Shown: positions 1-34,451 of the stretch, piece after piece | How the letters are laid out: each line of letters opens with the position of its first letter | Numbering within the stretch: position 1 is the stretch's first letter | NCBI GenBank assembly: GCA_017481225.1 | Contig: JAFUPM010000095.1 | Span: forward strand, 1-34,451 | Direction of reading: 5' to 3' | From: Clostridia bacterium | GTDB lineage: Bacteria; Bacillota; Clostridia; Oscillospirales; CAG-272 | DNA length: 34,451 nt | Translations under genes and position numbers: made by a program | Notes under the pieces: model-generated | Seen by the model: only the letters and a program-made list of their open reading frames with translations | Databases searched by the model: none | Told to the model about the DNA's origin: nothing

Positions 1-3000
1 TCATCGGAGATGAAAGCCTCGAAGGAAACGTTGAATGCAATATTGACAGCGTTTGAATCGTTGTCGGAAATACCGATGTAATATACAGCGCCTGCAGGAA
101 CGTAAACGGTTACGCTGGAAGCGATAATTGCATTGCCGTCATCATCGTAGCCGGTAATGTTGCTAACAGAGTTGTAGGGATCGTTAATGCCAACGCAGAT
201 GTAAGCGCTTGCGAAGTCGGAGGAAACGGTAAGGTATCCGCCGGTGATAGCAGTAGAGGAATACCAAATATTATCCCAACCGCCGGGGAATGCGCAAACG
301 TAGTCGCCGGGAATGCCGGAGAAGGGGTTCTCGGTAGTGCCATCGGGCTCGGTGGTCTCGCCGCCGCCAATGTCATCGCCACCCTCGGAGGTGGTGCAGG
401 TAACGTTCAGCGTGCAAGCCTGATCTGCTGCAACACCGAACATAGAGAGCATACCGAAGGAAACGGTGTACTCGCCTGCTGTGAGAGTGTAGGTGTAATC
501 GTCATTTCTGGTAAATACATTGCCGTTTGCATCGGTAATGCTTGCAATGAAGAGGTTACCTGCAGCAAGCTTGTAATTGCCGTCAGCGGTAACGATAAGA
601 GGTCTGATTGCAGAGTCTGCAGAAACCTCGCCAGCGGAGAAGTAAAGGATGTTTGAGCCCTCTACGATAGTGGTGTTGTAATCGTTGTTATCATCATCGC
701 CACCGCCAGAGGATCCGCCTACAGTAGAGTAAAGCACACAGGTTGCACCTGCTGCGGAATCTGCGAAGATGTAGTATACGGTGTCTACCTCAGGGCTAAC
801 AGTAGTGCCTGCGGTAGCAGAGGGGTCGGTGAGGTCGGTGTAGAACTGTGCGCCGCCCTCAATAGTAGCGGTAACGCCTGCCTTAACGGTAACGAAGAGA
901 GGAGTCCAGCTGCTTGCTGCGATGATAACGCTGCCCTCGCCTGCTACAACGTAGGGGGTCGCCTCGGAGCCGTCGCCGGTGATGCCTTCATCAACTATGG
1001 GGTCATCGCCGCCGGGAACGTCGGGCTCGTCGCCGCCGACCTCGCCTGCCACGAAGGAAACGCCGATTACGTATGCGCCCTTGTTAATAGAGCCAACGTA
1101 GAACTCATACTTTTCGCCTGCGTTAAGTGCAACCTCAACGGTAGCGCCGCCCTCAGCGTTGTCATAAAGGTCAACCTCGGGGTTGCCGTAAGCGTCGTAG
1201 CTTACCTTGCTCCAGAGTGCAAGGTTTGCGGGAAGAGTGAAGGTGTAGGTTCCTTCCTCGGTAGCTGTGTAGCTGTAGAGGTCGAAGAAGCCGTATGTAT
1301 CGGTAACCGCAACGTTAACGGTGTTAGCGTCGTCCTCGCCGATGTCGGGAGCCTGCTCGCTCTCAACGATAAGGTCGAATGCCTTAACGATATCACCAAA
1401 GGTGATGGTTACAGCGTACTCGCCGGGCTCAAGAATCTTGATCTTGAGGCAGTTGTTGTAGGAGGAGTAACCGTTAAGGAGAGTGTCGTTTGCATCCCAA
1501 GCCTTAGCGGTGGAGTTAGGATCCTTGTTAACGAAGGAGTAGGAGAAGTCACCCGACGTCATGAAGTCGAAGCTTGCAGTCATGGGGTAGGGATCGCCTA
1601 CGTGAAGGTTGAGGTAAGCACCCTCGGTAACGGTGAGGCTGTCACCTACGGGAGCCTCTTCAAGGATAACGTACTGGCTCCATTCATCGAACTCGTACTT
1701 GGTAACAAGAGAGAACTCGAAGGACTGAGGAATGAGAGAAGCTCTGGGATAAGGAGTAGTGAAGGTTCTCTCGCCGGAACGCTGGCTTACTACGTAGTCG
1801 TAAACCGAGGGGTTCGCGGTAGCTTTAAGCTGAATGTCGGTAACGGTGGTGTTACCCTCTGCATCAGTGCTTACGGTGTAGGTGAGATCGGAGTCAGCCT
1901 CGAAGTCTCTGTAAACCTCGACGGTGATTTTCGCATTGTCGATAACGAGGTTATCGTCAACGGTGAACTCAACTGCAGCGTTGTAAAGCTCAACCTCAAC
2001 AAGAACGTCGCCGCTCTGGCTGGAAGGAACGATGTTGATGTTGTAGCAGGTGAAGGAGAAGCTGTAAACACCGGTCTCGGCATTGTAGCTTTCCTCAGCA
2101 TTTACGGACAGGCCGTCGGTTGCGATTGCTCTGCCGTAGAGAAGATAGATGAGGTTAGCAAGAGTGCTGGTGTCGTCCGATGCGCTGGGAAGAATGCTGC
2201 CGGGGACGTAGTTGTAGCCGTTAAGGAACTGCATCTCGCCGGATGCGGGAGTGAGCTTGTAGTCGCCGAATCTCTTGGAAACGCCGAATACGCTGTCCTC
2301 GCCCGTCTGCTCGAACCAGTACTCGTCAGCGCCGACAAAGCCACTCTGATCGAAGGTCTTGTCGAAGATGTAGGAGTAGCCGTTACCGAGAACGAAGTAA
2401 ACCTCGTTGCTAAGGTAGGACTCTACATCGTAGCTGCCCGCAGAACCGCCGTATACGGTCTGGTTTGCAATGATGCTTGCATCAACAACCTTATGGTTGC
2501 GCGCCATAGCCGCGGTGAGAACTGCAAGGAAGTCTGCCTTGTCAATCTCTCCTACCTTTGCTCCGCAAACGGTGCAGTAGCCTGCAGCGTCAATGGTGTG
2601 AGGCTCGCTGTCAGCTACCTCAACCTTATGCTCGCAAAGAGCTGCGTGCCAGTGGTTGTCCTCATCGTAGGTCCACTCGTCATCATAAACGTGCTGGTGG
2701 ATATCCTCGATGACGTAGTTACAAACATCGCACTTGCCGTCAGCATTCTCGTCTGCGTGGTCAGCTGCGTCGATACCGACTACAACGTGACCGCAGGTAG
2801 CTGCGTGCCAGTGCTGTGTGCAGTTAACGGTCCAGGTCTCTGTCTCATACTCGTGAGTATGGTCTGTGAAGGTACAGAGATCGCATGCACCGTCGTTGTT
2901 TGCGTCGACGTGAGCCAGCTTTGAGGGCTCGAGGTCTTCGCAATCGCAGGTTGCTTCATACCAGTGACCCTCGGAGTCTTTCGACCACTCGGTCTCAAAG

Positions 3001-3104
3001 GTATGTGTGTGTCCGTCTCCGCCCTGTGAGTCGGTTGCCACGCAGGATGCGAGGGCAACCATTGTCAGAATGAGGCAAAGAAGGAGCGCGAATACTCTTT
3101 TCAT
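1..3104 (-). CDS. Large surface lipoprotein with three N-terminal His/Cys repeats, C-terminus cut by window edge
   Basis: An open minus-strand frame of 1034 complete codons runs from ATG at 3104 off the left edge without a stop. AGGAGG lies 9 bases upstream of the ATG. The N-terminus is a lipoprotein signal with lipobox ALASC (Cys21). Residues about 32-180 hold three imperfect copies of a module: HxH, then a Trp, then HW or HWH, one or two Cys, and a closing CxxC (CDLC 74-77, CDVC 125-128, CTVC 177-180). Two copies have an Asp/Asn-rich DxNxDG-type stretch just before CxxC. The rest is beta-rich, with repeated Gly/Asp linkers and segments reminiscent of PPC or Ig-like sandwiches. I infer metal binding from the His/Cys pattern. 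The true function is unknown and no catalytic motif is visible. It has its own promoter, downstream of the VWA operon on the same strand. Confidence 0.85.
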   Translation of the reverse strand, partial: MKRVFALLLCLILTMVALASCVATDSQGGDGHTHTFETEWSKDSEGHWYEATCDCEDLEPSKLAHVDANNDGACDLCTFTDHTHEYETETWTVNCTQHWHAATCGHVVVGIDAADHADENADGKCDVCNYVIEDIHQHVYDDEWTYDEDNHWHAALCEHKVEVADSEPHTIDAAGYCTVCGAKVGEIDKADFLAVLTAAMARNHKVVDASIIANQTVYGGSAGSYDVESYLSNEVYFVLGNGYSYIFDKTFDQSGFVGADEYWFEQTGEDSVFGVSKRFGDYKLTPASGEMQFLNGYNYVPGSILPSASDDTSTLANLIYLLYGRAIATDGLSVNAEESYNAETGVYSFSFTCYNINIVPSSQSGDVLVEVELYNAAVEFTVDDNLVIDNAKITVEVYRDFEADSDLTYTVSTDAEGNTTVTDIQLKATANPSVYDYVVSQRSGERTFTTPYPRASLIPQSFEFSLVTKYEFDEWSQYVILEEAPVGDSLTVTEGAYLNLHVGDPYPMTASFDFMTSGDFSYSFVNKDPNSTAKAWDANDTLLNGYSSYNNCLKIKILEPGEYAVTITFGDIVKAFDLIVESEQAPDIGEDDANTVNVAVTDTYGFFDLYSYTATEEGTYTFTLPANLALWSKVSYDAYGNPEVDLYDNAEGGATVEVALNAGEKYEFYVGSINKGAYVIGVSFVAGEVGGDEPDVPGGDDPIVDEGITGDGSEATPYVVAGEGSVIIAASSWTPLFVTVKAGVTATIEGGAQFYTDLTDPSATAGTTVSPEVDTVYYIFADSAAGATCVLYSTVGGSSGGGDDDNNDYNTTIVEGSNILYFSAGEVSADSAIRPLIVTADGNYKLAAGNLFIASITDANGNVFTRNDDYTYTLTAGEYTVSFGMLSMFGVAADQACTLNVTCTTSEGGDDIGGGETTEPDGTTENPFSGIPGDYVCAFPGGWDNIWYSSTAITGGYLTVSSDFASAYICVGINDPYNSVSNITGYDDDGNAIIASSVTVYVPAGAVYYIGISDNDSNAVNIAFNVSFEAFISD

Positions 3105-3160
3105 AATAAAGAGCCTCCTTTTTGTTTTTATTTCAAGCTTTTGCCGAAATCATAGTTTGG

Positions 3161-3184
3161 CTTGCCGCGCCCCGGTGCGGCAAG
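3161..3184 (-). other. Perfect 8-bp hairpin in the leader of the large lipoprotein gene
   Basis: CTTGCCGC (3161-3168) and GCGGCAAG (3177-3184) are perfect inverted repeats with an 8-base loop, between the promoter and the start codon at 3104. There is no T-run after it on the minus strand, so an attenuator is not supported. A stabilising or regulatory leader structure is possible. Confidence 0.5.
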
Positions 3185-3224
3185 GTCGGGGGAATTAACC
3201 CTCCCCTCTGGGTTGATAACATAA

Positions 3225-3253
3225 ATTGTACTACACAAAATATTAAAAATCAA
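3225..3253 (-). promoter_or_regulatory. Sigma-A-type promoter for the large lipoprotein gene
   Basis: Read on the minus strand: -35 TTGATT (3253-3248), 17-base spacer, -10 TACAAT (3230-3225). It points at the gene starting at 3104, leaving a leader of about 115 bases. This suggests the gene is transcribed apart from the operon that ends at 3392. No convincing terminator is visible between the two. Confidence 0.65.
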
Positions 3254-3391
3254 GTACTTTTAACCATATTTTGTAAGTTTATAAGTGAAAAAGCAGATAT
3301 TTTAAATGTATTATAACAGAATTTAAGCTGTGAAGCGGGTAGAAAGCCGACGCGCATAAGACGGGCGCGACATAGCTTCCTTTGCGCAAAA

Positions 3392-5014
3392 TCACGCCTT
3401 TGGCTCGTAGTAGAGGCAGGCGAAAAGCCACTCGGAGCCTATGGGCGCCTGGTAATTTATACCGTCCCAATCGGTTCCGTCGATGTAGCCTGCACCGTCG
3501 TAGAAGAGTCTGGCTCTGGCGCTGTTGGCGTAGTGGTAGAGGAACTGCTTCAGCTCCTCGGTTACGGGTACTGCGCCGTCAGTGTTTGCGTATTGGGCGT
3601 AGCCTGCGCGTCCGACAAGCTCCGCAGGGCATCTGCGACAGTTAGAAAGGCAGTTGGTACATTCATCGGTGCAAGCCCAGCCGCCCGTGGTCACGCTTGA
3701 GTCGTGGCAGGGACACTCCGTCACGCAGTAGTAGCTCCCGCCGTTGACGTTGCCCAGGGTTGCCAGGCGGTCGTAGCCCTCGATAAAATGCTTGTAGTTG
3801 TATCCGCCTACGGAAAGGGCGTTGTTGATGACCTCGTTTCCGCGGTACTCAATGTTGTAGAAGGAATTGTCGATAAAGCGGCAAGCCGATGTTACGTTCG
3901 CGTAAAGCACGGGACCGTAGCCGTCGGTGTCGGCGTACTTTTCCTTATCGTAAATATGGTAGAAGCCGTCGCCGCCGTCGCTCTTTTTCCAAAGCTTAAC
4001 AAGACTCTGGTCGAAAACCTTAACGTAGGGGCTGCCGTTCAGCGAATACTCGGGGTATTTGATTGTGTAGCCGTCGCCGTACTCGTGGTCGTTTACGTCA
4101 AAGTCTGAGAAATCGAACTTTGGGATAGCCATTCCGTAATTCACGGAGGGGTTAAGGGGGGTCGGCTCAATTTCGTTGTTGCGCTTCACGGCGAAGGTTA
4201 CCGTAATTGGGTACTGATTGAACTTTGACTCCGCCTTCACGGCGAAGGTGTAGACCACCTGTCCTGCGGAGCTTATCTGCTCGCTGACAATCTGCACCGA
4301 GTAAACGAAGTTTATGGTGTAGCTGCCTACGGGACCTCCGTCATAGACGGTGTGGTCCTTCCATTTCAGTCCAACCGAGGTACCGCCCCATACGTCGATA
4401 TAGGGGTTCACCGAGTCCTCGGTGACGTCAATCCAGCTCTCGATGGTATAAACACCCTCGGAGCTTGGCGCATACTCAAAGAATATTGCATCACCGGGAT
4501 TTTTAATAACCGCCGAGTAAACTCCCGTGGAGGAGAACTTATAGCAATTATACTCTCCCGTGCCGCCACCCACCAGAACGTTAAGGGGATAGAGGTTAAG
4601 CTCTATGTTCCTGTCGTCGTTTGTGGCGATATTCTCGTTGGGGTTGTAGGTGTATTCGTTAGGAACTCTGGAGAGGGTGACTCTGTAGTCGCCGTCAAGA
4701 CCGTCAATTCTCGCCACGCCCTGCTCGTTGAGGGGCGCTACGTGAACGCTGGAGTCATCCTTCCAATAAACGTCAATATCCATCCTCGGGCTGTAGCTCT
4801 GACCGTTAATCTTCACCGTGACGGTGAAATCGTCGGTGGGGTCATCGTTAAGCTCGGGCTGCTTTGTGCCGCCACTCTCGCCGTCGCCGTCCCCGTCCGA
4901 GGAGGAGCCGCCCGAGGGAGTACCCGTTGCTTCAATGTACTCTGCACAGGAGAAAAGACTAAGGAGAAGAGTGAGTAAAATTAACACGGATATGGGCTTT
5001 TTCAGTTTTTTCAT
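3392..5014 (-). CDS. Lipoprotein with a C-terminal eight-cysteine cluster, last gene of the MoxR/VWA operon
   Basis: 540 aa, starting with a signal peptide ending in lipobox LFSC (Cys23), then a Ser/Gly/Asp-rich linker (about 32-60) typical of a tether. The middle is beta-rich: residues about 63-145 look like a carboxypeptidase-regulatory or Ig-like fold. Residues 430-462 hold eight Cys in a tight pattern (C430, C434, C436, C448, C452, C455, C459, C462), which suggests a metal site or disulfide knot in an otherwise nearly Cys-free protein. The ATG overlaps the stop of the double-VWA gene by ATGA, with an AGGAG site inside that gene, so it is translationally coupled. I do not recognise the family. 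The context suggests an extracytoplasmic partner of the VWA proteins. Confidence 0.85.
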   Translation of the reverse strand: MKKLKKPISVLILLTLLLSLFSCAEYIEATGTPSGGSSSDGDGDGESGGTKQPELNDDPTDDFTVTVKINGQSYSPRMDIDVYWKDDSSVHVAPLNEQGVARIDGLDGDYRVTLSRVPNEYTYNPNENIATNDDRNIELNLYPLNVLVGGGTGEYNCYKFSSTGVYSAVIKNPGDAIFFEYAPSSEGVYTIESWIDVTEDSVNPYIDVWGGTSVGLKWKDHTVYDGGPVGSYTINFVYSVQIVSEQISSAGQVVYTFAVKAESKFNQYPITVTFAVKRNNEIEPTPLNPSVNYGMAIPKFDFSDFDVNDHEYGDGYTIKYPEYSLNGSPYVKVFDQSLVKLWKKSDGGDGFYHIYDKEKYADTDGYGPVLYANVTSACRFIDNSFYNIEYRGNEVINNALSVGGYNYKHFIEGYDRLATLGNVNGGSYYCVTECPCHDSSVTTGGWACTDECTNCLSNCRRCPAELVGRAGYAQYANTDGAVPVTEELKQFLYHYANSARARLFYDGAGYIDGTDWDGINYQAPIGSEWLFACLYYEPKA

Positions 5015-7680
5015 ACTTTTCCTTCTCCTTTCTTTACGCGCTTATTTTTAACGCCGCGGCGGATTTTCAAGGTCCTCAAAAGTATATCAAGGAGGAACAA
5101 AACGACTGCCGCAATAAGCAGAGGAATAGCGTAGCTTACCTTGTAGGTGGATACCTCGCTCTCGTCGTTTTCGAGGCTCGGAATCTCCCCCTCGGTTATG
5201 CCGCCGAAGTTGCGCATAAACTCGTAGACGTTGGTTTTATCAAATACTGCGAAGGCGTCGTACTCCGCAAGATAAGGCTTATCGAACCTTACGGTTGCGG
5301 TGTGGTCGGTGCCGTTCTGGGTGTAGGTCAGCTCCAGAGAATAGGAGCCTGCCGCAAGGCTGTCAAGAGTGTAGAAATACTTCTGGGAGTCGAAAATCAG
5401 GTCCCTTGTCACCGACTTGCCGTCGGGTGTGGTTATACGCACCTTGGCTGTTGCGCCGGGGTAGAGAATACTAGGCGTAAGCTCCACGTAGGTTTCAAAA
5501 TTATCTCTTTCCAGCTTCACGGTGAAGGGGTAATCGTGGTTTTCCTTCGGCACGTTGCTCGACAGTATGTTAGATAGGAATATAGATTTGGTTGTGCTGT
5601 CCCAGCCCTGGCACCATCTGCCCGCAAGGTCGGTTGCAAGGCTCGCAACGCGTCCGTTGCCGTGGCTGCGGTAGGCGTAGAAGGGAACTGTGGTTTTGTA
5701 GCCCGAGGGCTTCACGTAGTCAACGGTTACGGGAACCGTCGCATCGTGCTTAACCCTCAGCTGAATATAGCCGAGGACGTTGGGAAGCGACGTAAGTCCG
5801 CTGACCGCAGAGTCTCTGTATCTGACTATGTTGACCTTGGAATCACGGTTTATTACCGACTCGGTAACGTTGTCGGCAACGGCTCCGAAGATAACGTTAT
5901 CAACGTTGCCCTGACCTGCGGTGAGCTGGGTATAAACACCGCCCACGCCGCAGTTAACGATGCTTTTCATCATCGTCTTTCCGCCGGGGTCATCGGTACC
6001 CGTGGATATGGTGATAGCAGACACAGGAGTGCCTGATTGGTAAAGTTTAGTTGACATTTCAAGGGCATCTACGGTGCTGCTGAAGCTTAGTCCGTCGGAA
6101 ATAAGCATAACCTGATTTTGCTCAATTCCCATTCCCTCGACAACTCGGAGAGCCTCCTCAAGTCCCATACCGATGTCCGTTCCGTGGCTTGTGGAAAGCC
6201 CGTTGATTGTCTTTATCAGCTCATCCTTACATTCACGGACGTACCTTGGAGCATAAAGAGTAACCTGACCCGAGAAGGTGATAAGGCAGACCTGGTCATC
6301 CTCATTAAGCAAAGACAGAAGCCTTATAGCCGCGTCACGCGCATCGAAGAACTTGGACGCCATAAACATACTGTGGGAGGCATCAAGAACTATGGTGTAC
6401 AGCTTTCCGTCACGGGCGCTGTTGCCGTATTCGACGGGAAGGAGCTCGCTGAATTTCTTGAATATTGGGTGGTCCTCCTCGTCCTGGAGATAGAGGTCGC
6501 CCATAGTAATCAGACTTTTGCCGTACTGGGAGACCGCAATATCCAGCGAGTCGATAAAGGCGTTTACGTTTTTGACCTCGCGGAGGTCAACGTTTGATAC
6601 GATATACTCGTCGTAGACCGCCAGCTCCTCCAGCATAAAGGGAACCTCGTTTGAGGGGACGAGCCTTACGTCGATGTCCGCGCTATCACCTAGCACGCTC
6701 CGAACCAGAGTTTCGTCGGCAGGGCGGCCCGTAATGAGCAGGACCTTCGTTTTACCCTCTACCGCCTGGGTGAAGGTATATTCGTTGTTGTAGGGTGATA
6801 TATCGCTGTCCGCCTTCGCCACGACCTTGTAATCGAACACGTCGGAGACGTCGGTGGGCAGGGGAAGGGTCACGGCGGTGAAGCCCGCTTCTACGGTAAC
6901 GTAGGCTTGATTGATAAGCTCGTACTCCGCCCCCTCGCCTGCGGACCGAGCCTTGGAATAAAGCTCTAACTCAACGTTTGCCACAGCGGAGGAATTAAGC
7001 AGAAGCTTAACCTCGGAAGCTTTATCCTGGTAGGTTGCCGCCGCATGCTCCGCGGAGGATATCTGCACCTCACATTCGCCCTCCTTCAGGGTGTTGTTGA
7101 GGAAAATGGCGTCAACCTTGATACCTTCCTCGGTCAGCCTCTCAACGCAGGAGGCGAGTCCCGAGACGTTTGCGTTCACGGTGTCGTTACCGTCGGTAAT
7201 AAGCACTATCCGCTTAAGGGTGTCGCCCTTAAAGAGAGTTTCCGTGAAATTCAGCGCGCTGACTATGTCGGTTGAGCTGTCATCAACCTTAGCCTCGGAT
7301 ACGCTCTTCAAGGCTCTGCCTGCAGAGGTCAGAACTACGCTGTTTTTGCCGAAGCAGACGACGCCGAGGCTTGAGTTATCGGGTAGATTTTCCTTCAGCT
7401 CGGCGATGTAGCCGTCTATCTCGTCAAGATTTCTGTCGGAGGAATAGGAAACGTCGGCTACCACGAACACCGTGGTTTTCGTCAGCACGGTTACGGAGGA
7501 AAGCCCTGCCAGAGCGAGAGCTATGAGAGCCGATACCGCAATGTGAAGTCCCAGCGAAATTTTCCAGCCGAGGGTTTGGTTATCCTTGCTTTTCGAGATG
7601 AGGAAGGGTATCACGACAGCGAGAACCAGAGGGATTAAGACTAAGAGCAGATAAGGATTATCGAAGCTGATATTTTTCAT
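5011..7680 (-). CDS. Membrane protein with two VWA domains and a glutamine-amidotransferase-like middle region
   Basis: 889 aa from the ATG at 7680. An earlier in-frame ATG at 7719 adds 13 unlikely residues deeper in the upstream gene. Order: membrane segments at about 10-28 and 41-64; a first VWA domain with MIDAS DVSYS at 76-80 and a TDG near 162; a region near 311-397 resembling the class-I GATase-like fold often found in such proteins; a second VWA domain with DASHS at 433-437, GTDIG near 500 and SDG near 528; a beta-rich tail; and a final membrane segment at about 859-879 followed by a basic tail. Both metal-binding motifs look intact. It overlaps the 3' end of the BatA-like gene by 23 bases and the lipoprotein start by 4. 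Such proteins usually sit in MoxR/DUF58/BatA operons. The molecular role is unproven. Confidence 0.85.
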   Translation of the reverse strand: MKNISFDNPYLLLVLIPLVLAVVIPFLISKSKDNQTLGWKISLGLHIAVSALIALALAGLSSVTVLTKTTVFVVADVSYSSDRNLDEIDGYIAELKENLPDNSSLGVVCFGKNSVVLTSAGRALKSVSEAKVDDSSTDIVSALNFTETLFKGDTLKRIVLITDGNDTVNANVSGLASCVERLTEEGIKVDAIFLNNTLKEGECEVQISSAEHAAATYQDKASEVKLLLNSSAVANVELELYSKARSAGEGAEYELINQAYVTVEAGFTAVTLPLPTDVSDVFDYKVVAKADSDISPYNNEYTFTQAVEGKTKVLLITGRPADETLVRSVLGDSADIDVRLVPSNEVPFMLEELAVYDEYIVSNVDLREVKNVNAFIDSLDIAVSQYGKSLITMGDLYLQDEEDHPIFKKFSELLPVEYGNSARDGKLYTIVLDASHSMFMASKFFDARDAAIRLLSLLNEDDQVCLITFSGQVTLYAPRYVRECKDELIKTINGLSTSHGTDIGMGLEEALRVVEGMGIEQNQVMLISDGLSFSSTVDALEMSTKLYQSGTPVSAITISTGTDDPGGKTMMKSIVNCGVGGVYTQLTAGQGNVDNVIFGAVADNVTESVINRDSKVNIVRYRDSAVSGLTSLPNVLGYIQLRVKHDATVPVTVDYVKPSGYKTTVPFYAYRSHGNGRVASLATDLAGRWCQGWDSTTKSIFLSNILSSNVPKENHDYPFTVKLERDNFETYVELTPSILYPGATAKVRITTPDGKSVTRDLIFDSQKYFYTLDSLAAGSYSLELTYTQNGTDHTATVRFDKPYLAEYDAFAVFDKTNVYEFMRNFGGITEGEIPSLENDESEVSTYKVSYAIPLLIAAVVLFLLDILLRTLKIRRGVKNKRVKKGEGKV

Positions 7681-9511
7681 AACAGAATACCCCCCAATCC
7701 GCAATAAACAGTAAAGCAAGACAGATGAAAAGTATCAGAGTCGGGTCGTATTCGCCGTCTCTTTTCTCATAGGTCCTCTCTCCGGAAAGAGAGAAGGAGT
7801 CCTCTCTCACCGTCGGCACACTCTCCGCGGGGTGCGCTGCCGCATAAATACTGTAGGAGGTGTCAGCTCCCGATATTTTCATACTGACGGTATAGGTACC
7901 AACCTCGTCGAGAGGGAAGGTAGCCGTAGAGCCGTCGCTTTCGGCGTATATTTCCTTGCCCGAGGGGGAGTGAGCCTTGATTGCTTCGGCACCTGCCACA
8001 ACGTTAACTACCGCTTCTTCTCCGACGGTAAAGCCGGATTTGTCAATAACGCTCGGGAAGGAGTAGTCAAGCAGGTTGCGCATAAGAATAACGAAATCGG
8101 GATTTAAGGCTATATCCGAATCGTGTAAATCGAAGCCGAACACCACCTGGCGGTAGCCTTCGCCGTTAGTACCTGCGAAGATGACGGGATTTGAGTCGTA
8201 GGTGAAGAGCGTGTTGAATTTCAGGTACATTCCGCTGTACTTTACGTACTCCGAAATATAGATACCCGTGCCGTCCACACCGGCAAGCAGCTTTCTTACC
8301 GAGGAGGCGGTGGAGCTTGACTTCACAATCTCTCCAACACCGTCCTTGGCGCTCTCCAAGCCGCGTAAGCCGAAGCCCGAGTTCTCTATGCTCTTGGTGC
8401 AGTTCACAAGCCACACCGCGCCCTCGGGAAGGCTGTCGGGAGTGTAGCAGTCGAAGATGTAAAGACCGTAGCTGCCCTCGTGAGTGGGGTACTCCTCGGG
8501 CGTAATAACGGTAACCTCTGAGTCGAGATAAGCGTCGATTATCGCGCGGAAGAAGAAGCCCGTCTCGCTGACGATAAGGGTGCTGTAGGTTTTGTCATTT
8601 TTGATGTTGTAGGTTATTATTCCGTTGTCCTCTCCGTAGCCGTCGCTGTTCTTGACGGCGGTTCTGAAGGAGGAGAAGCGAGGAGTCTCGCAGCCAAGCT
8701 CTACGGCAGTTTTCTCGCCTGCCTTGACCGACACGTCGGCAAAAGCCGCGGGGGAGCTTGCTCCGTCAAGATAAAGCTCAACGGTCAGAGTCGCGTCCTT
8801 GGCGTAGGAGATTACCTCTGCCGTGACGTTAAGTTCGCCTGCCGTGTGGGAGTAGGTGACACCCGAGACGGCGTAGTTATCGTGACCGTCTTTGCCAACC
8901 TTGATAATCTCGATATTCTCGTGCTCTCCGTACGTCTTGTCGGTGACAAGATAGACCAGAGCCGAGGTGTTGGCGTCAAAGTATTTCTGAGCGACCTTAA
9001 GGGTTTTGGCTGTATCGGCAGAGGTGTACTCCGCCTCTATGCTCTCTACAAGCTCGCACGCCTTATCCTTGTTGGTTACGCCCTCGAACATCTTTACCGT
9101 ATCGCCCGCAACGCAGCTGAGAGTGTAGGTAGAGCCGTCTGCGGCGCCGCGTATGACGTCCTCTATCTCCTCCTTGGCAAGCTCAATACGGGTTGTACGT
9201 CCCTCCTTCATATTCATACTTCCCGTAGTGTCAAGCACGAAGCAATAATCGTGTGCGGCACCTGGTAAAGTGAACACGGGGTGGGCTATAGCTATAGCCG
9301 TAACGGTGATAATGAGTATCTGCAAAAGCAGGCTGATAAGTCCCGTCAGTCCGCTTAAGGGGTTCCTTTTCTTGAGGAACCTTTCGCTTAGCTTCCAAAT
9401 GAAGGTGGAGGTGACGGTTTGCTCGTTGTATTTGCTTCTGAGAATGTAGATTAAAATTACGATGGGTATGCCAACAAGCACCAGCAAGCCCAAAGGATAT
9501 GTAAAGCTCAT
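7658..9511 (-). CDS. BatA-like VWA-domain membrane protein
   Basis: 617 aa. The N-terminus is an aerotolerance-regulator (BatA-type) membrane region with helices at about 5-25 and 59-79. A VWA domain follows whose MIDAS reads DTTGS (94-98), with Thr in place of the usual middle Ser, an allowed variant. A long beta-rich middle leads to a C-terminal membrane helix at about 590-610. The start overlaps the DUF58 stop by ATGA, showing translational coupling. BatA-type proteins are known as MoxR-operon partners thought to present a VWA domain at the membrane for complex assembly or stress resistance. The substrate here is unknown. Confidence 0.87.
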   Translation of the reverse strand: MSFTYPLGLLVLVGIPIVILIYILRSKYNEQTVTSTFIWKLSERFLKKRNPLSGLTGLISLLLQILIITVTAIAIAHPVFTLPGAAHDYCFVLDTTGSMNMKEGRTTRIELAKEEIEDVIRGAADGSTYTLSCVAGDTVKMFEGVTNKDKACELVESIEAEYTSADTAKTLKVAQKYFDANTSALVYLVTDKTYGEHENIEIIKVGKDGHDNYAVSGVTYSHTAGELNVTAEVISYAKDATLTVELYLDGASSPAAFADVSVKAGEKTAVELGCETPRFSSFRTAVKNSDGYGEDNGIITYNIKNDKTYSTLIVSETGFFFRAIIDAYLDSEVTVITPEEYPTHEGSYGLYIFDCYTPDSLPEGAVWLVNCTKSIENSGFGLRGLESAKDGVGEIVKSSSTASSVRKLLAGVDGTGIYISEYVKYSGMYLKFNTLFTYDSNPVIFAGTNGEGYRQVVFGFDLHDSDIALNPDFVILMRNLLDYSFPSVIDKSGFTVGEEAVVNVVAGAEAIKAHSPSGKEIYAESDGSTATFPLDEVGTYTVSMKISGADTSYSIYAAAHPAESVPTVREDSFSLSGERTYEKRDGEYDPTLILFICLALLFIADWGVFCYEKYQLR

Positions 9512-10392
9512 TTAAGCACCCCCATATCCACAAGCCCGCCGAAGAATACGTCGGCGAGGGCTGTATCGGCAGGAACGAGCATATAGTGACCGCCCCTTGC
9601 CTCGCAGTAATTTTTGATTTTGTCGGTGATGTATTTCAAAGCCGCCTTGTAGGCGTTGACTCTCTCGCGGTCTATCTTCTTGCGGAAAAAGCTCATTGGA
9701 TTTTCCGAGTCGAAAAGATGCATCTTTCCTCTGAACTGAGGATTAAGCTCCTCGCGGGACAGCACCTGAATACAGAGAATATCTCTTTTGCGGTCAGCCA
9801 GCTTGTCAAGTGCGCGCTCATAGTCCTCCTCTGTGAGGAAGTCGGAGATAAGCACGGAATAGCCGTCGCCCATACCGATGCGCGAGGGGAGAATGGCATC
9901 GCTTATGGATACCTCGCCGTCAAATTCTATTTCGTTTAGCAGATTTATGTAATTGAGATAGGAGTCCTTTCCTACCATACCGGAGATAACCTCCTCGACC
10001 CTCTCGCCCTTGATGACGAAGATTGAAACCTTGTCCATCTCGCATACCGAAAGGTAGGCGAGGGCTGCGGCGAGCTTTATAGCCTGCTCGGCTTTTTCGG
10101 GGGTACCGTGTTGCATAGAACGGCTTGCATCTATGTAAATTTTAGTATGCATCTGCCTTTCGTCAAGATAGAGCTTCTGGTAGAGCTTATCAAATCTTGC
10201 ATACACGTTCCAGTCGATTTTGGAGATGTCGTCCCCGGGGACGTAATCGCGGTAATCGGCAAATTCACAGGAGGAACCGAAGTTCTTCGACTGATGGTTG
10301 CCGCCAAACATACCGGCGACGTTGTTCTTGAGGACCGTTTCCAGAGCCTCTATCTCTGAGAGAAACGCCTCATTTACTACCATCTTTCCCAT
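9508..10392 (-). CDS. DUF58 domain protein
   Basis: 294 aa, the usual length for short DUF58 proteins. The family's hallmark lies at residues 44-69: a DYRDYVPGDD motif, then IDWNVYARF. It is followed by a VWA-like DASRS at 88-92. There is no signal peptide or membrane helix. The ATG follows the MoxR stop directly (TAA then ATG), with AAAGG upstream inside the MoxR gene. An internal ATG at codon 4 is possible. DUF58 proteins are almost always encoded next to MoxR ATPases and are presumed to be their partners. The order MoxR-DUF58-BatA seen here is the classic one. Confidence 0.92.
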   Translation of the reverse strand: MGKMVVNEAFLSEIEALETVLKNNVAGMFGGNHQSKNFGSSCEFADYRDYVPGDDISKIDWNVYARFDKLYQKLYLDERQMHTKIYIDASRSMQHGTPEKAEQAIKLAAALAYLSVCEMDKVSIFVIKGERVEEVISGMVGKDSYLNYINLLNEIEFDGEVSISDAILPSRIGMGDGYSVLISDFLTEEDYERALDKLADRKRDILCIQVLSREELNPQFRGKMHLFDSENPMSFFRKKIDRERVNAYKAALKYITDKIKNYCEARGGHYMLVPADTALADVFFGGLVDMGVLK

Positions 10393-11412
10393 TTAACGAC
10401 CTTTCCCTGTCTCCTTTATAATCAGACCGATAACGTCATCTACGCCGAGCTTTTCGTTTATAGCGGTGTAGTTGACCTTAATTCTGTGGCGGAGAACGGG
10501 ACGGGCAAGCTCGTCTATATCCTCGTAGGATACGTTGTATCTGCCGCACATAAGAGCGCGCACCTTCGCTGCGGTAATAAGACCCTGGGCAGCTCTGGGC
10601 GATGCGCCGTATTTAACATACTTTTTGGTGGAGGGGGCTCCGTCGCTAAGCTCGGGGTGAGTGCCTGCTACAAGCCTTACGGTATAGGCGAGAACCTCGT
10701 CTGCTACGGGAACGGTAGATGCAAGCGCGCGCATTTCGAGTATCTCTTCGCCGTCAATAACGCCCGTGGCGGTCTCCGCCATGGTTTTCTGGGTCATCTT
10801 TACGATATCGCAAAGCTCGTCCTGGGAGGGGAAGTTAACGAGAAGCTTGAACATAAAGCGGTCCATCTGCGCCTCGGGGAGGGGATAGGTACCGTCCTGC
10901 TCGATGGGGTTCTCAGTTGCAAGCACGAAGAAGGGCTCGTCAATCTGATAGGACTTGTTAGCTACGGTTACCTTATGCTCCTGCATTACCTCAAGCATTG
11001 CGGACTGAGTTTTGGGAGTTGCACGGTTAATCTCGTCTGCGAGGACCAGGTTTGCGAAGATAGGACCTGGACGGAACTTTGTTGAAAGTCTGTCTGCCTC
11101 GTCCTTCTCTACGATATTAGTACCCGTTACGTCGGAGGGCATAAGGTCGGGGGTGAACTGAATACGGGAGAAGGGAAGGGAAAGCACCTTTCCAAGGGAA
11201 CGGACAAGACGGGTCTTACCTACTCCGGGTACACCCTCAAGCAGTACGTTACCGCCTGCAACAATGGCGATAATGACGTTGTCTATAATCTCCTTCTGAC
11301 CTACGACGTCCTTTGCCAGCTCTTCTCTGACCTCGGCGATTTTCTCGCTGAACATCTTTACTCTTTCGACCTCACTCTGGGCGAGGGCTGCGTTATTTTC
11401 AATATTACTCAT
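10393..11412 (-). CDS. MoxR-family AAA+ ATPase
   Basis: 339 aa from ATG 11412, preceded by AAAGGAG. A longer in-frame start at 11562 would lie inside the upstream gene and has no site. Walker A is GVPGVGKT (60-67), Walker B LVLADE (122-127), sensor-1 region ATENP (165-169), an arginine-finger-like QMDRF (182-186), and a sensor-2 GASPRAAQ near the C-terminus. All are intact. The start overlaps the stop of the upstream membrane-protein gene by 8 bases. MoxR ATPases act as chaperone-like remodelers of VWA-domain proteins. The three VWA-bearing products just downstream (DUF58, BatA-like, double-VWA) are the obvious clients. Confidence 0.95.
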   Translation of the reverse strand: MSNIENNAALAQSEVERVKMFSEKIAEVREELAKDVVGQKEIIDNVIIAIVAGGNVLLEGVPGVGKTRLVRSLGKVLSLPFSRIQFTPDLMPSDVTGTNIVEKDEADRLSTKFRPGPIFANLVLADEINRATPKTQSAMLEVMQEHKVTVANKSYQIDEPFFVLATENPIEQDGTYPLPEAQMDRFMFKLLVNFPSQDELCDIVKMTQKTMAETATGVIDGEEILEMRALASTVPVADEVLAYTVRLVAGTHPELSDGAPSTKKYVKYGASPRAAQGLITAAKVRALMCGRYNVSYEDIDELARPVLRHRIKVNYTAINEKLGVDDVIGLIIKETGKGR

Positions 11413-12943
11413 TGTTTGTGTCTCCTTTATTATCAAATCCGTTGTAGAGGATATCGTAGTATTTTTCCAAAGCCTTCTTTTCTTCCTCGGTGTATGCGCC
11501 GCCGTCAATTTTGGGCTTTGCATCAAGGTAGAAATAATCGTCGAGGATAGTTCCGTATTCAACGAACTCTCCCGTCATAGGGTCGAGGACAATATCGTTG
11601 CTGCCGTAAACCGTTCCAACGCCTATTCCTCCGCCGCCGGAGGATTCGCTGCCTGCGCCGCCGCCCGAGTCCTCCTCGGGGTCGCGGTTGATTATGGGAC
11701 GTTCAAACCTCGGGATAGAAACTCCGAGGAGCGTGCATACGCGCACGATGGCGTACTCGCCGACGTAGACGTTGTTATAATCTGCCTCAAGGGCTGTGAA
11801 GGTGGGGTTGTTAAGCGCGGCGAAGAGAAGGTCAAGCCTCTCCTCGGACTTGTCGTAGCCAAGCTCGCCTACAATCTCGGCAAGGAGGGCTATGCCGCGA
11901 GCCTCGGAGCCGTCCTCGGGAAGGTAGGAGAGATAGCTCTCGGCGGCGATATAGAACGCGTCCGATGCGTTGATGCCCGACTTTTGAAGAGCCGAGGCGG
12001 CGGTTGATGCCGATGATGTGAGAAGCTGCTTCAGCCTTGCTGCCTGAAGCTCGCAAGCTCCCTCGCCCGCAGCCTCCTCCTCGGACAGAGCCGCTGAAAG
12101 CGAGCCGCGGAATTTGGTTATAGCGTTAGTGTAGCTGTCCCATTCGTTGCCCGCGGTCCAATCGTAGAAGTTCAAGGCTCTTGCGAAGGCGAGGACCGTA
12201 GGGTCGAAGGAGGAGCCCAGGGCGTTTATGATTTCAAGCCCCGTGGAGGAGTCGTCAATCTCCTGCAATATTGCGTTATTTGCGCGTGTGACGGCTTCGT
12301 CGCGCATCTTCGTTGTGGTGGCGGCTTTAAGCTCACCGAGCACCACAGAAAGATGCCTTGCCGTATTTTCTCTGTAAGGCGAGGACATCTCAGAGCCCTC
12401 AACGTATGTAATAAGCCCCTCGATAGCCTTAATCTGTATCTCCGAGAGGGAGAAGGGAACCTCTATTTCGGGAGGCGGAGGGGGAGGTGCGGGCTTGAAG
12501 ATAATGCCCGAGGTGAGAACGGCTGCGCCGAGGACGAAGGAGAGAACGTAAATCCAAAGTCCCTTAAGGGTGAAGCTTGCCGTTTTTGCCGCGCTGAGAG
12601 CCTCCTCGGCGTCCTTGCGCTGCAGCTCGTATATTGCGCCCTGCTCGTCCTTATATTGGAGCATCGTTTGCACTCGTTCCTCAAGTGAGTAGCGCTTATC
12701 AAGCCCTGCTGCTGTACGCTTGTCCGAGCCGCGTATCAGAAAATACGTTCCGACTCCCGCGAGCAAAAGCACGCCTATGGCTATCGGTAATATGTAAATT
12801 TGAGAGAGCGAAATAATCTCATAGTTCGTAAGCAGCAAAAGTCCGCCGCCTACCGCAAGCCCAAGCGAAAGCCCCAAAAGAAGCGATTTAACGATATTAA
12901 CCGTCAACAGTCCTCGCTTGAACCTTAAAAACGTTGCGTTCAT
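11405..12943 (-). CDS. Membrane protein of unknown function, first gene of the MoxR/VWA operon
   Basis: 512 aa. Two membrane helices lie at about 15-40 and 49-70, then a Lys/Glu-rich cytoplasmic stretch, a third helix at about 128-150, and a run of six prolines near 153. The large remainder is helical and Ala/Glu-rich, with a Gly/Ser-rich linker near 424-440. No signal peptide cleavage site or enzyme motif is visible. AAAGGAG sits 6-7 bases before the ATG, under a consensus promoter. The layout (paired N-terminal helices, one further helix, long C-terminal domain) recalls the large DUF4175-like proteins encoded beside MoxR in other phyla, but I cannot confirm that family. Confidence 0.8.
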   Translation of the reverse strand: MNATFLRFKRGLLTVNIVKSLLLGLSLGLAVGGGLLLLTNYEIISLSQIYILPIAIGVLLLAGVGTYFLIRGSDKRTAAGLDKRYSLEERVQTMLQYKDEQGAIYELQRKDAEEALSAAKTASFTLKGLWIYVLSFVLGAAVLTSGIIFKPAPPPPPPEIEVPFSLSEIQIKAIEGLITYVEGSEMSSPYRENTARHLSVVLGELKAATTTKMRDEAVTRANNAILQEIDDSSTGLEIINALGSSFDPTVLAFARALNFYDWTAGNEWDSYTNAITKFRGSLSAALSEEEAAGEGACELQAARLKQLLTSSASTAASALQKSGINASDAFYIAAESYLSYLPEDGSEARGIALLAEIVGELGYDKSEERLDLLFAALNNPTFTALEADYNNVYVGEYAIVRVCTLLGVSIPRFERPIINRDPEEDSGGGAGSESSGGGGIGVGTVYGSNDIVLDPMTGEFVEYGTILDDYFYLDAKPKIDGGAYTEEEKKALEKYYDILYNGFDNKGDTNNE

Positions 12944-12986
12944 TGTATCTCCTTTAAAAATAGTGCGAAAAAATTAGGTATTATAT

Positions 12987-13015
12987 ATTATAAAACATTA
13001 AGACCGATTTGTCAA
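12987..13015 (-). promoter_or_regulatory. Perfect consensus promoter of the MoxR/VWA operon
   Basis: On the minus strand: TTGACA (13015-13010), 17-base spacer, TATAAT (12992-12987). The predicted transcript starts near 12980 and reaches the first ATG at 12943 after a short leader. This is an exact sigma-A consensus, so basal expression should be strong unless repressed. Confidence 0.85.
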
Positions 13016-13059
13016 TAGAATAGAGCCGCGGCTGTATCAAATTAAAGGATTGTTAATAT

Positions 13060-13166
13060 TTGAACACTGTTCAATATAATATATGGCGCATATACGGCGC
13101 ATAAAAAACGCCCAAGGGAGAAAGCCCGGGGCTCCGAGAGAAAAGAGAATACGGGCGCTTTTGGTT
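13060..13166 (+). promoter_or_regulatory. Operator-like palindrome, promoter element and terminator-like hairpin: possible small RNA
   Basis: TTGAACACTGTTCAA (13060-13074) is a palindrome with 7-base arms. A TATAAT follows at once (13075-13080), with only a weak -35 (TTGTTA at 13050, spacer 19). A transcript starting near 13087 would run about 75 bases into AAAACGCCC (13105-13113) pairing with GGGCG plus TTTT (13153-13162), a terminator-like stem with a large loop. No ORF lies here. The arrangement suggests a short regulated transcript, but the stem is weak. Confidence 0.3.
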
Positions 13167-13391
13167 TGCGAACATTTAGGCAAAAAACGAAAGATATCTT
13201 AAAGCCTAACCGAAGGATTAACGCTGTTAAAAATAGCTAAAATGTAAATGTAACTTTACAGAAACACAACTTTCGAGGGTGAAAACTCGATTTCTCAAGG
13301 AATATCTGTTTAAAACCAGCAAGCAAAATAATGCGCGAATTTGCGGACGAGACTCAGCGCCGTGCATATTGATGGCTATGAGAAAGTGCTA

Positions 13392-13443
13392 TTGACTTGC
13401 GGCTTTCTGTATGGTATAATCTAATCTGTTAAGAATAACAGAT
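13392..13443 (+). promoter_or_regulatory. Promoter of the DUF2156/GNAT pair with a start-site hairpin
   Basis: TTGACT (13392-13397), 17-base spacer, TATAAT (13415-13420). A perfect 8-bp inverted repeat ATCTGTTA/TAACAGAT (13424-13431 and 13436-13443, loop AGAA) straddles the expected start point at about 13427. It is either a repressor operator or a 5'-end stabilising hairpin. Confidence 0.75.
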
Positions 13444-13470
13444 GTAACGTATACGGCAAAGGAGTCTTAT

Positions 13471-14406
13471 ATGACGGGAATAAATGAAAAGAAAATGATA
13501 GATTTCAAGAGGATAACGCCAAAGGACAAGGAGCTATACGAAAGCTTTATGCCCGACAGCGAGGAGCGCGGCTGCGAGTTCAGCTTCGCAAATCTCTACC
13601 TTTGGGGCAGACAGAATATGGCGGCCTTTGGTGACAACGTTCTCCTCTTTTCTCAGTTTGACAGAAGGAGCGTTTACCCCTATCCCGTAGGAGACGGTGA
13701 TAAGAAGGCGGCGATAGACGCTATAATCGAGGACGCCGAGGCGAGGGGAATTCCCTGCCGCATTACGGGACTTTCCGACAATGCAAGAGAGAAGCTTTCA
13801 CAGCTTTATCCCGACAAATTCCGCTTTCACAGCGACGAGGGGTCATACGACTACGTTTATTCTATTGATGACTTGGCTGACCTGAAGGGTAGAAAGTACC
13901 ACAGCAAGCGCAATCACCTGGCAAGGTTCTACGAGTCAACTCCGAATTTAGAGGTTGTGCCTCTTTGTGAAGGTAATTTGCATCTGGCGAAGGAGATGAC
14001 CGACCTTTGGTATGAGGAGAAGCTTTCCGAGAACCCCGACGGCGACTTCCAGATGGAGATGGCGGCTCTTGACCGCGCCTACCGCCATTTTGAGGAGCTT
14101 TCGCTTGTGGGTATTATGCTTCTCTCGGAGGGGAAGGTTTTGGCTGTGACTATTGCCAGCCGCATAACGCCCGACACCTTCGACGTTCATTTTGAGAAGG
14201 CTAGAGCAGGTGTAAACGGTGCCTATGCCGCAGTTAACTCCGAGATGGCGAAATATATTCGCTCCCGTTTCCCCGAGGTAAAGTATCTTGACCGTGAGGA
14301 GGATATGGGTATCGAGGGCTTGCGACGCGCAAAAAAGAGCTATCACCCACACCATCAGGTGCGTAAAAGCTGGGCGTGCCTTCTGGAGGACGGCTGTGAT
14401 TACTAA
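13471..14406 (+). CDS. DUF2156 (phosphatidylglycerol lysyltransferase C-terminal-like) protein
   Basis: 311 aa, with AAAGGAG 7 bases before the ATG. An internal ATG at codon 9 lacks a better site. The protein has the two-lobed GNAT-like layout of DUF2156. Its centre has a KGRKYHSKRNHLARF-type segment (about 139-153), and the C-terminus has a YLDREEDMGIEGLRRAKKSY-like segment (about 275-294), both typical of the Clostridia members. There is no membrane region, so it is not an MprF-type flippase fusion. Family members transfer acyl or aminoacyl groups, but the substrate cannot be told. The gene overlaps the next acetyltransferase gene by 11 bases, so the pair is probably co-translated. Confidence 0.87.
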   Translation: MTGINEKKMIDFKRITPKDKELYESFMPDSEERGCEFSFANLYLWGRQNMAAFGDNVLLFSQFDRRSVYPYPVGDGDKKAAIDAIIEDAEARGIPCRITGLSDNAREKLSQLYPDKFRFHSDEGSYDYVYSIDDLADLKGRKYHSKRNHLARFYESTPNLEVVPLCEGNLHLAKEMTDLWYEEKLSENPDGDFQMEMAALDRAYRHFEELSLVGIMLLSEGKVLAVTIASRITPDTFDVHFEKARAGVNGAYAAVNSEMAKYIRSRFPEVKYLDREEDMGIEGLRRAKKSYHPHHQVRKSWACLLEDGCDY

Positions 14407-15337
14407 ATATCCGGATAATTGTGACGTCGGAAAGCTTAAGTCGCTCTGGCGCGAGGCGTTCGGCGATACCGACGAATATATTAACCTTTTCTTTAATGTA
14501 GCCTTTTCAGAAGAGCGCGCAAGGATAACGCTCATTGACGGCGAGCTGGCAGGGGCTCTCTATTGGTTCGGCTGCGAGTACGACGGGGGACGTGTCGCAT
14601 ATTTGTATGCCGTGGCTACTGCCGAGAGATATCGGGGCAGGGGTGTTTGCCGCGCCCTTATGGAGGACACTCACGCCATTCTTTCCGACCTTGGCTACCG
14701 TGCGGCAGTGCTTGTTCCCGGTGAGGCAGAGCTGTTTTCAATGTACGGCAAAATGGGGTATGCACTCCTCTCGGGAATAAACGAATTTTCGGCTTACCCC
14801 TCGGGACGTGTCGTAAAAATCAGAGAAATCACCCCCGACGAATATGCAAAGACAAGGCGCAGATTGCTCACCTTCGGCGGAATTATTCAAGAAAGAGAGA
14901 ATATGGCTTTTCTCTCCTCTCTATACAAGCTCTACGCGGCGGACAATCTGCTATTCGCAGCTGCCGTGGAGAAGGGCAAGCTCTTCTGCCCCGAGCTTCT
15001 CGGGGACCTGTCGCAGGCTGCCGACATAGTTAGTACCCTTGGCTGTACCGAGGGCGAATTCCGGACACCCGAGGCGGGCAAGCTGTTTCGTTCCAAGCCC
15101 TTAGGTGATGTGTCACAGGCACTCGACGGCGGTTATGCCGAGTGTGAAATGCGCACACCTGAGACGGGCAAGCTGTTTCGTTTCGAGCCCTTAGGTGATG
15201 TGTCACAGGCACTCGACGGTGGTTATGCCGAGTGTGAAATGCGCACACACGGCGAGAGAAGAAATTTTGCTATGTGGCGCGATTTGCGCGACACGGGTAC
15301 CCCCAAACCCACTTATTTTGGGCTTGCCTTTGACTAA
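14396..15337 (+). CDS. GNAT N-acetyltransferase with a tandemly duplicated C-terminal segment
   Basis: 313 aa from the GTG at 14396, chosen because GGAGGA lies 5 bases upstream and it overlaps the previous stop by only 11 bases. An in-frame ATG at 14288 would run far back into that gene. The acetyl-CoA motif RYRGRGV is at about 78-84. The C-terminal half looks like the second domain of two-domain GNATs that end in an RTPGxxxxFAM-like motif. Here that region is expanded. A 30-residue unit (LGDVSQALDGGYAECEMRTP, then GKLFRFEP) occurs twice almost identically at about 223-284, after a diverged 34-residue copy, before the normal ending with FAMWRDL. The frame is kept. Substrate unknown. Confidence 0.85.
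   Translation: MITKYPDNCDVGKLKSLWREAFGDTDEYINLFFNVAFSEERARITLIDGELAGALYWFGCEYDGGRVAYLYAVATAERYRGRGVCRALMEDTHAILSDLGYRAAVLVPGEAELFSMYGKMGYALLSGINEFSAYPSGRVVKIREITPDEYAKTRRRLLTFGGIIQERENMAFLSSLYKLYAADNLLFAAAVEKGKLFCPELLGDLSQAADIVSTLGCTEGEFRTPEAGKLFRSKPLGDVSQALDGGYAECEMRTPETGKLFRFEPLGDVSQALDGGYAECEMRTHGERRNFAMWRDLRDTGTPKPTYFGLAFD
15065..15248 (+). repeat. 90-bp in-frame tandem duplication inside the GNAT gene
   Basis: Bases 15065-15154 and 15155-15248 are near-identical with a period of exactly 90. For example, the TTAGGTGATGTGTCACAGGC block recurs at 15101 and 15191. The few differences are mostly single bases. A more diverged upstream copy starts near 15000. The period is a multiple of three, so the reading frame survives. 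Confidence 0.92.
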
Positions 15338-15350
15338 AATCGACGCTATA

Positions 15351-15390
15351 CTTCATTCCGAATATAGGCTTGACTTCATTCCGAATATAG
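15351..15390 (+). repeat. 23-bp period direct repeat downstream of the GNAT gene
   Basis: The 17-mer CTTCATTCCGAATATAG occurs at 15351-15367 and 15374-15390. A degraded third copy follows to about 15413. It lies just after the GNAT stop, close to the 90-bp duplication. Between here and the ABC promoter at 15519 I see no gene; only a weak GGCTT/AAGCC hairpin near 15452. Confidence 0.7.
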
Positions 15391-15518
15391 AATCGACTTC
15401 GACCTAAATACAGGTTTGGCTTCTGCGAGAGGCGGCTGTTCGTAAAGTGCGGCTTTCAAGCCTTTAGCCTCTATTCGATAAAATATTCGTAAATATTCCT
15501 ACTTTTGCATTTTAGGTA

Positions 15519-15547
15519 TTGACTTTAATTTAATAATATGCTATAAT
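15519..15547 (+). promoter_or_regulatory. Promoter of the ABC importer operon
   Basis: TTGACT (15519-15524), 17-base spacer, TATAAT (15542-15547). It leaves a leader of about 125 bases before the ATG at 15680. That leader has a possible GGGTA/TACCC pairing (about 15563 and 15599) but no T-box or other riboswitch I recognise. Confidence 0.75.
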
Positions 15548-15679
15548 TGTTCACATATGGTGGGTATTAGTGCATAATAATTCGCATATTTAGCATATTT
15601 ACCCGTTTATTATTGGTTTTATTTGTGTTTTCACAGTTTCACACTGCGCAAAATAAATTTATTAGAATGGAGAATCACC

Positions 15680-16609
15680 ATGAAAAAGATTATCTCTCTC
15701 GTACTCGCACTCGTAATGTGCCTTGGAACCTGCGTAGCAGTCACTTCCTGCTCATCCGATGCTGACTACACCGTAGGCGTGTGCCAGCTTATGGCTCACG
15801 AATCCCTCGACCAGGCTACCAAGGGCTTTAAGGACGCTATTGTTGCTGAGCTTGAGAAGGCCGGCAAGACCGTCGATATCGACGTTCAGATTCCCGCCGA
15901 TATGTCTCTTTGCTCTACTGTAGTTGACTCCTTCGTTTCCAAGGACGTTGACCTCATTTTGGCTAATGCGACCCCCGCGCTTACCGCTGCGGCTTACGCA
16001 ACTACCACCATTCCCGTTCTCGGCACCTCTGTTACCGACTACGAGTCCACCTTCAGCGGCAACGTTCCCGCTAACGTTTCCGGTACCTCCGACGCCGTTC
16101 CCTTCGACGAGCAGGCACAGATGATGATTGATACCCTCGGTCTTACCACCGCAAGCAAGGTTGGCGTTATCTACTGCGCAAACGAGTCTAACTCCCTTAT
16201 CCAGTTCAACGCTGTTAAGGATTACTTCGCAACCAAGGGCATCACAAACGTTACCGCCTACACCTTCTCTAACACCAACGAGCTTCAGGCTGTAGTTACC
16301 TCTGCGGCAGCAGCAAGCGATGCTATCTACATTCCCTCCGACAACACCGTTGCTAACAACGACACCATAGTAGGCACTATCTGCTCCGAGCAGAATATTC
16401 CCGTTTACACAAGCTACGCATCAGCTATCTGCTACGCGAGCCTTGCTATCGACTACTACCAGCTCGGCTACGAGACCGGTAAGATGGCAGCCGAGATTCT
16501 CCTTGGCAACAAGACCCCCGCTGATATCGAGGTTATGACTATCACTCCTACCGTTGTATATAACGAGGAGATTTGCGAGTCTCTCGGCATCACCGTTCCC
16601 GAGAACTGA
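15680..16609 (+). CDS. ABC transporter substrate-binding lipoprotein (TrpX/ABC_sub_bind type)
   Basis: 309 aa from the ATG at 15680 (GGAG 8 bases upstream). An in-frame ATG at 15623 precedes any site. The signal peptide ends in lipobox VTSC (Cys24). The mature part has the two-lobe periplasmic-binding fold of the ABC_sub_bind family. Recognisable segments are VGVCQLMAHESLDQATKGF near the start, GTSVTD and VGVIYCANESNS in the middle, and AAEILLGNKTPADIEV near the end. Family members bind tryptophan or other amino acids and small ligands, but the ligand is not set by sequence alone. It is followed by its permease and ATPase, forming a complete three-gene importer. Confidence 0.9.
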   Translation: MKKIISLVLALVMCLGTCVAVTSCSSDADYTVGVCQLMAHESLDQATKGFKDAIVAELEKAGKTVDIDVQIPADMSLCSTVVDSFVSKDVDLILANATPALTAAAYATTTIPVLGTSVTDYESTFSGNVPANVSGTSDAVPFDEQAQMMIDTLGLTTASKVGVIYCANESNSLIQFNAVKDYFATKGITNVTAYTFSNTNELQAVVTSAAAASDAIYIPSDNTVANNDTIVGTICSEQNIPVYTSYASAICYASLAIDYYQLGYETGKMAAEILLGNKTPADIEVMTITPTVVYNEEICESLGITVPEN

Positions 16610-16645
16610 TAGAGCTTTTTATTAAAATAAAGGACAACTTTTTCT

Positions 16646-17614
16646 ATGGCATTTTTGAACGCTTTACCGGGTGCTGTAGCGCAGGGCCTTATCTGGGGTC
16701 TGGTGGCTATCGGTATCTACATATCTTATAAGATACTCGATATTGCAGACCTCTCGGTTGACGGCTCTTTCGCAACCGGAGCCTGTATATGTGTCGTTGC
16801 TATTGCAAACGGCGTGCCCGTGTGGCTGAGTATAATTCTTTCCTTCCTTGCGGGTGCTGTTGCAGGCGCGGTTACGGGACTTCTTCATACAGCTCTCGGT
16901 GTTCCGTCAATTCTCGCAGGAATTCTGACACAGCTGAGCCTTTATTCCATAAATCTTCAGCTGATAATGGGTGGAAGGTCCAACTTCCCCTTCTCGTCAA
17001 TCCCCTTCTATACGGGTAACACCGACTTTACACCCGATTCGCTTCTTCTCAGAATGAGCGACAAGGTCGCATCTATTATCGTTCCCCTTCTTTTCGTGGC
17101 AGCGGTAATCGTGTTGCTTTGGCTCTTCTTCTACACCGAGATTGGACTTACCATCAAGTCCACGGGTGATAACCCTGCAATGAGTAAGGCGCAGGGTGTA
17201 AACATCAATTTAAATAAGGTAATAGGACTTGCTATATCCAACGGTATCGTTGCCCTCGCAGGCGCGCTGCTCGCCCAGTACCAGGGCTTCGCAGACGTTA
17301 CTATGGGTACGGGAGCTATCGTTATAGGTCTTGCCGCTATCTTTATCGGTCTGTCGGTTTCCTTGAAGATTAAGCCCAATTTCGTCGTTTCTCTTATAGG
17401 CGTTGTGGGCGGCTCTATAGTTTATTACGTTATCTTCACTGTAGTAATGCTCCTCGGACTTCATACCAACTATCTGAAGCTGCTTTCGGCTATGATAGTA
17501 GCTATATTCCTCGCGGTTCCTTACTTAAAGAAGGAGTACTTCTCCAAGCGCAAGCACCAGAGGGTGTCGGTAGCTGTGGAAAGCGAGAGTGAGGGAGGTG
17601 ACGCCGATGCTTAA
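16646..17614 (+). CDS. ABC transporter permease (BPD_transp_2 family)
   Basis: 322 aa, very hydrophobic, about eight to nine membrane segments, with the DLSVDGSFATGA stretch (about 37-48) characteristic of TrpY-type permeases. The cytoplasmic STGDNPAMSKAQGVN loop (about 173-187) is the expected ATPase-coupling region. AAAGGA lies about 10 bases before the ATG. It sits 36 bases after the binding-protein gene and overlaps the ATPase gene by 8. A charged hydrophilic tail ends the protein. Only one permease gene is present, so the channel is presumably a homodimer. Confidence 0.92.
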   Translation: MAFLNALPGAVAQGLIWGLVAIGIYISYKILDIADLSVDGSFATGACICVVAIANGVPVWLSIILSFLAGAVAGAVTGLLHTALGVPSILAGILTQLSLYSINLQLIMGGRSNFPFSSIPFYTGNTDFTPDSLLLRMSDKVASIIVPLLFVAAVIVLLWLFFYTEIGLTIKSTGDNPAMSKAQGVNINLNKVIGLAISNGIVALAGALLAQYQGFADVTMGTGAIVIGLAAIFIGLSVSLKIKPNFVVSLIGVVGGSIVYYVIFTVVMLLGLHTNYLKLLSAMIVAIFLAVPYLKKEYFSKRKHQRVSVAVESESEGGDADA

Positions 17615-18404
17615 GATTTCAGGACTCGAGAAAACCTTTAACCCCGGCACCGTTAATGCAAAAACTGCCCTTGCAGGTCTTGACCTCTACCTTGAGGACG
17701 GAGATTTCGTTACCGTCATAGGCGGTAACGGCGCAGGAAAGTCCACACTTTTAAATGCTATTGCAGGCGTTTGGAAGCCCGATTTCGGTAAAATAGAGCT
17801 TGACGGCTTGGATATTACGGGTATGCCCGAGCATAAAAGAGCAAAGTTCTTAGGTAGAGTATTCCAGGACCCTATGATGGGTACTGCTCCCGATATGGAA
17901 ATTGCCGAGAATCTTGCCATCGCCGCAAGGCGCGGCACTAAACGCCGCTTCGTCTGGGGTATCAAGAAGGGCGAAAGAGAAAGATATAAGGAGCTGCTTG
18001 CTACTCTGGAGCTTGGTCTGGAGTCGCGTCTTACCTCAAAGGTTGGACTGCTCTCGGGCGGTCAGCGCCAGGCTGTAACGCTTCTTATGGCAACACTTAA
18101 CCGTCCGAAGCTTCTGCTTCTCGACGAGCATACCGCAGCCCTTGACCCCAAGACTGCCTCCAAGGTGCTTAAGCTTACCGACAAAATAGTCTCCGAAAAT
18201 AAGCTTACAACTCTTATGATTACCCACAATATGCACGACGCTATTGCCTATGGCAACAGGCTGATTATGATGCACGAGGGCAGAGTTGTTGTTGACGTTT
18301 CGGGCGAGGAAAAGAAAAAGCTGACAATAGAGCAGCTTCTTCAGCTCTTCGAGCAATCCAGCGGCTCCAAGTTCGGCAGCGATAAGGCAATTCTTTCAAA
18401 ATAA
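17607..18404 (+). CDS. ABC transporter ATP-binding protein
   Basis: 265 aa from the ATG at 17607, served by GGGAGG about 8 bases upstream. An alternative GTG at 17589 is less well placed. Walker A is GGNGAGKST (39-47), the Q-loop Gln is at 87, the signature LSGGQ at 149-153, Walker B LLLLDE (169-174), and the H-loop His at 207 (ITHN). Walker B ends in DEH rather than DEP, as is seen in TrpZ-type ATPases. All catalytic residues are present. It is the last gene of the importer operon and is followed by a strong hairpin at 18424. Confidence 0.95.
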   Translation: MLKISGLEKTFNPGTVNAKTALAGLDLYLEDGDFVTVIGGNGAGKSTLLNAIAGVWKPDFGKIELDGLDITGMPEHKRAKFLGRVFQDPMMGTAPDMEIAENLAIAARRGTKRRFVWGIKKGERERYKELLATLELGLESRLTSKVGLLSGGQRQAVTLLMATLNRPKLLLLDEHTAALDPKTASKVLKLTDKIVSENKLTTLMITHNMHDAIAYGNRLIMMHEGRVVVDVSGEEKKKLTIEQLLQLFEQSSGSKFGSDKAILSK

Positions 18405-18423
18405 TATCAACTTACACCCGCGA

Positions 18424-18457
18424 TTAGCGTGATACTCCAAGCGGAGTATCACGCTAA
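18424..18457 (+). terminator. 15-bp perfect hairpin after the ABC operon (possible terminator)
   Basis: TTAGCGTGATACTCC (18424-18438) and its exact reverse complement (18443-18457) flank a loop of AAGC, 20 bases after the ATPase stop. There is no U-run after it, so it may be an mRNA-stabilising 3' hairpin or the first member of the hairpin array, rather than a simple terminator. Confidence 0.55.
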
Positions 18458-18460
18458 CTA

Positions 18461-18623
18461 AGTTTGCCCTTACGGGCAAGTGAAGTTATCTTTGATAGTG
18501 AAGTTCACTTCGTGAGTGAAGTTTCGCCTGACGGCGAAGTGATGGGCAAACTTAACTTCACTTGTGCGTAGCACAAACTTCACTGCGTAGTAACTTCACT
18601 TTTGCGATAGCAAAAACTTCACT
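18461..18623. repeat. Array of AACTTCACT 9-mers separated by variable mini-hairpins
   Basis: The 9-mer AACTTCACT occurs four times (18554, 18576, 18592, 18615). Its reverse complement AGTGAAGTT occurs three times (18479, 18497, 18515). The gaps are mostly self-complementary and differ in sequence: TTGCCC/GGGCAA, ATC/GAT, CAC/GTG, TCGCC/GGCGA, TGTGC/GCACA, TTTGC/GCAAA, with 3-4 base loops. The block as a whole is roughly an inverted repeat of reversed then forward copies. No ORF is present. Confidence 0.85.
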
Positions 18624-18665
18624 AACAGAAAAAGAGAGAACAAAAATGTTCTCTCTTTTTCTGTT
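18624..18665. terminator. 19-bp perfect hairpin terminator
   Basis: AACAGAAAAAGAGAGAACA (18624-18642) pairs perfectly with 18647-18665 around an AAAA loop. The descending arm is itself T-rich (TTTTT within it), ending TGTTTGTAT. The ascending arm is A-rich, so it could also work on the minus strand. It closes the hairpin array. Confidence 0.8.
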
Positions 18666-18934
18666 TGTATAGGGGTTCGCTCATTCGCTGCTGACTTGTC
18701 AGGTGCAGTGCTTGCGATTTTGATAAAGCATAAATTCTACGTTAAGGGCATCACCACTTATAGCGGGGTATTTTTATGCAAATATGTCGATTTGTAAACC
18801 AATCTTTACAAATACTACCAATTTCGGCTAAGCAATGCTTCGATATATCAATGTATTGCTTTGAAAAATCCACGAATAATCTTGCTTTGATTTCGGGTGC
18901 TTGAAGGGGAAGATGCAAGATGCGAAAATCATAC
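18666..18934. other. Intergenic stretch without recognisable gene
   Basis: About 270 AT-leaning bases between the terminator and the AEC-transporter promoter. The open frames on the minus strand lack a convincing start site or family. I see no RNA gene or repeat here. Confidence 0.5.
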
Positions 18935-18963
18935 TTGCTTTTTCTTTTGCGGTGTTGTATAAT
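18935..18963 (+). promoter_or_regulatory. Promoter of the AEC-transporter gene
   Basis: TTGCTT (18935-18940), 17-base spacer, TATAAT (18958-18963). The leader of about 90 bases contains TGGGG and CCCCA near 19006 and 19036 that could pair. I recognise no riboswitch class. Confidence 0.65.
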
Positions 18964-19058
18964 TGATTTGTAAGAAAACTGTTTGATTTTCTGAAAGGAA
19001 AAGCTGTGGGGTGCATAACGAAAGGCGCAAATAAGCCCCAAAACGAAAGGAGCTATCG

Positions 19059-20045
19059 ATGCTTGACGATCTTGCCTTCGCCTTTAATTCCGTATCACCC
19101 ATAATTCTTACGGTTGCTATAGGATATATACTTAAAAGGATAGGAATGATGAATTCCGATTTCGCCAAAGCGGCGAATAAGCTGGTTTTCCGAGTCTTTC
19201 TTCCTGTTATGCTGTTTATGAACGTGTACGGCATAAACGACCTTGGCAACTATGATTTCGGCTATGCACTTTACGCTGCTGTTGCCGTTCTGATACTTTT
19301 TCTCGTGGGTATTCCTACGGTCATTTTGATAACTAAGCCCGCAGAGCGCAGGGGCGCTCTTATACAGGGTGTGTTCCGTTCTAACTACGCCTTGATTGGC
19401 ATACCTCTTGCCACCTCGCTTTTTGGGGAGGAGGGCGCGGCTGTCGCAACGTTGCTTTCGGCTATAATGGTACCCGTGTTCAATATTCTGGCTGTCGTGG
19501 GGCTTTCCGTCTTTGGCGGCGACGGTAAGGCGAGCCTTAAGCGCGTGCTGGTCGGCATTGTCAAAAACCCCCTTATTATTGGCATATTCGCAGGTCTTTT
19601 GGCTCTGGGTATAAGAGGGGTGCTTGTAGAGCTTGACGTCTCCTTCCGCCTTCAGTCAGTCAGCGCACTGTGGAAAACCCTGGAGTATCTGAAGAACCTT
19701 GCAACCCCCCTTGCGCTGCTGGTGCTTGGCGCACAGTTTGAGTTCTCCGCTATATCACATCTGCGCCGCGAGATTGTGGCAGGAACGGTCATTCGTTCGG
19801 TTATAGTTCCGATTCTCGGAATAGGCTGCGCCTATCTTATGTTTAAAGACAGGTTCGGCGGCGCGGAATTTGCCGCCCTTGTGGCAGTGTTCTCCACTCC
19901 CGTCGCCGTGTCGAGTGTTCCTATGGCGCAGGAAATGGGCGCGGACGTGTCCCTGGCAGGTCAGCTTGTGGTATTCACCACAATATCCAGCGCGTTTACC
20001 GTATTTGTTGCATCCTTCGTGCTGAAATCTCTCGGAGTATTCTAA
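19059..20045 (+). CDS. AEC-family transporter (auxin efflux carrier fold)
   Basis: 328 aa with about ten membrane segments in two five-helix halves, the usual size for bacterial AEC permeases. Family features are an N-terminal PIILTVAIGYILKRIGMM segment (about 14-31), the half-end FRSNYALIGIPLATSLFG (about 106-123), and a C-terminal FSTPVAVSSVPMAQEMG segment (about 288-304). AAAGGAG lies 7 bases before the ATG. Bacterial members move organic acids such as malate or malonate, or other anions. No substrate can be assigned. It is followed after 55 bases by the CrtC-like gene, probably on the same transcript. Confidence 0.9.
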   Translation: MLDDLAFAFNSVSPIILTVAIGYILKRIGMMNSDFAKAANKLVFRVFLPVMLFMNVYGINDLGNYDFGYALYAAVAVLILFLVGIPTVILITKPAERRGALIQGVFRSNYALIGIPLATSLFGEEGAAVATLLSAIMVPVFNILAVVGLSVFGGDGKASLKRVLVGIVKNPLIIGIFAGLLALGIRGVLVELDVSFRLQSVSALWKTLEYLKNLATPLALLVLGAQFEFSAISHLRREIVAGTVIRSVIVPILGIGCAYLMFKDRFGGAEFAALVAVFSTPVAVSSVPMAQEMGADVSLAGQLVVFTTISSAFTVFVASFVLKSLGVF

Positions 20046-20100
20046 CTCCGTCGTATATTTTACTACGGAAAAGATAAAGGATATGAAAGGAAGGCTTAAT

Positions 20101-21216
20101 ATGGGTAGAATAAAAAATTCAATTCACCCCGACGATAAATTTCATTATGAGAAAATGGGGCTTCGTCGGGACAGGGTAGAGCTTTGGGAGGACGGCGCTC
20201 GCGTCGACGGCTCCAAGGGCAACTACGAGTGGTGGTACTACGACTCTCACTACCCCGACGGCACGGTGCTGGTTATATTCTTCTATTCAAAAATGCCCAT
20301 AAGCGTTGAAGGACCTATAAAGCCTATGGCAACGGTAGAGCTTACCTTACCCGGGGGCGAAAAAATCTCCGAAGAGGTTTATGCATCAATCGAGGAGAGC
20401 TACTATGCAAAGGAGTCCTGCGACGTAAGGATAGGCGAGTGCTTCTGTCGGGGCGACCTTAAGCACTACGACGTCTACATCAAGGGGAAAAGAGTTGAGG
20501 CAAAGCTGAGTCTTGAGGGTAAGGTCAGAGCCTGGAGGTCACAGACAGGCAGCATATTCTTCGGCGACAGGGAGGAGCATTATTTTGCCTGGCTTCCTGC
20601 CATTCCCGAGGGCAGCGCAGTAGCCGACGTTAGCTATGACGGCGAAAGCCTGCACCTTGAGGGCTCGGGCTACCACGACCATAATTGGGGCAATATTTCA
20701 ATGCTGAAGCTTATGCACCATTGGTATTGGGGCAGAGCGAAGATTGGCAATTACAACGTAATTTCTGCCTGGATTACCGCAGAGAAAAAATACGGATACA
20801 AGGATTTCGACGTCTTTATGCTGGCAAAGGACGGGGAGATTATCGGCGATAACTCAAACCACACCCTTCGCTTTTTGCCCGAGGAGAGATATTTAGATGA
20901 GCTGACGGGGAAGCCCGTCTACAAAAAGGTTATTTACGAGTACGAAACACCGACAGGTGAGGAGTACCGCATAACATACAACCGCCATGGGGATATAAAC
21001 AAAACGCGCTTCCTTGACGTTTTGCCCAAGCCCGTAAGCATACTTGCAAGGCTTATAGGCTTTGACGGCGGATATCATCGTTTTGAGGGCGAGGCGAGCA
21101 TTGAGCGCATTGAAAAGGGAACTGTAATTGAGCGCGTAAGCGCCCCTGCAGTTTGGGAGCTTATGTATTTCGGAAAAGCTGCCGCAGACGAGAAATACAG
21201 AGAGAAAAGCAAATAA
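20101..21216 (+). CDS. CrtC/AttH-like lipocalin-fold protein
   Basis: 371 aa from the ATG at 20101 (AAGGAAGG 7 bases upstream). An ATG at 20083 has its site too close. Diagnostic segments are GNYEWWYYD (40-48) and YHDHNWGN (191-198), which match the hydroxyneurosporene synthase (CrtC)/AttH family of two lipocalin-like domains. Many acidic and aromatic residues fit a beta-barrel pair. There is no signal peptide. CrtC itself hydrates carotenoids. Nothing nearby suggests carotenoid synthesis, so the ligand is likely another hydrophobic or polyketide-like molecule. Specific function unknown. Confidence 0.75.
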   Translation: MGRIKNSIHPDDKFHYEKMGLRRDRVELWEDGARVDGSKGNYEWWYYDSHYPDGTVLVIFFYSKMPISVEGPIKPMATVELTLPGGEKISEEVYASIEESYYAKESCDVRIGECFCRGDLKHYDVYIKGKRVEAKLSLEGKVRAWRSQTGSIFFGDREEHYFAWLPAIPEGSAVADVSYDGESLHLEGSGYHDHNWGNISMLKLMHHWYWGRAKIGNYNVISAWITAEKKYGYKDFDVFMLAKDGEIIGDNSNHTLRFLPEERYLDELTGKPVYKKVIYEYETPTGEEYRITYNRHGDINKTRFLDVLPKPVSILARLIGFDGGYHRFEGEASIERIEKGTVIERVSAPAVWELMYFGKAAADEKYREKSK

Positions 21217-21264
21217 TTATTTACAAAACAACTGTTTTAATATAAAATATCCGCAAAACCGAAA

Positions 21265-21290
21265 AGGCTCTCGGCTATTGCCGAGAGCCT
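21265..21290. terminator. Bidirectional terminator between convergent genes
   Basis: AGGCTCTCGGC (21265-21275) and GCCGAGAGCCT (21280-21290) form a perfect 11-bp stem with loop TATT. The plus strand continues into GAATTGTTTT and the minus strand into TTTTCGG. It serves the CrtC-like gene and, from the other side, the glutamine amidotransferase gene. Bases 21291-21409 hold nothing else I can identify. Confidence 0.85.
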
Positions 21291-21409
21291 GAATTGTTTT
21301 AATTTACGTGGGGAGCTGTCGGGGGGTGAGAGGTGACGTCTCCTTATAGGAGAGCAGGGCACAGATGCGCTCAAGACCCCTCAATACCACCGTCCACAAG
21401 CTCTTTGAC

Positions 21410-22180
21410 CTACTCGCACCCACTCACTTTTATATCGCTGATGCATATACCGTTCCCGGATATTTTTGTCGGGTGCATAAGGGGCAGGGCGGTAGAGCTT
21501 TCACTAAGTCCGTCGGGGAATGCGAGGGGACAGGACGCCACGTAGGTACCGTCACCGTCCGTTGCCGCAAAGGCGGATGTCGAGGTGCAAAGGACATAGA
21601 GGTCGTGGGGCGTGTCGAGAGAAAGGACGCCAAGGACACCGTCGGTATAACATTCCGAGATAGCTCTTGCCATTGCTGTCTCTATATCATAGCCGCGGTT
21701 TACGTAGTAGCTTACAAGGTTTACGCGCACCTCGGCGCAGCTGACGAAATTACCGTTTCCGAGCTTTGGAAAGCTGCATTCCTCCAGTGGCGTGCCGCCC
21801 AAGAAGGAATATCCGTTATCCTCGAGAAATTCCGCTTTCGCCTGCACGCTTTCGCTGTAGCCTATTCCACGCGCGGTGCCGTTTATCATACCTGCAAGCC
21901 TGCCGCCTTCGGCGACGAAGGGCTGCGCGAAGTTGTAGGTACGCGCATCTTTTGCGGCGCCTATGTGGGCTATTCCCACGTTGCCGGGCAGATACAGCGC
22001 ATCGGTGGTTTTTATGAGCGTGTCAACGTCACCGACTACCTTCCTGCAATAGAGCCTGCCCTCGTGCAGGGTAACGATACCCGCGGAGAGACTTACGCTA
22101 GACGGCTCCTCTTGTCTTAACATTTCGAGAAGTATTGGTGCTGCGCGCTTAGTGCCCGAATATCCTGCAATATTACACAT
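21410..22180 (-). CDS. Stand-alone class-II glutamine amidotransferase-like protein
   Basis: 256 aa beginning MCNIAGYSG, so Cys2 becomes the N-terminal nucleophile of an Ntn hydrolase after Met removal. GTGAGGT lies 6-7 bases before the ATG. The fold signals are GIAHIGAA (69-76), NFAQPF (83-88) and the oxyanion-type NG at 100-101. There is no sugar isomerase or synthase domain, so it would need a partner or act alone as an amidohydrolase. GlmS/PurF-type enzymes carry an Arg in the HTRW-like motif after the GIAH segment. Here it reads HIGAA, so glutamine binding may differ. It is monocistronic between a terminator and its own promoter. Confidence 0.8.
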   Translation of the reverse strand: MCNIAGYSGTKRAAPILLEMLRQEEPSSVSLSAGIVTLHEGRLYCRKVVGDVDTLIKTTDALYLPGNVGIAHIGAAKDARTYNFAQPFVAEGGRLAGMINGTARGIGYSESVQAKAEFLEDNGYSFLGGTPLEECSFPKLGNGNFVSCAEVRVNLVSYYVNRGYDIETAMARAISECYTDGVLGVLSLDTPHDLYVLCTSTSAFAATDGDGTYVASCPLAFPDGLSESSTALPLMHPTKISGNGICISDIKVSGCE

Positions 22181-22229
22181 CGGTTTTACCTCACTTGCCG
22201 CCGCTTTGGCGTAGAATAAATATAGTTCT

Positions 22230-22258
22230 ATGATACATAAAAAACCTCATATTGTCAA
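22230..22258 (-). promoter_or_regulatory. Promoter of the glutamine amidotransferase-like gene
   Basis: On minus: TTGACA (22258-22253), 17-base spacer, TATCAT (22235-22230), giving a leader of about 45 bases to the ATG at 22180. It diverges from the T-box promoter 120 bases away. Bases between 22260 and 22378 are AT-rich with no gene. Confidence 0.75.
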
Positions 22259-22378
22259 TACTTTGTCTTAAAAACTCTCTAAAGTTTCCTTTTATACTAT
22301 ATATACTATACAAAGCAAAGTTGAATAAAAACGCCCCCGCCGAACCGTAAAAAAATTCAAGGAATTTTTGAAAAGGTA

Positions 22379-22407
22379 TTGACAAGCGCATAATTTCGTG
22401 CTAGAAT
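22379..22407 (+). promoter_or_regulatory. Promoter of the T-box leader
   Basis: TTGACA (22379-22384), 17-base spacer, TAGAAT (22402-22407). Transcription should begin near 22414, immediately ahead of the T-box stem I. Confidence 0.8.
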
Positions 22408-22413
22408 GTAGGC

Positions 22414-22702
22414 AAATTTGAATATCACAAAAACGACTATGATGAAGACGGTTGGACTTTGAAGCTTCACAGAGAGTTGTCGGACGGTGCGAGACAATAG
22501 CTGAATTTTCCGTATGACCTATCACTTCTGAGTCGGAGGACCGAAAGGCTCGGGCTGAGTAGACTCCTTCCGTAATGCTGCGTAAAAGCAAAGGGCTTGT
22601 TAGAGCTCGAAAAGTGGCGGAGATAAAATTTCCGCAATTTGAGTGGTACCGCGGGTTATACAACTCGTCTCAAGAGGTTTCTTTTGAGGCGGGTTTTTGT
22701 TT
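22414..22702 (+). promoter_or_regulatory. T-box riboswitch, probable isoleucine specifier AUC
   Basis: Stem I base: CGACT (22434-22438) pairs with AGTCG (22531-22535), and ACGG (22448-22451) with CCGT (22510-22513). The conserved AGAGAG is at 22471-22476. The 3' side of the specifier bulge reads GACCT-ATC-ACTTC-TGAG (22516-22532). Aligned with known T-boxes (GAA, one or two bases, specifier, a purine, then about four bases before UGAG), the specifier is ATC (Ile) at 22521-22523. TAT (Tyr) one to two bases earlier is the main alternative but would be followed by C. The T-box sequence GAGTGGTACCGCGG (22641-22654) carries the UGGU bulge that pairs with tRNA ACCA. It precedes an intrinsic terminator and then the acyl-CoA synthetase gene. 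Confidence 0.92.
22664..22702 (+). terminator. T-box attenuator terminator
   Basis: CTCGTCTCAA (22664-22673) pairs with TTGAGGCGGG (22684-22693), 10 bp with two G-U pairs, followed by TTTTTGTTTT. It is mutually exclusive with the antiterminator around the UGGU bulge just upstream. Confidence 0.85.
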
Positions 22703-22754
22703 TATTCAAATTCGTAACCATTAAGCAAAATGTCAGGAGCGAAAGGAGACGGAA

Positions 22755-25058
22755 ATGGATTACAGTTTGAAAGAGGTCGCAGGCAGAATTAAGGCGCTGC
22801 GAGAAGCAAAGGGATACACACAGGAGCAGCTTGCTAAGCTTACGGGTGTATCGGTTGAGGAATACCGTGTATTGGAGCAGGGTGGCACCGATTTCAGCTT
22901 TACCTTTATTTATAAGTGCGCCAAGGCTTGCGACGTCGAGGTCGTTGACCTTCTCGAGGGACGAAGCACGACCCTCACCTCCTTTGCCATCACGAGAAAG
23001 GGCGAGGGCTTGAAGATTTTAAAGCAGCACGGCGTTGAGTACAACAACCTTGCCCCCAAGTTTAAGGAAAAGCTCGCCGAGCCCTTCCTCGTTAAGTTCC
23101 CCTATATCCCCGAGGAGCAGGACGCGCCTATCAAGCTAAGCTCTCATAACGGTCAGGAGTTTGACGTTATCGTCAAGGGCTCGCTTAAGGTACAGGTCGG
23201 CGGTCACGTGGACGTTCTTAACGAAGGAGATTCCATATTCTACAACAGCTTGATTCCTCACGGTATGATAGCGGTAAGCGAGGGCGGCTGTGAGTTCCAC
23301 GCCGTTGTTCTTAACCCCCAGGACGGACTTGTCAGCGAGGAGTATCCCGAGGTCGAGTACGTTGCTCCCAAGGCCGTGGAGGTCGTCAATACCGCCTCGA
23401 CGGTTGCGGATAACTTCATCGAGTCCTTCTACGACGATAAGGGAGTATTTTGCGGCATCAAGTTCAAAAACGAGGATAAGTTCAACTTTGCCTTCGACTG
23501 CGTTGACGCTATAGCCGAGAAGACCCCCGACAAGCTGGCTATGATGTGGGTAGCAAATGACAAAACCGACAGAAGATTCACCTTCAGCGATATGAAAAAG
23601 TACTCGGCAAAGACCGCAAACTACTTTGAATCTCTCGGTATCAAAAAGGGCGACACCGTTATGCTCGTCCTCAAGCGTCATTACCAGTTCTGGTTCTGTA
23701 TGCTGGCTCTTCACAAGATTGGTGCTATCGCTATCCCCGCAACCAACCAGCTCGTAGAGCACGATTTCGATTACAGATATAAGGCGGCGAAGGTTAAGGC
23801 TATCGTTTGTACAGCCGACGGTGACGTATCCTTGGAGGCTGAAAAGGCTGCGGCAAATTATCCCGGTATGCTTAAGATTCTCGTCGGCGGAGAAAAAGAG
23901 GGCTGGCACAACTTCAACGTTGAAATGGAACGCTTCAGCACCCATTATTACCGCACCGAAAGCTCTCCTTGCGGTAACGAGCCTATGCTGATGCTCTTTA
24001 CCTCGGGTACGACGGGCTACCCCCGCATTGCAACCCATTCCTACAAATACGCCTTAGGTCACTATCCTACCGCGAAGCATTGGCACAACGTAAATTCTAA
24101 CGGACTTCACTTCACTATCTCTGATACCGGTTGGGGTAAGGCTCTTTGGGGTAAGCTCTACGGTCAGTGGCTCTGCGAGGCGGCGCAGTTTACCTACGAC
24201 TTCGACAGATTCCACTCGGAGGACATTCTGCCGATGTTCGCAAAATATCACATCACCACCTTCTGCGCACCCCCCACGATGTACAGATTCTTCATCAAGG
24301 AGGACCTGTCCAAGTACGACCTTTCCTCTATCGAATATGCAACCACGGCAGGCGAGGCGCTGAACCCCGAGGTGTTCAATCAGTTCAAGAAGGCAACGGG
24401 GCTTACCATTATGGAAGGCTTCGGACAGACCGAGACAACCCTTTCTATTGCAAACTTCGTCGGCTCTACTCCCAAAATTGGCTCTATGGGTAAACCCAGC
24501 CCTCTTTACGACGTCGTTATTCTCGACCCCGACGGAAACGAGTGTAAAACCGGTGACACGGGTGAGATTTGTATCCGCGTAAAGGACGGCGAGGCTCCCT
24601 GCGGTCTGTTCATCGGCTATTATCTCGACGAAGAAAAGACTAGGGAGGTTTGGCACGACGGCTTCTATCACACAGGCGACCAGGCTACCATGGACGAGGA
24701 CGGCTACCTCTGGTACGTCGGACGTATCGACGACGTTATCAAATCCTCCGGTTACCGCATCGGCCCGTTTGAGATTGAAAGCGTTATTATGGAGCTTCCT
24801 TACGTTCTCGAGTGCGCAATAACTCCCGTTCCCGACGAGGTTCGCGGTCAGATAGTAAAGGCGACTGTGGTGCTTGTAAAGGGTACGGAAAAAACCGACG
24901 CGCTGAAAAAGGAAATCCAGGAATACGTAAAGACACATACCGCGCCTTACAAATATCCCAGAATCGTTGAATTTGTAGATGAGCTTCCCAAGACCATAAG
25001 CGGTAAGGTAAGGCGTGTTGAAATTCGCAAAAACGATATGCAAAAAATGCAGAAGTAA
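22755..25058 (+). CDS. XRE HTH-cupin-acyl-CoA synthetase fusion (medium-chain/branched acyl-CoA ligase type)
   Basis: 767 aa with AAAGGAG before the ATG. Residues about 5-68 are an XRE-type helix-turn-helix (GYTQEQLAKLTGVS). About 110-187 form a cupin barrel. About 235-760 are an ANL-superfamily adenylate-forming enzyme with P-loop TSGTTGYPR (416-424, Arg in place of the usual Lys), GFGQTET (555-561), TGD (640-642), hinge GRIDDVIKSSGYRIGP (656-671) and catalytic Lys751 in the SGKVRR segment. The DTGWGKALWGKLYGQW segment (457-472) places it with medium-chain acyl-CoA synthetases, which accept branched and aromatic acids. All catalytic residues are present. A T-box leader controls it. My inference is a branched-chain acid such as 2-methylbutyrate as substrate. 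The HTH may autoregulate. Confidence 0.9.
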   Translation: MDYSLKEVAGRIKALREAKGYTQEQLAKLTGVSVEEYRVLEQGGTDFSFTFIYKCAKACDVEVVDLLEGRSTTLTSFAITRKGEGLKILKQHGVEYNNLAPKFKEKLAEPFLVKFPYIPEEQDAPIKLSSHNGQEFDVIVKGSLKVQVGGHVDVLNEGDSIFYNSLIPHGMIAVSEGGCEFHAVVLNPQDGLVSEEYPEVEYVAPKAVEVVNTASTVADNFIESFYDDKGVFCGIKFKNEDKFNFAFDCVDAIAEKTPDKLAMMWVANDKTDRRFTFSDMKKYSAKTANYFESLGIKKGDTVMLVLKRHYQFWFCMLALHKIGAIAIPATNQLVEHDFDYRYKAAKVKAIVCTADGDVSLEAEKAAANYPGMLKILVGGEKEGWHNFNVEMERFSTHYYRTESSPCGNEPMLMLFTSGTTGYPRIATHSYKYALGHYPTAKHWHNVNSNGLHFTISDTGWGKALWGKLYGQWLCEAAQFTYDFDRFHSEDILPMFAKYHITTFCAPPTMYRFFIKEDLSKYDLSSIEYATTAGEALNPEVFNQFKKATGLTIMEGFGQTETTLSIANFVGSTPKIGSMGKPSPLYDVVILDPDGNECKTGDTGEICIRVKDGEAPCGLFIGYYLDEEKTREVWHDGFYHTGDQATMDEDGYLWYVGRIDDVIKSSGYRIGPFEIESVIMELPYVLECAITPVPDEVRGQIVKATVVLVKGTEKTDALKKEIQEYVKTHTAPYKYPRIVEFVDELPKTISGKVRRVEIRKNDMQKMQK

Positions 25059-25080
25059 TACTTAACACAACCATAATTTT

Positions 25081-25122
25081 AAAGCAGGACTCGGGGTGTA
25101 AATCTCGGCTCCTGCTTTTGTT
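25081..25122 (+). terminator. Terminator of the acyl-CoA synthetase gene
   Basis: AAAGCAGGA (25081-25089) pairs with TCCTGCTTT (25110-25118), then TTGTTT. It lies 22 bases after the stop at 25058. Confidence 0.8.
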
Positions 25123-25215
25123 TATACTGTTTTAAAAGTGCAAATTTACATTGTGTTTTTCTTGTAACGCGTATATTCAAGCTCTGCTGCCGAGCTAAAT
25201 ATTCTAGATTTATGA

Positions 25216-25347
25216 CTACTATTATTTACATATTCTGCAAAAATCGCCGTACAATCACCGTTAGAATATCGTGATAATAACGCAAAAGAAGCAAACGGAG
25301 AAAATCCCGAGCTTGTGATTTATAAAAAAGATAAAAAGTGCCGCTGA
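25216..25347 (+). pseudogene. Start-less open frame of 43 codons, possible gene remnant
   Basis: A frame open from the TGA at 25213 to TGA at 25345 encodes SPLEYRDNNAKEANGENPEL and a Lys-rich end. It has no start codon or binding site. The SPxEYR segment faintly recalls the C-terminus of IS3-type transposases, but the match is far too short to assign. It may be chance coding. A hairpin with a U-run follows at its stop. Confidence 0.2.
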
Positions 25348-25377
25348 GGAATTATAGTAACCTCAGCAGCGCCTTTT
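25338..25377 (+). terminator. Terminator-like hairpin
   Basis: GCTGAGG (25343-25349) pairs with CCTCAGC (25361-25367), extended outward by four pairs past a mismatch, then CCTTTTCGTTT. It follows no intact gene, consistent with a lost gene upstream. Confidence 0.6.
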
Positions 25378-25427
25378 CGTTTATTTTACTATCGAAGAAT
25401 TGCGATGGTACAACATAAAGGTTTGAA

Positions 25428-25477
25428 CAGTTCAATAACCATCGTACACAAACAGTTCAATAACCACCGTACACAAA
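25428..25477 (+). repeat. Two 25-bp tandem repeats with an operator-like palindrome
   Basis: The unit CAGTTCAATAACCAYCGTAC plus ACAAA occurs at 25428-25452 and 25453-25477, differing at one base, and a third copy begins CAG. The first unit completes a TTGAACAGTTCAA palindrome (25423-25435). The repeats sit directly before a promoter, which suggests a regulator-binding region. Confidence 0.75.
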
Positions 25478-25481
25478 CAGA

Positions 25482-25510
25482 TTGAAATATCTGCAATAAT
25501 ATGGTATAAT
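25482..25510 (+). promoter_or_regulatory. Promoter pointing into the 3' end of the DUF4434-like gene
   Basis: TTGAAA (25482-25487), 17-base spacer, TATAAT (25505-25510), followed by GAGGTGAG and an ATG at 25548. It has all parts of a normal gene start but reads antisense into the opposing hydrolase gene. Confidence 0.65.
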
Positions 25511-25526
25511 AATTCTATCGGAAAAT

Positions 25527-26828
25527 TTAAATTTGTGAGGTGAGAATATGGCAATATTCACTATAAATTTTATATTGCACTGTAGCACGCTCACCTCCTA
25601 TGGCAGGAACAAATCCTTCGGGAAGAAAGAAACCGTTCAGCATAAAAGTCACGATTTTTTCGGAATACGGATGGACTGCTTGTATTTGCTGTAAATAACC
25701 GTTTTCTCCATCCATACCGCCGCCGTTAAAGCGCGGCACAAGAGTGAAATAGTCATCAAAATCAAATGCTTCGCAATTTGCCCAAAGGTGTTTTTTTGCC
25801 ACCCGACAGACCTTTGAAAGATGATAATACATATCACCGCTTTCTTTGACGGTCAATCTGCCTCCGTCTACCGTGTGACCCACCATATCCTGCGGGGCGA
25901 TAATATCAAAGTCAGCCCCTTCACGCGCGAGCCGATTCAAAAATTCCGGATGTATACCACCTGTTTCGGGGTATAGATTCTCTCCTGCCGCATAAGGCGA
26001 AATTATAAAAGGCTTGACCGGGCTGAGGGTGATTGCGTGACCGCGGAGCTCGTGCCACCTGTCCCAAATTTCCTCTTTGTATTGACGGATATCAGCTTCC
26101 TCCGACTCATACCATCCGTAAAAAGCGGGACTGTCTCCGTAAAGGGAATACAATTCGGTCATGACTTCCTTTGTGTGCGGTAATGCACCGCCATAGGTGT
26201 GTCCAAGTCCGATGAAAACGTATTGTCCATTGCGTTCAGCTGCGCGCAACACGGCGCGAACAGGATCTTTTGCGGTAATATCCGACCGCGGGTAAAGACT
26301 CGACGGATAATGTGCCGTATTCTCACCGTCCATTGTTCTTTGCTGTACCGTGGTTGTTATAATAATGCACTTAATCCCCAAGAGTGCCATTTGATCAATG
26401 TATGCTTCCCAGTCGTCATCGGTCATTTTCTTTGTATCGGCAGTAAACGAGGCGCATGCCTTTCGGTCGTTTGGCGGTCCGAACATTATAAACCCTCCGG
26501 ACAAGATCGGAAGACGTTTTTCTTCTATGCAAAAGGATGTTTTTGTCTCTTCAAACTTCTCTTCACAATGCTCTTTGAATCTGACACAAATAGTGTGTGT
26601 GCCGGCGTTGTAGTATTGGCGGTGAGTAAAGAAATAAAAATCTTTTACTTCAAATTCGCTCACTCTTTCTATCTCTTTTCCGTCTACCGTTATAATAGCA
26701 TCTAGTAACGCCCCGCAGTACTTTGTGCGTATTTGTATTCTTGCCTCTACTTCATCCTCGGCGCTTGCCGGCATAAAGGGGATAAAGCTGATATCAAGAC
26801 CGTTGTTGCAAGAAAATGTGTGTTCCAT
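25527..26828 (-). CDS. Putative cytoplasmic TIM-barrel glycoside hydrolase (DUF4434-like)
   Basis: 433 aa, with GGAGG 6 bases before the ATG and no signal peptide. Residues about 1-103 are a beta-sandwich-like accessory region. From about 110 onward it looks like a TIM barrel: GGFIMFGPP, LLGIKCIIITTTVQ, the FYGWYESEE segment (236-244, candidate catalytic Glu241) and DIIAPQDMVGH in a later strand. These match the DUF4434 type of glycoside-hydrolase-like proteins, though I cannot confirm this without a profile search. Its own weak promoter lies upstream and the AraC regulator follows in the same direction, so it is part of the glycan cluster. Glycan target unknown. Confidence 0.65.
   Translation of the reverse strand: MEHTFSCNNGLDISFIPFMPASAEDEVEARIQIRTKYCGALLDAIITVDGKEIERVSEFEVKDFYFFTHRQYYNAGTHTICVRFKEHCEEKFEETKTSFCIEEKRLPILSGGFIMFGPPNDRKACASFTADTKKMTDDDWEAYIDQMALLGIKCIIITTTVQQRTMDGENTAHYPSSLYPRSDITAKDPVRAVLRAAERNGQYVFIGLGHTYGGALPHTKEVMTELYSLYGDSPAFYGWYESEEADIRQYKEEIWDRWHELRGHAITLSPVKPFIISPYAAGENLYPETGGIHPEFLNRLAREGADFDIIAPQDMVGHTVDGGRLTVKESGDMYYHLSKVCRVAKKHLWANCEAFDFDDYFTLVPRFNGGGMDGENGYLQQIQAVHPYSEKIVTFMLNGFFLPEGFVPAIGGERATVQYKIYSEYCHILTSQI
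25548..25694 (+). CDS. Short antisense ORF with good promoter and ribosome site (doubtful gene)
   Basis: 48 codons from ATG 25548, with GAGGTGAG 4 bases upstream. It overlaps the last part of the DUF4434-like gene on the other strand over its whole length, so its codons are dictated by that gene. The N-terminal MAIFTINFILHCST is hydrophobic and then turns basic. I recognise no family. It could be the stump of a gene lost by rearrangement, with its original promoter and start preserved, or the promoter could make an antisense RNA. Confidence 0.25.
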   Translation: MAIFTINFILHCSTLTSYGRNKSFGKKETVQHKSHDFFGIRMDCLYLL

Positions 26829-26864
26829 AGGAAACCTCCGATTCTATATCTATCTCACACGAAT

Positions 26865-26893
26865 ATTATATCCTATAAAGAGGTAGAGAACAA
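26865..26893 (-). promoter_or_regulatory. Promoter of the DUF4434-like gene
   Basis: On minus: TTGTTC (26893-26888), 17-base spacer, TATAAT (26870-26865). The -35 is weak, as expected for an activator-dependent promoter. The AraC regulator ends 33 bases upstream. Confidence 0.5.
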
Positions 26894-26925
26894 CCGAAAA
26901 AAAGTGTCAAAAGGTTCATTTTTCG

Positions 26926-27693
26926 CTATTTTTGTTTACGGGACAAATAACTCGATGGGCTTTTCCCTGTAACGCGCTTAAAGGATGTGGAAAAATATTT
27001 TGCAGATGTATATCCGGAAAGTTCGGCAACCTTTTCTACCGAGTAATATTGCGATTCGAGCAAAGCTACGGCATGGTTAATTCGTAACTTCACAAGATAT
27101 TCCTTTGGCGAGATTCCCATTTCCTCGAAGAAAATTCTGCGGAAATAGGATGTACAGTACCCTGAATCTTTGGAAACACTTTCAACAGATAATTCCGGGT
27201 TTGAAAAGCCGGAGTGCATAGCTTCAACTGCGTGCTGTACACAGTATTTAGATGATTTTGAATCGCTTGCAAGTGACTGACGCTCTATTTGCTCAAGTAT
27301 CGATAGAAAAAGCGAATCTATACGGTAAACGAATCCGCACGGTTGATTTTGCCATGTAGTGAGCATCTTGCCAAAAAGTGTAATAAATGCGTCGGGATTT
27401 GTGGCGTGCATATTTGAAATAGGTGGAGTTTTTTCAAAAAAAGCTTCAAAATGCACAACGAACACCTCTTCATCAGTGGAGCTTGATATAACATAATCGT
27501 ATCCCGTTGGAACAAAGGTCACGTCGTTCTTGTTCAGACGGATTCGGTCGCCTCCTTTAACGACCGTAGCTTTGCCGTGAGCACGAAAAATAAGAGCGTG
27601 GTAGTGTCTTGGCGGAGAGTATCTTTCGGATGCGGGAAACTCCAAGCGCAAAACAGAAAGTATCTTGAAATTAAAACGTTCACTGTTAAACAT
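26926..27693 (-). CDS. AraC-family transcriptional regulator of the glycan cluster
   Basis: 255 aa. The N-terminal half has a cupin-like sensor (HYHALIFRAHG near 30-40, FVPTGYDYVIS near 60-70). The C-terminal half is an AraC/XylS double helix-turn-helix: first HTH about 168-188 (LSVESVSKDSGYCTSYFRRIF), second about 218-240 (YSVEKVAELSGYTSAKYF), then the family ending near GKSPSSYL. The ATG at 27693 has no ribosome site and lies about seven bases after the -10, so the mRNA is probably leaderless. It is divergent from the five-gene operon at 27863 and upstream of the DUF4434-like gene, so it most likely controls both in response to a sugar. Confidence 0.92.
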   Translation of the reverse strand: MFNSERFNFKILSVLRLEFPASERYSPPRHYHALIFRAHGKATVVKGGDRIRLNKNDVTFVPTGYDYVISSSTDEEVFVVHFEAFFEKTPPISNMHATNPDAFITLFGKMLTTWQNQPCGFVYRIDSLFLSILEQIERQSLASDSKSSKYCVQHAVEAMHSGFSNPELSVESVSKDSGYCTSYFRRIFFEEMGISPKEYLVKLRINHAVALLESQYYSVEKVAELSGYTSAKYFSTSFKRVTGKSPSSYLSRKQK

Positions 27694-27699
27694 AAGTAT

Positions 27700-27728
27700 A
27701 GTATACTCGGGTTTTGTTGTTTTGTCAA
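27700..27728 (-). promoter_or_regulatory. Promoter of the AraC regulator, giving a leaderless start
   Basis: On minus: TTGACA (27728-27723), 17-base spacer, TATACT (27705-27700). The expected start point is at or within a base or two of the A of the ATG (27693). Confidence 0.75.
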
Positions 27729-27790
27729 TAGTGCTGTTTTAGCAATAGATAACAGTAGCGAAAATCTAACCTTTTCATTCTTTTTTGAGG

Positions 27791-27829
27791 TTGTACGGTT
27801 TTTCTCTTTTTGTTATAATGAAAGTACAA
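27791..27829 (+). promoter_or_regulatory. Promoter of the five-gene glycan operon
   Basis: TTGTAC (27791-27796), 17-base spacer, TATAAT (27814-27819). The -35 hexamer is mirrored by GTACAA at 27824-27829, so TTGTAC/GTACAA bracket the -10 region and may be a regulator site. AraC-type sites are usually direct repeats, so this is uncertain. Confidence 0.7.
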
Positions 27830-27862
27830 ATCAAAACATTTTTAAAAAGGAGTTACTAGAAA

Positions 27863-29188
27863 ATGAATGGCATGATTCTCAAACCGGATTTCGTTTATAA
27901 CAAGAAAGGATGGAAAAAAATTGATTTATCAGGTGAAGTAAAGACTAACATAACTTCGAGAAAATATGATTATCTTCTGTCAGAGCTTTCGCTTGGTAAG
28001 GCTAGTGTAATAGCGGAAAACGGAGATTTGTATGTCAAAGTGGGAGACGCCGATACATCGGTAAGGTGCAATGAGGGCGAAACTGTTATTCGCATATCCG
28101 AAAATGGAATTGCAGTGATAGGTAAAGATGAAGACGCGGTGTCAAACGGTGTTAAAATGCTTATTGATATGAAGCGCGTGGCGATGGGCGACGGTGAATT
28201 TCCGATAGGCGAATTTCACTATACTCCTAAAATCAGCTTCCGCGGAGTACATATGTGCATCTTCAAGCCGAATGACGGTACGGAGAAGGACGATACAACG
28301 ATAGATGACGTTATGCGCAGAACAAAAATCGCAGCTCTCTGCGGCTATAACTACGTATTTTATGAATTTTGGGGAATGTTCCCTTATGAAAAGCGCGAAT
28401 ATGCTCATTGGCCTAACGCTTGGTCAAAGGCTGACGTTGATAAGCTTATTTCCTTTGTAATAGATGACCTTCATATGACTCCCATTCCTCACCAAAATCT
28501 CACAAGCCATGCCGGCTGGAGCCGTATCATCTCTCGCCAGCACGTAGTGCTTGACCAGCGCCCCGACCTTGCGGATATGTGGATACCGGGCGGCTGGTGC
28601 TTTGCAACCACGAGAGAGGATACGAAGGCGTATTTGCGCGATATTATCGATGACCTTGTTAAAACCTACCGCAACCCACCTATCCTCCATTGCTCATGTG
28701 ACAAGTGCTTCGGATTCGGCTCAACCGAGGAAGAAAGAGTTGTTCCTGCAGACGATCTTTTCGTAAATCATATGCTCTTTTTGCACGATGAGCTAAAGGA
28801 GCGCGGTGTTCGTATGGCTATGTGGTCGGATATGCTCTATTCCTCGCTTGACGTGAAGTATTGGAAATGTGACCCCGCTGTCACCGATAGATTGCCAAAC
28901 GATATACTTATGAACGTCTGGACCCATAACGATATCGGAGAGACGAAGTGGCAGGACGTTCCGTTCTTTGAGGACCGGGGCTTTGAAACGGTTTATTCGC
29001 CCTTCCTTGATAAAAACGGAGCAAAGAACATGATAGAGCAGTGTATCGAAAACGGCTCCCTCGGTATCGTGCAGACCACGTGGCACAGACCCGAGTTAGC
29101 ACTTCCTACCGTTGTTTATTCCGGAGCGTATATGTGGACCGGAAGCGAACCCGATGAAGAAGCAGTTAATGCAATACTGGAGAAATAA
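27863..29188 (+). CDS. GH20-like (beta-hexosaminidase fold) protein with the catalytic Glu position occupied by Lys
   Basis: 441 aa, with AAGGAG upstream of the ATG and no signal peptide. Residues about 25-105 resemble the GH20b domain, ending in the AVSNGVKMLIDM helix. The barrel starts at SFRGVHMCIF (about 125-134) and continues with NYVFYEFWGMFPY. The strand that carries the GH20 Asp-Glu pair reads HCSCDKCFGFGS (276-287), so Asp280 is followed by Lys281 instead of the acid/base Glu. Later segments MAMWSDML and VQTTWHRP look like substrate-pocket Trp motifs. It may be a non-hydrolytic or altered-mechanism member. It is the first gene of the operon, 11 bases before the next gene. Confidence 0.78.
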   Translation: MNGMILKPDFVYNKKGWKKIDLSGEVKTNITSRKYDYLLSELSLGKASVIAENGDLYVKVGDADTSVRCNEGETVIRISENGIAVIGKDEDAVSNGVKMLIDMKRVAMGDGEFPIGEFHYTPKISFRGVHMCIFKPNDGTEKDDTTIDDVMRRTKIAALCGYNYVFYEFWGMFPYEKREYAHWPNAWSKADVDKLISFVIDDLHMTPIPHQNLTSHAGWSRIISRQHVVLDQRPDLADMWIPGGWCFATTREDTKAYLRDIIDDLVKTYRNPPILHCSCDKCFGFGSTEEERVVPADDLFVNHMLFLHDELKERGVRMAMWSDMLYSSLDVKYWKCDPAVTDRLPNDILMNVWTHNDIGETKWQDVPFFEDRGFETVYSPFLDKNGAKNMIEQCIENGSLGIVQTTWHRPELALPTVVYSGAYMWTGSEPDEEAVNAILEK

Positions 29189-29199
29189 GGAGAGCTGTC

Positions 29200-30231
29200 A
29201 TGTCTATAAAACACACCGCCGTAAGCTACTACGGACTTAATTACGTTGAACACGCGGAAAAAGATTTCATTGAAATGAAGGAGCACGGATGCGACACGGT
29301 TATCCTTGCTATCACCGAGTTCGATATGGACTTTTGGTTCCCGAATATCAACAATATAGTAAAGACCGCACACAAGGTCGGACTTCGCTGTATTGCCGAT
29401 ACGTGGGGAATAGGTAAATACTTCGGAGGCGAGCAGGTATCTCTCTTCCTTCAGAATAATATTCATCACAGACAGGTTTCGGCATACACGGGAGAGGTGC
29501 TTAATGCGGCTTGCTTCAATACTAATTCCTTCAGAGATTATTTCACAAACATCTGCTTGAAGCTTGCGAGAGAAACCGAGGTTGACGGCTTCTTCTGGGA
29601 CGAGCCCCATTATGCATATCCAAAATCTTACGCCTCTATCACGGGTGGCGCGGGCGACGACTGGGCTTGCAGATGTCCCGAGTGCATGAAAAAATTCGAG
29701 GACTACTACGGCTACGAGATGCCCAAATTTATGAATGATGACGTGAAGCAGTTCAGATGGAGAGAGGCTCTTAAAACTCTCGCCGATTGCTCTAAGGCGA
29801 TTAAAGAGGTAAATCCAAACCTTGAGATTACCTGTTGTGTTCACGCAACCAAGAATACGTATTACGTAACCGAGCTTCGCGGCTATGATAATTGGGAAAT
29901 GGTTGCGGCTTGTCCTTACTTTGACGTATTCTCTACTACGATTATTAACTGGTCACTTCCAGAAAGCTTCTTCAAGGAGATTACCGAGCGCACCGTTCGT
30001 ATCGCAAAGAAGTACGGCAAGCAGAGCGAAAGATGGCTTATGGGCTACAACGCGCAGCCTGAGGACTTCTCGCAGATAGACAAGGTTGTGGATATGTACG
30101 AGAGTATGGGCGTTGACAGGCTTGCCACCTGGACTTACAGAGGCGGTCTTGGCACGAGCGTTGCCGCGCCCGACCCGATAAAGCTGTGGGACGCTATCGG
30201 CGAAAACTATAAGAGAGTGCTGAAAAAATGA
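29200..30231 (+). CDS. Putative TIM-barrel glycoside hydrolase of unknown family
   Basis: 343 aa, with AAGGAGAG 8 bases before the ATG and no signal peptide. TIM-barrel character throughout. The best candidate active site is FFWDEPHY (131-138, Asp134-Glu135). A CRCPECMKKFEDYYG segment (157-171) follows, a CxCxxC-type pattern often seen next to the catalytic strand in uncharacterised barrel hydrolases. The end, TWTYRGGLGTSVAAPDP, resembles the last barrel strand. I cannot place it in a numbered GH family. Its stop overlaps the SIS gene start (ATGA). Confidence 0.65.
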   Translation: MSIKHTAVSYYGLNYVEHAEKDFIEMKEHGCDTVILAITEFDMDFWFPNINNIVKTAHKVGLRCIADTWGIGKYFGGEQVSLFLQNNIHHRQVSAYTGEVLNAACFNTNSFRDYFTNICLKLARETEVDGFFWDEPHYAYPKSYASITGGAGDDWACRCPECMKKFEDYYGYEMPKFMNDDVKQFRWREALKTLADCSKAIKEVNPNLEITCCVHATKNTYYVTELRGYDNWEMVAACPYFDVFSTTIINWSLPESFFKEITERTVRIAKKYGKQSERWLMGYNAQPEDFSQIDKVVDMYESMGVDRLATWTYRGGLGTSVAAPDPIKLWDAIGENYKRVLKK

Positions 30232-30932
30232 TGAGTGAGTATCTTGAAAAAATAGTTGAAAACTTAAACAAAATCGAACACGAGGAAGCAAAAAAACTTG
30301 TCGAGGCGGCACATGAGGTCGCAAGAGTTATCAAGAATGACGGTTTAATATTTGTCTTTGGCTGCGGTCATTCTCACATTCCGGGACTTGACGCGTTTTA
30401 CCGCGCGGGCGGTCTTGCAAACGTTTCACCGATGCTTGATACCGACCTTATGCTTCATAACGGTGCGGCAAAATCCAGCCGAATGGAGAAAATGAGCGGT
30501 ATTGCTCCCGAAATATTCAGAAGATACGTACCTACAAAAAAGGATATGATTTTCATCTTCTCCGCATCGGGCAAAAACCAAGTTCCCATAGAGATGGCAG
30601 ATGCCGCTAAAGGCGCAGGGGTCAAGTGCGTGGGAATATCCTCTATGACTTACGCTGAAATGGGTGGTAAGCTCCATGAGCACGTGGACATCGCCATAGA
30701 CTGCAAGATTCCTTACGGTGACGCTTGTATGGACGTAGGCGAAGCGAAAATGGGCGGACTTTCTACCTATGCCGCCTGCTTCATACTCAACACTTGTCTT
30801 ATAAACGGCGCAAAGCTTGCCTTGGAGCAAGGTGCAAAGCCACCCGTGTACCTCAGCGGAAACATCGAAGGCGGCAGAGAGCATAACGTAGTGCTTGAAA
30901 ATCTGTATATCGGCAGGGTGAAGCATTTATGA
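30228..30932 (+). CDS. SIS-domain phosphosugar-binding protein (UPF0309-like)
   Basis: 234 aa with a single SIS domain: VFGCGHSHI (43-51) and FSASGKN (111-117) are the sugar-phosphate binding loops. The YRAGG segment and the C-terminal tail fit the UPF0309 group of sugar isomerase-type proteins. There is no kinase or N-acetyltransferase domain. Translationally coupled on both sides (ATGA with the previous gene, 4-base overlap with the kinase). Likely role: isomerising or ether-cleaving a phosphorylated sugar made by the adjacent kinase. The exact reaction is inference. Confidence 0.85.
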   Translation: MMSEYLEKIVENLNKIEHEEAKKLVEAAHEVARVIKNDGLIFVFGCGHSHIPGLDAFYRAGGLANVSPMLDTDLMLHNGAAKSSRMEKMSGIAPEIFRRYVPTKKDMIFIFSASGKNQVPIEMADAAKGAGVKCVGISSMTYAEMGGKLHEHVDIAIDCKIPYGDACMDVGEAKMGGLSTYAACFILNTCLINGAKLALEQGAKPPVYLSGNIEGGREHNVVLENLYIGRVKHL

Positions 30933-31777
30933 GCAAAATAGCAGTGATAGGAATAGTCGGAAATTCGGTATTTCTTCCGGTAGAGAAATTTCACGAGGGC
31001 GGTGAGACGGTAGAAGCATCGTCCGTACACTTTGAGCCGGGCGGAAAGGGCTTTAATCAAGCGGCCTGCGCCGCAAGATGCGGCGCTGAGGTTTCGTTTC
31101 TAGGAGCGGTAGGCAAAGAATACAGACAAGAGATCGCCGAGTTTCTCGAAAACGAAAACATACGGCATACGCTCATTTTTAAGGACGGTTCAACAGCATT
31201 TGCCGCTATAGTTACAAACAAAAGCGGAAGCAATCACGTTACCGTATATCAGGGCGTTCAGCTTTCGACAGAAGACGTAAGCGTTTTTGAAGAAGAAATA
31301 AAAGATGCCGATATTCTTCTCCTTAACAATGAGGTTTCGGAGGAAGTAAATATTGCGGCAATAAGAATTGCGAAGGAAAACGGAGTTAAGTGTATACTCA
31401 ACCCCGCCCCTGCAAGAGTTGCGGATAAATATATTCTTGACAACGTCGATCTGTTTACCCCAAACGAGCACGAAACGCTTGGCATAGAGGACAAGGAAAA
31501 CGTAATCATGACGCTTGGCAAAAAAGGCTGTCTTATAAAGACCACGGGACAGATCATTCCTTCGGTCGACGTCGGAAAGGTCGTTGACACCACAGGTGCG
31601 GGAGATACCTTTAACGGTGTACTTTGCGCAATGCTCGCGAGTGGGCTAGATGTTGGTGTGTCTGCAAAAATAGCTAACAAGGTAGCTTCTCTCGGTGTAA
31701 CGAGAAGATATGCCGTATCTTCAATCCCGACGAAAGAAGAAATTAAATCAATTCAAAATGAGGTCGTAAGCCTATGA
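30929..31777 (+). CDS. PfkB-family (ribokinase-like) sugar kinase
   Basis: 282 aa. PfkB signature 1 is GGKGFNQA (38-45), with NPAPA (158-162) and TPNEHE (177-182) as in ribokinases, and signature 2 DTTGAGDTF (220-228) with catalytic Asp226. Complete. It overlaps both neighbours by four bases. The NPAPA/TPNEHE pattern points to the ribokinase subgroup rather than fructokinase, but substrate cannot be fixed. In this operon it probably phosphorylates the monosaccharide released by the hydrolases. Confidence 0.92.
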   Translation: MSKIAVIGIVGNSVFLPVEKFHEGGETVEASSVHFEPGGKGFNQAACAARCGAEVSFLGAVGKEYRQEIAEFLENENIRHTLIFKDGSTAFAAIVTNKSGSNHVTVYQGVQLSTEDVSVFEEEIKDADILLLNNEVSEEVNIAAIRIAKENGVKCILNPAPARVADKYILDNVDLFTPNEHETLGIEDKENVIMTLGKKGCLIKTTGQIIPSVDVGKVVDTTGAGDTFNGVLCAMLASGLDVGVSAKIANKVASLGVTRRYAVSSIPTKEEIKSIQNEVVSL

Positions 31778-33795
31778 AAAGTAAAGAATTGTTTGCAAAT
31801 CCCCCTAAAAAATACAGTCCGAGGAAAATTCAGCACAGATATACCGATGACCATAAAGACCTTCTGGATTCGATAGAGAACGAAGGATATCACGGTCTCG
31901 TTACGAACGTGCCGTTTGATGACGGCTTTACGTCAAACAAAAATAACATTCGAGCATTCAGCCAATTCCTTGATTCTATAAAGTCTCGAGGGTTGCCGTA
32001 TTGGATATATGACGAGCACGGTTACCCAAGCGGAAAGGCGGATACCTTAGTCATCGAAGGACATCCCGAGTTCAAGTCCAAGGGAATGTTTATGTATAAG
32101 CGAATGGTGTTTGAGAAAACACGCGCGAAGTACCATCTTCCGGATGAGGCTGACAAAATAGTTTACGCTGTGAAGTATCCCTTCTTCGATACATCGGGCG
32201 GCGGTCGGGTTGATTATTCAAGACCCACCGAGCTTTCCTTTGACAGTGATTACCTTGAATGTGAGCTTGATGTGCGTGAGGTACTTTACGTTTTTGCGGT
32301 AAAGACTACCCACGAGGGTACTCACAGTATGCACAACGCAAATTCACAGCGTTTTAACATCAACATAATGGATAAGCGAGCCGTCAGGCGATTTATTGAC
32401 GTTGCCTTTGAGCCGATAGCAAAAATAGAAGGTGCGTATGAGGGCGCTGAAGCGGTGTTTACCGATGAGCCCAGCCTCTTTGTAACCTATAATGCTATGG
32501 ATACTGCATACAACTACGCGGTTTGCCCGTATGCTGACGGAATGTTTGAGTATTTCTACGAACTGTACGGAGAAAGACTTGAACCGAAGCTGCCCCTCAT
32601 CTTTGAAGGCGGTAAGGCGGCTTATCCCATACGCATAAAATTCTACGAGCTTGTAGGTAAAATGATAGCCGAGGCGTATTCGGGACAAATAAACGAGTGG
32701 TGCGAGGCTCACGGCACGAAATTCTCGGGGCATTATTTAGGAGAAGACGAGCCCTTTGCCCACGTTGCATATTACGGCAATTATTCAAAGGTTGTATCGG
32801 CGGCAGGATATCCCGGATTTGATATTCTCTCCTGCTTCCCCGAAATCTTCAAGTACGTAAACGATAAAGTACCCGAAATGGTAGCGAGGAAGACTGCGTC
32901 CCCAGGACTTATGGTTGAGCTTTGTCCTTTTGACAAAAAGAGTGAATTTGATAAAGCTCCCTTCGACAATATGAAGTGTGTGACAGCCCTTTGTTATCTT
33001 CACGGAGCGCGGGTGTCTAACTCCTATTTCCAGCTTCGCGAGGACGAGCGAACTCCCGAAAACGTTGCGAAAATGCGTGAGTTTAACAAGTATACGGCAA
33101 GACTCGGTTATATGCTTGACGGCCTTGTGCCTGACACAAATATTTTCGTGTACTATCCTATTGAAAACAATCAGGCAAGACTTGTTCCCGAACACTCAAG
33201 AGCAGCCTCGGCAACAGAAAAAGCCCGTCAGCACGATTCGATAGAAAATATTACGAGCTCACTTGAGCTTTCAGGCTTCAATCCGCTTTTCGTTGACAAA
33301 GAGGATGTTGTAAACGCGTACTATTCCTTTGTTAAGTGCGGTATACCATCGATTTCCGAATTGAAGGTTAAAACCGTCATTGTTCCCGAAATAGAGGTGA
33401 TAGACGAGAACGCACTCTCGTCGCTCAAAGCGCTTTCTGAAAACGGCGTTCGAGTATTCTTTGTTGACGGGGTACCTTCCGTGAGTGCAAACAGCGGAGA
33501 GTATATCGAGTGCGGATTTGAGAAAACAGAAATTTGTGAAGTTTTGAAAATGCTTCATTCCGATGGCGAAATATTGACCGACGAGGCAAACGGCAAGGTA
33601 ATTCGCGGAAAATTCCGCGATGGCGATAGAATGCTCCATCTGTTTGTCAACACGGCAAGGGAGGATACAAAAATCGGTTATGATGCGGCAAGTCCCGGTG
33701 AGATATTCGATCTTGATTCAGGAAATGTTTCAACCGTATTGCCGGGCGAGAAGATAAGAATTCCCGCAATGCGCGGTATTTTTATAAAAATTTAA
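31774..33795 (+). CDS. Large putative cytoplasmic glycoside hydrolase (GH106-like)
   Basis: 673 aa without signal peptide. The N-terminal barrel has WIYDEHGYPSGKA (77-89), a motif shared by GH106-type alpha-L-rhamnosidases and relatives, and AVFTDEPSL (227-235), where Glu232 is a good catalytic candidate. A later segment (FSGHYLGEDEPFAH) supplies more acidic residues. The C-terminal part (about 440-673) fits a Rossmann-like trimerisation-type domain followed by a small beta domain. At 673 aa it is shorter than canonical GH106 enzymes of about 1000 aa, so family assignment is tentative. Last gene of the operon, followed by a terminator at 33864. Confidence 0.7.
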   Translation: MKSKELFANPPKKYSPRKIQHRYTDDHKDLLDSIENEGYHGLVTNVPFDDGFTSNKNNIRAFSQFLDSIKSRGLPYWIYDEHGYPSGKADTLVIEGHPEFKSKGMFMYKRMVFEKTRAKYHLPDEADKIVYAVKYPFFDTSGGGRVDYSRPTELSFDSDYLECELDVREVLYVFAVKTTHEGTHSMHNANSQRFNINIMDKRAVRRFIDVAFEPIAKIEGAYEGAEAVFTDEPSLFVTYNAMDTAYNYAVCPYADGMFEYFYELYGERLEPKLPLIFEGGKAAYPIRIKFYELVGKMIAEAYSGQINEWCEAHGTKFSGHYLGEDEPFAHVAYYGNYSKVVSAAGYPGFDILSCFPEIFKYVNDKVPEMVARKTASPGLMVELCPFDKKSEFDKAPFDNMKCVTALCYLHGARVSNSYFQLREDERTPENVAKMREFNKYTARLGYMLDGLVPDTNIFVYYPIENNQARLVPEHSRAASATEKARQHDSIENITSSLELSGFNPLFVDKEDVVNAYYSFVKCGIPSISELKVKTVIVPEIEVIDENALSSLKALSENGVRVFFVDGVPSVSANSGEYIECGFEKTEICEVLKMLHSDGEILTDEANGKVIRGKFRDGDRMLHLFVNTAREDTKIGYDAASPGEIFDLDSGNVSTVLPGEKIRIPAMRGIFIKI

Positions 33796-33863
33796 TCTCA
33801 TTGTTGTATAATTACCTCGCTTTCTTGTGTGGTTGGGTTTGGCGATTTAATATACAATAAAGC

Positions 33864-33909
33864 AAGCGGATGCTCAACACCTTTTGGTAAAGAACATCCG
33901 CTTTTTTCT
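33864..33909 (+). terminator. Terminator of the five-gene glycan operon
   Basis: AAGCGGATG (33864-33872) pairs perfectly with CATCCGCTT (33895-33903), then TTTTCTT. It lies 69 bases after the GH106-like stop. Confidence 0.85.
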
Positions 33910-33951
33910 TTTTTGGAGCTAAGTTAATGACTCAGCCCCATTGCTTTTTCA

Positions 33952-34015
33952 CTCTTCACTTTTCACTAAAACCTCGGGGATTTGGAGGTAATAGGTAATA
34001 GTGAATAGTGAAGAG
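33952..34015. repeat. Long inverted repeat built from TTCACT units
   Basis: CTCTTCACTTTTCACT (33952-33967) and AGTGAATAGTGAAGAG (34000-34015) pair at 15 of 16 positions. Inside the loop, ACCTC (33971-33975) can pair with GAGGT. The TTCACT core recalls the AACTTCACT array at 18461-18623. Confidence 0.75.
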
Positions 34016-34027
34016 GTATTTGATGTA

Positions 34028-34056
34028 GCTTTTCGCTGTGGCGAAAAGCGTTTTTT
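34028..34056 (+). terminator. Second terminator in the 33.8-34.1 kb gap
   Basis: GCTTTTCGC (34028-34036), loop TGTG, GCGAAAAGC (34041-34049), G and six T. A perfect 9-bp stem with a U-run on the plus strand. No plus-strand gene lies between it and the first terminator. Confidence 0.8.
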
Positions 34057-34080
34057 GTTATATTAGGTTGAAAAGTAGTT

Positions 34081-34451
34081 TTAATTTACGGTAACCGTCA
34101 GCGTGTTGCCATCTTTATCGAATGCATAAGAAAGCCTTTCTTCCTTGGAATCAATCGCAACCGTTACGTCATAATCGCCGTAAAATCCCGAAAATTCGAG
34201 AATTCCGTCATTATCTGTTGTAGAACTGACGCAGGTGTTCCATTCGCGCTTGATCAGGTGTTCAAGAGCATAATAAGATTTCTTTTTGCGCATGTATTCG
34301 TCAATGAGACAGCCGCGACAATCCCCCTCATTTTTCCATGCGTCGCCGTCTTTAATATTCCAGTAAATGATACCTCTCATATTTGGAATCGAAAACCACA
34401 ATCTGTAAAGTGACTCGAGCAATTCTGCCTGAAGCTCTTCTCCTTCAGCGA
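34081..34451 (-). CDS. GH10-like glycoside hydrolase, C-terminal part only (cut by window edge)
   Basis: 123 codons of an open minus-strand frame that enters from the right edge and stops at 34081. The segment EELQAELLESLYRLWFS, then GIIYWNIKDGDAW and GCLIDEYMRKKKSYYALEHL, matches the end of GH10-type barrels (last strand Trp, closing helix). A short beta-rich tail of about 50 residues follows. The start codon lies outside the window, so signal peptide and family proof are not available. Convergent with the five-gene operon, it probably belongs to the same glycan cluster. Confidence 0.75.
   Translation of the reverse strand, partial: AEGEELQAELLESLYRLWFSIPNMRGIIYWNIKDGDAWKNEGDCRGCLIDEYMRKKKSYYALEHLIKREWNTCVSSTTDNDGILEFSGFYGDYDVTVAIDSKEERLSYAFDKDGNTLTVTVN

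Follow-up and report, generated by a model that had tools for sequence, protein, structure and literature searches.

In a stretch of 34,451 nucleotides from a Clostridia bacterium (GCA_017481225.1, contig JAFUPM010000095.1), here called the window, we found that a gene for an HTH-cupin-acyl-CoA synthetase fusion is preceded by a T-box leader with the isoleucine specifier AUC. Judged from its sequence and from the gene content of its relatives, this gene most likely encodes the entry enzyme for making isoleucine from 2-methylbutyrate, induced by isoleucine starvation. The habitat of the source bacterium is probably the gut. The locus comprises the following features, in order of position.

22379..22407, + strand: promoter-like site, TTGACA-17-TAGAAT, its second hexamer preceded by TG (a consensus scan matched 11 of 12 positions; such a match alone is no proof of function)
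22414..22424, + strand: AAATTTGAATA, highly conserved, close to the predicted start of transcription and complementary to 22703-22713 (pair counts, 76 leaders)
22430..22675, + strand: T-box leader (RF00230), 88.8 bits, E 4.6e-20, model positions 1-219, that is full length, below the 93-bit gathering score
22521..22523, + strand: specifier codon AUC (isoleucine), placed by Rfam alignment
22641..22653, + strand: antiterminator T-box core GAGTGGTACCGCG with the UGGU bulge at 22644-22647 (core exact at 74 of 80 orthologous loci as well as in the window)
22662..22695, + strand: intrinsic-terminator-like stem, then a T run
22703..22713, + strand: TATTCAAATTC, the complement of the 22414 element
22755..25058, + strand: 767-aa HTH-cupin-acyl-CoA synthetase fusion (HTH 12-65, cupin 128-184, AMP-binding 252-610, AMP-binding_C 673-751)
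24135..24149, + strand: codons for Gly461 to Trp465 (Trp465 corresponds to MacsMa Trp259; Gly461 is replaced by Ala in 24 Val-specifier paralogs)

The T-box that the initial annotation had recognised before the gene was recovered by cmscan over positions 22300-22800, as a full-length RF00230 match upstream of the ligase. A scan of the whole window at the gathering score returned no RF00230 match, because 88.8 bits lie below 93; two other T-boxes of the same genome with fitting targets also score under 93 bits, those of valS (82.2) and of O-acetylhomoserine sulfhydrylase-metA (81.9). The leader contains the core with its UGGN bulge, a specifier codon in stem I and a terminator-like stem before the gene. 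The exact core TGGNACCGCG was observed 5' of 74 of 80 orthologs in addition to the window, and with two mismatches allowed it was absent in L023 only, a locus that holds just 2 upstream bases. These 80 orthologous loci are Clostridia-type MAG contigs, and the hosts, where named in the title, are ruminants. The limits of the feature, 22414 to 25058, were also given correctly at the outset, the first position lying just 3' of the promoter-like site.

AUC had been suggested as the probable specifier, and the alignment now fixes it. All 77 aligned leaders, from the window and 76 orthologous loci, have ATC in the specifier columns (L023, L026, L030 and L076, at contig ends, were left out), and the base 5' of the specifier is C or T and the base 3' of it A, C or G. 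The shifted readings UAU and UCA were set aside, since the adjoining columns vary while ATC is constant. The covariance-model check of T-box and specifier proposed earlier has thus returned a codon for a branched-chain amino acid, isoleucine, and not a codon from outside that group.

The described domain fusion is borne out in full, as HTH_3, Cupin_2, AMP-binding and AMP-binding_C were each found above the Pfam cut-off in the window protein, and both synthetase domains are present (AMP-binding, 190.4 bits against a cut-off of 29.9; AMP-binding_C, 79.6 against 24.5). Unfused HTH-cupin/ligase gene pairs occur among the relatives, and for this reason the fusion resembles a regulator and an enzyme that have been joined. 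Among solved structures, 3etc is the nearest (E 3.6e-198); it matches the ligase part only, over chain residues 48-578 of 580, and we take it to be MacsMa of Methanosarcina acetivorans, whose residue numbers fit with an offset of 23. With this offset, mapped by hand, Trp465 of the window protein aligns with MacsMa Trp259, and the pocket glycine of 3etc, presumably residue 351, also aligns. The available text of PMC10455477 gives 2-methylbutyrate as the preferred substrate of MacsMa and Trp259 as critical, and describes adenylates made from many acids. MacsMa is archaeal and resembles the window protein in the ligase part only. The window ligase probably activates 2-methylbutyrate.

The top NCBIfam model for the window protein is MbcS (NF047394), at 451.7 bits against an equivalog cut-off of 850, so we regard the protein as related to MbcS and do not file it as MbcS. 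The MbcS of Staphylococcus aureus feeds fatty-acid synthesis by activating both 2-methylbutyrate and isobutyrate, according to the available text of PMC10026030. By analogy, the window ligase could supply 2-methylbutyryl-CoA to FabH as an anteiso fatty-acid primer, with the isoleucine T-box sensing a shortage of the primer source; besides the MbcS likeness, the window gene stands alone and is monocistronic, as this use would allow.

The genomic context of the paralogs points to amino-acid synthesis instead. Another contig of the same genome, C86, carries a second fusion after an AUC T-box. This copy is followed by a P-loop NTPase gene and the gene for VorB (544.8 bits against a cut-off of 399), and the contig breaks off after the start of VorA; a divergent Leu T-box on C86 precedes a LeuA-like gene. 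The VOR genes found in this genome sit on a contig other than that of the window gene. In several relatives we observed tandem fusions, the first after an AUC T-box and the second after a GUA (Val) T-box, followed by NTPase, VorB, VorA and VorC, and some of these operons add a branched-chain aminotransferase (scores of 475 and 490.7 bits against a cut-off of 307). The proteins of the L131 and L187 operons were named by NCBIfam; VorA and VorC match the 2-oxoacid:ferredoxin oxidoreductase beta and gamma models below the cut-offs. Two ligases together with NTPase, VorB, VorA, VorC and aminotransferase lie on one strand in 4 of 81 loci, a single ligase without any such neighbour on its strand was seen in 61, and the remaining 16 are partial or have no ligase ORF, as in L217, L222 and L223, where the ORF picker returned none. 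A pattern search of 20 VOR loci, drawn from other genomes with the ligase, detected no T-box preceding the VOR genes; in L242 and L247, VorB was overlooked by the ORF picker. The clusters of the relatives have the appearance of a pathway that scavenges branched-chain acids to make branched-chain amino acids. We interpret the window gene as the Ile-type ligase of this branched-acid route, located away from the VOR operon. In the genome of the window, no Ile-type ligase belonging to the VOR operon was found, and the window copy may replace it.

The specifiers of these T-boxes were tallied against their targets. At the 81 loci, the T-boxes that lie before a ligase or its HTH-cupin partner number 67, 42 with AUC, 24 with GUA and one unclear; 39 of the AUC and all 24 of the GUA T-boxes lead to ligase ORFs, and 3 AUC T-boxes lead to HTH-cupin genes of unfused pairs. 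Counted by ligase, the 73 fused proteins comprise 39 behind AUC, 24 behind GUA and 10 without a core by pattern, and the 19 unfused ones comprise 3 with AUC, that of L221, and 15 without a core found. Leu T-boxes (CUC/CUU) precede LeuA-like genes in 12 cases, and at the window-type loci a LeuA-like gene was seen in 15 of 80 and a LeuA partner fusion in 17 of 80, within a fetched flank that is short in many. Two T-boxes of the 81 loci have no assignment: that of L221, before an unfused pair, gave no reading by pattern and CAG (Gln) by Rfam alignment, with AUC two bases off, and that of L234 has the pattern match TTT and no assigned target.

The readings at the 81 loci are by pattern only, except for those placed by Rfam alignment in the genome of the window, in L221 and in nine further loci. 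The alignment gave AUC, GUA and CUC in L134, L187 and L130, AUC and GUA in L186, AUC in L133, L178 and L184, and GUA in L193 and L205; in L133 the aligned AUC replaced a pattern reading of CTA. For six T-boxes with two pattern candidates the tally chose one within ATC/GTA/CTC/CTT, a choice that the alignment bears out in all six (L134, L130, L178, L184, L193 and L205). Control T-boxes of the same genome, read by Rfam alignment, carry GUC before valS, UGG before trpB (419.5 bits, cut-off 392), AUG before O-acetylhomoserine sulfhydrylase and then metA, and CUU before the LeuA-like gene, and in a relative (G261) a T-box before ilvA was read as ATC by pattern.

To relate the ligase to the canonical pathway, we compared genomes with and without it. 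A member of the ligase family at E <= 1e-150 was found in 141 of 293 genomes sampled from the class. For the comparison, 67 genomes with completeness of at least 91% were hand-picked by presence or absence of the ligase, before ilv genes and VorB were looked up, and do not form a random sample. Ketol-acid reductoisomerase (KARI, ilvC) was present in 5 of 40 ligase-bearing genomes versus 21 of 27 without the ligase (p 8e-8), or, by family majority, in 0 of 21 versus 15 of 20. The same contrast was seen over the cut-offs for ilvD (5/40 versus 21/27) and ilvA (4/40 versus 16/27), with ilvC and ilvD both kept in 5 of the 40. VorB showed the opposite distribution, being over the cut-off in 40 of 40 ligase-bearing genomes versus 5 of 27 (21 of 21 versus 5 of 20 by family majority). 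Ligase-negative here means no match with the N-terminal part, or none at E <= 1e-150, so that distant ligases may remain in that group. The genome of the window (G000) was left out of this comparison because it is 63.5% complete; at that completeness it has VorB, no match to ilvC, ilvD or ilvA, and no detected branched-chain aminotransferase of family NF009897. These counts indicate that the usual pathway to isoleucine and valine is missing from most tested genomes that carry the ligase, and that these genomes possess an enzyme able to form the corresponding 2-oxoacids from acyl-CoA.

These results weigh against the use of the ligase product as a fatty-acid primer, since the paralogs share operons with VOR and an aminotransferase, genomes with the ligase tend to lack ilv genes, and the Leu T-boxes of these clusters lie before LeuA-like genes. 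We consider the primer function unlikely as the main role, and the fatty-acid and isoleucine uses of the product could coexist. The initial annotation had linked the gene to isoleucine formation from 2-methylbutyrate. This link is supported by the operons that combine paralogs with VorBAC and a branched-chain aminotransferase, by the second set of paralogs with Val specifiers, by the absence of ilvC, ilvD and ilvA from most ligase-bearing genomes tested, and by the closest structure, taken as MacsMa.

In the pathway that we propose, and hold to be probable as a whole, uncharged tRNA-Ile would bind the AUC T-box when isoleucine is short, the terminator would be avoided and the ligase would be made. 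The ligase would turn 2-methylbutyrate, whose source is plausibly amino-acid fermentation by other gut microbes, into 2-methylbutyryl-CoA. The VorBAC 2-oxoacid:ferredoxin oxidoreductase would then carboxylate this CoA ester reductively to 3-methyl-2-oxopentanoate, which a branched-chain aminotransferase would convert to isoleucine. Paralogs under Val (GUA) T-boxes would lead from isobutyrate to valine by the same steps, and the Leu T-boxes would govern LeuA, which would extend 2-oxoisovalerate towards leucine.

In other anaerobes, VOR enzymes take part in peptide fermentation, and the genes described here might in principle work in the catabolic direction, with VOR oxidising 2-oxoacids to acyl-CoA and the ligase running in reverse for ATP gain. 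A T-box, however, turns on when its amino acid is short, and most tested genomes with the ligase lack the canonical biosynthetic genes, both of which make the catabolic direction highly improbable compared with reductive synthesis.

Comparisons of the ligase sequences show which positions part the two specifier groups. Column 461 best separates the fused ligases, with G in 38 of 40 Ile-specifier proteins and A in 24 of 24 Val-specifier proteins, and column 464 ranks fourth, with L in 39 of 40 versus 3 of 24. Both residues are close to the pocket Trp, with 461 four positions before Trp465, and the second and third separators, columns 748 and 438, are away from Trp465 in sequence. At the position of 461, 3etc has G, as does the window protein. 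These differences bear on whether the main substrate might be another acid, such as isobutyrate, isovalerate, or a straight short-chain or aryl acid. MbcS also accepts isobutyrate (available text of PMC10026030) and MacsMa forms adenylates with many acids (available text of PMC10455477), which leaves room for such a substrate. Against it, Ile and Val specifiers part the paralogs, the Val set has bulkier residues close to the pocket Trp, and the window protein keeps the 3etc glycine there. A main substrate other than 2-methylbutyrate thus appears quite improbable.

Residue 461 alone does not give the ligase type, because among 29 ligase rows outside the two fused sets 16 have A461 and 13 have G, and the 16 include L233, an unfused ligase that lies behind an AUC T-box yet has Ala461. 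The two exceptions in the fused Ile-specifier set, G000 and G001, have a Val-type (Ala461) ligase after an AUC T-box, showing that specifier and ligase type can part; on the tree, they group with the second genes of the tandem pairs. The Val label requires 3 changes on the tree and a single Val clade is not rejected (p-AU 0.25). The link between residue and specifier therefore rests on few independent events, and repeated convergence of the Val group is not claimed. The independent-pairs test had too few pairs for significance.

The window leader resembles the T-box riboswitches (RF00230) that precede ileS, ilv operons and amino-acid transporter genes in the specifier, the UGGN antiterminator bulge and the terminator, and it aligns over the full Rfam model; it differs in its target, an acyl-CoA synthetase. 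The term 'acyl-CoA' is absent from the main text of the T-box papers PMC2494555, PMC3766115 and PMC7778990, and 'T-box' from the main text of the MbcS paper PMC10026030. MbcS also differs from the proposed role in serving fatty-acid synthesis, in addition to the large distance of the window protein from its equivalog cut-off. The overall conversion that we propose is the same as the reductive carboxylation of branched volatile fatty acids by rumen bacteria (Allison, Robinson, Peel). Work from 1966 and 1971, as cited in PMC7356843, describes rumen anaerobes that use branched volatile fatty acids (isoacids) to make branched-chain amino acids, with 2-methylbutyrate leading to isoleucine and isobutyrate to valine; as cited there, these accounts name no genes, activating ligase or regulation. 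In searches of the titles and abstract starts of open-licence literature, the matches listed included no T-box on acyl-CoA synthetases or VOR, and nothing on this system under T-box surveys, MbcS, HTH-cupin fusion, or the conversion of branched acids to amino acids.

The specifier of each T-box names the end product that its ligase serves, which makes the candidate entry-step genes directly testable, and acid-activating ligases would be an added target class in T-box regulons. The specifier also offers a genomic marker of bacteria that perhaps rely on branched acids produced by other organisms. On a broader and more tentative reading, which we regard as possible but doubtful, branched-acid scavenging has replaced canonical branched-chain synthesis in many gut Clostridia. 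The Ile, Val and Leu specifiers would then mark the step served by each gene, and the specifier would therefore predict the ligase substrate. The HTH-cupin part would act as a second regulator, a trigger enzyme sensing the acid or its CoA ester, and the two signals would form a gate in which the tRNA reports that the amino acid is needed and the acid that its precursor is available.

Among the paralogs compared with the window clade, a complementary motif similar to the pair at 22414 and 22703 was observed around the T-boxes of L208 and L209 only.

The T-box leader ahead of the HTH-cupin-acyl-CoA synthetase gene is flanked in the window by two short complementary elements:

22414-22424 and 22703-22713, complementary pair AAATTTGAATA / TATTCAAATT, one on either side of the T-box leader

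Each of the eight inner positions of this pair was found to be paired, G-U pairs included, in 69 to 75 of the 76 leaders. The elements could be an operator for the HTH part of the ligase, or could form an RNA helix closing the leader.

In the source genome G000 (L089:3698-6413), and likewise in G001, an Ile T-box is followed by a Val-type ligase (Ala461), which indicates that specifier and ligase type have parted. At another locus (L221:1068-1295), a T-box precedes an unfused HTH-cupin/ligase pair; its specifier place is CAG (Gln) by alignment, and AUC lies two bases upstream. Two other T-boxes of G000 probably carry the specifiers UAC (Tyr) and GCA (Ala), respectively:

C53:490-759, minus strand, T-box (locus L006) near the contig end
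C25:3078-3337, minus strand, T-box (locus L004) ahead of an Lrp-like regulator and an aminotransferase

Several further genes were observed:

L131:888-3353, L187:12487-14400 and L089:3-1856, xylose-isomerase-like TIM barrel (AP_endonuc_2) fused to a FadD-like AMP-binding enzyme
L089:6407-7150, also in relatives, CbiA/ParA-like P-loop NTPase
15623-18404, window, TrpX-type ABC transporter (substrate-binding protein, permease and ATPase)

The fusion, possibly an isovalerate ligase, is located at all three loci downstream of LeuA-like genes under Leu T-boxes. The NTPase was close to the oxidoreductase subunit gene VorB at all VorB loci in the ligase-locus set (10/10), and at 16 of 18 in a second set drawn from other ligase-bearing genomes. 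The substrate-binding protein of the transporter scored 183 bits against NF041285, for which the cut-off is 390.
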